Shown here one piece after another: positions 1 through 64,000 of a DNA stretch of 64,000 nt. Under the pieces are notes generated by a model. It searched no databases. It was not told where the DNA came from and saw only the letters and a list, made by a program, of their open reading frames with translations. Position 1 is the stretch's first letter. Each line of letters opens with the position of its first letter. Origin of the DNA: Arenimonas terrae (GTDB lineage Bacteria > Pseudomonadota > Gammaproteobacteria > Xanthomonadales > Xanthomonadaceae); contig NZ_SMDR01000001.1 in NCBI RefSeq assembly GCF_006265115.1, forward strand, positions 496,001 through 560,000. The letters run 5' to 3'. The position numbers were made by a program, and so were the translations under genes.

Positions 1-37
1 CACGCCGCCCGCCGCGGAGGGGACGCGTCAGCCATGA
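1..37 (+). CDS. 3' end of an upstream gene, probably PilF/PilW TPR lipoprotein (partial)
   Basis: Bases 2-37 read as an open frame ending TPPAAEGTRQP-stop, and the TGA overlaps the ATG of rodZ (ATGA), the usual sign of translational coupling. Only twelve codons are visible, so the product cannot be read from sequence. In many gammaproteobacteria the gene before rodZ is pilF (type IV pilus assembly lipoprotein); that identity is inferred from synteny alone. Confidence 0.4.
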   Translation, partial: TPPAAEGTRQP

Positions 38-894
38 GCAGTGAAGGTACGCAGGAGGTCCTGTTCCAGGACCCGATCGGTATTCGCCTGCGGCAGGGCC
101 GCGAAAAGGCGGGTCTCAGCCTCGAGCAGGCCGGCCAGCAGCTGAAGCTGCCGGTCGCCATCGTCGAAGCCATGGAGCGCGACGACTGGCAGCGGCTGGG
201 CGCGCCGATCTACGTGCGCAGCTACCTCGGCAGCTACCTGCGCCTGGTCGGGCTGCCGGCGGCGCTGGCCGAGCAGGTCGCGCAGGACAAGCCGACGCCG
301 CAGTTGGTCAGCCTGGGCGGCAGCTCGCGGGTGCGCCATGCGCTCAACCATTCGATGCGCAACGTCGTCTATCTGGTCATGACCGCGGTGCTGGTGCTGC
401 CGGTGGTCCTGGTCGTGCGTCATTACCAGTCGGCGCGGCCGGCCGAAGAACTCACGCTCGAGCCGCAGGCGACCCTGGTTACGGCAGCTCCACTCGCCGC
501 CGAACCGTCGCCGCCGTCCGTGACCGACGTGCCGGCGCTGGCAGCCACCGCCGAGTCCGCGACGACCGAGGCGGCCGGTCCGGCGCCCGTGATGGCGTCG
601 ATGGCTCCCTTCCAGAAGTCCGAAGCCTCGAGCGACCTGCTGCTGCGCTTCTCCGGCGAGAGCTGGGTGGACGTGGTCGATGCCCGCGGCCTGCGGGTCG
701 AACGCGGCCTGGTCGCGGCGGGTAGCGAGCGCCGTTACGCCCCGGGTCAGGTTGCACGCATCACGCTCGGCAACGCCGAAGCGGTGCAGGTGAGTTTTGC
801 CGGTGCGGCGGTCGATCTGACGCCTTACCGCGCCGCGAACGTCGCCCGCTTTGCGGTATCCTCTAGCGGCGAACCCGCTCCCGCCGGCAACTGA
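34..894 (+). CDS. rodZ: Cytoskeleton protein RodZ (HTH + DUF4115)
   Basis: RodZ is an inner-membrane protein that links MreB filaments to the wall elongation machinery. The 286-residue product has an N-terminal Cro/RodZ-type helix-turn-helix (about residues 15-85, with the IRLRQGREKAGLSLEQ start typical of the family), one membrane helix near residues 108-130 (VVYLVMTAVLVLPVVLVV), an Ala/Pro/Thr-rich periplasmic linker, and a C-terminal beta-rich DUF4115 domain (about 195-270; SWVDVVDARG). A GGAGGGG stretch precedes the ATG. It overlaps the preceding frame by ATGA and is followed after about 70 bases by the YfgM-like gene. The rodZ-yfgM-bamB-der order matches the gammaproteobacterial arrangement except that ispG and hisS are absent here. 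Confidence 0.9.
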   Translation: MSSEGTQEVLFQDPIGIRLRQGREKAGLSLEQAGQQLKLPVAIVEAMERDDWQRLGAPIYVRSYLGSYLRLVGLPAALAEQVAQDKPTPQLVSLGGSSRVRHALNHSMRNVVYLVMTAVLVLPVVLVVRHYQSARPAEELTLEPQATLVTAAPLAAEPSPPSVTDVPALAATAESATTEAAGPAPVMASMAPFQKSEASSDLLLRFSGESWVDVVDARGLRVERGLVAAGSERRYAPGQVARITLGNAEAVQVSFAGAAVDLTPYRAANVARFAVSSSGEPAPAGN

Positions 895-965
895 TCCGGC
901 GGCACCGCGCGCCACATAGCCACCTCCACCCGCCTGCGCCCCGCGCGGGCCCGAAGAAGCATCGA

Positions 966-1616
966 ATGGACCAGATCGACGAATACGAACAGGGCGAACG
1001 CGTCCGCACCTGGCTGCGCAACAACGGCTCCTCGCTGATCGGCGGCGTCGCCCTCGGCCTGGCCTGCCTGGCTGGCTGGCAGTGGTGGCAGAGCCAGCAG
1101 GACCAGAAGCTGGTGGTCGCGGCCAGCGAATACGCCGCGTTCAACAAGGCCGTCGAGGCCAGGCAGGACGACAAGGTCGCCGCCCACGCGGCGGCCCTGC
1201 GGCAGAACCATCCGGACACGCCGTACCCGGCCCTGGCCGCGCTGCGCCAGGCCGATGCGCTGCACGCGCAGGGTAAGGACGAAGAAGCGGTGAAGGTTCT
1301 GGATGCGGTCGCGGGCGAGCACCTCGACCCGGCCCTGGTCGAGCTGGCGCGCCTGCGCGCCGCCCGGCTGCAGGTCGCGGCCGGCAAGGCCGAAGACGCC
1401 ATCAAGCGCCTCGACACCTTGGACGAGCCGGCCTTCGCCGCCGTCGCCGCCGAAATCCGCGGCGATGCCGAGATGGCCCTGGGCCGTCGCGACGCCGCCC
1501 GTGCCGCCTATGAAAAAGCGCTGGCCTCGCTCGACGTTGGTTCGCCCACGCGATCCATGGTCGAGATGAAACTCACCGACGCGGGCGGCTCGCCGACCGC
1601 TCAGCCGGAGATCTGA
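966..1616 (+). CDS. YfgM-like TPR membrane protein (UPF0070)
   Basis: The 216-residue product has a short cytoplasmic N-terminus (MDQIDEYEQGERVRTWLRNN), one membrane anchor at about residues 20-42 and an alpha-helical, TPR-like periplasmic domain. This matches YfgM (UPF0070), an ancillary SecYEG/PpiD-associated protein in E. coli. Its place directly before bamB (4-base gap) is the conserved one. The length agrees with the family. The exact molecular role in this organism is not visible from sequence. Confidence 0.85.
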   Translation: MDQIDEYEQGERVRTWLRNNGSSLIGGVALGLACLAGWQWWQSQQDQKLVVAASEYAAFNKAVEARQDDKVAAHAAALRQNHPDTPYPALAALRQADALHAQGKDEEAVKVLDAVAGEHLDPALVELARLRAARLQVAAGKAEDAIKRLDTLDEPAFAAVAAEIRGDAEMALGRRDAARAAYEKALASLDVGSPTRSMVEMKLTDAGGSPTAQPEI

Positions 1617-1620
1617 CCGC

Positions 1621-2841
1621 ATGTCGTTCCGCATCGTGCTACTCGCCCTGATCCTGGTCTTCGCCACCGGCTGCAGCACCATCAAGGGCTGGTTCGGCGA
1701 CAGCAAGGGCAAGGCCCTGGAACCGGCCGAACTCACCGATATCGCCAGCCCGATCGCCGTGGACCGCGCCTGGAGCCTCAACCTGGGCGACGGCCGCGAG
1801 AAGCTGGGTCTGCGCCAGAAGGTCGCGGTCGAGGGCGAACGCCTGTACGTGTCCAACGACGATGGCCAGGTGCTGGCCATCAACGCCGGCACCGGCGATG
1901 TGATCTGGGACTCCCAGGCCGTGAAGACCGGCAAGACCGGCAACCGCCTGCTGTTCTGGCGCCGCAAGACGATCGAGGCCGGCCTCAGCGGAGGTCCCGG
2001 TGTCGGCAACGGTCTGGTCGTGGTCGGCGGACGCAATGGCGAAGTGATCGCGTTCGACGCCGAGACCGGCGCCGAGCGCTGGAAGGCCGCGTCCACCTCG
2101 GAAGTCATCGCCACGCCGCTGGTCGCCGGTGGCCTGGTCGTAGTGCGCAGCAACGACGGCCGCACCTTCGGCTTCGACGCCGCCGACGGCACCCGCAAGT
2201 GGGTGTTCGACCGCGGCCTGCCGAACCTCAGCGTGCGCGGCAACGGCACGCCCGTCGCTGGCGGTGAGCTGGTCTACCTGGGTTACGACGACGGCAGCGT
2301 GATCGCACTGCGCCTGGCCGACGGCCTGCTGGCCTGGGAACAGCTGGTGGCCGAGCCCGATGGCCGCAACGACCTCGAGCGCATGGCCGACGTCGACGGC
2401 GAGCTGCAGCTGGGCTTGTCCGAACTCTACGCCACGAGCTTCCGCGGCCAGACTGTCGCGATTTCGACCACCAACGGCGAGCCGATGTGGAACCGCGACA
2501 TCGGCGGCTACGGCGGTCTTGCGCTGCTGGCCGACCGCGTGGTGCTGGCCGACCCGGCCGGCACCGTCTGGGCGCTGGACCGCAACACCGGCAGCGCGCT
2601 GTGGAAGCAGGAAGCGCTGGCCCGCCGCTGGCTGACCTCGCCGGCCGTCCAGGGCAACTACATCGTGGTGGGCGACATCGAGGGTTACCTGCACTGGATC
2701 CGCGCGGACGACGGCGTGATCGTCGGCCGCGACCGGATCGAGAACTCGGCCATCCTCGGCACCCCGCAGGTTTCGGCGTCCGGCACGCTCTTCGCGATCA
2801 CCGCGGAAGGCAAGCTGGCGGCCTACCCGCAGCCGCAGTAA
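1621..2841 (+). CDS. bamB: Outer membrane assembly lipoprotein BamB
   Basis: BamB is the beta-propeller lipoprotein of the BAM complex that folds outer-membrane beta-barrels. The 406-residue protein starts with a lipoprotein signal ending ATGC (Cys18) and continues with PQQ-type propeller blades; repeated signatures such as AINAGTGDVIWD, AFDAETGAERWK, ALDRNTGSALWK mark successive blades. It follows yfgM by 4 bases and precedes der by about 130 bases containing two hairpins. Length and propeller organisation fit the family. Confidence 0.93.
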   Translation: MSFRIVLLALILVFATGCSTIKGWFGDSKGKALEPAELTDIASPIAVDRAWSLNLGDGREKLGLRQKVAVEGERLYVSNDDGQVLAINAGTGDVIWDSQAVKTGKTGNRLLFWRRKTIEAGLSGGPGVGNGLVVVGGRNGEVIAFDAETGAERWKAASTSEVIATPLVAGGLVVVRSNDGRTFGFDAADGTRKWVFDRGLPNLSVRGNGTPVAGGELVYLGYDDGSVIALRLADGLLAWEQLVAEPDGRNDLERMADVDGELQLGLSELYATSFRGQTVAISTTNGEPMWNRDIGGYGGLALLADRVVLADPAGTVWALDRNTGSALWKQEALARRWLTSPAVQGNYIVVGDIEGYLHWIRADDGVIVGRDRIENSAILGTPQVSASGTLFAITAEGKLAAYPQPQ

Positions 2842-2874
2842 CCGCAGCCGCGGCCCGGAAGGGCCCGGCTGATC

Positions 2875-2926
2875 GCGGTGCGCCCCGGGGCGCACCGCAG
2901 CATCGCCCGGCCCATGCCGGGCGTTT
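2875..2926 (+). terminator. Tandem hairpins after bamB, second terminator-like
   Basis: Two GC-rich inverted repeats lie in the bamB-der gap. The first is a perfect 10-bp stem (2875-2884 with 2889-2898, loop CCGG). The second is an 8-bp stem CGCCCGGC/GCCGGGCG (2904-2911 with 2916-2923, loop CCAT) followed by TTT. The second looks like a weak intrinsic terminator, or an mRNA-stabilising structure separating bamB from der. The U-tract is short, so partial read-through is likely. Confidence 0.5.
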
Positions 2927-2972
2927 CGCGCTTCGGCGCGGACGATTTTGAGCGTTCCAGGAGAGATCCACC

Positions 2973-4370
2973 GTGTTGCCACTGGTTGCACTCGTGGGCC
3001 GGCCGAATGTCGGCAAGTCGACCATCTTCAATGCGCTGACGCGCAGCCGCGACGCCCTCGTGCACGACGAGCCCGGCGTGACGCGCGATCGCCACTACGG
3101 CTTCTGCCGCCTGGTGGAAGACCGGCCGTTCGGCCTGTGCGACACCGGCGGCCTTTCCGGTGAAGAGGAAGGCCTGGCCGGCGCAACCGCCCGCCAGGCG
3201 CGCGCCGCGGTCGAAGAGGCCGACCTCGTGTTGTTCGTGGTGGACGGCCGCGAAGGTCCGTCGGGCCTGGACCAGAACATCCTTGCGTTCCTGCGCAAGT
3301 CCGGCACGCGCTTCTTCTTGGTGGTCAACAAGACCGACGGCATCGACGTACAGGCCGCGGTGGCGGAGTTCGCGCGCTTCGGCGTCGAGCGCGTCATCCC
3401 GGTGGCGGCCGCGCACCAGCGCGGCATCCCGGAACTGCTCGAGGAAATCATTCCGGAGCTGCCGGAAGACGGCGACGCCGCCGTGCTTTCCGAAGATCCG
3501 GGCCGCATCCGCGTCGCCTTCATCGGCCGTCCCAACGTCGGCAAGTCCACGCTGGTGAACCGCCTGCTGGGCGAGGAGCGCATGATCGCCTCCGACGTGC
3601 CGGGCACCACCCGCGATTCGATCGCGGTGGACCTGACCCGCGACGGCCGTGATTACCGCCTGATCGACACCGCCGGCCTGCGCCGCCGCGCCAAGGTCGA
3701 GGAAGCGGTGGAGAAGTTCAGCGCCTTCAAGACGCTGCAGGCGATCGAGACCTGCCAGGTGGCCGTGGTGCTGCTGGATGCGGGCGAGGGCGTGACCGAA
3801 CAGGACGCCACGGTGCTGGGCCTGGTGCTCAACGCCGGCCGCGCCCTCGTGGTGGCCGTCAACAAGTGGGACGGCCAGGACAAGTACACGCGCGACCAGG
3901 CCATGTCGATGCTCGAGCGCAAGCTCTCGTTCTGTGAATGGGCCGAACGCATCACCATTTCCGCCAAGCACGGCACCGGCATGCGCGAACTGTTCAAGGC
4001 CATCCACCGTGCCCATGCCTCGGCCACGCACCAGTTCAGCACCGCCGAGACGACCAAGGCGCTGTCGATCGCCATCGAGAGCTTCCCGCCGCCGGTCGTG
4101 CGCGGGCACGCGGCCAAGATGAAGTTCGCGCATCCTGGCGGCGCCAACCCGCCGACCTTCATCGTGCACGGCAACCGCCTCAAGTCGCTGAGCGAGAGCT
4201 ACCGCCGCTACCTCGAGAACTTCTTCCGCAAGCGCTTCAAGCTGGTCGGCACGCCGATCAAGTTCGTGTTCAAGGAAGGCGAGAACCCGTACGAAGGCAA
4301 GAAAAACGTGCTCACCGAGCGCCAGGTCAAGGCCAAGCGCCGCCTGATGAAGCACGTCAAGGGCAAGTGA
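2973..4370 (+). CDS. der: Ribosome biogenesis GTPase Der (EngA)
   Basis: Der carries two tandem GTPase domains and acts in 50S subunit maturation. In this 465-residue protein the first P-loop is GRPNVGKST at residues 9-17 and the second is GRPNVGKST near residue 185; each domain has a DTxG element (DTGG, DTAG) and an NKxD motif (NKTD, NKWD). The C-terminus is the KH-like domain ending with [20 protein letters not shown]. The start is GTG at 2973 with an AGGAGA ribosome site about 8 bases upstream. The stop overlaps the GTG of mobA (GTGA). Confidence 0.96.
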
Positions 4371-4942
4371 TCCCCCGCGACGCGATCACGCTGGGCATCC
4401 TCGCCGGCGGTCGCGGCCAGCGCCTCGGCGGGCGCGACAAGGCCTGGGTGCGTCATCGGCAGCGCTGCCTGATCGAGAACGTGCTGATGGCGATGCCCGG
4501 CGAGTTCGCCGAGCGCCTGGTCAGCACGCGAGCGCCGGACCCGCGCTTCGAATCGCTGGGTCTGCGGCCGGTGTTCGACCGCCGCGATGATTTTGCCGGG
4601 CCACTGGCCGGTCTTGAGGCGCTGGCCGGTGAATGCCGCAGTCCGTGGCTGCTGAGCGTGCCCGTCGATCTCGACGGTCTGCCGGACGACCTGCTCGACC
4701 ACCTGCTCGGCGCCGCGGCGGCGGACGGCATCGTCGTGCACGACGCCGGCGGCCTGCAGCCGCTGCTGGGCCTGTGGCGCACCGAAGCGCTTGCGGCCAG
4801 CGCCACGGCCATGCTCGACGCCGGGGAATCGGCGGCACGTCGTCTGGTCGCCCAACTGCAGGTGGCGCGCCTGGACCTGGCGCCGCTGCGCCTGGGCAAT
4901 CTCAACTCCCCCCGCGATTTTCCTGAAGGGTACGCACCGTGA
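4367..4942 (+). CDS. mobA: Molybdenum cofactor guanylyltransferase MobA
   Basis: MobA transfers GMP from GTP to molybdopterin to form the guanine dinucleotide cofactor. From a GTG start at 4367, overlapping the der stop as GTGA, the frame encodes 191 residues. The nucleotidyltransferase signature [17 protein letters not shown] lies near residues 10-26, and a [13 protein letters not shown] element follows, both typical of MobA. The frame is open further upstream, but that part is a shadow of der. The gene overlaps moeA by GTGA, so mobA-moeA are translationally coupled. Confidence 0.88.
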
Positions 4943-6168
4943 GCCAGGACGTTCCGACCCGCATCGGTTTTGACGAGGCGCTGGCCCTGATCCACGCGTT
5001 TGCGCCGCGGCTGTCGAACGAGCGCGTGCCGCTGTCGCGTGCGCGCGGCGGCGTGCTTGCCGGCGACCTGGTCGCAGAGCTGGCGCTGCCGGGTTTCGAC
5101 AATTCCGCGATGGACGGTTTTGCGGTGCGCGCAGACGAGGCCAACGCCGCGACGGAAACCGGCCTGGCGCTCGCCGGCGAGCAATTCGCCGGCGCCAGCC
5201 TCGGGCTGCAGCTCGGGGCAGGGCAGTGCAGCCGCATCACCACCGGCGCGCCGATGCCCGCCGGTGCCGATGCCGTGCTGATCAAGGAAGAGGCGAGGCT
5301 GCACGACGGCCGCGTGTTTCCGGGCGCGCCGCTGCGCCGCGGCGCCAACGTGCGCTGCGCCGGTGAAGACGTGGCGATCGGCGACACGGTGCTGCGCGCC
5401 GGCCAGGTGCTCACGCCCGCGCGCCTGAGCCTGGCCGCCGCCTTGGGCCAGGCCGAAATCGAGATCGTCCGCCGGCCGACCGTCGCCGTATTCACCACCG
5501 GCGACGAGCTGCGCCCGCCTGGCCAGCCGCTGGCGCCGGGCGAGATCCACGACAGCAACCGCGTTCTGCTGCAGACCCTGCTGATGGCCGAAGGCCTGGA
5601 GCCGGTGGCCTGGCCGGTGCTGCCCGACGATCCGGTGCGCATGGCCGCGGCCCTGCGCGATGCGGCCTTTTCCTTCGACCTGGTCATCACCTGCGGCGGC
5701 GTGTCGGCCGGAGAAAAGGACCACCTGCCGCAGCTGCTGCGCGAGCAGGGTCAGGTGCATTTCTGGAAAGTGCGCATGAAGCCGGGCATGCCCGTGCTGT
5801 TCGGCCGGCTGGACCAGGCCCTGGTGCTGGGCTTGCCGGGCAATCCGGTGTCCGTGCTCGCGACCTTCCTGACCCTGGGGCGCACCCTGCTCGACGCGCT
5901 GCAGGGGCGTGGCGAATCCCGCCCTTCCTGGACCGCGGCGCTGACGACGGCGATCAGCAAGCCGCACGCGCGCCTGGAATTCATGCGCGGCAATCTCACC
6001 TGCGACGCCGGCGGCCAGCTGCAGGTCACGCCGAATCCGGCGGTCGCCTCGCACCGCCTCAGGGCGGCCGCCGACGCCAACGCGCTGATCCAGCTGCCCG
6101 AGGGGGCAGGGGAGTACGCGGTGGGCGACCGGGTGACCGTGCTGCCTTACGCCGCCTACGGCGGCTAG
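4939..6168 (+). CDS. moeA: Molybdopterin molybdenumtransferase MoeA
   Basis: MoeA inserts molybdate into adenylylated molybdopterin. The 409-residue protein has the family hallmarks: LPGFDNSAMDGFAV near residue 50, TTGAPMPAGADAV near residue 105, and the MoCF-biosynthesis domain with FTTGDEL, IHDSNR, TCGGVSAGEKD and GLPGNPVS. The domain IV C-terminus ends near YAAYGG. It starts with GTG inside the mobA stop, and the next gene begins 10 bases after its stop. Confidence 0.95.
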   Translation: MSQDVPTRIGFDEALALIHAFAPRLSNERVPLSRARGGVLAGDLVAELALPGFDNSAMDGFAVRADEANAATETGLALAGEQFAGASLGLQLGAGQCSRITTGAPMPAGADAVLIKEEARLHDGRVFPGAPLRRGANVRCAGEDVAIGDTVLRAGQVLTPARLSLAAALGQAEIEIVRRPTVAVFTTGDELRPPGQPLAPGEIHDSNRVLLQTLLMAEGLEPVAWPVLPDDPVRMAAALRDAAFSFDLVITCGGVSAGEKDHLPQLLREQGQVHFWKVRMKPGMPVLFGRLDQALVLGLPGNPVSVLATFLTLGRTLLDALQGRGESRPSWTAALTTAISKPHARLEFMRGNLTCDAGGQLQVTPNPAVASHRLRAAADANALIQLPEGAGEYAVGDRVTVLPYAAYGG

Positions 6169-6177
6169 ACTTCGCCC

Positions 6178-7314
6178 ATGCGCGACATCGAGGAAATCAC
6201 CCCGGCCCAGGCGCTCGCACGCCAGGCCGCGGGCCGCCTGCTGATCGACGTGCGCGAGCCCGGCGAACACGCACTGGGCCTGCCCGAAGGTGCCCTGGCG
6301 GTACCGCGCGCGGCGCTTGAAGCCGAGCCCGGCCGCTGGGCGGCGGATCCGGCGGCCGAAGTGCTGCTGATCTGCGGCAGCGGAAAGCGTTCGCTGCTGG
6401 CGGCTCAGGCGCTGGCCGCCGCGGGCTACGCGCGGCCGGTTTCCGTGTCCGGCGGCTTCGAGCGCTGGCGTGCGGAAGGGCTGCCGGAAATGCCGGGCGC
6501 CCGCGAGGACGCGGATTTTCTGGAGCGCTATTCCCGCCATCTGCGCCTGCCGCAGGTCGGGCTCGACGGACAGCGGCGACTGGCGGAGGCGAGGGTGCTC
6601 GTTGTCGGCGCCGGTGGCCTGGGATCGCCCGCGGCGTATTACCTGGCCGCGGCGGGCGTGGGTACGCTGGTCCTGGCGGACGACGACGTCGTGGACCGCT
6701 CGAACCTGCAGCGGCAGATCCTGCATACCGAGGCACGCATCGGGGTGGCCAAGGTCGAATCGGCCCGGACCGCGCTGTCTGCGCTCAATCCGAGGCTGGC
6801 GGTCGAGACGGCGCCGGTGCGCGTCACGGCCGACAACGTCGAGGCGCTGGTGCGCGACGTGGACGTGGTGTTGGACGGCGCCGACAACTTCCCGGTGCGT
6901 TATCTGCTTTCGGATGCCTGCGTGCTGCTGGGCAAGCCGCTGGTCTACGGCGCGGTGCACCGGTTCGAGGGCCAGGTCAGCGTGTTCGACGCCGGGCGTC
7001 GCCGCGGCGAGGCACCGTGTTACCGCTGCCTGTTCCCGGAACCGCCGGCGCCAGAGGACGCACCCAACTGCGCCGAGGCCGGCGTGCTGGGTGTGCTGCC
7101 GGGCGTGATCGGGCTGCTCCAGGCCACCGAGGTCCTCAAGCTCATCCTGGGCCTGGGCGATTCGCTGGCGGGCCGGCTGCTGCATTTCGATGCGCTGCGC
7201 ATGCGTTTCCGCGAAACCCGCCTGGCGCCCGACCCTGGCTGCCCGGCCTGCGCGCCCGGCCGTCGCCTCGGCGTCCACGACAGCCTGTCCCCGGCGTGCC
7301 GCGTCACGCCGTAA
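6178..7314 (+). CDS. moeB: Rhodanese-MoeB fusion, molybdopterin-synthase adenylyltransferase
   Basis: The 378-residue product has an N-terminal rhodanese domain (about 1-110; active loop LLICGSGKRS with the sulfur-carrying Cys) joined to a ThiF/MoeB E1-like domain. The second half shows the ATP-binding GAGGLGSPAAYYLAAAG, the NLQRQ motif, two zinc CxxC pairs (CYRC and CPAC) and the catalytic-Cys region PNCAEAGVLG. MoeB adenylates the C-terminus of MoaD. A rhodanese on the same chain could supply sulfur to the adenylated carrier. Known eukaryotic MOCS3/Uba4 proteins carry the rhodanese at the C-terminus; here it is N-terminal. It follows moeA by 9 bases. Confidence 0.9.
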   Translation: MRDIEEITPAQALARQAAGRLLIDVREPGEHALGLPEGALAVPRAALEAEPGRWAADPAAEVLLICGSGKRSLLAAQALAAAGYARPVSVSGGFERWRAEGLPEMPGAREDADFLERYSRHLRLPQVGLDGQRRLAEARVLVVGAGGLGSPAAYYLAAAGVGTLVLADDDVVDRSNLQRQILHTEARIGVAKVESARTALSALNPRLAVETAPVRVTADNVEALVRDVDVVLDGADNFPVRYLLSDACVLLGKPLVYGAVHRFEGQVSVFDAGRRRGEAPCYRCLFPEPPAPEDAPNCAEAGVLGVLPGVIGLLQATEVLKLILGLGDSLAGRLLHFDALRMRFRETRLAPDPGCPACAPGRRLGVHDSLSPACRVTP

Positions 7315-7473
7315 CCAAGGAAAGTTTTTCGCGGACTTGAAAATCCGCCGTCCACGGCCGCGCCCGAACTCGGCTGGGAGCCCGGCGCGAACGCCATGGG
7401 ACGGGTATTTCCAGGGGTGGGCGAAGTGGCACGGTTCCTGTATGTCTTCTGGCAAGCCGGCAAGGAGAACTGC

Positions 7474-7887
7474 ATGAACGTCCGCGACGTGATGACCGCC
7501 GAGGTGTACGTGGTCGAACCCGAGATGAGCCTCCGGGATGCCGCCCGGATGATGCGCGACTGCGACATCGGCAGCTTGCCCATCCAGCGCAACGAGCGGC
7601 TGATCGGCATGGTGACCGACCGCGACCTGGTGATCCGGGGGATCGCCGGCGGCATGGAGTCCTCGGCGACCGTCGAATCGGTGATGTCCGACGGGATCCG
7701 GTACTGCTTCGACGACCAGAGCGTCGAGGAGGTCGCGACGAACATGGCTGAGCTGCAGGTCCGGCGCCTGCCGGTGGTGTCGCGCGAGAAGCGCCTGGTC
7801 GGCTTCGTGTCGCTGGCCAACATCGCCAGCGCGCGCGACCGCCAGGCCACGGACGAGCTGCTCGGCGGCACGGCCGAACCGCACTGA
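7474..7887 (+). CDS. Tandem CBS-domain protein
   Basis: The 137-residue protein is two CBS domains: MNVRDVMTAEVYVVEPEMSL...PIQRNERLIGMVTDRDLVIRG and MSDGIRYCFDDQSVEEVATN...LPVVSREKRLVGFVSLANIA. CBS pairs bind adenosyl ligands. Stand-alone ones of this size are usually regulators with unknown partners. The ATG at 7474 was chosen because AAGGAGA precedes it by about 7 bases; the frame is open further upstream but without CBS homology. The next gene starts 7 bases after the stop. Confidence 0.85.
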   Translation: MNVRDVMTAEVYVVEPEMSLRDAARMMRDCDIGSLPIQRNERLIGMVTDRDLVIRGIAGGMESSATVESVMSDGIRYCFDDQSVEEVATNMAELQVRRLPVVSREKRLVGFVSLANIASARDRQATDELLGGTAEPH

Positions 7888-7894
7888 GCACGCC

Positions 7895-8095
7895 ATGCCG
7901 CGCGGCGACAAGTCCAGCTACACCGGCAAGCAAAAGCGCCAGGCCGAGCACATCGAGCAAAGCTACCGGGACCGGGGCGTCTCCAAGGCCACAGCGGAAC
8001 GGCGGGCCTGGGCGACCGTGAACAAGCTTGATGGCGGCGGCAAGAAGTCCGGCAGTGGCCGCCGGAAGGCCGGCAGCGGTGGCTCCAATGCCTGA
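7895..8095 (+). CDS. Small basic Lys/Gly-rich protein (annotated elsewhere as plasmid-stabilisation-like)
   Basis: The 66-residue protein starts MPRGDKSSYTGKQKRQAEHI and ends in a Lys/Gly/Ser-rich tail (GGGKKSGSGRRKAGSG). Similar short proteins with an MPRGDKSSYT start and RRAWATVNK core are widespread in proteobacteria, often near stress genes and under loose names such as plasmid stabilisation protein. The basic tail suggests nucleic-acid contact, which is inference. It is probably co-transcribed with the CBS gene. No experimental function is known to me. Confidence 0.75.
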   Translation: MPRGDKSSYTGKQKRQAEHIEQSYRDRGVSKATAERRAWATVNKLDGGGKKSGSGRRKAGSGGSNA

Positions 8096-8106
8096 CTTGA
8101 TATGCG

Positions 8107-8122
8107 CATAATGTATATTATG
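8107..8122. promoter_or_regulatory. AT-rich inverted repeat CATAAT-N4-ATTATG
   Basis: The gap between the small basic gene and the SDR gene (8096-8243) contains an isolated AT-rich stretch with 6-bp inverted arms, CATAAT/ATTATG, around GTAT. A TTGACA hexamer reads on the minus strand at 8121-8126, overlapping the right arm. No gene clearly starts from it: both neighbours end here. It could be an operator for a small unannotated transcript or a relic of transfer. Confidence 0.3.
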
Positions 8123-8243
8123 TCAATACAAGAATAGGGCTTGGCGATGAGCCGCGCGGCAGCATCGGTCTGCCTGATCCTTCCCGCTTCCACCCCCGGC
8201 CGCCGCGCCGGGATCGCCGGCGCGGCGGGTTCATCCGGGGATG

Positions 8244-8999
8244 TCAGATCACCTGGCCGCCGGATACTTCAATGCGCTGGCCGGTGACCCAGCGGTTGTC
8301 CGGGCCCAGAAGGCTCGCGATCATCGGGCCGATATCGTCGGGCACGCCGACGCGGCCCAGGGCGATCATGTCGGCGAACTGCTTGTTGAGCTCGGGCATG
8401 TCGCGCACCGCGCCCCCGAGGAAATCGGTTTCGATCGCGCCCGGGGCGACGGTATTGACCGTGATGCCGCGGCTGCCCAGTTCCCGAGCCAGGCACACCG
8501 ACAGGACTTCGACGGCACCCTTCGCCGCCGTGTAGGCCGAAAAGCCCGGGAACGTCACCCGGGTCAGGCCCGAGGAATAGTTGACGATGCGGCCGCCGTC
8601 TGCCAGCAGCGGCAGCAGCGACTGGATCAGGAAGAACACGCCCTTGACGTGCACGTCGAACAGCGCGTCGAACTGGGTTTCGCTGGTGTCGGTGAAGGCG
8701 GCCATTTCGCCGTGCCCGGCGTTGTTGACCAGATGGTCGAAGCTGTCGCGGTTCCAGGTCCGGTGCAGCGCCGCGCGCACCTGGGTGACGAAGGCCGGGA
8801 AGCTGGCCACATTGGCCACGTCCAGCGGCAGCGCCACGGCCTTCCGGCCAAGGGCCTGGATCTGGTCGACGACAGCCTGCGCTTCAGCCGCGCCGGTGCG
8901 GTAGGTCAGGATGACGTCGCCGCCGCGGGCGGCGATGCTGATCGCGGTATTGCGGCCAAGGCCGCGGCTGGCACCGGTGACGAGGGAAATCTTGCTCAT
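8244..8999 (-). CDS. SDR-family NAD(P)-dependent oxidoreductase
   Basis: The 251-residue classical short-chain dehydrogenase has the cofactor motif GASRGLG near residue 10, NNAG in the middle, and the catalytic Ser plus YTAAK pair. The C-terminal end (GSRGITVNTVAPGAIETDF) is typical. The substrate is not predictable. The ATG at 8999 follows an AAAGGA site by 8 bases; the frame upstream (MPVHSAH) looks non-coding. It is divergent from an AraC-type regulator 238 bases away, an arrangement in which the regulator often controls the oxidoreductase. Confidence 0.88.
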   Translation of the reverse strand: MSKISLVTGASRGLGRNTAISIAARGGDVILTYRTGAAEAQAVVDQIQALGRKAVALPLDVANVASFPAFVTQVRAALHRTWNRDSFDHLVNNAGHGEMAAFTDTSETQFDALFDVHVKGVFFLIQSLLPLLADGGRIVNYSSGLTRVTFPGFSAYTAAKGAVEVLSVCLARELGSRGITVNTVAPGAIETDFLGGAVRDMPELNKQFADMIALGRVGVPDDIGPMIASLLGPDNRWVTGQRIEVSGGQVI

Positions 9000-9237
9000 G
9001 GCTGGGGTCCTTTGGAGGTGTGCGGAATGCACGGGCACAGTCTTCGGCGCCGACCTTTCCCCAGGTTGTGGGTTTCTCTGATTTTCTTGCCTATATCTCC
9101 TGACTATCGCTCCTTTACCCCAGAATGCGCTTCTAACTTGAGCCTGAAAGGAAATTCGATTGCCTGATCACCCATGATTCTTGCCTTTTCGTACAGGTGA
9201 CCTTGCGTCCGCCCCTGCCCCGGCCTACCGTACCGCC

Positions 9238-10131
9238 ATGGCCGATACCCTCCTCGACGCCGTCCGGCGCTTCGCCGATTTCCAAGCCGACGCCCAGGGC
9301 GTGGCCGTCACCCCCATCCCGGGCCTGACCTGCATCCGCGCGACCCGGCCCAGCGAACTGCTCTACGCCATCTCGAGGCCCCTGGTCGCCCTGGTGGTCC
9401 AGGGCAGCAAGCGCGTGATGGTGGGCAACCAGAATTACGACTTCGGCGCGGGCGACTCCCTGTTGATCACCGCCGACATTCCCACCGTCAGCCAGATCAC
9501 CCGCGCGAACGCCGCGGCACCCTATTACTCGCTGGTCCTTGATCTCGACCCGGCGGTCATCAAGTCCCTCGTCCTGGAGATGGATGTGGCCCGGGAAGGT
9601 CTAGGCGGGCCCGTGCGGGTCGAGCCCACCGACACGGACGTCGCAGACGCGGCCCTGCGCCTGATGCGCCTGATCGACCGGCCCGCCGCCGCGCAGGTGC
9701 TCAGGGCCGAACTCCTGCGCGAAATGCACTACTGGCTGCTCGCCGGCCGGCACGGTCCGGCGATCCGCCATCTGGGTGCGGCCGACGGTAGCGCGCAGCG
9801 CGTGGCCCGCGCGGTGTCCCTGATCCGCGCCCAATATGCGCAGCCGCTGCGCGTTGAGCGACTCGCCGAGGCGGCGGGCATGAGTCCATCGAGTTTCCAC
9901 CAGCACTTCCGCGACGTCACGTCGCTGTCGCCGCTGCAGTTCCAGAAGCAGCTGCGGCTGATCGAGGCGAGGCGCCGGATGCTTTCCGAGGGGGCCTCGG
10001 CCAGCCAGGCGGCGTATGCCGTGGGCTACGAGAGCGTGCCCCAGTTCACGCGCGAGTACGCCCGGCTCTACGGCGCACCGCCGGTGCGCGACGTCCGGGA
10101 GGCGAAAGCGAAGCTGTCGACGGCCGCATGA
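9238..10131 (+). CDS. AraC-family transcriptional regulator (AraC_N cupin type)
   Basis: The 297-residue protein has an N-terminal AraC_N-type sensing domain (residues about 20-160: ISRPLVALVVQGSKRVMVG, YDFGAGDSLLITADIPTVSQI) and a C-terminal double HTH (RVERLAEAAGMSPSSFHQHFRDVT and AYAVGYESVPQFTREYARLYG). The ATG at 9238 (MADTLLDAV) fits the family better than the in-frame TTG at 9181. It is divergent from the SDR gene and is the likely regulator of that gene. The effector is unknown. Confidence 0.88.
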   Translation: MADTLLDAVRRFADFQADAQGVAVTPIPGLTCIRATRPSELLYAISRPLVALVVQGSKRVMVGNQNYDFGAGDSLLITADIPTVSQITRANAAAPYYSLVLDLDPAVIKSLVLEMDVAREGLGGPVRVEPTDTDVADAALRLMRLIDRPAAAQVLRAELLREMHYWLLAGRHGPAIRHLGAADGSAQRVARAVSLIRAQYAQPLRVERLAEAAGMSPSSFHQHFRDVTSLSPLQFQKQLRLIEARRRMLSEGASASQAAYAVGYESVPQFTREYARLYGAPPVRDVREAKAKLSTAA

Positions 10132-10176
10132 GGGCATCCCCTGCCCGGCCGCCGGTGCGCTGGCGGCCTCCAGGCA

Positions 10177-11184
10177 TCAGGAATGATGGCCATGCGGCGG
10201 CATGCGATCCCGCTCCGCGTGTATGCCCGGCGTCGAGCTTGTCGACAGGGGTTCGTCGGCCGTCGCGCCCCGCAGAGTGCGGCGCCTGATCGCCGAGTAG
10301 AACACCGGCGTCAGGTACAGGCCGAACAGGGTCACGCCGAGCATGCCGGCGAGCACGGTCACGCCCATGACGTTGCGGACCTCGGCGCCGGCGCCCGAAG
10401 CCAGCACCAGCGGCACCACACCGGCAATGAAGGCGAACGACGTCATCACGATCGGTCGCAGGCGCAGCCGCGAGGCTTCGATCGCCGCCTGCACCGGTGT
10501 CCTGCCCTGCCCCTCGAGCTCCCGCGCGAACTCGACGATCAGGATGGCGTTCTTGCAGGCCAGGCCCATCAGCACGACCAGGCCGATCTGCACGAATACG
10601 TTGTTGTCGCCGCCGGTGATCCACACGCCGCCGAGCGCGAACAACAGGCACATCGGCACGATCAGGATCACCGAGAACGGCAGCGACCAGCTTTCGTAGA
10701 GCGCCGCCAGCACCATCAGCACCAGCAGCACGCATAGCGGAAACACCAGCAGGCCGGCATTGCCCTGGCCGACCTGCTGGTAGGTCAGGCCGGTCCACTC
10801 GAAGCTCATGCCGTTCGGCAGCATTTCCCGCGCGAACTGGCCGACGGTGGCAATCGCCTCGCTCGAGGAGACGACGGCCGGGTCGGCGCGCGACACCGCG
10901 GCGCGGTACTCGCGGTCATCGATCCGGAAGAGAAGGTCGCCCGCCTTCACCAGGGCGCCTTCCTCGAACGCAACCTCGGCCAGGTAGCCGGAGACGCGGG
11001 GCCGGATCTCCACCCGTTCCGGTGCTTCCAGACGGCCGGTGAAATCGTCCCATTCGCGCACCTTTTTCTGCACGACCTCGGCGACGTTCACGCCGGCCGG
11101 CGGCGGTGCACCCGGTTCGCCGCCGCGGCTGCAGCCGACCGCCAGGAGCACGAGCAGCGCAAGGAAGGGACGGATCGCAGACAT
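10177..11184 (-). pseudogene. In-frame chimera: RND adaptor N-terminus fused to RND pump C-terminus (deletion remnant)
   Basis: This 335-residue open frame is two half-proteins. Residues 1 to about 100 are the start of a periplasmic adaptor (lipoprotein signal LLAVGC, Cys18, then RLEAPERVEIRPRVSGYL and LVKAGDLLFRIDDREYRAAV). From about residue 104 the sequence is the last part of an AcrB/MexF-type inner-membrane pump (GMSFEWTGLTYQQ, VLAALYESWSLPFSVILIVP, GLACKNAILIVEFAREL, RPIVMTSFAFIAGVVPL). Adaptor and pump genes are normally adjacent in this order, so a single in-frame deletion of roughly 3 kb would create this. The join lies near 10880-10890. The adaptor's later domains and the pump's docking and first membrane parts are absent, so efflux function is very unlikely. 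An assembly collapse is the alternative. Confidence 0.8.
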
Positions 11185-11356
11185 GACGGCTCCTGGGGGA
11201 GGTCGTTCGTGGGCCGGGGTTCCTGCGATCCAGTGTGTTCGGGAGGCTGGACGGCCGCCTCCCTCCAATTGGGGAGACGCGGAGCAATGCCGGCGCCGGC
11301 GTCCGCCGGACCAGTGGCCAGCCCCCCAGGCGCCCAGAGGGCGCTCGATCCTGCCC

Positions 11357-11833
11357 TCAGCTGCCGCGCGACCGGCGCGCCAACGATGCCCGCCGCGCGC
11401 CCAGCGCCAGCACCAGTCCGACCAGGACCATGTGCACCAGGAGCTCCGGCAGGATCCGCGACCACTGCGTGTTCGGTCTCAGCGGTGCGGCCGAAAGCGG
11501 CACCACCAGGTGGTTCATCACCACGTACAGCAGTGCGCCGTAGCCCAGACCCAGCGGCACCACCAGGCCGGCCAGCCGCGGCCAGGCCGCCATCGCCAGC
11601 CAGGGCGGCATCGCCATCAGGCCGATGATCATGAAGTGCAGCATGACGCCCAGCGCCATGACGTCCGCGCCGCCCGAGAATGCATCCGGCCCCAGCACGC
11701 CGCTGGCGATGGCCTGCAGCACCGTGGTCGCGGAGTAACCGCGGAACGGCGCGATCAGGCAGGCGTAGGCCAGGTCGAGGCTGCCGGCCAGCAGCGCGGT
11801 GAACAAAAACAGGCGTGTCGTTGCACGAGTCAT
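11357..11833 (-). CDS. Uncharacterised four-helix membrane protein
   Basis: The 158-residue product has four predicted membrane helices (FLFTALLAGSLDLAYACLI, VMALGVMLHFMIIGLMAM, LAGLVVPLGLGYGALLYVVM, LLVHMVLVGLVLALGA) and a basic C-terminal tail (ARRASLARRSRGS). It resembles small YagU/DUF1440-like inner-membrane proteins in size and layout, but I cannot confirm the family. It is divergent from the AraC-type gene at 12051, about 220 bases away, and may be its target. Confidence 0.65.
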   Translation of the reverse strand: MTRATTRLFLFTALLAGSLDLAYACLIAPFRGYSATTVLQAIASGVLGPDAFSGGADVMALGVMLHFMIIGLMAMPPWLAMAAWPRLAGLVVPLGLGYGALLYVVMNHLVVPLSAAPLRPNTQWSRILPELLVHMVLVGLVLALGARRASLARRSRGS

Positions 11834-12050
11834 GCGGGTGGCGCTCCCCTGGAATGCAGGCGTGACCTTAAGTGAGACCGGACCCGCAAGCGTGTGCCGG
11901 CGCCTGCATTTCGCCGGGCGGCACCGGCCGGCAAACCGAACGTGGAATGAACGCGGCGCATTGGTCCGAAATCCGCCTGCGGCGATTGGTCGGTACGTGC
12001 GCGCGGCCTGCGCCTAGCCTGTCTTCCAATCGCAGGAAGGAGTGCCCGCC

Positions 12051-12923
12051 ATGACCCTTAACGAAGTCGATGTTCCCGAATTGCATGCGCTTGGTTTCGG
12101 CAAGTCGCTGGTGCTGGCTGCCTCGCCCCGGCCGCGCTTCAGCCTGGTGCGCGCCAGCGAGCGCGGAACCCAGGTGGATCTGCCCGCCGGCTGGTCTTCC
12201 GCGTGGATCGCGCTGCGCGGCCGGGTCAACGTCTACAGTGCACGGCAGTCGTGGGAACTTTCGGCGGGCAGCCTGCTGACATGGCAGGACGGTGCGCTCC
12301 GGCTGGCCGCCCACTCCCCGGCCTGGTACGTCGGCATCGCGGCGCCGACCACCTTGTGGACATCGCGTGTCCGTGCGCTGGTCGACGGCGCAGGCTCCGG
12401 CACGCTCTACACCCGGACCGTGCCGGTTCCCCGGGAAGTCCGGCGGCTCATCGTCCGGCTGTTCCGCCGGTGCCGCCAGCGCGGATCGGATGCGGCAATG
12501 CCGCTTGGTGCGCTGCTCGCCGCGCTGCAGGAGTCCCAATCCGACCTGGCCGTCCGGCTGCAGCGCTGCAGCGGCCGCACCCGGTTGCGGCAGGAGCAGT
12601 GCCTGCACCGTCTGCTGCGCGTGCACAACACCATCGAACACGCCCACGGCATGCGCGTTGGCCTGGAGGCGCTGGCCGAGGTCGCGCGCTATTCCCCGAC
12701 TCACCTGATCCGGGTCTACCGCGAGGTGTTCGGCGAATCGCCGGCCGAACACGCGATGCGGCTGCGGGTCGACCATTCCTGGCGCCTGGTCACCGACACC
12801 CGCCTGACCATCGGCGACATCTCCGAGGCCATCGGCTTCGAGAGCAAGAGCGCGTTCTGCCGCTCGTTCAAGGCCCGCTTCGGGCGCACCACCTCGGAAG
12901 TCCGGCAGGCGGTCGCGTCCTGA
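12051..12923 (+). CDS. AraC-family transcriptional regulator
   Basis: The 290-residue protein has a C-terminal AraC double HTH (about 200-285: VGLEALAEVARYSPTHLIRVYREVFGE; LTIGDISEAIGFESKSAFCR). Its cupin-like N-terminal half contains the aromatic-rich SSAWIALRGRVNVYSARQSW segment. The ATG at 12051 is preceded by AGGAAGGAGT; a GTG at 12042 is closer to that site than usual. Ligand and targets are unknown; the divergent membrane protein is the nearest candidate. Confidence 0.85.
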   Translation: MTLNEVDVPELHALGFGKSLVLAASPRPRFSLVRASERGTQVDLPAGWSSAWIALRGRVNVYSARQSWELSAGSLLTWQDGALRLAAHSPAWYVGIAAPTTLWTSRVRALVDGAGSGTLYTRTVPVPREVRRLIVRLFRRCRQRGSDAAMPLGALLAALQESQSDLAVRLQRCSGRTRLRQEQCLHRLLRVHNTIEHAHGMRVGLEALAEVARYSPTHLIRVYREVFGESPAEHAMRLRVDHSWRLVTDTRLTIGDISEAIGFESKSAFCRSFKARFGRTTSEVRQAVAS

Positions 12924-13269
12924 CCTTGGTGGCGGCCTTCAGGCTGCCGCGTCCTCCATCGCCGGAAACGCAGACGGCCCGGGGAGACCCGGGCCGTGTC
13001 TGCGAGAGCGACCCTGTGTGTCCGAGCCCCACTCTGAAGGGCCACAGGGTCGCGCGCCGTTGGAGAGAGAGTGGCATCGCTGACAGGAACATTGTCTGCC
13101 CGGACCGGGCTCGGAGGGTATTCCCGATCTGGTGCCTGCGTGACCCGGTCGGGTCATTCGCGTTTGCGTGGCGGGCGCGCGGCGTGTGCGCGCATGACGA
13201 TCGCTGGACCCGGCAAAAAAAAGCCCGCGGGGTCGCCGCGGGCCAAACGGGGAACAGCAGCTCAGCCGA
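12924..13269. other. Gene-free 346-base stretch with two long hairpins
   Basis: No convincing coding frame lies between the AraC gene and the TonB receptor. It contains a 10-bp inverted repeat ACGGCCCGGG/CCCGGGCCGT (12974-12983 with 12988-12997, loop GAGA) and, 12 bases on, GACCCTGTG/CACAGGGTC (13010-13018 with 13043-13051, 24-base loop). Neither is followed by a strong U-tract on either strand. The receptor's terminator occupies 13215-13243. The pair of hairpins could be a 3' UTR structure of the AraC message or a small RNA. Confidence 0.4.
13215..13243 (-). terminator. Intrinsic terminator of the TonB-receptor gene
   Basis: On the minus strand an 8-bp GC stem GCCCGCGG/CCGCGGGC (13236-13243 with 13223-13230, loop CGACC) is followed directly by eight U residues (13222-13215). 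It lies about 27 bases after the receptor stop codon and has all features of a Rho-independent terminator. Confidence 0.85.
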
Positions 13270-15780
13270 TCAGAACGCCTGCGTGTAGCGCAGGTAGGTG
13301 GTGCGGCCGTAGGAGTCGTAGAGGTTGAAGTTGAACGGACGGCCGCCGAAGTCGATCAGCTCCGGATAGCGATCGCCCACGTTGGTGGCGCCGACCGCGA
13401 TGCGGCCGCCCCACGGTGCGGACCAGGCGATCTGCACGTCGTGCGTGGTGTAGCTGGAGTAAGCGCCGTTCTGGCCAATGTAGTTGGCGTTCCAGGCGAA
13501 CGCCCAGTCGCCGTAGGAGTAGCTGTTCTGCAGCGCCATGCGCAGCTCCGGCGCACCATCGAGATCGAGCTGGTCGAGCTCGACGCCGGCGGTGTTGGTG
13601 ACCACGAAGTCCTGGACATAGGACACCACGAGCGAGTTTTTCAGCGAGCCGGCGTCCCCGAGTTCGAAGTCGGTGTTGAACCGGGCGTCGATACCGGAGG
13701 TGTTGAGCGTGCCGGCGTTGACCGTTCCCGAATCGATCTGGGTGATGCGGCCGGTGACCGGGTCGCGGACGATGCGCAGGCCGGCCGGGATCGGGCCGAA
13801 GCGGTCCGGGTTCAGGTCGCTGTCCACCACGTCCTGGGCGGTGACGGCGGTGATCGTGTTCTCGACCTCGATGTTGTAGTAGTCCAGGCTCATGTCGAAC
13901 CAGTCCAGCGGCGACCAGACAAAGCCGGCGCTGTACTGGGTGGACTCTTCGGCATCGAGGTTGGGTGCGCCGAGCACCGTGGTGTCGACCTGCAGTTCGC
14001 AGTCGGGGTCCTCGCCCAGGGCGATGCAGGACTGCGGATCGCTGACGCTCTGGGCCGAGAAGGCCGGCTTCTGGGTCAGGATGTCCAGCGGCGGGGCGCG
14101 GAAACCCTGGCCGTAGGAGGCGCGCAGGGTCAGCGAATCCAGCGGCGACCAGCGCATCGACACCTTCGGCGAGAACGCATTGCCGAAGTCGCTGTAGTCG
14201 TCGAAGCGCCCGGCCAGCGTGACGTCGAAGCCGGTGCTGAAGGGCAGCAGCCATTCGAAGAACGCCGCCTTGGCCTTTCGGGTTCCCGAGGCCGAGTTGC
14301 CCGAGGAGCCCAGGATCTGATCCGCCTCGGACAGCGAGTCGAACAGGTCCTGGAAGTAGTCGTCGCGGTACTCGGCGCCGACCACGGCGTTGGACGTGCC
14401 GCCGCCCATCTCGAACAGGTCGAAGTCCATCACCGCGAAGACCTCGTCGGTCTTGAAGCGCGATTCGCGGCTGGTCGTCGCGGTCATGCCGGCCAGCACT
14501 TCCGGATCGGCGCCGTAGGGATCGCTCAGGTCGTAACGGCCTTCGTTGGCGAACTGCTCGGCCAGGTCGCGGACGATGAAGCCGCGGCCGAGTTCGATGA
14601 ACTTGTAGTCGGTGCGGCGCAGGCCGAATTCGATGCCGGCGCGGTCGCCCAGGCGCCCTTCGAAGCCGACCAGGTAGTCGCTGTTGGTCGAGTCGGTGTA
14701 GGTGTCGCGGTTGCCGGCCGCGGCGAAGCGGTGGTAGTAGGTGGTGGACTGGCCGTCACCGACCACGATGTCGTTGGGCGTGCCCTCGTCCACCACCACC
14801 ACGCCGGGAACCGGCGCGTAGCGGCCGAAGGTGTCGACCTTGGTCACGGTCGCACTCGCGTAGACGGACCAGTTGTCGTTGATCTGGTGGTCGCCGCGGG
14901 TGAACACCGACTTGGTGCCGGCTTTGGCCTCGTCGGCCGCCACACTGTTGAAGTTGAACGAGCACTGGCCATTGGCGGTCATGTAGAACGCGCCCTGGGT
15001 GCAGTCGAAGCCCGGAACCGCCCGGATCAGGCCCGCAGGCGTGACGTAGTTGTTTCCGTAGACGCTGACGCCGCGCTCGTTGCCGCCAATCTGGTCGCGC
15101 GTGTAGAGCATGCCGCGCTTGTTGGCCGAGAAGCCGCCGATGATCCGGGTGGTGTCGTTGGAGGCGCCGAACACGCCCGACATCTCTTCGGTGTCCGCAC
15201 CCTCGACCTCGGTCTGGCCGAAACCGTAGCGCAGCTCGGCGCCGTTGAAGTCCTTGCGCAGGATCACGTTGACCACGCCGCCGATGGCTTCGGAGCCGTA
15301 CACCGCCGAGGCGCCGTCTGACAGGATCTCGATGCGGTCGACCGCGGCGAGCGGGATCGCGTTGAGGTCGGAGCCGCCGGCGGCGAACATCGGGTTGGTC
15401 GGGGCGCGGCGGCCGTCGATCAGCACCAGGGTGCGGCCCGAACCGAGACCGCGCAGGTTGATGGTGGCAAGCGACTGCGCCGTATTGCCCGACTGCGGGC
15501 GGATGTTTCCGAAGGACGCGAAAGTGGTGTCGCGCAGAACGTCGGCCACGGACACGTCGCCGCTGACGTCGATCTGCTCGCGGTTGATCACGATCACGGG
15601 TACGGCGCCCTCGACCTCGGAGCGCTTCAGGCGCGAGCCGGTGACCTCGATGGTGTCGAGCATGGAAGACTCAGCGTCCGCCGCGGCATCGGCCTGGGCG
15701 AAGGCGGAAGGCGCCAGCGCCAATCCGGCGGCCACGAGCAGCGCGCGCTTGATGGAAAGGGACAAACGATCATGTTGCAT
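13270..15780 (-). CDS. TonB-dependent outer membrane receptor
   Basis: The 836-residue protein has a signal peptide (SLSIKRALLVAAGLALAPSAFAQ), an early TonB-box-like/plug start (LDTIEVTGSRLKRSEVEGAVPV), a plug domain (NLRGLGSGRTLVLIDGRRAP; IEILSDGASAVYGSEAIGGVVNVI) and a long beta-barrel ending with an aromatic residue (TTYLRYTQAF), as in outer-membrane porins. This plug type is common in xanthomonad receptors for complex nutrients. The substrate is unknown; nothing resembles BtuB or siderophore specificity. The ATG at 15780 has GGAG 8 bases upstream. It is divergent from a MocR regulator, which may control it. Confidence 0.92.
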   Translation of the reverse strand: MQHDRLSLSIKRALLVAAGLALAPSAFAQADAAADAESSMLDTIEVTGSRLKRSEVEGAVPVIVINREQIDVSGDVSVADVLRDTTFASFGNIRPQSGNTAQSLATINLRGLGSGRTLVLIDGRRAPTNPMFAAGGSDLNAIPLAAVDRIEILSDGASAVYGSEAIGGVVNVILRKDFNGAELRYGFGQTEVEGADTEEMSGVFGASNDTTRIIGGFSANKRGMLYTRDQIGGNERGVSVYGNNYVTPAGLIRAVPGFDCTQGAFYMTANGQCSFNFNSVAADEAKAGTKSVFTRGDHQINDNWSVYASATVTKVDTFGRYAPVPGVVVVDEGTPNDIVVGDGQSTTYYHRFAAAGNRDTYTDSTNSDYLVGFEGRLGDRAGIEFGLRRTDYKFIELGRGFIVRDLAEQFANEGRYDLSDPYGADPEVLAGMTATTSRESRFKTDEVFAVMDFDLFEMGGGTSNAVVGAEYRDDYFQDLFDSLSEADQILGSSGNSASGTRKAKAAFFEWLLPFSTGFDVTLAGRFDDYSDFGNAFSPKVSMRWSPLDSLTLRASYGQGFRAPPLDILTQKPAFSAQSVSDPQSCIALGEDPDCELQVDTTVLGAPNLDAEESTQYSAGFVWSPLDWFDMSLDYYNIEVENTITAVTAQDVVDSDLNPDRFGPIPAGLRIVRDPVTGRITQIDSGTVNAGTLNTSGIDARFNTDFELGDAGSLKNSLVVSYVQDFVVTNTAGVELDQLDLDGAPELRMALQNSYSYGDWAFAWNANYIGQNGAYSSYTTHDVQIAWSAPWGGRIAVGATNVGDRYPELIDFGGRPFNFNLYDSYGRTTYLRYTQAF

Positions 15781-15984
15781 CTGCAAAACTCCACGGCAAA
15801 AGGCCTCGCGGCCGGTGCAAGGATGTTTACAAGTCGTTAACGCCTGCATGGGTGCAGCGCGCAGCAACCCGATGCTCGTGCCTTGGTCTGACGATGTGCG
15901 GCGCTTGCGCGGGTCGCGCCGCTGCGCAACGCCGGCACACGACGCCGTGCGGCTGGTGCATGCGATGGACCGGTCGCCGGACCC

Positions 15985-15999
15985 GGACCACATTGGTCC
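15985..15999. promoter_or_regulatory. Candidate operator: inverted repeat GGACCA-CAT-TGGTCC
   Basis: The 289-base region between the divergent TonB receptor and MocR genes contains a perfect inverted repeat with 6-bp arms and a 3-base centre, 71 bases before the regulator's ATG. Related GGACC/GGACT half-sites lie on both sides (around 15967 and 16019). A MocR-type regulator could bind here to control itself and the receptor. This is inferred from sequence symmetry only. Confidence 0.4.
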
Positions 16000-16069
16000 T
16001 GGCGGCGGCGCGGGAATTGGACTTGTCGCCCGGTACTTTCAGGGGCTTAAATCGACCCGGAGGTCGCCC

Positions 16070-17560
16070 ATGGACTTGTTTCTCGACGGCAACGGCAGCC
16101 TGTACCGGCAATTGGTACGGGCGCTGAAAACCAGCATGGCCACCGGCCGCCTGCCCAAGGGCACGCGCCTGCCGGCCAGCCGCGACCTGGCGGTCAGCCT
16201 CGGCCTGTCGCGCGCGACCGTGGTCGCGGCTTACGAACAGCTGCGCACCGAAGGCCTGATCACCGGCCGGGTCGGCGCCGGCAGTTTCGTCAGCGCGCCT
16301 TCGACCGCCACCCTGCCGGTGCGCCCCACCCTGCCCCGCACAACCGTGGATCCGCAGAGCGCATTCAGCCGACGGGCCCGGCAGGTGCACGACCACGGCA
16401 ACATCCCGGGCAAACGCCGCCCCGGTGCGGTGCTGGATTTCCAGTACGGTTTCGCCACGGTCAATCCGTCCCTGGCCCGGCAATGGGCGCGCGAGATCAC
16501 CCGCGCCGCACACGACCTGCCGCTGAACTATCCACCGTCGCAGGGCATGCCGGCGCTACGCCAGGCCATCGCCACCCACATCGGCCGCACCCGAGGCGTG
16601 GTCTGCGAAGCCGACGATGTCCTGGTGGTGGGCGGCGTGCAGCAGGCGATGGCCCTGGTGTCGCGCGTGCTGCTCGACCCCGGCGACGCGGTGGTCATGG
16701 AAGAGCCGGCCTACTTCGGCGCCCGCCGCGTGCTGCAGATGCACGGCGCCAACCTGCGCTGCGTGCCGGTCGACCAGGACGGCCTGTGCGTGAACCGCCT
16801 TCCGGCCGAGACCGCCAAGCTCGTCTGCGTGACACCCTCGCACCAGTTCCCGACCGGTGCCGTGATGAGCCTGCCCCGTCGCCAGGCGTTGATCGACTAT
16901 GCCGAGCGGCACCAGTCCTGGATCTGCGAGGACGACTACGACGGCGAGTTCCGCCAGGAGGAAGGCGCCCTGCTCTCGCTGCAGTCGCTCGACCGCAGCG
17001 GCCGCGTGGTCTACGTCGGCAGTTTTTCCAAGACGCTGTTCCCGGCCGCCCGGCTGGGCTACGTGGTGATGCCGCGCGCGCTGCGCGACGACTTCATCGC
17101 CGCCAAGTGGGCCACCGACGCCGGCTGTCCGCCGATGGAGCAGCTCGCGCTCGCGTCCTTCATCGCCCAGGGCGGCTACGACCGTCACCTGCGCCAGATC
17201 ACCCGTCGCCTGTCCGAACGCCGCAAGCTGCTGCAGGACACGCTCGCCGCCGAGCTGGGCGACCAGGTCGAGGTGCTGCGTGCGCGCACCGGCATGCACC
17301 TGATGGTCTGGCTGCGGGGGCTCGACCTCTCGCAGGGCGAGGCGCTGGTGACCCAGGGCCTGCGCGCCGGGCTGGGCCTGCACACGGTCGCTCCCTGCTA
17401 CGTCGATCCGCCCGATCGCGCCGGCTTCCTGCTCGGATTCGGCACGCTTTCACCGCGCGAACTGGTCGACGCGACGCGGCGCTTCGCCATGCTGGTCCGC
17501 AGCTCGCCCGCGGGAACCGGGCGCCGCCGGGGTGGCCTGGTGCTCGCGCACTCGGCCTGA
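16070..17560 (+). CDS. MocR-family regulator (GntR HTH + aminotransferase-like domain)
   Basis: The 496-residue protein combines an N-terminal GntR winged helix (residues about 8-75: LYRQLVRALKTSMATGRLPKG, LPASRDLAVSLGLSRATVVAAYEQL) with a fold-type I PLP-dependent aminotransferase-like domain. That domain has the TPSHQFPTGAVMSLPRR and EDDYDGEFR segments and the PLP-lysine motif GSFSKTLFPAARLGYV. Such proteins sense PLP or amino compounds rather than transaminate. The ATG at 16070 is preceded by GGAGGT; the long open frame upstream is a shadow of the receptor. The divergent receptor is a possible target. Confidence 0.9.
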   Translation: MDLFLDGNGSLYRQLVRALKTSMATGRLPKGTRLPASRDLAVSLGLSRATVVAAYEQLRTEGLITGRVGAGSFVSAPSTATLPVRPTLPRTTVDPQSAFSRRARQVHDHGNIPGKRRPGAVLDFQYGFATVNPSLARQWAREITRAAHDLPLNYPPSQGMPALRQAIATHIGRTRGVVCEADDVLVVGGVQQAMALVSRVLLDPGDAVVMEEPAYFGARRVLQMHGANLRCVPVDQDGLCVNRLPAETAKLVCVTPSHQFPTGAVMSLPRRQALIDYAERHQSWICEDDYDGEFRQEEGALLSLQSLDRSGRVVYVGSFSKTLFPAARLGYVVMPRALRDDFIAAKWATDAGCPPMEQLALASFIAQGGYDRHLRQITRRLSERRKLLQDTLAAELGDQVEVLRARTGMHLMVWLRGLDLSQGEALVTQGLRAGLGLHTVAPCYVDPPDRAGFLLGFGTLSPRELVDATRRFAMLVRSSPAGTGRRRGGLVLAHSA

Positions 17561-17579
17561 CCCGCGCGCCGGTCAGGCC
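17554..17579. terminator. Hairpin spanning two convergent stop codons
   Basis: A perfect 9-bp inverted repeat, GGCCTGACC/GGTCAGGCC (17554-17562 with 17571-17579, 8-base loop), covers the stops of the MocR gene and of the radical SAM gene. It could act as a bidirectional terminator or transcript end-protector. No run of U follows on either strand, so efficiency is uncertain. Confidence 0.5.
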
Positions 17580-20017
17580 CGCTGTTCGACGAAGTTCGGC
17601 ACCGAGCGTCGGCGCGAGGTACTCGACGCGAGCTCGAAGAACACCTGGTGGTTGTCGTACTGCTCGATGCGGTGGAAGTCGGTTTCGCACATGCGGTACG
17701 GGTCCGTGATCTCCAGCCGCCCGGGCGGATAGTCGGCCAGAAGGCGCGCCGCCGGCGCCCGAGCCCGCACGTTGGCGTCGAACCAGGCGGCGAAGTCGTG
17801 CTCGAGCGCGTGTACTTCCGGGAAGCGGCGGCCCTCGCCCGGCATCATCAGCTCGTTCACCCGCAGCGTGGTGCGGAAACCGGGGTCCATCGGCACGCCG
17901 AGTTCGCGCCTGGCGAAGTCGGCGATCTCGGCATAAAACGGGCCCCAGCCGCCCAGGGCCTGGCGTTCGGCCTGGAAATGCCGGAACAGCCAGGTGATGG
18001 CCGGATAGGCCGCCGGCGCCGTCCGGACCGTTCGCACGATGGCGTGGATCAGTTCGGTCGCGGCGATGCCGTGCTCCCACTGCAGGAAACGCGCCACGTA
18101 GCGCAGCACCGCGTAACCGTCGGCGATGTCGAAGGCCGACCAGATCTCCAGCATCTCCGCCAGGTCGGCCGTGCTGTAGCTCGAGGTCGAGACCAGGTAC
18201 TGCTGCGCGTCCACCCGGATCTGGTTCTCGCGCAGGTACTCCGGGTCCGACATCGGTGCGTTGGGCAGCAGCTGGGTGCGGTAGGCCTTCACGCCGACGT
18301 CGTCGTCGAAGTAATACTGCAGGTCGCCCTTGAAACTCTTCACCGTCGCGCCGGGCAGGCCAATCATCAGATCGGTGGACAGCGGCAGGTTCTCGCGCCG
18401 GAAGATGTCGCCGAGTTCGTCGTACTTCTTCGTCTTGATGTTGTCGCGGCGGATCACCGCCAGCGTGTCGGGGTCGGTGGTCTGGATGGAGATGATGCCC
18501 TGGCTGCAGATGCCGGCGCGGGCGAAGACCTTGACGATCTCGGCGATCTTCTCGGTGGCGTTTTTCGGGTAGTTGACCACGACCTCGCGCGGGTAGCCGT
18601 ATCTGGCCTTGGTGGCGGCGACGTGTTCGGCGATGTCCACGTCGCGCTTGAAGATGCCGAAGTTGGCGTCGGCGATCCACAGCACGCGGATGCGCTGGCG
18701 GCCGATCCAGTCGATTTCGGCCTTCACCCGCTCCAGGTCGAAGCTGCGGATCTTCTGTTGTGTCGCCGAGCCCCAGTCGCAGAAGGTGCAAGCGTAGGGG
18801 CAGCCGCGATTGCTTTCGAGGATGGCCGCGACCACCTTGCCGCCGTAGTGGTTGAACATGCCCGACAGATACGGCGACGGCAGCTCGTCCATGGCCGCCA
18901 GTCGGTGCCGTTCGGCGGTCCGCACCAGCGCCTGGCCGGAGCGGTAGGTCAGGCCGGCGACCTCGCGGAGCGCGTCGATGCCCTGGCCTTTCGCCAGGGC
19001 TTCCAGCAGCTCCACCAGCGTGGCCTCGCCCTCGCCGCGCACCACCACGTCCACGTGCGGATTGGCCTGCATGTGCCGCTGGCAGGCCTCTTCGTACTTG
19101 GGCGCGCTGGGACCGCCGTGGATGGTGAGGTTGCGCGGGTCGGCCGCCTTGGCGGCGGCGGACAGGCCGCGGTTGTACTCGTGCGACCACATGTAGTTCG
19201 AGAACAGCCACAAGCCGGGACCGAAGCGGCGATAGAGCGCCTGCATCTGGTCCGCGCCGACCGAGACGATCGGCAGCGGCTGGTAATGCCTGAGCAGTTC
19301 GCCGCCGCGGTGCGCCATCAGGTGCGCGCGCAGCATGCCGAGGGCCAGCGGCAGGTGGTCGGCGTGGTGGGTGACGAAATAGATCGGCGTGCGGCCGTCG
19401 GGCTGCAGTGCCGCCCAGGGATCGCCTTCACCCAGGTGCACGGCATCGGTTTCGATCGGCGAGGTGGACGCGACCGGCTTGGTGCGCGTCGCCGTCGCAG
19501 GTACCAGCAGGCCCGCCGCCAGCAGTTGGGCCAGCCCCGCGCGCGCTCGGGCTTCGTCCAGGCTTCCTGCCGCCAGCCCGGCGAGCAGGTCCGGCACGGC
19601 CTTGCCCTCGCCTGCCGCGAGCAGGCGCAAGGCCAGCGCGCCGGGCAGGCGGCAGTAGGCACGCAGCGAGGGGCTCCATGCGACGAACTCGCGCTCGCCA
19701 GGGAAGAGGCAGGTCTGGCTGACCTGGCGCACCAGGGCAGGCAACTCCGAGATCGAGGGGTGCTGTGCCGGCAGGTCGATGGATGGGGGCGCGGCGGCCT
19801 GGTCGGCCGACGGCGACACCAGCAGGCCGGCGTCGCGCAGGTCGCGCAGTTCCTCCGGCGGCAGGCCAGACGGGTCCAATCCGGCCAGCACGCTGGCCAG
19901 GCGCTCCACCGTGCGGGCCGACAGGATCCGCGGCCGCGCCTGCGCGGGAAGCCAGGCCAGGATCTGTCCGCGCCGTGTGCTGATCCGCAGCGCGGGATCG
20001 AGCCTGAAAATCGCCAT
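17573..20017 (-). CDS. B12-binding-domain radical SAM protein, uncharacterised subfamily
   Basis: The 814-residue protein has three parts. Residues 1-185 hold two short helical/winged modules, each starting with an aromatic beta-like strand and ending LLxAGLLV (…ELRDLRDAGLLV and …LAQLLAAGLLVP), reminiscent of PqqD-like peptide-recognition folds. Residues about 190-330 match a cobalamin-binding domain (NLTIHGGPSAPKYEEAC, VVRGEGEATLVELLEAL). The radical SAM core follows with the [4Fe-4S] motif GCPYACTFCDW near residue 408, and GLPGATVKSF further on. Such enzymes often methylate or rearrange unactivated carbons. No precursor peptide or partner enzyme lies nearby, so the substrate is unknown. Start is uncertain: ATG at 20017 (MAIFRLDP) or at 20050; neither has a good ribosome site. 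Confidence 0.82.
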   Translation of the reverse strand: MAIFRLDPALRISTRRGQILAWLPAQARPRILSARTVERLASVLAGLDPSGLPPEELRDLRDAGLLVSPSADQAAAPPSIDLPAQHPSISELPALVRQVSQTCLFPGEREFVAWSPSLRAYCRLPGALALRLLAAGEGKAVPDLLAGLAAGSLDEARARAGLAQLLAAGLLVPATATRTKPVASTSPIETDAVHLGEGDPWAALQPDGRTPIYFVTHHADHLPLALGMLRAHLMAHRGGELLRHYQPLPIVSVGADQMQALYRRFGPGLWLFSNYMWSHEYNRGLSAAAKAADPRNLTIHGGPSAPKYEEACQRHMQANPHVDVVVRGEGEATLVELLEALAKGQGIDALREVAGLTYRSGQALVRTAERHRLAAMDELPSPYLSGMFNHYGGKVVAAILESNRGCPYACTFCDWGSATQQKIRSFDLERVKAEIDWIGRQRIRVLWIADANFGIFKRDVDIAEHVAATKARYGYPREVVVNYPKNATEKIAEIVKVFARAGICSQGIISIQTTDPDTLAVIRRDNIKTKKYDELGDIFRRENLPLSTDLMIGLPGATVKSFKGDLQYYFDDDVGVKAYRTQLLPNAPMSDPEYLRENQIRVDAQQYLVSTSSYSTADLAEMLEIWSAFDIADGYAVLRYVARFLQWEHGIAATELIHAIVRTVRTAPAAYPAITWLFRHFQAERQALGGWGPFYAEIADFARRELGVPMDPGFRTTLRVNELMMPGEGRRFPEVHALEHDFAAWFDANVRARAPAARLLADYPPGRLEITDPYRMCETDFHRIEQYDNHQVFFELASSTSRRRSVPNFVEQRA

Positions 20018-20135
20018 GATGCTGCCAGGAAACCGAATGACGCCGAGCATAGGGGACTTGCCCGGGCCGAAAAAGGCCCGCGCCGCGATCCCGGGCCGGA
20101 GCGACCGGTCCCGGCTTTGGGATTACACTGTGGCC

Positions 20136-20492
20136 ATGTCGCTGATCGCCCTGATCGCCCGCTGTCTGATGGTCCTGGCCCTGGTGGCCAGCGGCCTGCC
20201 GGCTATGGCGCAGCCTGCGGGCCCGGCCGAACCGGAAACCGCCGCGGCCGCCAGTTGCCACGACGATGCCGGCCACGTGGCCGCCGACGAGCCGCCGCCG
20301 ACGGATCCGGCCGACCTGGGCTGCTGCGACGGCGGCGACTGCACCTGCACCTGCCTGCACCATGCGCCCGCCACCCTGTGCCTGGCGCTGGCGCCCGCCA
20401 CCGTGCATCCGCACGGACCCGCCGCCCTGTTTTCCCTGCGCATCGCGCCGGGTCCGGCCCTGCTGCCGTCCTTGCGCCCGCCGATCGCCTGA
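20136..20492 (+). CDS. copL: CopL-family metal-binding copper-resistance protein
   Basis: The 118-residue protein has a hydrophobic N-terminal signal segment (SLIALIARCLMVLALVASG), an acidic Pro-rich stretch and a Cys/His cluster (SCHDDAGH; GCCDGGDCTCTCLHH) suited to copper binding. Position and layout match CopL, first described in Xanthomonas upstream of copAB and required for copper-induced expression. It is followed after about 100 bases by the TolC-like and multicopper oxidase genes. A GATTACACT element just before the ATG could be a -10 with a very short leader. Confidence 0.8.
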   Translation: MSLIALIARCLMVLALVASGLPAMAQPAGPAEPETAAAASCHDDAGHVAADEPPPTDPADLGCCDGGDCTCTCLHHAPATLCLALAPATVHPHGPAALFSLRIAPGPALLPSLRPPIA

Positions 20493-20590
20493 GCGCGCGC
20501 CCGGCGGACCCCGCCGTTCCCTGACCCCTGATCCCGCCCGGCCTCCGGGCTCCGGCCCGTCCGGACAACGATCACATGCGGAGCCAACTC

Positions 20591-22303
20591 ATGAACCGTT
20601 TTCCCGCCCGCGCCTTGTCGGCGCTGGCCATCGCGACCGCGCTCGGCGGCTGCGCCAGCCTCGCGCCGCAGCCGCGCGCGGACGATCTCGCCCCCCTGCT
20701 GCAATCGCGCGGCGGACCCGCCGTGGACTGGTCGTCGGTAGGCGCGCCCGCGGCCGAACGCCAGGCCATCGGCGCCTGGCTGGACCAGCCGATGACCCTG
20801 GACGCCGCGCTGCGCGTCGCCATGCTGCGCAGTCCGCGCCTGCAGGAAGAGTACGCGCGCCTGGGCCTGGCCCGCGCCGAGGTGCTCGAGGCCGTGCAGG
20901 TCGAGAACCCGCGGCTGTCGTTCTCGCGCCTGTCGCTGGACGGCGGGGGCCACAACCGCACGGTCGGCCTGTCGCTGCCGCTGGTGGACCTGCTGGTGCT
21001 TCCGGCCCGTGCCCGGCTGGCCGCCACCGACCATGAGCGCGCGCGCTTCGACGTGGCCGCGTCCGTCCTGGGCGTCGTGGCCGACGTGGAAGCCGCCTGG
21101 TACGCGCATGTCACCGCCCGCCAGGTCGCGGAGATGCGCGACGCGGTGGCGGAAGGCGCCTCCGCCAGCGCGGAGCTGGCGCAGCGTTTCTTCGACGCCG
21201 GCAACATCAGCGAACTGCAGCTGCGCCAGGAGCAGGCCGCCGCCAGCGAGGCGCGCATCGCCGCGCTGCACGCCCGCGCCGAGGCCGGCCGCCAGCGGCT
21301 CGCGCTCAACACCCTGCTCGGCCTGCGCGGGGACGAGGCGCGCTGGGAAAGCGGCGAAGCCCTGCCCCTGCCGGTGCCGCGCGAAGACGATCCCGCGCTG
21401 CTGGTGCGGCTCGCGCGCGAGGGCAATCTCGACCTGCTGGCCGCCCGCAAGGAAGCCGAAGTGTTGGCCGACGCGCTGGGCCTGACGCGCACGCTGCGCT
21501 GGCTGGGCGGCACCGAGATCGGCTACGAGCGCGAAACCGAAGCCGATGGCCAGCGCCTCAAGGGCCCGAGCCTGGAACTCGAGCTGCCCGTCTTCAACCA
21601 GGGCCAGGCCAGGGTGGCGCGCGCGGAAGCGCTGCTGGCCGGCGCGCTGGCCCGGGTCTCACGCGCCGAGCTGGCCAGCGAACACGCGGTCGGCGCCGGC
21701 ATCGAAACGGTGGCGTCGATGCGCGAGGTCGTATCGCTGCACCGCGAGGCCCTGGTGCCGCAGCGCGAGGCCATCGTCGCGCGCCAGCAGGAGCGGCAGA
21801 ACTTCATGCTGATCGGCGTGTTCGAGCTGATCCAGGCCAAGGTCTCGGAATACGACGCCTACCAGAGCTACCTGGAGGCGGTGCGCGACTACTGGCTGGC
21901 GCGGGTCGAACTGGCGCGCGCGGTGGGCCAGCGCCTGCCCAGCGATGCCGACATCGGGCCACGCACGCCGCAGGTGCAGGAGATCCTGCGTACCCAACCG
22001 GCGATGGACCATTCCGGTCACGGCGGCATGGACCACTCGCAGCACCAGGGCATGGATCATTCGGGGCACGAAGGCGCCGGAGCCAAGCCCAAGCCGACGG
22101 AAAGCACCGGCCACGAAGGCATGGACCACTCCGGGCACGAGGGCATGGATCACGGCCCGCCGGCACCGAAGCCCGAGCCCGCGTCCAAACCGATCGACGC
22201 TTCCGAACATGACGGCATGCCGCCCAAGTCCGGCGCCGAAGACAATGACGAAGACGAACCCGCGAAGGAAGACCACTCGCACCACCACGGAGCCACGCCA
22301 TGA
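20591..22303 (+). CDS. TolC-family outer membrane lipoprotein with Met/His-rich copper-binding tail
   Basis: The 570-residue protein has a lipoprotein signal (TALGGC, Cys21), then an outer-membrane efflux protein domain (about 60-465: long heptad-like helices such as QRFFDAGNISELQLRQEQAAASEARIAA and a second repeat, ending ELARAVGQRLP). A low-complexity C-terminal tail from residue 472 contains four MDHSG/MDHSQ blocks, one MDHG and a terminal HSHHH. Similar MDHSxH repeats occur in CopB/PcoB copper proteins, so this looks like a metal-efflux channel with a periplasmic copper sponge. The ATG at 20591 has GGAG 7 bases upstream; an in-frame ATG at 20576 lacks one. It overlaps the oxidase gene by ATGA. 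Confidence 0.85.
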   Translation: MNRFPARALSALAIATALGGCASLAPQPRADDLAPLLQSRGGPAVDWSSVGAPAAERQAIGAWLDQPMTLDAALRVAMLRSPRLQEEYARLGLARAEVLEAVQVENPRLSFSRLSLDGGGHNRTVGLSLPLVDLLVLPARARLAATDHERARFDVAASVLGVVADVEAAWYAHVTARQVAEMRDAVAEGASASAELAQRFFDAGNISELQLRQEQAAASEARIAALHARAEAGRQRLALNTLLGLRGDEARWESGEALPLPVPREDDPALLVRLAREGNLDLLAARKEAEVLADALGLTRTLRWLGGTEIGYERETEADGQRLKGPSLELELPVFNQGQARVARAEALLAGALARVSRAELASEHAVGAGIETVASMREVVSLHREALVPQREAIVARQQERQNFMLIGVFELIQAKVSEYDAYQSYLEAVRDYWLARVELARAVGQRLPSDADIGPRTPQVQEILRTQPAMDHSGHGGMDHSQHQGMDHSGHEGAGAKPKPTESTGHEGMDHSGHEGMDHGPPAPKPEPASKPIDASEHDGMPPKSGAEDNDEDEPAKEDHSHHHGATP

Positions 22304-23610
22304 AACTCACCCGACGCAACCTGCTGCTCGGCGCCGGCGCCGGCCTCGTGACCACGACGGCGGCCGCGCAGTCCGGCGGCCATGCGGGCCACGCGATGCC
22401 ACCCGCCCCCGACACGACCGATGAACCGGCCCGGCACCGCGCCGGCAAGGTCCGCACCCTCAACGGCTGGTCCCTGCCCCACCGCATGAACGGCGGTGTC
22501 AAGGAGTTCCACCTCGTCGCCGAAGAGTTCGAGCACGAGTTCGCACCGGGTTCGAAGGCCATCTGCTGGGGCTACAACGGCGGCACGCCCGGTCCGACGA
22601 TCGAGGCGGTCGAAGGCGACCGCGTGCGCATCTTCGTCACCAACCGGCTGAAGGAAGCCACCACCATCCACTGGCACGGTCTGATCCTGCCCAGCGGCAT
22701 GGACGGCGTCGGTGGCCTGAGCCAGCCGAAGATCCAGCCCGGCGAAACCTTCGCGTACGAGTTCACGCTCAAGCAGCACGGCACCCACATGTACCACCCG
22801 CACGCCGACGAGATGGTGCAGATGGCGATGGGCATGATGGGCCTGTTCATCATCCACCCGCGCGGCGGCGACACCGTGGACCGCGACTACGCGCTGCTGC
22901 TGCACAACTTCGCCCTGCACCCGGGCACGCGCCGTCCGGATCCGGCGGTGATGCAGGACTTCGACCTGTGGACCTTCAACTCCAAGGTCTATCCGGCGAT
23001 CGAGCCGATGGTGGCGCGCACCGGCGAACGCGTGCGCATCCGCGTCGGCAATCTGAGCATGTGGAACCATCCGATCCACCTGCACGGCGTGCAGTTCGAT
23101 GTCACCGGCTCCGACGGCGGCCGCTGGCCGGCGTCGCGCTGGCGCAAGGAGGTGACCGAGATCGTCGGCGTCGGCCAGATGCGCGACATCGAGTTCGACG
23201 CCATCGCCGGCGACTGGGCCTTCCACTGCCACATGTCGCACCACACGATGGGGCCCATGGGCCACGAGATCCCCAACACCCTGGGCGTGGACCAGTCGGG
23301 TGTCGAGGACAAGATCCGCAGGATGCTGCCGGGCTATATGGCCATGGGCCAGCACGGCATGTCCGAACACCAGGAACACACCGACAGCGGCCACATGCCG
23401 GGCCCGGAAAACACGCTGGCGATGATGGCCGGCAAGGGTCCGTTCGGGAACATCGAAATGGGCGGCATGTTCACCGTGATGAAGGTGCGCGACCACCAGG
23501 CCCCGGGAGACTTCAGCGACCCGGGCTGGTACGTGAACCCGCCCGGCACGGTGGCGCGCCGCGTAAGCACCGATCCTGCCTTCGGCGCACCGCCGCGGCG
23601 CCGCGGCTGA
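22300..23610 (+). CDS. Two-domain multicopper oxidase, copper resistance
   Basis: The 436-residue protein starts with a Tat signal (MKLTRRNLLLGAGAGL) and carries all four copper-ligand motifs: HWHG (124-127), HMYHPH (163-168), HPIHLHG (257-263) and HCHMSHHTMG (309-318, with the type-1 Cys). It is shorter than CopA/CueO (about 600), consistent with the two-domain copper oxidases. A Met/His-rich stretch follows (MAMGQHGMSEHQEHTDSGHM). Likely role: periplasmic oxidation of Cu(I) to Cu(II). It is coupled to the TolC-like gene by ATGA. Confidence 0.9.
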   Translation: MKLTRRNLLLGAGAGLVTTTAAAQSGGHAGHAMPPAPDTTDEPARHRAGKVRTLNGWSLPHRMNGGVKEFHLVAEEFEHEFAPGSKAICWGYNGGTPGPTIEAVEGDRVRIFVTNRLKEATTIHWHGLILPSGMDGVGGLSQPKIQPGETFAYEFTLKQHGTHMYHPHADEMVQMAMGMMGLFIIHPRGGDTVDRDYALLLHNFALHPGTRRPDPAVMQDFDLWTFNSKVYPAIEPMVARTGERVRIRVGNLSMWNHPIHLHGVQFDVTGSDGGRWPASRWRKEVTEIVGVGQMRDIEFDAIAGDWAFHCHMSHHTMGPMGHEIPNTLGVDQSGVEDKIRRMLPGYMAMGQHGMSEHQEHTDSGHMPGPENTLAMMAGKGPFGNIEMGGMFTVMKVRDHQAPGDFSDPGWYVNPPGTVARRVSTDPAFGAPPRRRG

Positions 23611-23632
23611 ATCCCGCCCCTTCCACCAGCGC

Positions 23633-23664
23633 TTGACTCTGGACCCGGGTCCAGACCGCAGACT
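23633..23664 (+). promoter_or_regulatory. MerR-type promoter with operator palindrome
   Basis: TTGACT (-35, 23633-23638) is followed by a perfect 16-bp palindrome CTGGACCCGGGTCCAG (23639-23654) and a -10-like CAGACT at 23659-23664, a 20-base spacer. Long spacers with a dyad between -35 and -10 are the signature of MerR-family promoters, which the metal-bound regulator untwists. The merR gene starts 21 bases downstream, so it is probably autoregulated together with the ATPase. Confidence 0.8.
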
Positions 23665-23684
23665 GCCGGCACAGGAGATCGGAC

Positions 23685-24089
23685 ATGGACACCTGGAGCA
23701 TTGGCCAACTGGCCCGGCGCGCGGACGTCGCCATCGACACCGTGCGCTACTACGAGCGCAACCACCTGCTGCAGCCCGCCGGCCGGCTGGCCTCCGGCTA
23801 CCGGCGCTACGGCGAGACCGAGCTCAAGCGGCTGCGCTTCATCCGTCGGGCCAAGGTCCTGGGCTTCAGCCTGGAGGACATCCGCGGACTGCTCGCGCTC
23901 AGCGAGGAGCAGGACGTGGCCAAGGTCCGGCAGGCAGCCCAGGCCAAGCGTGCCGACATGGACCGGCGCATCGCCGAGCTCGAACGCATCCGTGACGGCC
24001 TGGACCGGCTGATCACGGCCTGCCCGGGCCATGGCCGCGCCGACGCCTGTCCGATCCTCCTTTCACTCACCCAGGAGGACACGGCATGA
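23685..24089 (+). CDS. MerR-family metal-responsive regulator (CueR/HmrR-like)
   Basis: The 134-residue protein has the MerR winged HTH ([31 protein letters not shown]), a coiled-coil dimerisation helix (about 80-112) and a C-terminal metal loop [13 protein letters not shown] with Cys113 and Cys122. CueR uses a C-x7-C pair for Cu(I); here the spacing is C-x8-C, so copper is likely from context but another thiophilic ion is possible. AGGAG precedes the ATG by 7 bases. The stop overlaps the ATPase start (ATGA), coupling the two. Confidence 0.9.
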
Positions 24090-26482
24090 CATCCGCGAAC
24101 CACGGCCACGAGCATGGTCACGCCCACGACCACGACAAGCACACCCACGGGCACGGCGCCGGCCACTGCTGTTCCGCGCCTGTCGCCGGGAAGTCCAGCC
24201 CGGCATCAACCATCGATCCCGTCTGCGGCATGACGGTGTCGCCGGATTCCCCGCATCACGCGCAGCACGCCGGTGACGACATCCACTTCTGTTCGGCGGG
24301 GTGCCGGGCGAAGTTCGTCGCCGATCCGGAGAAATACCTCGCGCCGAAGCCGCGCTCGCCCGAAGTCGGGGCGCCGGACGGTGCCGTCTACGTCTGCCCG
24401 ATGCATCCGGACGTCCGCCAGGACCATCCCGGCACCTGCCCGACCTGCGGCATGGCGCTGGAGCCGGAGATGCCGAGCCTGGACGAGCAGGAAAATCCGG
24501 AGCTGCGCGACTTCCGCCGCCGCTTCTGGTGGACCCTGCCGCTGACCCTCGTCGTCTTCGTGCTGGCGATGTTCGGCGACCGCCTGCCCGGCCTGCCGCA
24601 CGCCGCGCGCAGCTGGCTGGAGCTCGCGCTCAGCGCGCCGGTGGTGCTGTGGGCCGGGTTCCCTTTCTTCGAGCGCGGCCTGCAGTCGGTGCGCCACCGC
24701 AGCCCGAACATGTGGACCCTGATCGGCCTGGGCGTTGCCGCGGCCTTCGGCTACAGCGTGGTCGCGACCGTGGCGCCGGGGCTGTTCCCGGACTCTTTCC
24801 GCGAACACGGCCGCGTCGGTGTGTATTTCGAGGCGGCGGCGGTGATCGTCTCGCTCACCCTGCTGGGCCAGCTGCTGGAGCTGCGCGCCCGCGCGCAGAC
24901 CTCGGCGGCGATCAAGGCCCTGCTGGGCCTGGCGCCGAAAACCGCGCGCCGTCTGCGCGACGACGGCGGCGAAGAGGATGTCGAGCTGTCCCACGTGCAC
25001 GTCGGCGACCGCCTGCGCGTGCGGCCCGGCGAGAAGGTGCCGGTGGACGGCGTGGTGCTGGAAGGACGCTCGCATCTCGACGAATCCATGCTCACCGGCG
25101 AACCGGTGCCGGTCGCGAAGGCGGCCGGCGACGAGGTGATCGGCGCCACGCTCAACGGCAGCGGCAGCCTGGTGATCCGCGCCGCCAAGGTCGGTTCGGC
25201 GACGGTGCTGGCGCAGATCGTGCAGCTGGTGGCGCAGGCGCAGCGTTCGCGGGCGCCGATGCAGCGTATGGCCGACCGGGTCGCGTTCTGGTTCGTGCTG
25301 GCGGTGCTGGCGGTCGCGGCGGCCACCCTGCTGGGCTGGGGCCTGTTGGGGCCCGAACCCTCGTGGACCTATGCCGTGCTCAACGCCGTGTCGGTGCTGA
25401 TCATCGCCTGCCCCTGTGCGCTCGGCCTGGCGACGCCGATGTCGATCATGGTGGCGACCGGCCGCGGCGCGCAGGCCGGCGTGCTGTTCCGCGATGCCGA
25501 GGCGATCGAGAACTTCCGGCGCATCGACACCCTGGTGGTGGACAAGACCGGGACCCTGACCGAGGGGCGTCCTGCCTTCCGCGAAGCGGTGCCGGTGGCC
25601 GGCATGGACGAGGCGGAGCTGCTGCGCCTGGCCGCCAGCCTGGACCAGGGCAGCGAACATCCGCTGGCCGAGGCCATCGTCGCCGAGGCGCGGCGGCGAG
25701 GGCTGGCCCTGGTGGCCGCTGAAGACTTCGAGTCCTCGACCGGCATCGGCGTGCGCGGCCGGGTCGACGGCCGGCGCGTCGCGATCGGCAACACCGCGTT
25801 GATGCAGGAACTGGCGGTGGACGTCGCGGACCTGACGGATCGCGCCGATACCCTGCGCGCCCGGGGCGCCAGCGTGATGTACGTGGCGTTGGACGGCCGC
25901 CTCGCCGGACTGCTCGCCGTCGCCGACCCGGTCAAGGCCTCGACGCCCGAGGCGATCCGCGCCCTGCATGCCGAAGGCCTGCGCATCGTCATGGCCACGG
26001 GCGACGGCATCGCCACCGCGCGATCGGTGGCACAGGAGCTGGGCATCGACGAAGTGCACGGCGAAGTCCGCCCGCAGGACAAGATCGCCCTGGTCCAGCG
26101 GCTCAAGGCCGAAGGCCGCCGGGTTGCGATGGCCGGCGACGGCATCAACGACGCACCGGCCCTGGCCGGCGCCGACGTCGGCATCGCGATGGGCACGGGC
26201 ACCGACGTGGCCATGTCCAGCGCCCAGGTCACCCTTGTCAAGGGCGACCTGCGCGGCATCCTGCGTGCGCGCCGCCTGTCGCAGGCGACGGTCGCGAACA
26301 TGAAGCAGAACCTGGTCTTCGCCTTCATCTACAACGCGCTCGGCGTGCCGGTGGCGGCGGGCCTGCTCTATCCGTTCACCGGCCTGCTGCTGAGCCCGAT
26401 GATCGCGGCGCTGGCGATGAGCCTGAGTTCGGTGTCGGTGGTGAGCAACGCGCTGCGGCTGGGTCGCGCCCGGATCGGCTGA
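24086..26482 (+). CDS. copA: Copper-exporting P1B-type ATPase with YHS and metal-binding N-terminus
   Basis: The 798-residue pump starts with a His-rich segment ([19 protein letters not shown]). A YHS-like domain (DPVCGMTVS ... FCSAGC) and a short heavy-metal-binding domain (YVCPMHPDV ... [10 protein letters not shown]) replace the usual HMA domains. The ATPase core has TGEPVPV, the transmembrane CPC motif ([10 protein letters not shown], near residue 441), the phosphorylation motif DKTGTLTEG (near 486), SEHPLAEAI, and [13 protein letters not shown] with these motifs indicates Cu(I)/Ag(I) export from the cytoplasm. It is co-transcribed with merR. Confidence 0.93.
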
Positions 26483-26603
26483 GGCCTGCCCCGGCGTTGG
26501 GGTGGGCGGCGGTGTTTTGACGCGTGCATGCGGGATAATGCCGCCGCCTCCTGCTCTGGAATCCCGCATGGTCCGCGCCATCCACCCTCGACGGGTGTCC
26601 TGA

Positions 26604-27962
26604 ATGCTGCGGCGCTACGCCTGGCTGGTCGGGCTGCCGCTGACGCTTGGCCTGGCCTGGCTGCTGTGGGTCGCCGCGCCCGTGGGGTTCGCGCCGGGAG
26701 TCGCGGCACCGCCGGTGCCCGACGCCACCTCCGCACTGGCGCAGCCGCTGCCGCGCTTCCTGCTCCAGCTGCTGGTGGTGCTGGCGGCGGCGAAGTTCGC
26801 CGGTGCGCTGATGCGGCGAATCGGGCAGCCGGCAGTGATCGGCGAGATGCTGGCCGGCATCGTGCTCGGGCCCTCGCTGCTGGGCTGGGCCTGGCCGGGC
26901 CTGCATGCGGCGGTTTTCCCGGCGGATGGCCTGGGCGCGTTCAAGCTGGTCAGCCAGCTCGGCGTGCTGGTCTTCATGTTCGCGGCCGGCGCCGAGTTCG
27001 AGCTCTCGCGTCTGCGCGGCCAGCGGCGCCTGGCCCTGGTGGTCGGCCATGCCGGCATCGCCCTGCCCTTCCTGCTCGGGCTGCTGCTGGCCTGGCCGCT
27101 CGCCGCGGCCTACGCGCCGGCCGGGACAGACTTCATCGCCTTCGCGCTTTTCCTGGGCGTGGCGTTGAGTGTCACCGCCTTCCCCGTCCTGCTGCGCATC
27201 ATCGAGGAGCGCGGTTACCGCGGACTTCCCGTGGCGACGCTGGCCATCGCCTGCGCAGCGGTCAGCGATGCCAGCGCCTGGGCCATCCTCGGCGCCGTGG
27301 TCGCATGGACGCAGAGCCAGGGCCCCGGCCACCTGCTCCTGAACCTGGGCCTGAGCGCCGCACTGGCCTGGGCGCTGCTGGGACCGCTGCGCGCGCGCCT
27401 GACGCGCCAGGGCGAGCATGCGTCGCCGCCCGCGGCGATGGTCGGGCTGATCCTGATGGCGCTGGCCTGCGCCCTGGTCACCGAGCTGATCGGCCTGCAC
27501 CTGCTGTTCGGCGCTTTCCTCGCCGGGCTCGCGGTGTCCGGTTCGCCGGCCCTGCGCGACATCGTCACCCAGCGCATCGAACCCTTCGCCGTGGTCGTGC
27601 TGCTGCCGCTGTTTTTCGCCAGCACCGGCCTGGCCACCCGCGTGGACCTGCTCAGCGGCAGCGAATGGCTGCTCTGCCTGGGCCTTACCGGTGTCGCGAC
27701 GCTGGGCAAGCTCGGCGGCACGGTGCTGGCCGCGCGCTGGTGCGGCGTGGTGCCGGCCGACGCCTGGCGGCTCGGCATCCTGATGAACACGCGCGGGCTG
27801 ATGGAGCTGATCGTGCTGTCGCTGGGCTACGAGCTGGGCCTGATCGACCAGCGCCTGTACGCGATCCTCGTGCTGGTGGCGATCATCACCACGGTGCTCA
27901 CCGGCCCGCTGCTGGGCTGGCTGGACCGGAGCGCCGGGCGGACTCAGTCGGCCGCGACGTAG
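26604..27962 (+). CDS. Kef-type cation:proton antiporter (CPA2)
   Basis: The 452-residue protein is almost entirely membrane helices (12-13) with CPA2 signatures: IGQPAVIGEMLAGIVLGPSLLG, VFMFAAGAEFELSRLRGQ, and the ALSVTAFPVLLRIIEERG ... AAVSDASAWAILG block containing the paired acidic region. The cytosolic TrkA-N/RCK domain of KefB/KefC is absent. Likely role: monovalent cation/H+ exchange. Its last 19 bases overlap the convergent phosphopantetheinyl transferase gene. Confidence 0.88.
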   Translation: MLRRYAWLVGLPLTLGLAWLLWVAAPVGFAPGVAAPPVPDATSALAQPLPRFLLQLLVVLAAAKFAGALMRRIGQPAVIGEMLAGIVLGPSLLGWAWPGLHAAVFPADGLGAFKLVSQLGVLVFMFAAGAEFELSRLRGQRRLALVVGHAGIALPFLLGLLLAWPLAAAYAPAGTDFIAFALFLGVALSVTAFPVLLRIIEERGYRGLPVATLAIACAAVSDASAWAILGAVVAWTQSQGPGHLLLNLGLSAALAWALLGPLRARLTRQGEHASPPAAMVGLILMALACALVTELIGLHLLFGAFLAGLAVSGSPALRDIVTQRIEPFAVVVLLPLFFASTGLATRVDLLSGSEWLLCLGLTGVATLGKLGGTVLAARWCGVVPADAWRLGILMNTRGLMELIVLSLGYELGLIDQRLYAILVLVAIITTVLTGPLLGWLDRSAGRTQSAAT

Positions 27963-28627
27963 GTCCAGTGGCTGGCGGGCAGGCCTTCGGGAAGCCCGCG
28001 CGCCTGCGGCACCAGTCCGGGCCATCCCGCCAGCGCCAGGGCGCCGGTGTCGCCGAGCGGCCAGACGCGGGCTTCGGCAAGCGCGGCGTCACTGCGTCGC
28101 GAACTGACGCGGCGGGCCTGCGTCGCCTGCAGGCCTTCGCCGCCGCGTTTTCCGCGCGCTTCCTTCAGGGCCCAGAACACGTAGAACAGTCGCTCGCGCT
28201 CGGCGCCCGCTTCGACTTCGAGCAGGCGCGCGATCTCGTCGGGTGCGAACAGGTAGCGGGCCAGCGCCATCACGTCGCGCGGCCGGCGCGGCAGCTCCAG
28301 GTCCAGGCCGATCGGCTGCGCCGCCACGGCGGCAGCCAGGTGTTCGCCGCTGTGGCTCAGCGTCGCCCAGGCGCGGACACCACCGCGCAGCAGCTGCGGA
28401 CGCGGGCCGGCCTCGTCGTCCCAGCGCCACTGCGCCGGCTCGCCGCCGAAGGCCCGCGCCGACAGCACGCGCGCCAGCCAGTGGCCGGCGAGGTACTGGC
28501 GCCGGCGCAGCGATGCCTGGATGCCGAGCAGCCGCGTCTGTTCGGCCGGGCTCAGCCAGCCTTCGACCGCGTCCGGAAGCGCGGACGCGGCGAGCGTGGT
28601 GACTTCGAGCAGGCAGGTCTCGGCCAA
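27944..28627 (-). CDS. 4'-phosphopantetheinyl transferase, Sfp-type (pigment cluster)
   Basis: The 227-residue protein carries Sfp-type motifs: ATLSHSGEHLAAAVA, IGLDLELPRRPRD (Mg-binding acidic residues) and FYVFWALKEARGKRGGEGL. It would attach phosphopantetheine to the two acyl carrier proteins of the operon. It is the last gene of the aryl-polyene operon, 13 bases after the preceding gene. The start is TTG at 28627; no better start is visible. The 3' end overlaps the convergent antiporter gene. Confidence 0.87.
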   Translation of the reverse strand: MAETCLLEVTTLAASALPDAVEGWLSPAEQTRLLGIQASLRRRQYLAGHWLARVLSARAFGGEPAQWRWDDEAGPRPQLLRGGVRAWATLSHSGEHLAAAVAAQPIGLDLELPRRPRDVMALARYLFAPDEIARLLEVEAGAERERLFYVFWALKEARGKRGGEGLQATQARRVSSRRSDAALAEARVWPLGDTGALALAGWPGLVPQARGLPEGLPASHWTYVAAD

Positions 28628-28640
28628 GGGCTGGCCGGCC

Positions 28641-29051
28641 TCAGAGCGCCGCGACGCGGGCGCTGATGTCCTGCGCCAGGTTCGCGACCCACTGGTGGTA
28701 CTTCGGATGGATGTAGGCCTGGCCGCGGCGCTCCTTGTAGTTGAGGTTCTCGCTCGAGACGTACTCGATCTGGAAACCCTGCGGGTCGTAGACGACGGCG
28801 ACGACGACCGTGTGCTTGCCGCGGATGACGTTGCGCAGGACCATGCGGCCCGGCGCTTCTTCGATCAGCTGCCAGCCGCGCAGGGCGCCCGCGCCGGCGA
28901 TCGCGCCGCGCAGGGTGTCCGGGGCCGGCGTCCTGCCCGCGGGGCCGACGAAGAGCACGCGCTGCGGCGGCTCGAGCTTGTCGGTCTTGGCGGCGGCCAG
29001 CGGCGCGGCCAGGGCCAGGGTCAGGGACAGCAGCAGGATCGGCAGCTTCAT
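28641..29051 (-). CDS. Small periplasmic protein of the aryl-polyene operon, unknown function
   Basis: The 136-residue product has a clear signal peptide (KLPILLLSLTLALAAPLAAA) and a compact mixed domain (GWQLIEEAPGRMVLRNVIRGKHTVVVAVVYD, NYKERRGQAYIHPKYHQWV). I do not recognise a named family. It sits between a ketosynthase and the phosphopantetheinyl transferase with gaps of 28 and 13 bases, so a periplasmic role in pigment handling or attachment is inferred. It may interact with the LolA-like or DUF3261 proteins of the same operon. Confidence 0.75.
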   Translation of the reverse strand: MKLPILLLSLTLALAAPLAAAKTDKLEPPQRVLFVGPAGRTPAPDTLRGAIAGAGALRGWQLIEEAPGRMVLRNVIRGKHTVVVAVVYDPQGFQIEYVSSENLNYKERRGQAYIHPKYHQWVANLAQDISARVAAL

Positions 29052-29079
29052 CGGCGGTTCTCGCAGGCGTGTGGAGGGA

Positions 29080-30309
29080 TCAGTGGGGCCAGCGGCGCAG
29101 CACCAGCGAGGTGTTGATGCCGCCGAAGGCGAAGTTGTTGCTCATCGCGAACTCGCCGTCGATGCGGCGGCCGTCGCCGGTCAGGTAATCGAGCGCACCG
29201 CAGCGCGGGTCGACGTCCCGGAGGTTGAGCGTGGGGTGGAACCAGCCCTCGCGCAGCATCTCCAGCGTCACCCAGGCTTCGAGCGCGCCGCAGGCGCCGA
29301 GGGTGTGGCCGGTGTAGCTCTTGAGCGAGCTGATCGGCATCCGTTCGCCGAACACCGCATGCGTGGCCGTGGTCTCGGCGATGTCGCCGTGGTCGGTGGC
29401 GGTGCCGTGGGCGTTGACGTAGCTGATCGCCTCCGGCGCCAGGCCGGCGTCGTCGAGCGCCTGGCGCATGGCCACCGCCATGGTCGCGGCGTTGGGCTGG
29501 GTGACGTGCTGGCCGTCGCTGTTGGTGCCGTAGCCGACGATCTCGGCATGGATGGTGGCGCCGCGCGCGAGCGCATGCTCCAGGTCTTCCAGCACCAGGG
29601 TGCAGGCGCCCTCGCCCACCACCAGGCCGTCGCGCGCGGCGTCGAAGGGGCGCGGCGTCCGCTCCGGCGTGTCGTTGCGGTTGCTGGTCGCGAACAGCGT
29701 GTCGAACACGGTGGCCGCGGTGACGTCGAGTTCCTCCGAACCGCCGGCCAGCATCGCCACCTGCCGCCCGGCCTTGATCGCCTCGTAGGCGTAGCCGATG
29801 CCCTGGCTGCCCGAGGTGCAGGCGCTGGAGGTGGTGACGATGCGGCCGGTGATGCCGAAGAACACGCCCATGTTCACCGGCGCCGTATGGCTCATCATCT
29901 TGATGTAGGTCGTGGCGTTGATGTACTGCGTATTCATCTCGGCCAGCATGCGGCCGAAGTCGCTCATCGACGAGGGCGTGCCGGCGGAGGAGCCGTAGGA
30001 GATGCCGACGCGGCCGGACTTGAGCACCGGGTCGCCGAGCAGGCCGGCATCGGCCAGGGCGAGCTCGCTGGCGCGCGTCGCCAGCAGCGCCACGCGGCCC
30101 ATGCTGCGCGTGGTCTTGCGGTTGTAGTGCTCGGGCAGCTCGAACGGCGCGCATGGCACGCCCAGGCGGGTGTTCAGGCCCTTGTAGGCGCCCCACTCCG
30201 GGAAGGCGCGGACGGCGTTGCGCCCGGACTTCAGCCAGGCCAGCACCGCCGGCCAGTCGTGGCCCAGCGGGCTGATCGCGCCGCGGCCGGTGATCACGAC
30301 GCGGCGCAT
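29080..30309 (-). CDS. Beta-ketoacyl-ACP synthase, FabF-like (aryl-polyene KS)
   Basis: The 409-residue ketosynthase has the complete Cys-His-His triad: Cys164 (SSACTSGSQG), His301 (NAHGTATDHGD) and His335 (SYTGHTLGACG). It most resembles the KS that pairs with a chain-length factor in aryl-polyene type II systems (ApeO role in Xenorhabdus), extending the polyene by malonyl-ACP units. The ATG at 30309 shares one base with the ketoreductase stop (TGATG). The longer frame upstream is a shadow of the ketoreductase. Confidence 0.92.
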   Translation of the reverse strand: MRRVVITGRGAISPLGHDWPAVLAWLKSGRNAVRAFPEWGAYKGLNTRLGVPCAPFELPEHYNRKTTRSMGRVALLATRASELALADAGLLGDPVLKSGRVGISYGSSAGTPSSMSDFGRMLAEMNTQYINATTYIKMMSHTAPVNMGVFFGITGRIVTTSSACTSGSQGIGYAYEAIKAGRQVAMLAGGSEELDVTAATVFDTLFATSNRNDTPERTPRPFDAARDGLVVGEGACTLVLEDLEHALARGATIHAEIVGYGTNSDGQHVTQPNAATMAVAMRQALDDAGLAPEAISYVNAHGTATDHGDIAETTATHAVFGERMPISSLKSYTGHTLGACGALEAWVTLEMLREGWFHPTLNLRDVDPRCGALDYLTGDGRRIDGEFAMSNNFAFGGINTSLVLRRWPH

Positions 30310-31037
30310 CAGACCATGCCCCCGTTGACCGAAATCACCTGCCGGGTGACGTAGGCGGCCTCGTCCGACATCAGGAAGGACACCACGGCCGCGACCTCCG
30401 CGGGTTTGCCGACACGGCGCAGCGGGATCAACTTCAGCGCTTCGTCGACGATCTCCGCCGGCAGCATCTCGGTCTCGATCAGGCCCGGGGCCACGCAGTT
30501 GACGGTGATCTCGCGCTTGGCCAGCTCCAGGGCCAGCGCCTTGCTGGCGCCGATGATGCCGGCCTTGGCGGCGCTGTAGTTGGTCTGGCCGCGGTTGCCG
30601 GCGATGCCCGATACCGAGGACAGCGTGACGATGCGACCCGGCTGGCGCCGGCGCACCATCGGCATCACCACCGGCTGCAGCACGTTGTAGAACCCGTCGA
30701 GGTTGGTGTGGATCACGTCGTCCCACTCCTCGCCGCTCATCGCCGGGAAGGCGTTGTCGCGGGCGATGCCGGCGTTGCAGACCACGCCGTGGTAGGCGCC
30801 GTGGGCTTCGATGTCGGCGTTCAGTGCGGCCGCGCAGCCGGCGCGGTCGGCGACGTCGAAGCGGATCACGCGGGCGGCGCGGCCCAGTGCGGCCACTTCG
30901 GCGGCGACGGCCTCGGCTTCGTCGATGCGGCTGCGGCAGTGCACGACGATGTCGAAACCATCGCGCGCCAGGCGCAGCGCGATCGCGCGGCCGATGCCGC
31001 GGCTGGCGCCGGTGACGAGTACGGAACGGGCGGTCAT
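30309..31037 (-). CDS. 3-ketoacyl-ACP reductase (FabG-like SDR, aryl-polyene KR)
   Basis: The 242-residue classical SDR has GASRGIGRAIALRLA near the N-terminus, CNAG, catalytic Ser in TLSSVSGIAGNRG and YSAAKAG, and the FabG-like C-terminus YVTRQVISVNGGMV. It would reduce the beta-keto group during polyene assembly (ApeQ role). It overlaps the dehydratase stop by ATGA and the ketosynthase start by one base. Confidence 0.92.
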   Translation of the reverse strand: MTARSVLVTGASRGIGRAIALRLARDGFDIVVHCRSRIDEAEAVAAEVAALGRAARVIRFDVADRAGCAAALNADIEAHGAYHGVVCNAGIARDNAFPAMSGEEWDDVIHTNLDGFYNVLQPVVMPMVRRRQPGRIVTLSSVSGIAGNRGQTNYSAAKAGIIGASKALALELAKREITVNCVAPGLIETEMLPAEIVDEALKLIPLRRVGKPAEVAAVVSFLMSDEAAYVTRQVISVNGGMV

Positions 31038-31495
31038 GAGTTCGGATTCCCCAGGTAGGCGTCGGCGTCCGGCGGTTCGTAGACCGAGACGTTGGCGGTG
31101 GCGATTTCCTCGTCGCCGTCGAGGATGCGGCAGGCGAACAGGCCCAGGCCGTTGTCGCCGAACAGTTCGCAGACGGCCTCCACGCGCAGGCGCAGGCCGA
31201 ACGGCAGCACCTCGCGGTGCGCCTGGTAGCGGCGGGTGCCGAGCAGGAAGCCGGGCTTGACGCCCTCGCCCCGCGTCAGCGCCCGCCCGCCGGCCCAGGC
31301 GGCGATGCACTGGGCCATGTATTCGATGCCGGCCCAGGCCGGCACGCCGTCGGCTTCGGCCAGCAGGTGGTCGTCGCGCACCACGGCCTCGACCGATACC
31401 GACTGCTCGTCGCAGTGCAGCACGCGGTCGATCCACAGCATGCCGCCGCGGTGCGGCACCATGCGCTCGACGGCGGCGTCGCGCGGATCGTTCAT
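31034..31495 (-). CDS. Hotdog-fold 3-hydroxyacyl-ACP dehydratase (ApeP-like)
   Basis: The 153-residue protein starts MNDPRDAAVERMVPHRGGMLWIDRV, the signature of the COG4706-type hotdog dehydratases in aryl-polyene clusters, and contains WAGIEYMAQCIAAWAGGRAL. In the Xenorhabdus pathway such a protein (ApeP) works with a second hotdog protein (ApeI) as a heterodimer; the second one here is fused to the ligase at 41058-42746. Start and stop overlap the neighbours by 4 bases each. Confidence 0.87.
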   Translation of the reverse strand: MNDPRDAAVERMVPHRGGMLWIDRVLHCDEQSVSVEAVVRDDHLLAEADGVPAWAGIEYMAQCIAAWAGGRALTRGEGVKPGFLLGTRRYQAHREVLPFGLRLRVEAVCELFGDNGLGLFACRILDGDEEIATANVSVYEPPDADAYLGNPNS

Positions 31496-32676
31496 CCGGC
31501 CCCCAGCACGAGGGCGGCATTGCTGCCGCCGAAGGCGAAGGACTGGCTGAGCACGTGGCGCAGCGGCGCATCGGCGCGTTGGCCCGGAGCCACCAGGCTG
31601 ACTGGCGCGAGCGCCTCGTCGGCAGCGCCGTCCCACCAGTGCGGCGGCAGCGCGCGGCCGCCGTGGCGGGTCAAGGCGATCCAGCACAGGGCGGCTTCGA
31701 TCGCGCCGGCGGCGCCCAGGGTGTGGCCGGTCAGCGGCTTGGTCGAACTGCAGGGCGTGCCGGTGCCGAAGACGCGGGCCATCACGCCGGCTTCCATCGC
31801 GTCGTTCTGCGGCGTCGCCGTGCCGTGCAGGTTCACGTAGCCGATGTCGGCCGGCCGCAGGCCGGCGCGCTGCAGGGCTTCGCGGATGGCGCGCTCGGGC
31901 CCGTGGCCTTCGGGTTCGGGGGCGGACATGTGGTGGGCGTCGGAACTTTCGCCCCAGCCCGCCAGGCGCACCGGGCCCGGCTCGCGCGTCATCAGGAACA
32001 GCGCCGCGCCTTCGCCGATGTTGATGCCGTTGCGATGGCGCGAGAACGGGTTGCAGCGCTGCGCCGACACCGAACCCAGCGCGCTGAAACCGGCGACGGT
32101 GAACTCGCACAGCGAATCGGCGCCGCCGGCGATCACCGCGTCGGCCAGGCCGGCGCGCAGCAGGCGCGCGCCCGAAGCCAGGGCCTTGGCGCTGGAGGAA
32201 CAGGCGGTGGAGATCACGTGCGCGGTCCCACGCAGGCCCAGTTCGGCGGCGAGGTAGCGCGCCGGCGTACCCATTTCCTGCTGGGCGTAGTGGAAACCCT
32301 CGGGCCAATGGCCGTCGCGCGGAAAGCTCCGGTGGGCGGCTTCGCTTTCGCCCACGCCGGAGGTGCTGGTGCCCATCACCACGGCGACCCGGTCCGCGCC
32401 GTAGCGGGCGATGGCCTGTTCGACGGCGGCGCGGATCGGCGCCAGCGCCAGCGCGACCAGGGCGTTGTTGCGGCCGCGCAATGCGACCGGCTGCTCCGCG
32501 AGCTCCGGCAGCTCGCCCGGCACCCGGCCCAGCGCCAGCGCCCGGCCCGGCGTGACCGATTCGGAAAGCGCCACGCCGCGCGGCGCATCGGCGGCGAACA
32601 GCGCGGCGGCCACGGCATCGACGTCGCGGCCCAGGGCGCAGGTCAGGCCCAGCTGGTTGAGAAAGACCGGGCTCAC
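31492..32676 (-). CDS. Beta-ketoacyl-ACP synthase, second ketosynthase of the cluster
   Basis: The 394-residue protein has all three catalytic residues: Cys159 (STACSSSAKAL), His284 (NLHGTATPQND) and His318 (PLTGHTLGAAG). It is the ApeR-like ketosynthase expected besides the KS/chain-length-factor pair. The start is GTG at 32676, overlapping the DUF3261 gene stop as GTGA; the stop overlaps the dehydratase start. Confidence 0.9.
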   Translation of the reverse strand: MSPVFLNQLGLTCALGRDVDAVAAALFAADAPRGVALSESVTPGRALALGRVPGELPELAEQPVALRGRNNALVALALAPIRAAVEQAIARYGADRVAVVMGTSTSGVGESEAAHRSFPRDGHWPEGFHYAQQEMGTPARYLAAELGLRGTAHVISTACSSSAKALASGARLLRAGLADAVIAGGADSLCEFTVAGFSALGSVSAQRCNPFSRHRNGINIGEGAALFLMTREPGPVRLAGWGESSDAHHMSAPEPEGHGPERAIREALQRAGLRPADIGYVNLHGTATPQNDAMEAGVMARVFGTGTPCSSTKPLTGHTLGAAGAIEAALCWIALTRHGGRALPPHWWDGAADEALAPVSLVAPGQRADAPLRHVLSQSFAFGGSNAALVLGAG

Positions 32677-33212
32677 GGAATCACCGGTACGGAATCGATC
32701 TGCAGCATGTAGCGGTGCCGGTTCTGGCGCAGCACGCGGCGCTGCTCGGAAACTCGCTGCACGTGCGCGACGATTTCGTCGGAGTGCATCAGCTTCCGGC
32801 TTTGCTCCGGTCCGCTGAAGTGCCAGGCCGGCGGCAGCGCGGCATCCACCGCGTCGACGGGCCAGTAGACCAGCTGCAGGTCCGACAACACGCGTTCGGC
32901 CGAAAGCTGCGGAGGCAGCCAGTCGGCCCGCGTCTGGGTCAGGGTGCTGCCGTCCCAGTCCAGGCGCAGCGCGACCTGGCCCTGGGCGTGGATCACCACC
33001 CGCACCGCCTCGGCGTCCACCTCGACCAGTGCGTCCACCACCTGGCGCCGGCCGCCGTGCTCGAAACTCAGGCGCTGCTGCGCGGCCATGCCGCCCGGCA
33101 GTGCCGACGGCGCCAGCCGCAGCAGCGGCACCTCGTCCGGCGGGCCGGGTCGGGCCGGCGGCAGGCAGCCGGCGAGTGCGGCGAGCAGCACGAGGGCGAT
33201 CAGGCGGAGCAC
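32673..33212 (-). CDS. DUF3261-type lipoprotein of the aryl-polyene operon
   Basis: From GTG 33212 the 179-residue product begins VLRLIALVLLAALAGC, a lipoprotein signal with lipobox LAGC, and continues with a beta-rich domain (VLLRLAPS-like start, LSFEHGGRRQVVDALVEVD, DLQLVYWPVDAV). DUF3261 lipoproteins are regular members of aryl-polyene clusters and probably help place the lipid-linked pigment in the outer membrane. The start lies 13 bases inside the preceding gene's end. Confidence 0.8.
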   Translation of the reverse strand: MLRLIALVLLAALAGCLPPARPGPPDEVPLLRLAPSALPGGMAAQQRLSFEHGGRRQVVDALVEVDAEAVRVVIHAQGQVALRLDWDGSTLTQTRADWLPPQLSAERVLSDLQLVYWPVDAVDAALPPAWHFSGPEQSRKLMHSDEIVAHVQRVSEQRRVLRQNRHRYMLQIDSVPVIP

Positions 33213-34441
33213 AGCTGCTCCAGCACCGCCAGGCGGCGCTTGTTCTCGGCGACGTAGGGATTGCTCGTGTCCCAGGCGTAGCCGGCCAGGATCGAACAGA
33301 TCATGCGGCGGATGTCCGGGGTCGGGTTGGGATGGAAGATGATCTTCTGGAAGCCGCCCGCGTACCAGGCCTCCACGAAACAGCGGAAGGTGTCGACGCC
33401 GGCGCGCAGCGGCCGGCCGTAGTCGGCCTCCCAGTCCACCGTCTCGCCAGCGAACTGGCGCTGCAGGCAGGCGCTGGCGAGGCTGGCCGACTTGAAGGCG
33501 ATGGTGACGCCGGACGAGAACACCGGGTCGAGGAACTCGCCGGCATTGCCCAGCAGGGCGTAGTTCTTGCCCCACAGCGATTTCACATTGGCCGAATAGC
33601 CGACGATCTGCCGCGCCGGCGTGTCCCAGTCGGCCTTGGCCAGCAGGCCGGCCAGGTCCGGGTCTTCGCCGACGATCGCCTTCAGGCGCTCGGTCTCGGT
33701 GCCGGCGTACTGCTCGAGGTATTTCGTCTCGGCGACCACGCCCAGCGAGCAGCGGCCGTTGGAAAACGGGATCGTCCAGTACCAGACGTCGTCGTGCCGC
33801 GGATGCACGCTGATCAGGATCTTGTTGCGGTCGAAGGCGGGCGAGCCCGGCGGGATGTTGTCGCGCACGTGGGTGAAGATGGCGCCGCGGGCCGGGAAAC
33901 CCGACGGGCTCTCGAGCTTGAGCAGGCGCGGCAGGATGCGCGCGAAGCCGCTGGCGTCGAGCAGGAACCGCGCCTGCACCTCGTAGGTCTCGCCGTCGGG
34001 CGAACGCACCGTCACGCGCGGCTGGTCGCCGTCCACGTCCACCGCCAGCACCTCGTGCCGGTAGCGGACGGCGGCGCCCAAACGCTCGGCCTCGTCCGCC
34101 AGCACCTTGTCGAAGTCGGCGCGCTGCACCTGGTAGGTGGTGCCCCAGCCCTTGGAGAACTTGTCGCGGAAGTCGAACTGGGTGCGGTGCCCGCCGCGGG
34201 CGAAGGCGGCGCCGTTCTTGTACTGGAAACCGGCCTCGACCACGGCCTGCAGCATGCCCGCTTCCTGGATGTATTCCATGCTCTGCGGCAGCAGGCTCTC
34301 GCCGATCGAGAAGCGGGGGAACTGCTCCTTCTCCAGCATCAGCACCTCCCTGCCCTGCTTGCGCAGCAGGCCCGCCGCCACCGAGCCGGCGGGGCCCGCT
34401 CCGATGATCAGGATCTCGACGTGTTCGGTGCGTAGGCTCAT
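33200..34441 (-). CDS. FAD-dependent oxidoreductase with flavin-halogenase motifs
   Basis: The 413-residue protein has the FAD-binding GAGPAGSVAAGLL (14-26) and FSIGESLLP (44-52). Three features match flavin-dependent halogenases: WYWTIP at 220-225 (WxWxIP motif), FLDPVFSSG at 303-311 (Fx.Px.Sx.G motif), and Lys75 in GFQYKNGAAF, at the place of the catalytic lysine of phenol-type halogenases. Xanthomonadins are brominated, so halogenation of the aryl group is plausible. The same fold also includes reductases such as geranylgeranyl reductase, so activity is not proven. No flavin reductase is encoded nearby. Confidence 0.82.
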   Translation of the reverse strand: MSLRTEHVEILIIGAGPAGSVAAGLLRKQGREVLMLEKEQFPRFSIGESLLPQSMEYIQEAGMLQAVVEAGFQYKNGAAFARGGHRTQFDFRDKFSKGWGTTYQVQRADFDKVLADEAERLGAAVRYRHEVLAVDVDGDQPRVTVRSPDGETYEVQARFLLDASGFARILPRLLKLESPSGFPARGAIFTHVRDNIPPGSPAFDRNKILISVHPRHDDVWYWTIPFSNGRCSLGVVAETKYLEQYAGTETERLKAIVGEDPDLAGLLAKADWDTPARQIVGYSANVKSLWGKNYALLGNAGEFLDPVFSSGVTIAFKSASLASACLQRQFAGETVDWEADYGRPLRAGVDTFRCFVEAWYAGGFQKIIFHPNPTPDIRRMICSILAGYAWDTSNPYVAENKRRLAVLEQLCSA

Positions 34442-34460
34442 GGCGTGCGGTTCTCAGGGT

Positions 34461-36791
34461 TCAATGGGAAGCGGGCGCGATCGGCGCCGGCCGGAAACAA
34501 GGCGACAGCATCCAGACCAGGGCGATGCCCAGTCCCAGGCTGAGGCCGAAGCCGTGCAGCGCCGGCGTGGCCGACAGCGCCAGCAGGCCGAAGGCGAGCA
34601 AGGTGCTGGCTGCACCGAGCGAGACCGCCAGCCAGCTGGACGGGTCGTCGCGATGTTCGAGCAGGAAGATGCCGTAGTCCACGCCGAAGCCGAGCAACAG
34701 CAGCTGGGCCAGCACGCCGAACAACTGCAGGGGCACGCCCGCCCAGCCCAGCACGGCCAGGGTGAGCAGGGCCGCGAGCGCGGTCGGCAGCAGCGCCCGC
34801 CAGGCCTGCCGGCGGAAGCGCAGGAACAGCGCCAGTCCGACCGCGGCATAACCGGCGACCAGCAGGCCCGACATCATCCGACGGTAGTGCCCGAGCACGT
34901 CCGAGATCCGCGCGGTGCGGTCGATCCAGCGCACGCCGGGCAGGCCCGCGGCGGCGGCCTCGAGTTCGTCCAGGCCGTCGACGGCCAGGCCTTCGAGCAT
35001 CACCACGCTGCCCCATTGCGACTGCACCGGCCCCAGCCACAGTGGCCGCAGGGGTTCGGACACCGGATGGGCGAGCCAGTCGTCCGGCGCGAGGTGTGCG
35101 GCCGGTGGCGGCGCTGGCGGCGAGGCTTCGCCCAGCAGTGCGCCCAGACGGGTGAGCACGGCGGTTTCGGCGGCCTGGCTGAGCGCGTGGTCCTGCCGCT
35201 GCCGCGCCAGCGAAGGCAGCCAGTCCGACACCGCGCGCCAGCCGCCCAGGCGGCCCTGCGCCTTCAGCGCGTGCAGGCGCGCGGTCAGCGCCTCTTCGGC
35301 CTGCAGCAGTGCTTCGGCATCGGGCGCATCGACCAGGAAGAACTGGGCGGGACTCGGCAGCCCCAACAGCCGGCCGATGCGGATTTCCTGCCCGACCAGC
35401 GCCGGCGGCGAACTCTGCAGGCTGCGCAGGTCGTCGTTCACCTGCAGGCGCAGCAGTCCGCCCAGCGCGAACGCGGCGGCCAGCGCCGCCAGCACCAGGC
35501 CCGCGCGCGTCGGACGCCAGCGCGGCCAGCCTGCGAGGCTGGCGCCGACCTTCGCGGCGAAGCTGCTGGGCCGCGGCGCCGCACGGTCGAGCCAGGGGAA
35601 CCAAAGCACCACGGTCAGGAAGGCGGCGCCCAGGCCGGCCGCCGAGAACAGTGCCATCTGCCGCAGGCCCGGGAACGGCGCGATCGCCAGCGCCAGGTAG
35701 GCCAGCACGCTGGTCGCCAGGGCCAGGAACAGGCCGGGCAGCAGCTGCCGCATCAGCGATCGGGGCGCCACGCCGGGCTGGCCCTGCCGCGTCGCGAACC
35801 AGTGGATGCCGTAGTCCTCGGCCACGCCGACCAGGCTGGCGCCGAACACCAGGGTCAGCAGGTGCACCTTGCCGAACACCAGCGCCGTGGCGGTGACGCC
35901 GGCGGCGCAGCCGATCAGCAGCGAGGCCGACACCAGCAGGATCGGCCGCGGGCTGCGGAAGGCCAGCCAGACCAGCGCGATCACCGCCAGCAGCGAGCCC
36001 AGGCCGATGGTGTTGACCTCGCGGCTGGCCTGCACGGCGGCGGCCTCGGCGTGCAGGGGCACGCCGCCCTGCAGAAGCTCGATGTCCGCGCCGCCGGACC
36101 GTGCGGCGGCCGCGGCGGCGCGGTCGAGTGCATCCTGCAGGCGCCGTTCGCCATCGAGCCGGAACGCCGACGCGCGGCTCTCGAACCGCAGCAGCGCCCA
36201 GTGTTTGCCTTCGGCCTCCAGCGCCAGCAGGCCGTCGCGCGGCTGCAGGCCGCGGCCGGCGCGGGCCTGCCACCAGTCCGGCCACAGCCCGAGCGGATCA
36301 TCCTGCCACTGCCCCAGCCCGCCGCCCGGGCCGGGGCCGTAAAGCCGGGCCAGTGCCGGTTCGACCCAGGCCTCGGGCGCGGTGCCTCGCAGTTGCTCGC
36401 GCTGGGTCGGCGTCAGCAGGCCACGGCGATGCGGCGCGTAAAAATCCACGGCGGCGGCCAGCGCCTCGTCCTGGCCGGTGATCGGCCGCAGCAGTTGATC
36501 CTGCGGCGCCAGCGCCGCCAGGAACGCCTCGGCGGCCGCACGGCTGCGCTTCCAGTCTTCGCTGCCCAGCAGCACCACGACCTGGCGCGTGGCCGCACCG
36601 GCGATGCGCTCGTTCGCCGCCTGCAGCTGCGCGTCGTCGCCCTCGCCCGGCAGCAGCGCCATCACGTCGCTGTCGAGCCGCGCTTCGCGCCAGAAGCCGA
36701 TCTGGTGCGCGCCCAGGGCCGCGACGGCGAGCAGCCAGGCCAGCGCGAGCGCCGGCCAGAACCGCGGACGTGGGCGCCGGGCCTCAGTCAA
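34461..36791 (-). CDS. MMPL/RND-type exporter of the aryl-polyene operon
   Basis: The 776-residue protein has the two-fold RND/MMPL layout: a membrane helix at the N-terminus, a periplasmic loop, helices 2-6 (about 250-400), a second loop, and helices 7-12 (about 645-770). It contains GVAEDYGIHWFATRQG and GFGVDYGIFLLEHRDD, the conserved acidic motifs of helix 4/10. It likely moves the polyene lipid across the inner membrane. The start is TTG at 36791, inside the LolA-like gene's end; no ATG or GTG fits before the first helix. Confidence 0.88.
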   Translation of the reverse strand: MTEARRPRPRFWPALALAWLLAVAALGAHQIGFWREARLDSDVMALLPGEGDDAQLQAANERIAGAATRQVVVLLGSEDWKRSRAAAEAFLAALAPQDQLLRPITGQDEALAAAVDFYAPHRRGLLTPTQREQLRGTAPEAWVEPALARLYGPGPGGGLGQWQDDPLGLWPDWWQARAGRGLQPRDGLLALEAEGKHWALLRFESRASAFRLDGERRLQDALDRAAAAAARSGGADIELLQGGVPLHAEAAAVQASREVNTIGLGSLLAVIALVWLAFRSPRPILLVSASLLIGCAAGVTATALVFGKVHLLTLVFGASLVGVAEDYGIHWFATRQGQPGVAPRSLMRQLLPGLFLALATSVLAYLALAIAPFPGLRQMALFSAAGLGAAFLTVVLWFPWLDRAAPRPSSFAAKVGASLAGWPRWRPTRAGLVLAALAAAFALGGLLRLQVNDDLRSLQSSPPALVGQEIRIGRLLGLPSPAQFFLVDAPDAEALLQAEEALTARLHALKAQGRLGGWRAVSDWLPSLARQRQDHALSQAAETAVLTRLGALLGEASPPAPPPAAHLAPDDWLAHPVSEPLRPLWLGPVQSQWGSVVMLEGLAVDGLDELEAAAAGLPGVRWIDRTARISDVLGHYRRMMSGLLVAGYAAVGLALFLRFRRQAWRALLPTALAALLTLAVLGWAGVPLQLFGVLAQLLLLGFGVDYGIFLLEHRDDPSSWLAVSLGAASTLLAFGLLALSATPALHGFGLSLGLGIALVWMLSPCFRPAPIAPASH

Positions 36792-37434
36792 AACGGGCGG
36801 CCTCGGCGGCGGTCGGCGCCGCGGGCTGGTCGACGAGGGTCAGGAAACGCAGCGAGGTCAGGTCACCCGCGGCTTCCTCGATCTCGACCTCGCGCACGAA
36901 GCGGTCGCCGCGCAGCGTGATGCGCCGGAACACGCGCGCCAGGGCCGCCTCCTTCGGCTGCAGCCGGAGCATCCAGCGACCGTCCGGCGACAGGATCTCC
37001 TCGGTGTGGAACTGCGTCGCCAGCGCGTCCACATCGCCGGCAACCAGGGCCATCAGCAGCGAGTTCACCGCGGCCATGCCCGGTGACGTCGCGGCGTCGA
37101 GCACGACGCGCTGGCTGCCGTCGGGCAGGCGCGTCAGCAGGCGTTCGCGCGTCAGCAGGGTGCTGGAGGCGAAGGGCTCGGTCGTATCCCAGGCGACGCC
37201 GCGCTCGCGCAGCAGCAGAAAATCGCCGCGCGAAACCAGCGGATTGCGGAAACCCTTGAGCTGTTTGCGCTGTTCGAACGTGCCGCGCAGCACGGCGGGC
37301 TGCGCCAGCCGCTCGCGCACGCCGGCATTGCCGCCCTGCCCGGCCGGCGCCGATGCCTGCGCATGCGCCGGGGCCGGGACCGGAGAAAACGCTGCGAGCG
37401 CGAGCACGGCCAGAACCCAGGAAAGCCTCCTCAC
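36784..37434 (-). CDS. LolA-like outer membrane lipoprotein carrier (aryl-polyene)
   Basis: The 216-residue protein has a signal peptide (RRLSWVLAVLALAAFSPVPAPAHA) and a LolA-like fold sequence (QPAVLRGTFEQRKQLKGFRNPLVSRGDFLLLRERGVAWDT). It probably ferries the lipid-linked pigment through the periplasm, alongside the MMPL exporter. The start is GTG at 37434, overlapping the thioesterase stop as GTGA. Confidence 0.85.
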   Translation of the reverse strand: MRRLSWVLAVLALAAFSPVPAPAHAQASAPAGQGGNAGVRERLAQPAVLRGTFEQRKQLKGFRNPLVSRGDFLLLRERGVAWDTTEPFASSTLLTRERLLTRLPDGSQRVVLDAATSPGMAAVNSLLMALVAGDVDALATQFHTEEILSPDGRWMLRLQPKEAALARVFRRITLRGDRFVREVEIEEAAGDLTSLRFLTLVDQPAAPTAAEAARFD

Positions 37435-37847
37435 GGGGCGATCCCCAACCGCTCCAGCAGCACCGGGGGCGATGCGAAACACATCTCGCCGGTGCGCAGG
37501 TCGACGGCGACCTGGATGCTGTGTGCGCGCGTGATCACCTCGCCGCTGGCGGCGTCGCTGATCAGGTAGTCGATCTTCAGTCGGTTCTCCCACTCCACGA
37601 TCTGCGCGCGCACCTTGAGGCGCTGGCCGAAACGCGCCGAGCGCACGTATTTGGTGCGCAGGTCCACGATCGGCCACAGGTAGCCCGATTCGCGCATCTG
37701 CGGATAGTCGTAGTCGAATCGCAGCAGCAGCGCGCAGCGCGCCAGCTCCAGGTACTTCATGTAGTGGCCGTGCCAGACCACCTCCATCGGATCGAGGTCA
37801 TGGAAGGCCGGCGTGAGCTCGATCTCGGCGGCGAGGTCAGTCCGCAT
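37431..37847 (-). CDS. 4HBT-family acyl-CoA/ACP thioesterase (ApeK-like)
   Basis: The 138-residue hotdog protein has the 4-hydroxybenzoyl-CoA thioesterase signature FHDLDPMEVVWHGHYMKYLELAR, with the active-site Asp in DLDPMEVVWHG. It would release or edit acyl chains during polyene synthesis. It starts 11 bases inside the ammonia-lyase end and overlaps the LolA-like start. Confidence 0.88.
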   Translation of the reverse strand: MRTDLAAEIELTPAFHDLDPMEVVWHGHYMKYLELARCALLLRFDYDYPQMRESGYLWPIVDLRTKYVRSARFGQRLKVRAQIVEWENRLKIDYLISDAASGEVITRAHSIQVAVDLRTGEMCFASPPVLLERLGIAP

Positions 37848-39387
37848 ACAGGCTCCACGCTTCGCCGCGGATGGCGGCCAGCAGCTGGCGCAGCTCGACG
37901 TCAAGCGCGCGGTCCTCGACGATCAGCGGCAGGCGCGACGCCAGGTCGGCCAGCATCGCCTCGGGCGCGGCCGACATCGGCGCGCCGCCGTCGAGCGCGC
38001 GGCGCAGGGCGACGCCCTGCCGGACGGTCACCAGGAGAGCGGCGACGACCTGCTCGGTCAGCTCGATCACGCGCAGGCAGTCGCGCGCGGCGATCGTGCC
38101 CATGCTGACCTTGTCCTGGTTGTGGCACTCGGTGGACCGCGAGAACACCGAGGCCGGCATGGTCAGCTTCAGCGCCTCCGCGGTCCAGGCCGAGGCGCTG
38201 ATCTGCAGGGCCTTGAGGCCGTGGTTGAGCGCGGCGCGGTCGCCGGCGGCCGCGGTCAGGTTCGCCGGCAGGCCGTGGCTGTAGCGGGCGTCCACCACCA
38301 GGGCCATCTGCCGGTCGAGCAGGTCGGCGAGGTTGGCGACGGCGTTTTTCATCGAGTCCATCGCGAAGGCGATGTGGCCGCCGTAGAAGTGGCCGCCGTG
38401 CAGCACCATCTCCTGTTCGGCATCGATGATGGGGTTGTCGTTGGCGCTGTTGAGCTCGTTCTCGATCTGTGCGCGCAGCCAGGGCAGCGCGTCCTCGAGC
38501 ACGCCGACCACGTGCGGCGCGCAGCGCAGGGAATAACGGTCTTGCAGGCGCTGTTCGTTGCGCGGCGGGCGATCGGAGGCCAGGTCGGCGCGCAGGCGCG
38601 CGGCGACCCGCTGCTGGCCGGCGTGCGGCTTCACCGCGAACAGGGTCTGGTCGAAGTGGTGGGCGTTGCCGGCGCTGGCGACCACGTTGAAGGCGGTGAT
38701 GCGGGTGGCCAGACGGCCCAGGTAGTCGGCGCGGCGCCAGGCCAGGCAGGCCAACGCGGTCATCACCGCGGTGCCATTCATGATCGCCAGGCCTTCCTTG
38801 GGGCGGAGCTTCAGCGGCTTGAGACCGTGCGCGGCCAGCGCGTCGGCGGCCGGCTTCACCTTGCCCTGGTGCCAGACCTCGCGCTCGCCGCACAGCACCG
38901 CCGCCACATAGGACAGCGGCGTCAGGTCGCCGCTGGCGCCGACCGAACCTTCGGCCGGGATCAGCGGCAGGATGTCGTGTGCCAGCAGGGCCTCGAGCTG
39001 CTGCAGCAGGGCCAGGCTGACGCCGGACACGCCCTGGGCCAGCGACTGCAGGCGCGCCAGCAGCACCGCCCGGGTTTCCTCCGGATCCAGGAACCGGCCG
39101 AGGCCGACGCCGTGGTAGGTGTAGAGATGGCGCGGCAGTTCGTCCACCAGGGCCGGCGGGATCGCCACCGTGCAGGAATCGCCGTAGCCGGTGCTGACGC
39201 CGTAAACCACGCCGTCCTCGGCGATCAGCCGGTCGACGAAGTCGGCGCCGCGGTTGATGCGTGCCTGGAAGCCGGCGTCCGTGGAAAGCGCCGGCCGGGC
39301 CCGGCCCGAGGCGGTGGCGACCACGTCCTCGATCCGCAGCGGGCGGCCGTCGATGGCGAGGGGGCGCGGGTCAGGGCTGAGCGGCAT
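37837..39387 (-). CDS. Aromatic amino acid ammonia lyase (HAL/TAL family)
   Basis: The 516-residue enzyme carries the MIO cofactor triad Ala151-Ser152-Gly153 (GSVGASGDLTPL), the catalytic Tyr62 (VYGVSTGYG) and the ENELNSANDNPI segment. The selectivity pair, aligned by the LYTYHGVGLG segment, is Tyr91-His92. Histidine lyases have Ser-His and Rhodobacter tyrosine lyase has His-Leu, so this enzyme belongs to neither class by that test. In the cluster it most likely makes a hydroxycinnamate starter from tyrosine. It overlaps the acyltransferase end by 17 bases. Confidence 0.88.
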   Translation of the reverse strand: MPLSPDPRPLAIDGRPLRIEDVVATASGRARPALSTDAGFQARINRGADFVDRLIAEDGVVYGVSTGYGDSCTVAIPPALVDELPRHLYTYHGVGLGRFLDPEETRAVLLARLQSLAQGVSGVSLALLQQLEALLAHDILPLIPAEGSVGASGDLTPLSYVAAVLCGEREVWHQGKVKPAADALAAHGLKPLKLRPKEGLAIMNGTAVMTALACLAWRRADYLGRLATRITAFNVVASAGNAHHFDQTLFAVKPHAGQQRVAARLRADLASDRPPRNEQRLQDRYSLRCAPHVVGVLEDALPWLRAQIENELNSANDNPIIDAEQEMVLHGGHFYGGHIAFAMDSMKNAVANLADLLDRQMALVVDARYSHGLPANLTAAAGDRAALNHGLKALQISASAWTAEALKLTMPASVFSRSTECHNQDKVSMGTIAARDCLRVIELTEQVVAALLVTVRQGVALRRALDGGAPMSAAPEAMLADLASRLPLIVEDRALDVELRQLLAAIRGEAWSLYAD

Positions 39388-40312
39388 GGCGGGCGGTGTC
39401 CCAGAAGGGGTAGAAGTTGAACCAGTCGTAGGGCGATTCTCGCAGGCTGGCGGTCATCCAGCGCGCGAACTGCTCCGCGCAGGCGTCCAGGCCGGCCTGA
39501 CGGTCGGCGCGGTCCAGCAGCACGCGTTCGGTCATCGGCACGATCCGGGCGCGGTAGCCATCGCCCGCGTGCAGGCACGACAGCAGCCAGACCGGGCAGC
39601 GCAGCACGGCGGCGATCAGGTAGGGACCGGCCGGCAGGTCGGCCGGCGCGCCCAGGAAGTCCGCGCGGGCAATGCGGTCGCCCGACACCGGCACGCGGTC
39701 GCCGGCGATGGCGATGAACTCGCCGGCGGCGATGCGGTCGGCCAGCATCATCGCCGTGGTCGGCGAGAAGTCGGTGACCTGCATCAGGCGCACGGTCGCG
39801 GCGGGGTTCAGGCGTTCGAGGATGCGATTGAAACGCTGGGCATGCGCGGTGTGCACCAGGATGGTCACGCGCAGCCCCTCGCGCCAGCCGGCCGCCATCT
39901 GCATCAGCTCCAGGCAGCCCATGTGGGCGGTGGCGATGATGCCGCCCTGCCCCGCCTGCGAGGCGCGCAGCATGCTTTCATGGCCCTGGAAGTCGACCCG
40001 CGCGCGCGGGTAGCGGCCGCCGATGGCCAGCATCTTATCGAGCAGCGTCTCGGCGAAGCAGGCGAAGTGGCGCAGGCTTTCGCGGATGCCGGGGCGGCGC
40101 TCGAACAGGCCGGGTTCGGCCGCGTGCAGACGCTGCAGGTAGTCCAGCGAGGCGCGGCGCGCGACCGGACTGCCGAGCCAGTAGACGAACACCACCGGGT
40201 ACAGGCACAGCCGGAACGGCCAGCGCCCGAGCACGCGGTAGACGCCGTAAAGCAGCCAAGTGCCGCCGACGAAGGTGGTTTCGCCCAGTTCGGCCCAGTG
40301 CCGTCCGCTCAT
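39371..40312 (-). CDS. LpxL/HtrB-like lysophospholipid acyltransferase
   Basis: The 313-residue protein has the LpxL-type sequence pattern ATAHMGCLELMQMAAGWREG (the HX4-type active site is represented by HMGCLE) and the later GDRVPVSGDR segment. An N-terminal membrane-associated helix is present. In aryl-polyene clusters such acyltransferases are thought to join the polyene to a lipid or sugar-lipid. It overlaps the glycosyltransferase stop by ATGA. Confidence 0.85.
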   Translation of the reverse strand: MSGRHWAELGETTFVGGTWLLYGVYRVLGRWPFRLCLYPVVFVYWLGSPVARRASLDYLQRLHAAEPGLFERRPGIRESLRHFACFAETLLDKMLAIGGRYPRARVDFQGHESMLRASQAGQGGIIATAHMGCLELMQMAAGWREGLRVTILVHTAHAQRFNRILERLNPAATVRLMQVTDFSPTTAMMLADRIAAGEFIAIAGDRVPVSGDRIARADFLGAPADLPAGPYLIAAVLRCPVWLLSCLHAGDGYRARIVPMTERVLLDRADRQAGLDACAEQFARWMTASLRESPYDWFNFYPFWDTARHAAQP

Positions 40313-41061
40313 CGCCGGCTCCCCTTGCGCGCAAGCAGACGCGGCAGGCGCCGCAGCATCCCGAAGAACAGCCGCGTGTGCATGGCCGAGATGCGCAGGT
40401 TGTCGCGCCATAGGTCGAAATGCGAGACACCGTCGCTGGGATAGGTCACGCGCGTCGGCCGATTGCGCACCGGCAGGCCCTGCCAATGCAGGCGCACCAG
40501 GATCTCAGTGTCGAAGTCCATGCGCCGTCCGATCCGGGTCTGGTCCAGCAGGGCCAGGGTCGGCGCCAGCGGATAGACCCGGAAACCGCACATCGAGTCG
40601 GCGATGTCGAAGGACAGCGTGTTGATCCAGACCCAGACATGGGTCGCGTAGCGGCCGTAGAGGCGGCCGCGCGGCACGGAGGCGTCGTAGACCGGACGGC
40701 CGTTGATCACCGCATCCGGCTCGGAGCTCGCCTGAGCGAGGAAGGCCGGCACGTCGGCGGCTTCGTGCTGGCCGTCGGCGTCGATCTGCAGGACGTGGCT
40801 GTGGCCGCGGCGGCCGGCGTCGCGCAGGCCCGCCATCACCGCGGCGCCCTTGCCCTGGTTCGGCTCCAGGCGAAGCAGGGACAGCCAGTGCGGTTCCGCG
40901 GCGGCCAGCCGGCGCAGGGTGGCCGCGCAGTCCGGGCCGGAACCGTCGTCCACCAGCAGGCAGGGCACGCCGTGTCCGCGCAGGCGCGCCAGCAGCGGGC
41001 CGATCGCGTGTTCGTGTTCGTAGACCGGGATGACGATCAGCGGCGAGAACATGCGGGTCAT
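40309..41061 (-). CDS. Family 2 glycosyltransferase (dolichyl-phosphate-mannose-synthase-like)
   Basis: The 250-residue protein has GT2 hallmarks: IVIPVYEHEHAIG at the start, LVDDGSGPDCAATL, NQGKGAAVMAGL, and the metal-binding QIDADGQH. It would transfer a sugar to the lipid or aryl head group of the pigment. It overlaps the ligase stop by ATGA and the acyltransferase start by 4 bases. Confidence 0.9.
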   Translation of the reverse strand: MTRMFSPLIVIPVYEHEHAIGPLLARLRGHGVPCLLVDDGSGPDCAATLRRLAAAEPHWLSLLRLEPNQGKGAAVMAGLRDAGRRGHSHVLQIDADGQHEAADVPAFLAQASSEPDAVINGRPVYDASVPRGRLYGRYATHVWVWINTLSFDIADSMCGFRVYPLAPTLALLDQTRIGRRMDFDTEILVRLHWQGLPVRNRPTRVTYPSDGVSHFDLWRDNLRISAMHTRLFFGMLRRLPRLLARKGSRR

Positions 41062-42746
41062 GCCTCGTCCTCCGGCGGTGCAAAGCGCAGGCGGCCGCTG
41101 GCGTGCACGCCCTGGCCGGAGGTGAATCGGAATCCCAACTGCGCCGTTGCCGGTTGCCAGTCCAGTTCGACCTGCAGCCGGGCACCTGGCCGGACCAGAT
41201 GCTGGAACTTCACAGCCTCCATGCGCTGCATTCCGCCGCGCACACCGAAGGCATCGCGGCCCAGCCGCACCGCCCAGTCGATCAGGGCCACACCGGGCAG
41301 CACCGCGGCCTGCGGGAAATGGCCTTCGAAGGCGGCCAGGTCGGCGGTCACCTCGAGTGCGAGGCGCGCGTGGCCCGGTGCGCGTTCATGCCATTGCGGC
41401 TCGGGCAGGTGCGGACGGAACAGGTCGGCGAGCCGGCGTTCGCTGGTCTTGCCCTGGGCGTCGACCGGCAGCGCGTCGACGAAGCGCCAGCGCCGCGGCA
41501 GCGCGATCGCTTCGGCGTGGCCGGCCAACCAGTCGCGCAGCATCGAGGCCAGCCCTGCCCTTCCCGCCTGGTCCAGCCGGGTCCGTCCCTCGGCGCTGGG
41601 CACGGCGGCGACCGCGACCAGGATGCGGTGTCCCGGCAGCGCCAGCACGCGCGCTTCGTCCAGCAGCGGCGAAGCCTGCAGACGGCGTTCGATCGCGCTC
41701 AGCGAAATGCGTCGCTCCTCCAGCTTGACGATGCGGTCGGCGCGCCCGCGCAGTTCGAAGCCGCCGCCGGTTGCGGCGATCGCCCGGTCCTGGGTGCGGA
41801 ACCAGCCGGCCTCGGCCAGGTGCGGCGACTGCAGCTCGAGCAGACCATCGGCCAGGCGCCACGACACGCCCGGCAGCGGCAGCCAGGGCGGCGCCGCGCC
41901 GCCTGACCGGCGCCACGCGATGCCGCCGGTTTCGGTGCTGCCGAAGACTTCGATCGCCGCCTGGCCCCAGAGCCGCCGCACGTCGTGCGCGGCGTCGGCC
42001 GGCAGCGGACCTCCGGACGAAAACACCGCCCGCAGGCCGGCGGCCAGCGATCGCCAATCCTGGTTTTCCGGAAGCCGCTTGAGGTGGGCGGGGCTGGCGA
42101 CCAGGACCAGCGGCGCCGGCCCCAGCACCGTCAGCTCCTCGTTGTAGGCCAGGCGTCGCGGTGCGAACCGGCGCCGCGCCGACAGCGGCCAGAGCACGCG
42201 GAACAGCAGTCCGTAGATGTGCTGGTGCGATACCGTGCCCTGCACCAGCGCGTCGCCCATCGTGGCGCCGAACTGCGCCTCCAGCGCGCCGACTTCGTGG
42301 TCGAGCTGGCGCAGCGTCTTGCCGATCGCACCGGGTTCTCCGGTGGATCCCGAGGTGAACAGCACCAGCCGGCAAGCGTCCGGATCGAGCGCGCCGGCGG
42401 TCGTCGGATCGGCCGGGACCTCCGGCGCCTTCAGCGCGCCCGGCAGGTCGCCCGCCCAGCCATCGACTTCGGAGCGCAGCCGGTCCAGCGTGGCCGGCAG
42501 CGTATCGCCCGGCAACCAGAGGACCTTGCCGGCGAGCCAGCCGCCGAACAGCGCCGCCGCGAACTCGAAGCTGTCGTCCAGGTGCAGGGCATGGTTGCGG
42601 CCCGAGTGACCCGCGAAGGCCTGCCGCCATGCGGCGACGCGGGCCAGGAACTGCGAACGATCATGCTCCGGCGTGACGGCCAGCGTCGGAGGGGTCGCGT
42701 CGACGCGCGTGAGGTCGCCGAGCGGGATGCGCGCTTCAGGAACCAT
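41058..42746 (-). CDS. Acyl-ACP/CoA synthetase fused to a FabZ-like dehydratase domain
   Basis: The 562-residue protein joins two enzymes. Residues 1 to about 445 are an AMP-forming ligase (TSGSTG at 131-136; C-terminal lysine motif AQGKTSERRL). Residues about 455-562 are a hotdog dehydratase with GHFPQAAVLPGVALIDW and likely catalytic His476. In the Xenorhabdus system these roles are the separate proteins ApeH, which loads the aromatic starter on an ACP, and ApeI. Here one chain would both prime the ACP and supply a dehydratase partner. It overlaps the membrane-protein gene end by 11 bases. Confidence 0.87.
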   Translation of the reverse strand: MVPEARIPLGDLTRVDATPPTLAVTPEHDRSQFLARVAAWRQAFAGHSGRNHALHLDDSFEFAAALFGGWLAGKVLWLPGDTLPATLDRLRSEVDGWAGDLPGALKAPEVPADPTTAGALDPDACRLVLFTSGSTGEPGAIGKTLRQLDHEVGALEAQFGATMGDALVQGTVSHQHIYGLLFRVLWPLSARRRFAPRRLAYNEELTVLGPAPLVLVASPAHLKRLPENQDWRSLAAGLRAVFSSGGPLPADAAHDVRRLWGQAAIEVFGSTETGGIAWRRSGGAAPPWLPLPGVSWRLADGLLELQSPHLAEAGWFRTQDRAIAATGGGFELRGRADRIVKLEERRISLSAIERRLQASPLLDEARVLALPGHRILVAVAAVPSAEGRTRLDQAGRAGLASMLRDWLAGHAEAIALPRRWRFVDALPVDAQGKTSERRLADLFRPHLPEPQWHERAPGHARLALEVTADLAAFEGHFPQAAVLPGVALIDWAVRLGRDAFGVRGGMQRMEAVKFQHLVRPGARLQVELDWQPATAQLGFRFTSGQGVHASGRLRFAPPEDEA

Positions 42747-43269
42747 GGCGCGGCCGCAGCAGGCGTTCGCCCAGGAACATCGCGCCGATCAGCACATAGG
42801 CGATCAGACCGTTGTAAAGCGCCCAGGTGGCGTCGGATGCGGCCAGCGCCGTCCACAGCGCGATGCCGCCGTTGAGCACGAAGAACAGGCACCAGGCGCG
42901 CGTCACCCGGGTCACGTAGGGAATCGCGGCGGCCGGCAGGTCCGGCGTCTGCAGGCGGGCCAGGCGTTCGATGACGGTCGGCGGATGCCGCAGGCTGACC
43001 GCGAACACGGTCAGCAGGGCCAGGTTCACCAGCACCGGATAGAGCTTGAGCGGCAGGCCGTCGTTGCTGAACCAGCTCGCCAGCACCAGGCCGCAGGCAC
43101 CGGCCGCAGCAACCAGCCAGACCTTCTCGCGCGAGGCGATGGCACGCAACAGCGCCAGGGACAGCAGGAACAGCGCGACCCAGCGCGGCTCGAAGCGCGT
43201 CAGTCCGAACCAGACCGCCAGCGGATAAAGCAGGGTCGCCAGCCAGGCCAGCGCTGCTGCGGCGCGCAT
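42736..43269 (-). CDS. COG4648-type membrane protein of the aryl-polyene operon
   Basis: The 177-residue product has five to six membrane helices (ALAWLATLLYPLAVWFG, WVALFLLSLALLRAI, VWLVAAAGACGLVLASW, YPVLVNLALLTVFAVSL, WCLFFVLNGGIALWTALA, ALYNGLIAYVLIGAMFLGE). Proteins of this kind recur in aryl-polyene clusters without a known function. The stop codon of the ACP gene lies immediately before the ATG. Confidence 0.8.
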   Translation of the reverse strand: MRAAAALAWLATLLYPLAVWFGLTRFEPRWVALFLLSLALLRAIASREKVWLVAAAGACGLVLASWFSNDGLPLKLYPVLVNLALLTVFAVSLRHPPTVIERLARLQTPDLPAAAIPYVTRVTRAWCLFFVLNGGIALWTALAASDATWALYNGLIAYVLIGAMFLGERLLRPRHGS

Positions 43270-43539
43270 TCAGTCGCCCGCGTGCGATTCGGCGCCCGCG
43301 TGCATCATGCCGTGCAGTGCGTCCACCACGTCCTGCACGGTGCGCACGGAGCGAAAAGCCTCCGGCTTGAGGTTGCCGCCGAGCAGCGGCTTGAGCTGCA
43401 CGATCAGGTCCACGGCGTCGATGCTGTCGATGTCCAGGTCCTCGCCGAGTTTCGATTCCAGGCTGACCTTGGCCGGGTCGATGCCGAAGGTCTCCTGGAG
43501 GATGGCGACGATGCGCTGGAAAAGCTGGTCCTTGGTCAT
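43270..43539 (-). CDS. Acyl carrier protein 1 (aryl-polyene)
   Basis: The 89-residue protein has the phosphopantetheine attachment motif DIDSIDAVDL with Ser39, and the usual four-helix acidic ACP pattern (VAILQETFGIDPAKVSLESKL). The C-terminus has an unusual His-rich end (GMMHAGAESHAGD). It is one of two ACPs in tandem, 34 bases downstream of the other, and is presumably loaded by the cluster's Sfp-type transferase. Confidence 0.92.
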   Translation of the reverse strand: MTKDQLFQRIVAILQETFGIDPAKVSLESKLGEDLDIDSIDAVDLIVQLKPLLGGNLKPEAFRSVRTVQDVVDALHGMMHAGAESHAGD

Positions 43540-43573
43540 GGTCTTGCTCGTGCGTTGCGACGGCCGGGGGGCC

Positions 43574-43834
43574 TTACTGCTTGCGGTTGGCCGCCACGAA
43601 CGCGCTCAGGGCGCGCACGCTGGCGAAGTGCTGGCGGGTTTCTTCCGAGTCCGCGGCCAGGGTGACGCCGTAGCGCTTCTGCAGCGCCAGGCCGAGTTCC
43701 AGGGCGTCGATCGAGTCCAGCCCCAGGCCTTCGTTGAACAGCGGGGCTTCGGAGTCGATGTCGTCCACGGTGATGTCCTCGAGCGACATCGTGGTGATGA
43801 TCAGTTCCTTGATTTCAGGTTCCAGCGCCAACAC
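43574..43834 (-). CDS. Acyl carrier protein 2 (aryl-polyene)
   Basis: The 86-residue ACP has the GLDSIDALELGLAL motif with modifiable Ser41. It starts at GTG 43834, overlapping the acyltransferase end by 20 bases. Two distinct ACPs are normal in aryl-polyene clusters, where one carries the starter and the other the growing chain; which is which cannot be told from sequence. Confidence 0.9.
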   Translation of the reverse strand: MLALEPEIKELIITTMSLEDITVDDIDSEAPLFNEGLGLDSIDALELGLALQKRYGVTLAADSEETRQHFASVRALSAFVAANRKQ

Positions 43835-44591
43835 GTGCCAACTCCGTCTTGAAGGTTTCGCCGAGGTCTTCGGTCAAACGACGCGCCGCCAGGGCTTCGG
43901 CCGCTCCCCCGGCCAGGTACGGCGCGACCGGGATATCGGGCAGGACCTCGATCCGGACGTGAAATCGCCGTGAAGGCACAAGATACCATTTCTCCCCTTT
44001 CCCCAGCGTGCGCGGGCGGCAGGTAATCAGGACGGGCGTCACATCCAGCGCACCCCGGACCGCGATGTTCGCGGCCCCGCGCTGCAGCGGCCCCAGGGCC
44101 TGCCCGCGCGGCGTGCGGGTGCCTTCGGGGAAGATCAGCAGGTTCTTGCCGCCGCGCACCGAGGCGATGCAGTCCTCGATCAGGCCGGCGCCGTTGTCGT
44201 TGAAGATGTAGCCGGTCGCCTTCACCGGTCCGCGCGTGAACGGATTGGTCGCGAGCCGGCCCTTCACGACGCAGTCGGCCTCGGGAATCAGCGATACCAG
44301 GAACACGACGTCGATCAGGGTCGGATGGTTGGCCAGCACCAGCTGGCCGCGCCGGTGCAGCCGCTCGACGTTGAGGATCTCGTAGCTCAGCACGCCCAGC
44401 CGGTGCATCAGGCCGATGTGGCCGGCGAACATGCGCCGGATCAACGCGCGCGCCAGGCGCCCCTGCCGCACCGGATCGCGCACCAGCAGGCGCAGCAGCG
44501 GGAAGACCAGCAGCCCCAGCAGCACCCCGCCCAGCCCGAAGGCCGCGAACGACATCGCCGTGCCGAAGATCCTCCAGGCCCGGTCAAGCAT
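43815..44591 (-). CDS. 1-acyl-sn-glycerol-3-phosphate-like acyltransferase (PlsC family)
   Basis: The 258-residue protein has an N-terminal membrane helix (FAAFGLGGVLLGLLVFPLLRLL) and PlsC motifs: NHPTLID (catalytic HX4D), and FPEGTRTPRG for the phosphate-binding region. It is probably one of the enzymes that attach the polyene acyl chain to a glycerolipid-like carrier. The ATG at 44591 lies 8 bases inside the chain-length-factor end. Confidence 0.88.
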   Translation of the reverse strand: MLDRAWRIFGTAMSFAAFGLGGVLLGLLVFPLLRLLVRDPVRQGRLARALIRRMFAGHIGLMHRLGVLSYEILNVERLHRRGQLVLANHPTLIDVVFLVSLIPEADCVVKGRLATNPFTRGPVKATGYIFNDNGAGLIEDCIASVRGGKNLLIFPEGTRTPRGQALGPLQRGAANIAVRGALDVTPVLITCRPRTLGKGEKWYLVPSRRFHVRIEVLPDIPVAPYLAGGAAEALAARRLTEDLGETFKTELARVGAGT

Positions 44592-45318
44592 GCCGGCGCC
44601 AGCAGCGTCCGCTCTGCGGCGCGCGCAGCCGCGTTTCGTCCGACAGGAAGAAGCGCAGCACGTCCAGGCCATGCGGCAGCCCGGAAGGCGCCGCCACGCC
44701 ATCGCCCGGTTCCAGCGAATAGGTCGGCAGGTCCGCGCGCGGCGGACCGATGCGCCACGCCCAGGCATAAAAGGCTTCCGGCTCGTCGCGGTACTCGGCG
44801 TAGTCGGCCGGAACCGGGCCGTCGTAGACCACCACCAGGACCTCGGGCGCGCCGTCCGCGATCAGGGCCAGCGCCTCGACCACCGCCGCTTCGGCCGCCT
44901 CGGGGCTGGCGGACACGGCCAGGTAGTTGCCGGTCAGGCCGCGCGCGATCGAGTACTGCGCGGCGATCGCGTTGTGGGTAGAGAGGCCGAAGTGGGTCGG
45001 TGACAGCGGTTCGCCCCGGGCCAGGCCGGTAAGCATCTCGAAGGTGCGGGAGATGTCGCCGTGACGGGAGGCGAACACCAGGGGCAGCGCCGCAGCCGTG
45101 TCCGGCTGGCAGCGCCAGGCGACCTGCAAGGCCATGCGCCCCAGTCGTTCCAGGCGCCGGCGCTGCATCGCCGGCATCTCGACCAGCGCGGGCGCGTCGT
45201 CGCCCTGCGGCAGCCGCGGATGGGCGGCCCAGGCCCGCCAGTCCTCCGCGGATTCGAGGCCGGGCGCGAAGGCCGACCAGGCGCGCACACTGAACTGGTT
45301 GTTCACGATCGCGGTCAT
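44584..45318 (-). CDS. Beta-ketoacyl synthase chain-length factor (first gene of the aryl-polyene operon)
   Basis: The 244-residue protein is a truncated KS-like chain-length factor (Ketoacyl-synt_2 type). It has SVRAWSAFAPGLESAEDWRAW at the start and the shortened core THFGLSTHNAIAAQYSIARGL, lacking the Cys-His-His catalytic set. It pairs with a full KS to set polyene length (ApeC role). ATG 45318 was chosen because family members start just before the SxxAWSAFAPGL motif; in-frame ATGs at 45330 and 45360 would add 4 or 14 residues. The gene starts about 60 bases after the tRNA terminator. Confidence 0.85.
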   Translation of the reverse strand: MTAIVNNQFSVRAWSAFAPGLESAEDWRAWAAHPRLPQGDDAPALVEMPAMQRRRLERLGRMALQVAWRCQPDTAAALPLVFASRHGDISRTFEMLTGLARGEPLSPTHFGLSTHNAIAAQYSIARGLTGNYLAVSASPEAAEAAVVEALALIADGAPEVLVVVYDGPVPADYAEYRDEPEAFYAWAWRIGPPRADLPTYSLEPGDGVAAPSGLPHGLDVLRFFLSDETRLRAPQSGRCWRRHA

Positions 45319-45377
45319 CCCCTGCTGCATCACGATGCCCGCCGCGGTGCGGGTGGCCATCTTCCCCCAGTGGCCGG

Positions 45378-45407
45378 AAAAAGAAAAAGCCCGGCGTTGC
45401 CGGGCTT
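45378..45407 (-). terminator. Intrinsic terminator after tRNA-Glu, before the pigment operon
   Basis: On the minus strand a 9-bp stem AAGCCCGGC/GCCGGGCTT (45399-45407 with 45387-45395, loop AAC) runs into TTTTTCTTTTT (45388-45378). It ends the tRNA-Ala/tRNA-Glu transcript. Only about 60 bases separate its end from the first ATG of the aryl-polyene operon. Confidence 0.88.
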
Positions 45408-45423
45408 CTTGGACACACTGCGC

Positions 45424-45499
45424 TGGCGTCCCCACGGGGATTCGAACCCCGGTCGCTACCGTGAAAGGGTAATGTCCTAGGCCTCTAGACGATGGGGAC
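45424..45499 (-). tRNA. tRNA-Glu(TTC)
   Basis: The minus strand folds as a 76-base tRNA: acceptor GTCCCCA/TGGGGAC, discriminator G with encoded CCA (45424-45426), T-arm GGTTCGAATCC, and anticodon loop CTTTCAC giving anticodon TTC. The D-arm (TCTAGAGGCCTAGG) is that of tRNA-Glu. It is the second tRNA of the transcript. Confidence 0.95.
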
Positions 45500-45522
45500 T
45501 TGGACAGCGTGTCTTGAATCGG

Positions 45523-45598
<76 letters not shown>

Positions 45599-45616
45599 AC
45601 CGAAGGAAGAAGCGGA

Positions 45617-45645
45617 AGTTTAGACATGCGCCCCGGACTCGTCAA
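45617..45645 (-). promoter_or_regulatory. Sigma-70 promoter of the tRNA-Ala/tRNA-Glu transcript
   Basis: On the minus strand TTGACG (45645-45640) and TAAACT (45622-45617) are separated by exactly 17 bases, close to consensus, 18 bases before the mature 5' end of tRNA-Ala. The spacing allows a start site a few bases before the tRNA. The -35 overlaps the stop codon of the DUF1249 gene. Confidence 0.8.
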
Positions 45646-46142
45646 GCACACGCCACATTTTTTTCATCGGCGGGTGCCGGCTCGATCGCCGACAGGGTGT
45701 GCGGACCGTGTCCCTGCCCGTCCAGATAGTCCAGCCACTTGTTGAGGAAGCTGTTCATGCGCAGGCGATGGCTGAGCATCGCCTGCACGCTGGGGCGCAG
45801 GCCCAGCACGTCCTGCCAGTGGCGGCCGATGTAGCAGTGGGTGACCTCGGCCTGGCGCGCGTCGCGGTACAGGCGCACGTAGGCGGAGGGGTCGGGCTGG
45901 CCGGTGACCGCGTCGCGCATCCGGTAGCTCAGGCGCAGCTCGACGGTATAGGGATGCTGGTCGAGCACCTCGACCAGCAGGTCCAGGCCACCGGGCACGC
46001 TGGACACGTAGGCGCCGGCAGGCAGCGACTGCGGCTGGAACATGCGGCTCAGGCGCTGGAAGTTCTCGCCGTACAGGCCCATGAGCCAGGCGAACCGGCT
46101 CAGCGGGGGCAAGGCTCGGCGGTGGGTGTCGGTGGCCGGCAT
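45642..46142 (-). CDS. DUF1249 (YqiB-like) protein
   Basis: The 166-residue protein matches DUF1249 in size and content: an LMGLYGENFQRLSRMF start, LDLLVEVLDQHPYTVELRLSYRM, YVRLYRDARQAEVTHCY and LNKWLDYL. Function is unknown. The gene ends within the promoter of the tRNA pair and starts 39 bases after the ppsR stop, so ppsR and this gene may share a transcript. Confidence 0.85.
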   Translation of the reverse strand: MPATDTHRRALPPLSRFAWLMGLYGENFQRLSRMFQPQSLPAGAYVSSVPGGLDLLVEVLDQHPYTVELRLSYRMRDAVTGQPDPSAYVRLYRDARQAEVTHCYIGRHWQDVLGLRPSVQAMLSHRLRMNSFLNKWLDYLDGQGHGPHTLSAIEPAPADEKNVACA

Positions 46143-46180
46143 GGCCCGATGCTAGCACAGCGTTTCGGGCCTTCCCGCGG

Positions 46181-47002
46181 CTAGAACATGTGCCGGTGGA
46201 TGCCCTGCTGGGCCAGCACCTTGCCGGCGATTTCCTCGATCGAGGTGTGGGTGGTGCTCAGCGCCGGCACGCCTTCCTGGCGGAACAGCGCCTCGGCCGC
46301 GGCGACCTCCCGGCGGCAGGTTTCCAGGGTGGCGTAGCGGGAGTTGGGCTTGCGCTCGCTGCGGATCTGCTGGAGCCGCACCGGATCGATGGTCAGGCCG
46401 AACAGCTTGCGCCGGTGCCGGACCAGGCGCTTGGGCAGCTCGGTGCCCTCCAGGTCTTCTTCGGTCAGCGGGTAGTTCGCGGCCTTCACGCCGTAGTGCA
46501 GGGCCATGTAGAGGCAGGTCGGGGTCTTGCCCGAGCGCGACACGCCGACCAGGATCACGTCCGCGTCGTCGTAGTGGATGTCCATGCCGTCGTCGTGGGT
46601 CAGCGCGTAGTTGGTGGCGTTGATGCGCTGCTCGTAGGCGGCGAAGTCGACCAGGCCATGGGCGTGGCCGACCCGGGCCTCCCGGCGCACCCCCAGCTCC
46701 TGCTCGAGCGGCGCGATGAAGGGGGCGAACAGGTCCAGCATCAGGGCTCCGCTCTCGGCCAGCAGCCAGTTCAGGTCCGGGTCGACCACGGTATTGACGA
46801 CCACCGGCCGGCACCCCGCGGCCTGGCCGGCCCGGCGGATCTCGGCCACGGCCGCTTCGGCTTTCTCGACACTGTCTACGAAGGCGATGCGGCGGGTGTC
46901 GAATTCGACGCCGGTGAACTGGGTCAGCAGGCTGTGGCCGATGGTTTCGGCGGTGATGCCGGTGCCGTCGGAAACATAAAAAACCGGTCTCGCGCCCGCC
47001 AT
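46181..47002 (-). CDS. ppsR: PEP synthase regulatory protein PpsR (bifunctional kinase/pyrophosphorylase)
   Basis: The 273-residue protein is a DUF299-family enzyme with [20 protein letters not shown] at the start and the P-loop [11 protein letters not shown]. It phosphorylates and dephosphorylates PEP synthase to switch it off and on. It lies divergent to ppsA with 164 bases between, as expected for a dedicated regulator. ATG 47002 ([13 protein letters not shown]) is preferred over the in-frame 47029 because the family starts just before VFYVSDG. Confidence 0.92.
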
Positions 47003-47166
47003 GCCCCGCCCTCCCTGACCACGCCGCACCGCGACGCATGATTCCCTAGCTAATTCAAGCTTGTATGGGGTAGCCCCGGGGTCGCATCATACGCAGCTTC
47101 AAACCCCTCTTGTGGGGGCGCCCGCCGGCCGGCCGCGCCCCTCCCCCGAGCGTAACGGAGCCTGCC

Positions 47167-49538
<2,372 letters not shown>

Positions 49539-49539
<1 letters not shown>

Positions 49540-50435
49540 TGCGGCCGGCGGCGGCGGACGAATTCGGCGCCACCGCCACGGGCCTGCTGTCGCAGGCCAT
49601 GGCCTCGGACTGGCTGCTGCGCATCGGCCTGGCCCTGCTGATCGCCGGGCTGGGCATGTGGCTGGCGCGCAAGCTGTCGCGCGGCCTGGACCGGGTGATG
49701 GGCCGCTTCGGCGTCGAGCAGATCCTGCGCGACTTCCTGCGCAACCTGGCCTACGCGATCGGCCTGATCGTGGTGTTCGTCGCGGCGCTCGACGCGCTCG
49801 GCGTGCCGACCACCTCGCTGCTGGCGGTGCTGGGTGCCGCCGGCCTGGCCATCGGCCTGGCGCTGAAGGATTCGCTGTCCAATATCGCGTCCGGCGTGAT
49901 GCTGATCGTGCTGCGCCCGTTCCGCGCCGGCGACGCCGTGGTGCTGGCGGGCCAGGAAGGCGTGGTCGAGCAGGTGCGGATCTTCCAGACCGTGCTGCGC
50001 ACCTACCAGAACCACGACGTGATCCTGCCCAACAGCCAGATCACCGCCGCACCGATCGTCAACTACACCGCGCGCCCCCAGCGCCGCATCGACCTGCCGG
50101 TCGGCATCGGCTACGACGACGACCTGGCCACCGCCCGCCGCGTGCTGCTGGGGCTCGCCGAGGCGAATCCGAAGGTGCTGCGCGAGCCGGCCGCCGACGT
50201 GCTGGTGAACAACCTTGGCGAAAGCAGCGTGGACCTGGTGCTGCGGGCCTGGGTGGACACCCCGGACTACGCGGCGGTCCGCAGCGAGCTGACCGAAGCG
50301 GTCACCCGGGAATTCGCCCGTGCCGGCGTCTCCATTCCCTACCCGCAGCGCAGCCTGCACGTGTACCACCACGACGCCGAGGGCCGGCCGCTGGCCCAGC
50401 TCACCGCCGCGGTCGAGGATCCCGACCGGGGCTGA
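49539..50435 (+). CDS. MscS-family mechanosensitive channel
   Basis: The 298-residue protein has three membrane helices (LLRIGLALLIAGLGMWLA, NLAYAIGLIVVFVAALDAL, and the pore helix LLAVLGAAGLAIGLALKDSLSNIASGVM). The MscS beta domain follows (GDAVVLAGQEGVVEQVRIFQTVLRTYQN, LPNSQI) and then an alpha-beta C-terminal domain. It opens under osmotic downshock. It starts one base into the ppsA stop, so it shares the transcript. The upstream open frame is a shadow of ppsA. Confidence 0.93.
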
Positions 50436-50459
50436 TCAGCCGCGCGGTTTTCTCGATCT

Positions 50460-52040
50460 TTACCAGCCCCACTTCAATTTGTCATAGAGCGTCGCGAGCT
50501 TCCTGAAATTGCTCGCGTACGGGCCTTTGGAGTACAGCTTCTCCTCGTTATCCTTGAGAAACCCTCGAAGAAGCTCAAGATCAACTTTCTCTTTTGTCAT
50601 GCACGGGATGAATCCCGAGGCATTCTCAACTGTGGCGACTTGAAGGAGATCCTTCATAGACAGATGTCTGTGCTTGAAGAAAACCTGCTGGTATGCCTTG
50701 ACGCGAAAGTCCCTGTAGTCACGACTAACCCATTTCCCTAGGTCTAGCCCGGACTTCTTGTAGTCTTCTTCATTACGTATGCCAGCCTCATGAAGGTACT
50801 TGAAGACGGGGATATTTCGGCTGTTCTTTCCAGCTCGCTTGATGACGTGCTTAAGAATCTGGTCTGGCCTAAAGTTCCCTTCTTCGTGCAGGACGTCGCG
50901 GAAGAGGTCGTTCGCTTCAATTGCTGCATAGCCGACGTCACCGACCCCGTCGTGGTGATCATCCGGTCCAGACTTATGGTTTGTTTGATTGGCGACGCCT
51001 ACTCCAACTAAAAATTCAACATCCTCATGGTTGTCGATTTCATCGTAGTCGACGACGCAAAGCTTGCTTTCAGGCTCAGAAGATGCGACGAGGGCGTAAA
51101 GCTGCTCTTTGCAGTACCGAAGGACACGAGCTGGAATCTTTCTCTTAACTTCACTGAGCGCCTCAAAAAGTGGGCGCAAATCGTCAGTACTCACCAGTAC
51201 CAGCGGAATCTGAACTCCGTCGATCGTCAAGTATGTGTCGGACACTCCCTCAGGGGCGTCTGCCCGCGGGCGTTGGACGAATATCAGGTTTCGTCGAAGT
51301 TGTTCAACTTGTTCTCGCCCAATGCATAGCGCGATTGCTCGAAGCAAAGATGCGATGTTTTCATCTGCCAGGGAGTATCCGATAAAAATTATCGGGTGCT
51401 CGACAAATATCGTAATCAGCTTTGCGGCGAGGTAGGCGTTCCTATCATTAAATTCCCGATAGTCATCTGCGGTCAGAACCAAGGACGATGGTCTGGTTGA
51501 GCAGCCATGGATCTTGTAGATCTCGCCAATTTGTTGAGGATTTGAGAACAGAAGTTCCTTCTGACCAATAAATACCTTGTAACCGGTAAATATCTGCTCC
51601 AGTAACTGATCCCAGTTGGTCGTAATGACTCCATCAACATTTAGACCAGCGAGCATCTCAAATTCTTGGTAATACTTCGACTTCTTTGCTTTCGCTTGAT
51701 CCAAGGTTAAGAGGTAGCGCGAAATTTCTATTCGCAACGCTGAAGTGCTGTCCTTGATTCGCGCTTTTTCTTTTTCCACCGAATCTTTGTAGTCAGGGCT
51801 TGACCACCAATGCTCGTTGAAATCTTTTGCAAGGAGGCCGGCCGCTACAGGAAAACTCCCATCTGCAGCAGCCAAGTAGTACTCGAATGGTTTTCCGCCA
51901 ACGCAGAATCGTGAAAGGAGGCCATGCCAGTCCTCGAGCTCAACATAACGCCTCGAAAAGCCAGATCCAACGAATAGAAACGGACCTGCCTGACGGCTGT
52001 TTAAGAGCTTGACAAGATCGTCCTTCATCAAAGGATCCAT
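50460..52040 (-). CDS. SIR2-like domain protein, candidate anti-phage NAD+ hydrolase
   Basis: The 526-residue protein has a SIR2-like N-terminal domain with GSGFS (25-29), TTNWD (140-144, catalytic Asn142), IYKIHG (His178) and GYSLAD (221-226). Family members with this pattern hydrolyse NAD+ in phage defence. The C-terminal half (about 310-526) has no motif I recognise. The gene is much poorer in G+C than its neighbours (51361-51420 counts 26 of 60; 50101-50160 in mscS counts 46 of 60), indicating transfer. It follows the cyclase gene by 12 bases on the same strand. Start may be ATG 52040 or 52028. Confidence 0.85.
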   Translation of the reverse strand: MDPLMKDDLVKLLNSRQAGPFLFVGSGFSRRYVELEDWHGLLSRFCVGGKPFEYYLAAADGSFPVAAGLLAKDFNEHWWSSPDYKDSVEKEKARIKDSTSALRIEISRYLLTLDQAKAKKSKYYQEFEMLAGLNVDGVITTNWDQLLEQIFTGYKVFIGQKELLFSNPQQIGEIYKIHGCSTRPSSLVLTADDYREFNDRNAYLAAKLITIFVEHPIIFIGYSLADENIASLLRAIALCIGREQVEQLRRNLIFVQRPRADAPEGVSDTYLTIDGVQIPLVLVSTDDLRPLFEALSEVKRKIPARVLRYCKEQLYALVASSEPESKLCVVDYDEIDNHEDVEFLVGVGVANQTNHKSGPDDHHDGVGDVGYAAIEANDLFRDVLHEEGNFRPDQILKHVIKRAGKNSRNIPVFKYLHEAGIRNEEDYKKSGLDLGKWVSRDYRDFRVKAYQQVFFKHRHLSMKDLLQVATVENASGFIPCMTKEKVDLELLRGFLKDNEEKLYSKGPYASNFRKLATLYDKLKWGW

Positions 52041-52052
52041 CCTTATCTTCTG

Positions 52053-54992
52053 TTAGCCGGAGACTCGATTTCGTCCGTTGTTCTTGGCTTCGTACAGGCG
52101 CTGGTCGGCGCGAGACACCAGCCGCTCGTGGTGCGACAGGCCGGTGCGTTCGGCCAGGCCGATGCTGGCGGTGATGTTGAGGCCCGGCGCGAAGTCGCTG
52201 CAGTCGATCGCCTCGATCGCCTTGCGCAGGCGTTCGGCCTGCGCCATCGCCTCGGCCATGCCGGCCAACGGGAACAGCAGCGCGAACTCCTCGCCGCCCC
52301 AGCGCGCCACGCGCTCGTCGCCGCGCCAGCGGCCGACGTTCTCGCGGCCCATCTCGGCCTGCATGACCTTGGCGACCCGGCGCAGCGCCTCGTCGCCGAC
52401 GTCGTGCGAGAAGCCGTCGTTGATGCGCTTGAAGTGGTCGATGTCGAGTAGGCCGAAGCACAGCGCCTGGTCGTTGAGCACGGCGTCCTGGTAGGCGGCC
52501 GCCAGGGTCTCGTCCATGCTGCGGCGGTTCGGCAGGCCGGTCAGCGCGTCGGTGCGCGAGAGCTGTTCGAAGATCTCGCTCTGTTTGCGGATGGTCTCGT
52601 TCTTCTGTTCGAGCTCGGTGTTCTTCTCGCTCAGCGCCCGCGTACGGTCCTCCACCACGCGGCTGAGCTGGGCTTCGCGCGATTTGAGCTGGCTGACCCG
52701 GGCCCGGTACAGGCCGTACAGGAACAATGCCAGCGTCGCGCCGGCCACCGGCAGGAACCAGGCGCGCTGGTACAGGCGCGGCTGGATCTCGAAGTTGACC
52801 GAAGCAGTTTCCGGGCTCCAGCCGCTGCCGCGCTGGGCGGCGCTGACCTGGAAGCGATAGCGGCCCGGCGGGAGGTTCGTGTACTGGGCGTTGCGGCGCT
52901 GGTTGCGCTCGACCCAGCCGTTGTCGAAACCTTCGAGGCGGTAGCGGTAGCGGATCTGCTCGGGCGTGCGGTAGCTCAGGCTGACGTAGTCGAGCTCGAG
53001 CTTGCGCGTGCCCGGCGGCAGCACCAGGTTGCCGTTGGCGCTGGCGTTGCGGTCGTCCACGCGCAGGCCTTCGATCACCACCGGTGGCGGCGCCAGCTGG
53101 TAACGCGGCAGCTGGTCGGGCTGGACCACGGACACGCCCTTGGCGGTGGCGACCCAGATGCTGCCGTCCGCAGCGCGCAGCGCGGCGGGACCGGCGCCGC
53201 CGTTGCACTGGGCGCTGCCCATGCCGTCGGGTTCGGCGAACTGCTGGTAGTCCAGGCGCGGCTGGCGGCCGTCGGCCACGGCCTCCATCTCGTCGCGGCG
53301 CACGTAGACCACGCCGGCGTTGGAGCTGAGCCAGAAGTTGCCGTAGCTGTCGACCACGACCTGGAAGATGGTGTCCACCGGCAGGCCGTGCACCGAACCG
53401 ACGATGCGCAGCTCCTCGCCGCGCAGGCGCACCACGCCGCGGTCGGTGGCGAACCAGACGGTGCCGTCCTCGTCCTCGTGCATGCCGAAGACGTCCTGCG
53501 CCTGTTCGAGCGCGCTCAGGTCGTAGGGCGTGGCCTTGCCGTTGGTGATGCGGGCGGCGCCATTGGTGGTGCCGACCCAGAGGTCGCCGCGCCGGGTCTC
53601 GAACAGGCTCAGGATGAAATTGCGTGGCAGGCCGTGTTCCTCGCGCAGCACGTCGGTCTGGCCGTCCTTGCGCCGCATCAAGCCGCGCGAGGTGCCTACC
53701 CACAGCGTGCCGTCGCGGCCGGCAACCACGGCCCGCACCTGGTTCGAGGGCAGCCCACTCTCGCTGTTCAGGCGTTCGCGCACCGCCCCGCCCTGCCAGC
53801 GCGCCAGGCCGGTGGAATAGGTGCCGACCCAGACGCTGTCGCCGTCTTCGGCCAGGCTGAGGATGGCGTCTCCGGACAGGGCTTCGGTCTGCTCGACCTT
53901 TTCGTCCTGCCAGCGGTCCAGGCCGCGGCTGGTGCCGATCCAGATGCTGCCGTCCTTGCCCTGCAGCAGGGCCCGCACATAGTCGTCGGACAGGCCGTGG
54001 TGGCTGTCGAGCGTGATGAAGGGCGTGTCGGCGAAGCGCAGCAGGCCGGCATTGGTGCCGACCCAGACGCTGCCCTCGCGGTCGGCGAAGAGCGAGGCCA
54101 CGCGGTTGTTGGGCAGGCCGGCGGCGGCGTCGAAGGACTCCAGGCCGCGTTCGCCCAGGCGCAGCAGGCCGCGGTTGACGGTGCCGATCCACAGGCTGCC
54201 CTGGGCGTCGATCTGCAGGCTGGGGATGGCCTCGGCCGGGAAGTCCGGCGTCACCAGGTTGAAGCGCCCACTCTTGCCGACGTAGACGCCCTTCTCGGTG
54301 CCGACGTAGAGGTCGCCGTCATCAGCCAGGGCCAGGCTGAAGGCCGAGCCGGTGGGCAGGCCGGCGTCCACCGAGAACGCCTGCACGCGGTCGCCCTCGA
54401 TGCGCGCCACGCCGTCGCCGGTCGCGACCCATACGGCGCCCGCGCCGTCTTCCAGCAGCGCGAAGGTGTCGTCGGAGGGCAGGCCCTGTTCGGTGCGGAA
54501 ATGGGTCGCCTGGCCGTTGTCCAGGCGTGTCACGCCGCGGCTTTCGGTGGCCACCCAGAGCCGGCCGGCGTGGTCTTCGAGCGCCGCGGCCAGTTCGTCC
54601 TGGCCCAGGCCCTCGGCGATGCCGTAAGTGGTCCATTCCTCGCCGCGCAGCACACTGACGCCGCCGCGCGACGTCGCCACCACCAGCGCGCCGCTGTGGC
54701 CCACGCGCACCGAGCGGATGCCGTTGTCGCGGATCTGCGGCACGTTCTGCCGGCCGAAGCTGCGGAACTCCTGGCCGTTGTAGCGCACCACGCCTTCCCA
54801 GGTCGCGAACCAGAGGTAGCCTTCGGGCGTCTGGGCGATGCCGTTGACCTGGTTGTGCGGCAGGCCGTCGCGCGTGGTCCAGACCTCGCGCGAATAGGTG
54901 GCCAGCGACTTTTCCTCCAGCGCCGCCGCAGGCATGGGCAGCGCGGCCGCCAGCGTCACGAGGGCGAGGATCAGGCGGAGCGTCAGATTCAT
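52053..54992 (-). CDS. Beta-propeller (Reg_prop) sensor diguanylate cyclase
   Basis: The 979-residue protein has a signal peptide (LTLRLILALVTLAAALPMPAAA), about a dozen Reg_prop blades forming two beta-propellers (repeats such as LWVGTSRGLMRR and IWIGTSRGLDRW), a Y_Y_Y domain (about 630-730), one membrane helix (AWFLPVAGATLALFLYGLY), a coiled coil and a GGDEF domain. The active site reads GGEEF (899-903), an accepted catalytic variant, so c-di-GMP synthesis is expected. The upstream RxxD inhibitory site is imperfect (RGDE). The ligand sensed in the periplasm is unknown. It lies 19 bases after orn on the same strand. Confidence 0.9.
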   Translation of the reverse strand: MNLTLRLILALVTLAAALPMPAAALEEKSLATYSREVWTTRDGLPHNQVNGIAQTPEGYLWFATWEGVVRYNGQEFRSFGRQNVPQIRDNGIRSVRVGHSGALVVATSRGGVSVLRGEEWTTYGIAEGLGQDELAAALEDHAGRLWVATESRGVTRLDNGQATHFRTEQGLPSDDTFALLEDGAGAVWVATGDGVARIEGDRVQAFSVDAGLPTGSAFSLALADDGDLYVGTEKGVYVGKSGRFNLVTPDFPAEAIPSLQIDAQGSLWIGTVNRGLLRLGERGLESFDAAAGLPNNRVASLFADREGSVWVGTNAGLLRFADTPFITLDSHHGLSDDYVRALLQGKDGSIWIGTSRGLDRWQDEKVEQTEALSGDAILSLAEDGDSVWVGTYSTGLARWQGGAVRERLNSESGLPSNQVRAVVAGRDGTLWVGTSRGLMRRKDGQTDVLREEHGLPRNFILSLFETRRGDLWVGTTNGAARITNGKATPYDLSALEQAQDVFGMHEDEDGTVWFATDRGVVRLRGEELRIVGSVHGLPVDTIFQVVVDSYGNFWLSSNAGVVYVRRDEMEAVADGRQPRLDYQQFAEPDGMGSAQCNGGAGPAALRAADGSIWVATAKGVSVVQPDQLPRYQLAPPPVVIEGLRVDDRNASANGNLVLPPGTRKLELDYVSLSYRTPEQIRYRYRLEGFDNGWVERNQRRNAQYTNLPPGRYRFQVSAAQRGSGWSPETASVNFEIQPRLYQRAWFLPVAGATLALFLYGLYRARVSQLKSREAQLSRVVEDRTRALSEKNTELEQKNETIRKQSEIFEQLSRTDALTGLPNRRSMDETLAAAYQDAVLNDQALCFGLLDIDHFKRINDGFSHDVGDEALRRVAKVMQAEMGRENVGRWRGDERVARWGGEEFALLFPLAGMAEAMAQAERLRKAIEAIDCSDFAPGLNITASIGLAERTGLSHHERLVSRADQRLYEAKNNGRNRVSG

Positions 54993-55011
54993 GCCGAGGA
55001 CTCGTTGGGGC

Positions 55012-55566
55012 TCAGAGGCCGCCCAGTTTTCCCATGTGCTGGCGATAGTGCGCCAGCTCCTTGACCGACTCGCGGATGTCCGACAACGCGGTGTGTGCAC
55101 CCACCTTGGCCACGCCCTCGAGCACGGACGGCGACCAGCGCCGGGCCAGTTCCTTGAGCGTGGAGACGTCGAGGTTGCGGTAGTGGAAATAGCGCTCCAG
55201 CCGCGGCATGTGCCGCACCAGGAAACGCCGGTCCTGGCAGATCGAATTGCCGCAGATCGGCGACTTGCCGGCCGGCACCCAGTGGCTGAGGAACTCCACG
55301 GTCAGCGCCTCGGCCTGGGCCATGCTCACCTGGCTGTCGAGCACGCGCTGCCACAGGCCGGAGCGGCTGTGGGTGCCGCGGTTCCATTCGTCCATCGCAT
55401 GCAGGCGCTCGACGGGATGGTGGATGGCGAGTTCGGGGCCCTCGGCCAGCACATTGAGCTGGCTGTCGGTGACCAGGGTCGCGATCTCCAGCACCGAGTC
55501 GGTGTCCGGATCCAGGCCGGTCATCTCCAGGTCGATCCAGATCAGGTTCTGCTCGTTGGCGGGCAT
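55012..55566 (-). CDS. orn: Oligoribonuclease Orn
   Basis: Orn is the essential 3'-5' exonuclease that clears short RNAs, including pGpG from c-di-GMP breakdown. The 184-residue DEDDh enzyme has [14 protein letters not shown] near the start, [11 protein letters not shown] in the middle and [14 protein letters not shown] at the end. It stands directly before a diguanylate cyclase gene, so c-di-GMP production and pGpG removal may be co-expressed. Confidence 0.95.
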
Positions 55567-55630
55567 GCGCGGCTGGCGGCGGTGGGGATGGCCGCATCAT
55601 ACTTCAGCGTCGCCCCCGCCGAGGCCCGCC

Positions 55631-56092
55631 GTGAACCCGCAGGAAGCCCTGGACCACTACCGCATCCTCACCTCGATGCTGGCCCCCGCCCTGCTGATGG
55701 CGGCCACCGGCTCCCTGCTGGTGTCGGCCAATGCGCGGCTGGCGCGGGTCGTGGACCGGCTTCGGGCCATCATCAACCAGCTCGAGACCGGCGACGCCGA
55801 GAGCCGCGCCGAGATCGAGGCGCAGATCGTCAGCCACCGCCGCCGCGCCCATCTGGTGCTGCGCGCCTGCCTGATGCTCTACCTGGGCCTGGCGGCCTTC
55901 GTCGGCACCAGTCTGGCGCTGGCGGTGGATGCCCTGGCCGGCTTCCGCCTGCCCTACCTGCCGACCGGCCTGGCCGTGGTCGGCGTGCTGGGCCTGCTGG
56001 GCGCCAGCCTGTACCTGGGCCGCGAGGTCAGCCTGTCGGTGCGCAGCTTCGACCGCGAGCTGGACCAGGAGCTGGCGCGCCGCCGGCGCTGA
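55631..56092 (+). CDS. DUF2721 membrane protein
   Basis: The 153-residue product has helices ILTSMLAPALLMAATGSLLV, LVLRACLMLYLGLAAFVGTSLALAV and GLAVVGVLGLLGASLYLG with a charged loop (RLRAIINQLETGDAESRAEIEAQI) between the first two, matching DUF2721. Function unknown. The GTG at 55631 was chosen for its position relative to the first helix. Its stop abuts the tadA-fusion stop on the other strand (palindrome TGATCA). Confidence 0.8.
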   Translation: MNPQEALDHYRILTSMLAPALLMAATGSLLVSANARLARVVDRLRAIINQLETGDAESRAEIEAQIVSHRRRAHLVLRACLMLYLGLAAFVGTSLALAVDALAGFRLPYLPTGLAVVGVLGLLGASLYLGREVSLSVRSFDRELDQELARRRR

Positions 56093-57199
56093 TCAGCGGG
56101 CTGCGTCGCGCTTGCGGCGGAACCAGTCGCTGAGCAGCCGGCCGGCCTCGTCGGCCATCAGGCCGCCCTTCACGACGACGCGGTGGTTGTGGCGATGGTC
56201 GTCGGCCAGATCGGCGCCACCGTAGTCGCCCAGCACGCCGAACAGGCTCCCGGCGGCGCCGGTCTTCGGCGAGGCCGCAGCGAACACCAGCCTGGACACG
56301 CGTGCGTGGACCAGCGCCGAAGCGCACATGGGGCATGGCTCCAGGCTGACGTACATCGTGCATCCGGTCAGGCGCTTGTTTCCCAGTGCCTTGCCGGCCG
56401 CAGCGACGGCCAGCAGTTCGGCGTGGGCGCTAGGATCGTGGCGGTCGCCTGCCAGATTGCTGGTTTCCGCCAGCAAGGCGCCATCCGGACCAACGACCAC
56501 GGCGCCAACGGGCACCTCGTCCAGTTCCTCTCCGGCCTGTGCGGCCAGCGCAAGCGCGCGCTGCATCCAACGGCCATCGGTATCGGTGAACTCGGCGGGA
56601 TCGGCGGCTTCCGGAGGCCCGACGGAGACGCCCAGGGACCAGCGTGCCAAGGGGGTGTGGCGCGTATGGCCAAGCAGGCTGTGTACCAGCACGACCTCGC
56701 CTACCGTCCATCGGAATGGCGCTACGGCTTCACCGGCGATGCTCTTTCGGTCCCGCAGCAGCGTCACATGGGGCTTGAAGCGCGGGTCCGGCTTGATGGA
56801 ATAGCGCACCAGCGCCCTCTGGAGCTGCCGCTGGAAGGCTTCGATCGGGGCCGTTCCCTTGCCTTCTCCGACCAGCACCAGTGGCTTGTGCTCACCACCG
56901 CGGAAACTCAGGACCCGGTCGAGCGTGACGTCGAACGTCGGCGTCGCGACCAGCGACGACACGGCACGGCTCGCGGCGTCGACGACGTTCTGTGGAATGG
57001 TCCGGAAATCGCCCAGGTGGTGCAGCGTGATGTGCAGGCGGTCCCACGTTTGCGGCCGGCCATTGAGTCCATGGCGTCGCTGCAGGTCGTGCGCGAGCGC
57101 CTCCATCTCCCGGGCGGTCGCCTCGTCGGGCAGCACCGCCAGGAACAGCCGGTCTGTCGCCGGGCCCTCGTCAGGCGTCTGGCCGAACAGGTCCGACAT
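56093..57199 (-). CDS. tadA: 2H phosphoesterase (ThpR-like) fused to tRNA adenosine deaminase TadA
   Basis: The 368-residue protein joins two RNA enzymes. Residues about 15-185 are an RNA 2',3'-cyclic phosphodiesterase/ligase-type 2H domain with His56 (HITLHHLG) and His144 (HVTLLRD). Residues about 210-368 are TadA, with EVPVGAVVV, the zinc/proton-shuttle HAELLAV and PCPMCASALVHARV. TadA makes inosine-34 in tRNA-Arg(ACG) and is essential. Ordinary TadA is about 150-170 residues and ThpR about 180, so both look complete. The ATG at 57199 is used; 8 bases separate it from guaA. Confidence 0.88.
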   Translation of the reverse strand: MSDLFGQTPDEGPATDRLFLAVLPDEATAREMEALAHDLQRRHGLNGRPQTWDRLHITLHHLGDFRTIPQNVVDAASRAVSSLVATPTFDVTLDRVLSFRGGEHKPLVLVGEGKGTAPIEAFQRQLQRALVRYSIKPDPRFKPHVTLLRDRKSIAGEAVAPFRWTVGEVVLVHSLLGHTRHTPLARWSLGVSVGPPEAADPAEFTDTDGRWMQRALALAAQAGEELDEVPVGAVVVGPDGALLAETSNLAGDRHDPSAHAELLAVAAAGKALGNKRLTGCTMYVSLEPCPMCASALVHARVSRLVFAAASPKTGAAGSLFGVLGDYGGADLADDHRHNHRVVVKGGLMADEAGRLLSDWFRRKRDAAR

Positions 57200-57207
57200 G
57201 CCGCCCC

Positions 57208-58776
<1,569 letters not shown>

Positions 58777-58799
58777 GGTGTTCCGGTTCGCCATGTGAA

Positions 58800-58822
58800 G
58801 AGGGAGGCGCGTGGCCTCCCTC
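58800..58822 (-). other. Intercistronic hairpin between guaB and guaA
   Basis: A 9-bp perfect stem GAGGGAGGC/GCCTCCCTC with a 5-base loop lies between the guaB stop and guaA ATG. It is not followed by a U-run (TTCACATG), so it is probably not a strong terminator; it could tune the guaB:guaA ratio by partial termination or mRNA protection. Confidence 0.5.
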
Positions 58823-58830
58823 GGTTTGCT

Positions 58831-60323
<1,493 letters not shown>

Positions 60324-60379
60324 GCCGTCTAAGGGGGGCCGATGTCGCCGCGGACGCAACGCTGTGGCGGCCGGGCCGG

Positions 60380-61660
60380 CTACAGCAGGGCCAGGGACAG
60401 CCCGGGCCACCAGGTGATGATCGCCACCGCCAGCCCGACCAGCAGGAAGAACGGGATGCAGGCCTTGGCCAGGGTCAGGATGCCGGTCTTGAACCGGTAG
60501 GCGGCGATGAACAGGTCCATGCCCACCGGCGGCGTGAAGTAACCGATCTGCAGGTTGGCCAGCATCACGATGCCGAAATGCACCGGATGGATGCCGTAGC
60601 CCACGGCCACCGGCAGCAGCAGCGGCGTCAGGATGACGATCGCCGAGAAGATGTCCATCAGCATGCCGGCAAACAGCAGCAGCGCGTTGAGCATCAGCAG
60701 GAAAGCCCAGGCCGAATGCACGTGTTCGCGGGTGTATTCGAACAGGCGGTTGGGCACCTCCTGGTCCACCAGCCAGTTCGACATCGCTGTCGCGGCGCCC
60801 AGGATGACCAGCACCGCGCCCACCATGCGGCCCGATTCAGCGATCACCGCAGGCAGCTTAGACCACTTTATTTCTTTTTTAATCAATACACTTACGACAA
60901 GAACATAAAGTGCTGTGATAGCTGCCGATTCGCCGGCCGTGAACAGGCCGGAATAGATTCCGCCCAGCACGAAGACCGGCAGCGGAAGCTCCCAACCCGC
61001 CTCGCGCAGGGCCGCGCCGACCTCGCGCAGGTCGGGGCGGGTCTGCGGCCGCGGCAGGCCCCGCCCGACCCACACGGCATGCACGGACAGCAGACCCACC
61101 ATCATCAGGCCCGGCAGGATGCCGGCCAGGAACAGCGCCTCCATCGTCACCGCCGGGTCGGTGCCGAGCTGGCCGGCGACGAAGCCGTAAAGGATCAGCG
61201 GCAGCGACGGCGCGAACAGCAGGCCCAGGCTGCCCGAGGACGTGACCAGGCCCAGGCTGTAGCTGCGCGGGTAACCCGCCTCGCGCAGCGCCGGGTACAG
61301 CAGCGCGCCGATCGCCACGATGGTCATGCCCGACGCGCCGGTGAAGGCGGTGAAGAAGGCGCAGGCGACCAGCGCGACGATCGCCAGGCCGCCGGGCAGC
61401 CACCCCAGCAGCGCGTTCGACAGCCGCACCAGCCGCCGCGGCGCACCGCTCTCGCCGAGCAGGTAGCCGGCCAGGGTGAAGAACGGAATGGCGATCAGTC
61501 CCGGCAGATCGGCCAGGCGATAGAACTCGACCGCGACCGCGATCAGGTCGTAACCCGCGAGCTGGAAGCCCAGCAGGGCCACGGCCAGGATCACCGCGAA
61601 CAGCGGCATGCCCAGCGCCGCCAGCGCCAGCACCGCCAGCAGGCCCAGCGTCAGGCTCAT
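60380..61660 (-). CDS. dctM: TRAP transporter large permease (DctM)
   Basis: The 426-residue protein is a DctM-type large TRAP subunit: many helices, GASGMTIVAIGALLYPALREAGYPRSYSLGLV and GYFTPPVGMDLFIAAYRF near the end. It imports organic acids or similar solutes with the sodium/proton gradient. It overlaps dctQ by ATGA. About 60 bases (60861-60920) inside the gene are only 30% G+C while still encoding a typical loop (VSVLIKKEIKWSKLP). Confidence 0.92.
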   Translation of the reverse strand: MSLTLGLLAVLALAALGMPLFAVILAVALLGFQLAGYDLIAVAVEFYRLADLPGLIAIPFFTLAGYLLGESGAPRRLVRLSNALLGWLPGGLAIVALVACAFFTAFTGASGMTIVAIGALLYPALREAGYPRSYSLGLVTSSGSLGLLFAPSLPLILYGFVAGQLGTDPAVTMEALFLAGILPGLMMVGLLSVHAVWVGRGLPRPQTRPDLREVGAALREAGWELPLPVFVLGGIYSGLFTAGESAAITALYVLVVSVLIKKEIKWSKLPAVIAESGRMVGAVLVILGAATAMSNWLVDQEVPNRLFEYTREHVHSAWAFLLMLNALLLFAGMLMDIFSAIVILTPLLLPVAVGYGIHPVHFGIVMLANLQIGYFTPPVGMDLFIAAYRFKTGILTLAKACIPFFLLVGLAVAIITWWPGLSLALL

Positions 61661-62151
61661 GCCATGCCCTCGCCTGTCTCGGCATCGGCGGGCGGGGCTA
61701 CCAGACTGGCCAGCACGAAACGCAGGGCCATCAGTCCGAAGCCCACCGGGATCACCAGCATCGGCACCCAGCTGGGCACGCCGGCGACGAAGGGCACCGG
61801 CGCCTCGCGTTCAAGCGCGATCATGCCGGCCCCGAACCAGGCCATCGCCCCACAGATTCCCGCGGCCGCCAGCTGCGATACCGACCAGGCCGCGCGTCGC
61901 GCGCCCCCGCGCAGCAGCCGCGGCAGCGCGTCGATGGCGATGTGCTTGTGGCTGCGGGTGGCGCCCAGCGCGCCGAGCATGGCCAGCCACAGCACCCCGG
62001 TGCGGCTCACCGGTTCGGCCCAGTCCAGGCCGCCGTCGAACAGCAGGCGCAGCAGGATCTGGGCCACCGCCAGCAGCAGCAGCGCGACCAGCAGGCCCGC
62101 CAGCAGCGCGTCCTCGGCGCGGTGCAGCCGCTGCAGCCAGCGTTCGAGCAT
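61657..62151 (-). CDS. dctQ: TRAP transporter small permease (DctQ)
   Basis: The 164-residue protein has the four helices of DctQ (ALLAGLLVALLLLAVAQILLRLL, TGVLWLAMLGALGA, LAAAGICGAMAWFGAGMIAL, VPMLVIPVGFGLMALRFVL) and the conserved RSHKHIAIDAL motif between helices 2 and 3. It bridges the binding protein and DctM. ATG 62151 shares one base with the dctP stop. Confidence 0.9.
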   Translation of the reverse strand: MLERWLQRLHRAEDALLAGLLVALLLLAVAQILLRLLFDGGLDWAEPVSRTGVLWLAMLGALGATRSHKHIAIDALPRLLRGGARRAAWSVSQLAAAGICGAMAWFGAGMIALEREAPVPFVAGVPSWVPMLVIPVGFGLMALRFVLASLVAPPADAETGEGMA

Positions 62152-63140
62152 CAGGGCGTCTTGCCGTTCGCCAATGCCTGGCGCACCGCCGCGAGCATGC
62201 CGGGCGAGATCGCCTTCTCGGCCTCGAGCTGCGCGGTGACCTGGGTGCCCAGCGCGCGCCAGCGGGCGGCTTCGGCGGCGTCGAGCGTGGTGACCACCAG
62301 GCCCTGCTTCTTCATCGCCGCCAGCGCTGCTACGTCGTCGCGGCGGACGTTGGCATCCATGCGCCGGGCGGCGTCGGCGAAGGCCTTGGCCAGGACGGCC
62401 TGGTCGGCCGGCGACAGCCGCTTCCAGGCCTTGTCGTCCACCACCAGGTACCCGACCACGAAGGTCAGGGGCAGGTCGACCATGGCCTTGAGCTTGCCGT
62501 GCCACTGCAGCGCGATCGCGCCGCTGGGCGTGTTGGCGACGGTGTCGACCATGCCGGTCTGCAGGCTGGTGAACACGTCGCCCAGCGGCAGCGGGATCGG
62601 GCTGACGCCGCCGAGTTTGAAGGTGCGGATGGCGATGGTGTCGTTCTGCGGCACCCAGAGCTTGATGCCGGTCATGTCGGCCTGGCTGCGCAGCGGTTTG
62701 TTGCCCATCAGGTAGGCAAAACCGACGCCGGACACGCCCAGCATGCGCAGGCCGCGCTCTTCGAAGCCCTTGGCCAGCAGCGGATCCACCTCGCGCCGCA
62801 CCTGGTCGACCTGCGCCCAGTCCTCGAACAGGAACGGCAGGCTGTAGACCGGCGCGTCCGGATAGACCAGGGACAGCTCGCTCGCCGTCAGCACGCCGCC
62901 CTGCAGCTGGCCCAGGCGCATCTTGCGCAGCACGACGGCGTCGTTGCCCATCACGCCGCCGGGATAGAACTTCACGTCGACCCGGCCGGCGGTGCCCTGT
63001 TTCACTTCGGCGGAAGCGGCGCGCAGTTCGCGCATCCAGGCCGAACCGTCCGGCGCCAGGGTGGCGATCTTCAGGGTCTGCGCGGCGGCCGGCGTGGCCA
63101 GCGCAAGGCAGAGCAGCAGCATCGAAAGCCAGCGGTTCAT
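62151..63140 (-). CDS. dctP: TRAP transporter solute-binding protein (DctP)
   Basis: The 329-residue protein has a signal peptide (RWLSMLLLCLALATPAAA) and the DctP fold: KIATLAPDGSAWMRELRAASAEV, GGVMGNDAVVLRKMRLGQLQGG, LPLGDVFTSLQTGMVDTVANTP. The substrate is unknown. ATG 63140 has AAGGAA 6 bases upstream. A TatT-like lipoprotein precedes it, which marks the TatT-DctPQM subgroup. Confidence 0.92.
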   Translation of the reverse strand: MNRWLSMLLLCLALATPAAAQTLKIATLAPDGSAWMRELRAASAEVKQGTAGRVDVKFYPGGVMGNDAVVLRKMRLGQLQGGVLTASELSLVYPDAPVYSLPFLFEDWAQVDQVRREVDPLLAKGFEERGLRMLGVSGVGFAYLMGNKPLRSQADMTGIKLWVPQNDTIAIRTFKLGGVSPIPLPLGDVFTSLQTGMVDTVANTPSGAIALQWHGKLKAMVDLPLTFVVGYLVVDDKAWKRLSPADQAVLAKAFADAARRMDANVRRDDVAALAAMKKQGLVVTTLDAAEAARWRALGTQVTAQLEAEKAISPGMLAAVRQALANGKTP

Positions 63141-63165
63141 CGCGTGTTCCTTCACGGGAGCAGCC

Positions 63166-64000
63166 TCAGAAATAGTCCTTGCCGGATTCCACCAGCGCTT
63201 TCGCGCGCTCCTGGGCCAGCACGTTCATCAACGTAAAACCGGGTTCGCGCGGGTCGGCGGCCAGCACTTCGACCAGCAGGCGGTCGTGCAGTTCCTGGTC
63301 GAACACCAGGCGCGCGTAATACTCGGCGAGCAGGGTCTTGGCGTAGAGGTTGCGGCCGCCGCTCTGGGCGATCGCCGCTTCGAAGTGCCGGCGCCCGAGT
63401 TCGGGCTTGCCGCCGATCGCTTCGGGGCGCAGCGAATTGAGCACGCCCAGGTACACGCGGGCCATGCCGCGGGCATGGCCCGGATCGATGGCGGTCACGC
63501 GCACCAGCAGGGCCTCGACCTTGGGCAGGTCGGCGATCGCGCCCCAGTCCTCGCTGTTGGCCTGCAGGAAGCCGGCCCAGGCGGCGGCCAGCGCGTAAAG
63601 GCCGGCGACGTCCTTGGCGGGGGCGGCCGCGACGGCCGCTTCGAAACCGCCGATGTCCTGGTCCAGGGCGCGGCACAGCGCCGCATCCTGGGCGCAGGTG
63701 CCGCGCTTGGCGTAGGCCAGGGCCTTGGCGGCCAGGCGGCGCGCGCGGTCGCGGTCGCTGCCGGTGAAGTTGCCGGCATAGGCGCCGTTGAGTTCGGCGG
63801 CGGCGAACAGCAGCGAGGCCTTGCCCCTGTCGCCCTGGCCGTCGTCGGCGACCAGGCCGTCGATCAGCAGCAGGTAGGCCGGCAGGCCGTCGCGCACGGT
63901 GGCCGGGTCGTCGCTGTTGAGTACGGCACTGCCCAGCTGCGAAGCCAGGCGGTCACCGGCACTGCTGACCACGGAGGCGCAGCCCGTCAGGCCCAGGGCC
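63166..64000 (-). CDS. TatT-like TRAP-associated TPR lipoprotein (5' end outside window)
   Basis: The visible 278 residues end at the window edge inside a lipoprotein signal: ALGLTGCAS, where LTGC (63990-63979) is the lipobox. The rest is helical repeats (LRPEAIGGKPELGRRHFEAAIAQSGG, KTLLAEYYARLVFDQELHD), as in TatT, the T component of TRAP systems that binds the solute-binding protein. The few codons before the lipobox and the start are missing. A GTG at 63972 is an internal codon, not the true start. Confidence 0.87.
   Translation of the reverse strand, partial: ALGLTGCASVVSSAGDRLASQLGSAVLNSDDPATVRDGLPAYLLLIDGLVADDGQGDRGKASLLFAAAELNGAYAGNFTGSDRDRARRLAAKALAYAKRGTCAQDAALCRALDQDIGGFEAAVAAAPAKDVAGLYALAAAWAGFLQANSEDWGAIADLPKVEALLVRVTAIDPGHARGMARVYLGVLNSLRPEAIGGKPELGRRHFEAAIAQSGGRNLYAKTLLAEYYARLVFDQELHDRLLVEVLAADPREPGFTLMNVLAQERAKALVESGKDYF

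Follow-up and report, generated by a model that had tools for sequence, protein, structure and literature searches.

The SIR2 gene and its site of insertion

The window, that is, the whole stretch of 64,000 nucleotides analyzed here, contains a SIR2-family gene at 50460..52040 on the reverse strand (stop codon 50460-50462), which gave full-length matches to PADLOC PDC-S25 and PHROG 2695. The open reading frame comprises 526 codons counted from its ATG. A second in-frame ATG at codon 5 lies no more than about three residues from the start of several relatives and, judged from the sequence, may be the true start. On the left, the gene is flanked by a convergent gene for an MscS-type channel with Pfam MS_channel domains (49539..50435, forward strand), and on the right by a Reg_prop/Y_Y_Y/GGDEF cyclase gene on the reverse strand (52053..55058, the range searched; the ORF is also listed as 52053-55100, starting at GTG). 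The cyclase and SIR2 genes share this strand, with the SIR2 start codon 12 bases past the cyclase stop, and a search of 50300-52400 gave no sigma-70-like match. Because of this spacing, the shared strand and the lack of a sigma-70-like match, the SIR2 gene may be co-transcribed with the cyclase gene.

The G+C content of the SIR2 gene is 48.8%, compared to 70.3% for the window without the gene, which confirmed the abrupt drop reported in the first-pass annotation. When the window was scanned in slices of 1581 bases at 100-base steps, all slices below 60% G+C overlapped the SIR2 gene. Its codon fit (mean log fraction) was -1.76, compared to -0.61 for the neighbouring cyclase gene. A search for the cyclase in the genus (27 genomes, own included) gave matches at E ≤ 1e-100 in 16 genomes. 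The site comparison is based on the eight fetched loci, from eight genomes, in which mscS was found beside the cyclase gene (L023, L024, L025, L026, L029, L030, L031, and L034); the remaining fetched loci had no mscS match in the stretch and were uninformative. The SIR2 gene was present in none of the eight, and only 10-119 bases separate the mscS and cyclase matches there. The site between the two genes was thus empty in all eight informative loci, and the proposed insertion between core genes is borne out as a horizontal acquisition by the empty sites and the G+C content. The gene at 50460-52040 is real and acquired.

The acquired DNA was inferred from the eight empty sites and the codon fit of the cyclase gene to extend over 50444..52076, beginning just past the stop region shared by mscS and the cyclase gene and ending with the final cyclase codons of foreign appearance. 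These bounds are approximate and were chosen because the left junction retains TGATCAGCCGC, which the closest empty site (L034) also has, and because the cyclase gene ends in seemingly foreign codons: its last 10 codons had the 8th lowest codon fit among 992 windows. Of the final seven sense codons of this gene (52053-52076), four are seldom used in the genes of the window, as if they came from incoming DNA, which may have recombined inside the 3′ end of the cyclase gene. In genome G322 (L034/L038), which has the most similar cyclase (91%), the match is split into two pieces that lie in different frames and cover query residues 39-441 and 454-1001. No convincing repeat, no tRNA and, among the scanned neighbours, no integrase was found at the ends of the acquired DNA; about 5 kb separate the SIR2 gene from the closest tRNAs. 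The neighbours at the locus are PEP synthase-like, MscS, Reg_prop/Y_Y_Y/GGDEF, and RNase_T-family proteins, with no defence or mobile-element protein among the 10 neighbouring proteins scanned, and no recognisable defence island or mobile element surrounds this copy of the gene. The repeats listed around it are short and were taken as chance. The initial observation of a locus lacking partner and integrase held for the 10 scanned neighbours.

Family membership and architecture of the encoded protein

Two profiles cover the protein from end to end. PADLOC PDC-S25 matched residues 5-525 on profile positions 10-515 of 517 (E = 3.7e-182), and PHROG 2695 matched residues 10-525 on positions 4-526 of 531 (E = 4.6e-116). 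The window protein has the same length and architecture as these families, with no structural difference. The first-pass annotation had suggested a new architecture with an unrecognised C-terminal half; neither suggestion was supported, as the two profiles span the whole protein and include its C-terminal half. PADLOC catalogues PDC-S25 as a single-gene phage-defence candidate, PDC names being based on association, not on test, and PHROGs gives family 2695 as of unknown function. An already characterised family of full length had also been considered. A catalogued one exists, and neither a published test of the PDC-S25/PHROG 2695 family nor the exact term PDC-S25 was found in the literature searched. 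SIR2-HerA, DSR, Thoeris, and other SIR2 systems are described in the available parts of six papers (PMC11514479, PMC9519451, PMC10952713, PMC9122126, PMC12322248, PMC9503650), in which the architecture of the window protein does not appear by name. The same parts mention phage and satellite hotspots with SIR2 genes that have yet to be characterised (PMC9122126) and a Sir2 homologue among selected E. coli systems (PMC9519451); either might belong to the PDC-S25 family, and a PDC-S25-type protein may have been tested earlier under another name. The window gene adds one more member to a family of single-gene SIR2 defence candidates that has been catalogued and, apparently, never tested.

Residues 1-300 (51141..52040, reverse strand, as for all protein parts below) constitute a ThsA-like SIR2 catalytic domain. 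Pfam SIR2_2 matched residues 137-261 (E = 4.6e-26), and the sole further Pfam listing, DUF5434, was discarded because it scored below its cut-off (E 0.38). The motifs GSGFS, TTNWD, IHG (as KIHG), and GYSLAD, which had been noted previously, were all found in the ORF. The predicted catalytic residues are Asn142 of TTNWD (51615..51617) and His178 of KIHG (51507..51509), which were conserved in 15 of 15 A1 rows and in 59 of 59 A2 rows each. The A2 relatives were found by two peptide patterns, one with TTN(Y/W)D and one with FxGYS, and 52 of the 59 rows fit the former, so that the search itself accounts for part of the invariance of Asn142 and GYS in A2; His178 lies outside both patterns. Asn142 aligns with a ThsA residue that is Ala in the 8bto/8btp chain and Asn in 6lhx, and His178 with His146 of KomC, which is altered in PDB 9xvc (hand-counted from the alignment). 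The structures closest to the SIR2 half are NADases, the nearest being ThsA. A canonical sirtuin deacetylase was rejected, since the protein has no zinc ribbon with two CxxC-type pairs (it has none); 0 of 59 A2 rows have both pairs within their first 320 residues.

Residues 301-367 (50940..51140) are predicted to form a linker helix (304-319) and a low-confidence stretch, with 10-residue mean pLDDT values of 46-65 across 301-370. Residues 368-526 (50463..50939) form an all-helical domain in the model, which we propose to be a sensor or activation domain; it contains no strands, and the 10-residue mean pLDDT values are 84-96 from residue 371. The C-terminal half modelled alone likewise lacked strands. 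The structure prediction and fold search suggested at the outset thus provided an all-helical fold, and a PDB search with the C-terminal domain gave no convincing match. This domain diverges faster than the SIR2 half. Eleven relatives (L053, L055, L061, L105, L117, L119, L127, L130, L132, L133, and L135) retain the SIR2 half and carry a different tail of about 120-150 residues. A DNxYH stretch occurs in nine of these 11 tails, and Pfam gave no match in the four tails scanned.

Distribution and neighbourhoods of the relatives

Full-length homologues were present in four of 395 same-family genomes, own included, the other three being 62%, 59%, and 51% identical, and 16 further genomes matched in the SIR2 region only or slightly past it. 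Orthologues in all relatives, the distribution that the first-pass annotation had set against its proposal, are therefore not seen. The PDC-S25 model matched six of 398 phylum genomes at E ≤ 1e-30 and none of 14 control genomes. Four of the six matches, own included, are essentially full length, one with a TAG inside the matched stretch; the other two cover profile positions 10-378 and 308-514, respectively. A protein search of 369 class genomes gave four matches at E ≤ 1e-8, all except the own one in the SIR2 region only. A single relative was found in the genome contigs (Marinomonas, 61%). The plasmid search gave 195 records, seven with at least 80% query coverage, and the phage search nine records, none with 80% coverage. 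Viral contigs, many of which are presumably prophages, contributed 160 relatives, of which 80 were kept (68 of them full length against the A1 profile). In a tree of 85 rows, the window protein grouped with the Marinomonas protein and a viral-contig protein with a support of 94, just below the program's star level of 95. It stood apart from the same-family homologues, which fits horizontal movement.

No recurring family-wide neighbour was found across 69 full-length loci. The two largest neighbour clusters (17 and 12 loci) vary in position, and the sole cluster fixed at position -1 (10 loci) belongs to one clade of closely related members. Since there is neither a defence neighbour at the window locus nor a family-wide neighbour, the gene is best regarded as a single-gene system. 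The neighbourhoods of relatives contain mobile-element and restriction genes, with no such neighbour in two of 13 relative loci, L143 (three neighbours scanned) and L147 (one). Integrases and recombinases lie near many relatives and not at the window locus; within four ORFs of the gene, the seeds used gave a tyrosine integrase in just 13 of the 69 full-length loci and a serine recombinase in just seven.

Ten close members from viral contigs (L102, L109, L111-L115, L129, L131, and L134) have a common -1 neighbour and mostly also share the -2, -3, and +1/+2 neighbours, indicating that the gene occupies one fixed place in related phages. At L143, a 322-residue ORF of lower G+C content without Pfam match (10926-11891) adjoins the G178 homologue and may be further cargo. 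L062 (G1072:C2:149725-150297) is a family copy without the 5′ part; IS3-like transposase ORFs immediately precede its C-terminal remnant.

Proposed function and comparison with known SIR2 systems

We interpret the window gene as a horizontally acquired single-gene anti-phage NADase with its own C-terminal sensor, with a probability of about 0.6. The single-gene defence candidate put forward initially is thereby retained as an acquired, partner-less gene probably encoding a defence NADase, without the novelty of its architecture. The analysis shows sequence, model and context, whereas NADase activity, defence, the sensor role, the regulation and the trigger are what we infer here. Because the C-terminal domain has no recognised fold, divergence and swapping of this part are the entire basis for assuming a sensor. 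The N-terminal SIR2 domain would be an NAD+ hydrolase kept inactive in healthy cells. The helical domain would detect infection through a protein of the phage or a ligand made during infection and thereby release or assemble the SIR2 domains, which would drain NAD+ and abort the phage cycle (abortive infection). The simplest account is an effector NADase whose sensor is built in, as in DSR2. A more tentative extension, for which we see the odds as somewhat unfavourable, is that the helical domain represents a phage-sensing fold not described so far and that the family serves as a modular NADase platform made of one gene, combining the SIR2 half with either this domain or a different short tail and carried chiefly by temperate phages as cargo against competing phages.

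Alternatively, the gene might serve superinfection exclusion or plasmid competition in mobile elements and be stranded on the chromosome, perhaps unexpressed or useless now. The many relatives in viral contigs and on plasmids, the missing promoter-like match, the tight packing behind the cyclase gene, and the still foreign codon make-up agree with this idea, but the frame is intact and the family-conserved residues are retained, which makes long neglect less likely, although a gene that arrived recently would show the same picture. We consider it unlikely. Still less probable is a SIR2 protein that modifies macromolecules as an ADP-ribosyltransferase or deacylase and acts as toxin or regulator rather than as NADase. 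The sirtuin fold is capable of ADP-ribosylation, which has been proposed for some phage sirtuins, including Macro-domain- or HerA-paired ones (PMC9503650, in the part available), but the window protein lacks zinc-ribbon cysteine pairs, its nearest structures are NADases, and neither a Macro nor a HerA gene occurs among the scanned neighbours.

In Thoeris, ThsA combines a SIR2 NADase domain, whose catalytic Asn and His have predicted counterparts in the window protein, with a C-terminal SLOG domain (PMC9503650, in the part available) and an adjacent TIR protein, ThsB. The window protein has the all-helical domain instead, with no Pfam SLOG match up to E 10 and no strands in the model of residues 301-526, and no TIR protein was found among the 10 scanned neighbours. 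An orphan Thoeris-like effector answering a cyclic ADP-ribose-type signal from a TIR protein encoded elsewhere could draw on the proximity of the SIR2 half to ThsA and on one TIR_2/ThsB_TIR match in the same genome (G000:C1:931015-931347, L150; in an open frame of 406 amino acids outside the window, about 383 kb from the SIR2 gene), but it is very improbable, since the protein lacks a SLOG domain, its gene has no TIR gene next to it, and TIR was also absent from the 25 Pfam families listed, of 58 matched, in 108 neighbours of full-length relatives.

SIR2-HerA and SPARSA (SIR2-APAZ with a short pAgo) were rejected, as neither a HerA ATPase nor an Argonaute was present among the 10 scanned neighbours, and PADLOC Aga_SIR2 gave weak matches to parts of the SIR2 region only (best E 0.0073). 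KomC of Kongming has a Kom partner, whereas none was recognised at the window locus, and the STAND ATPase of Avs5 was recognised neither at the locus nor in the protein.

For the host genome, this is an ordinary case, one more acquired defence-type gene. If the proposed reading is true, a single gene of about 1.6 kb would suffice to detect infection and degrade NAD+ with no partner, and a compact, widespread family would be a ready target, in which the different C-terminal tails would permit direct tests of which half picks the trigger. The interest is that of a test case, not of a new kind of system. DSR1 and DSR2 have about 1000-1250 residues, compared to 526 in the window protein, and membership was rejected in the absence of a full-length match: partial matches covered residues 110-226 and 138-325 (two PADLOC Dsr1 models), 138-224 (PADLOC Dsr2), and 138-228 (NCBIfam Dsr2), the Dsr2 score was 22.8 bits against a cut-off of 1400, and no C-terminal sequence match to DSR1 or DSR2 was found. 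The proposed system would thus have half the length of DSR2 and a sensor domain unlike that of ThsA.
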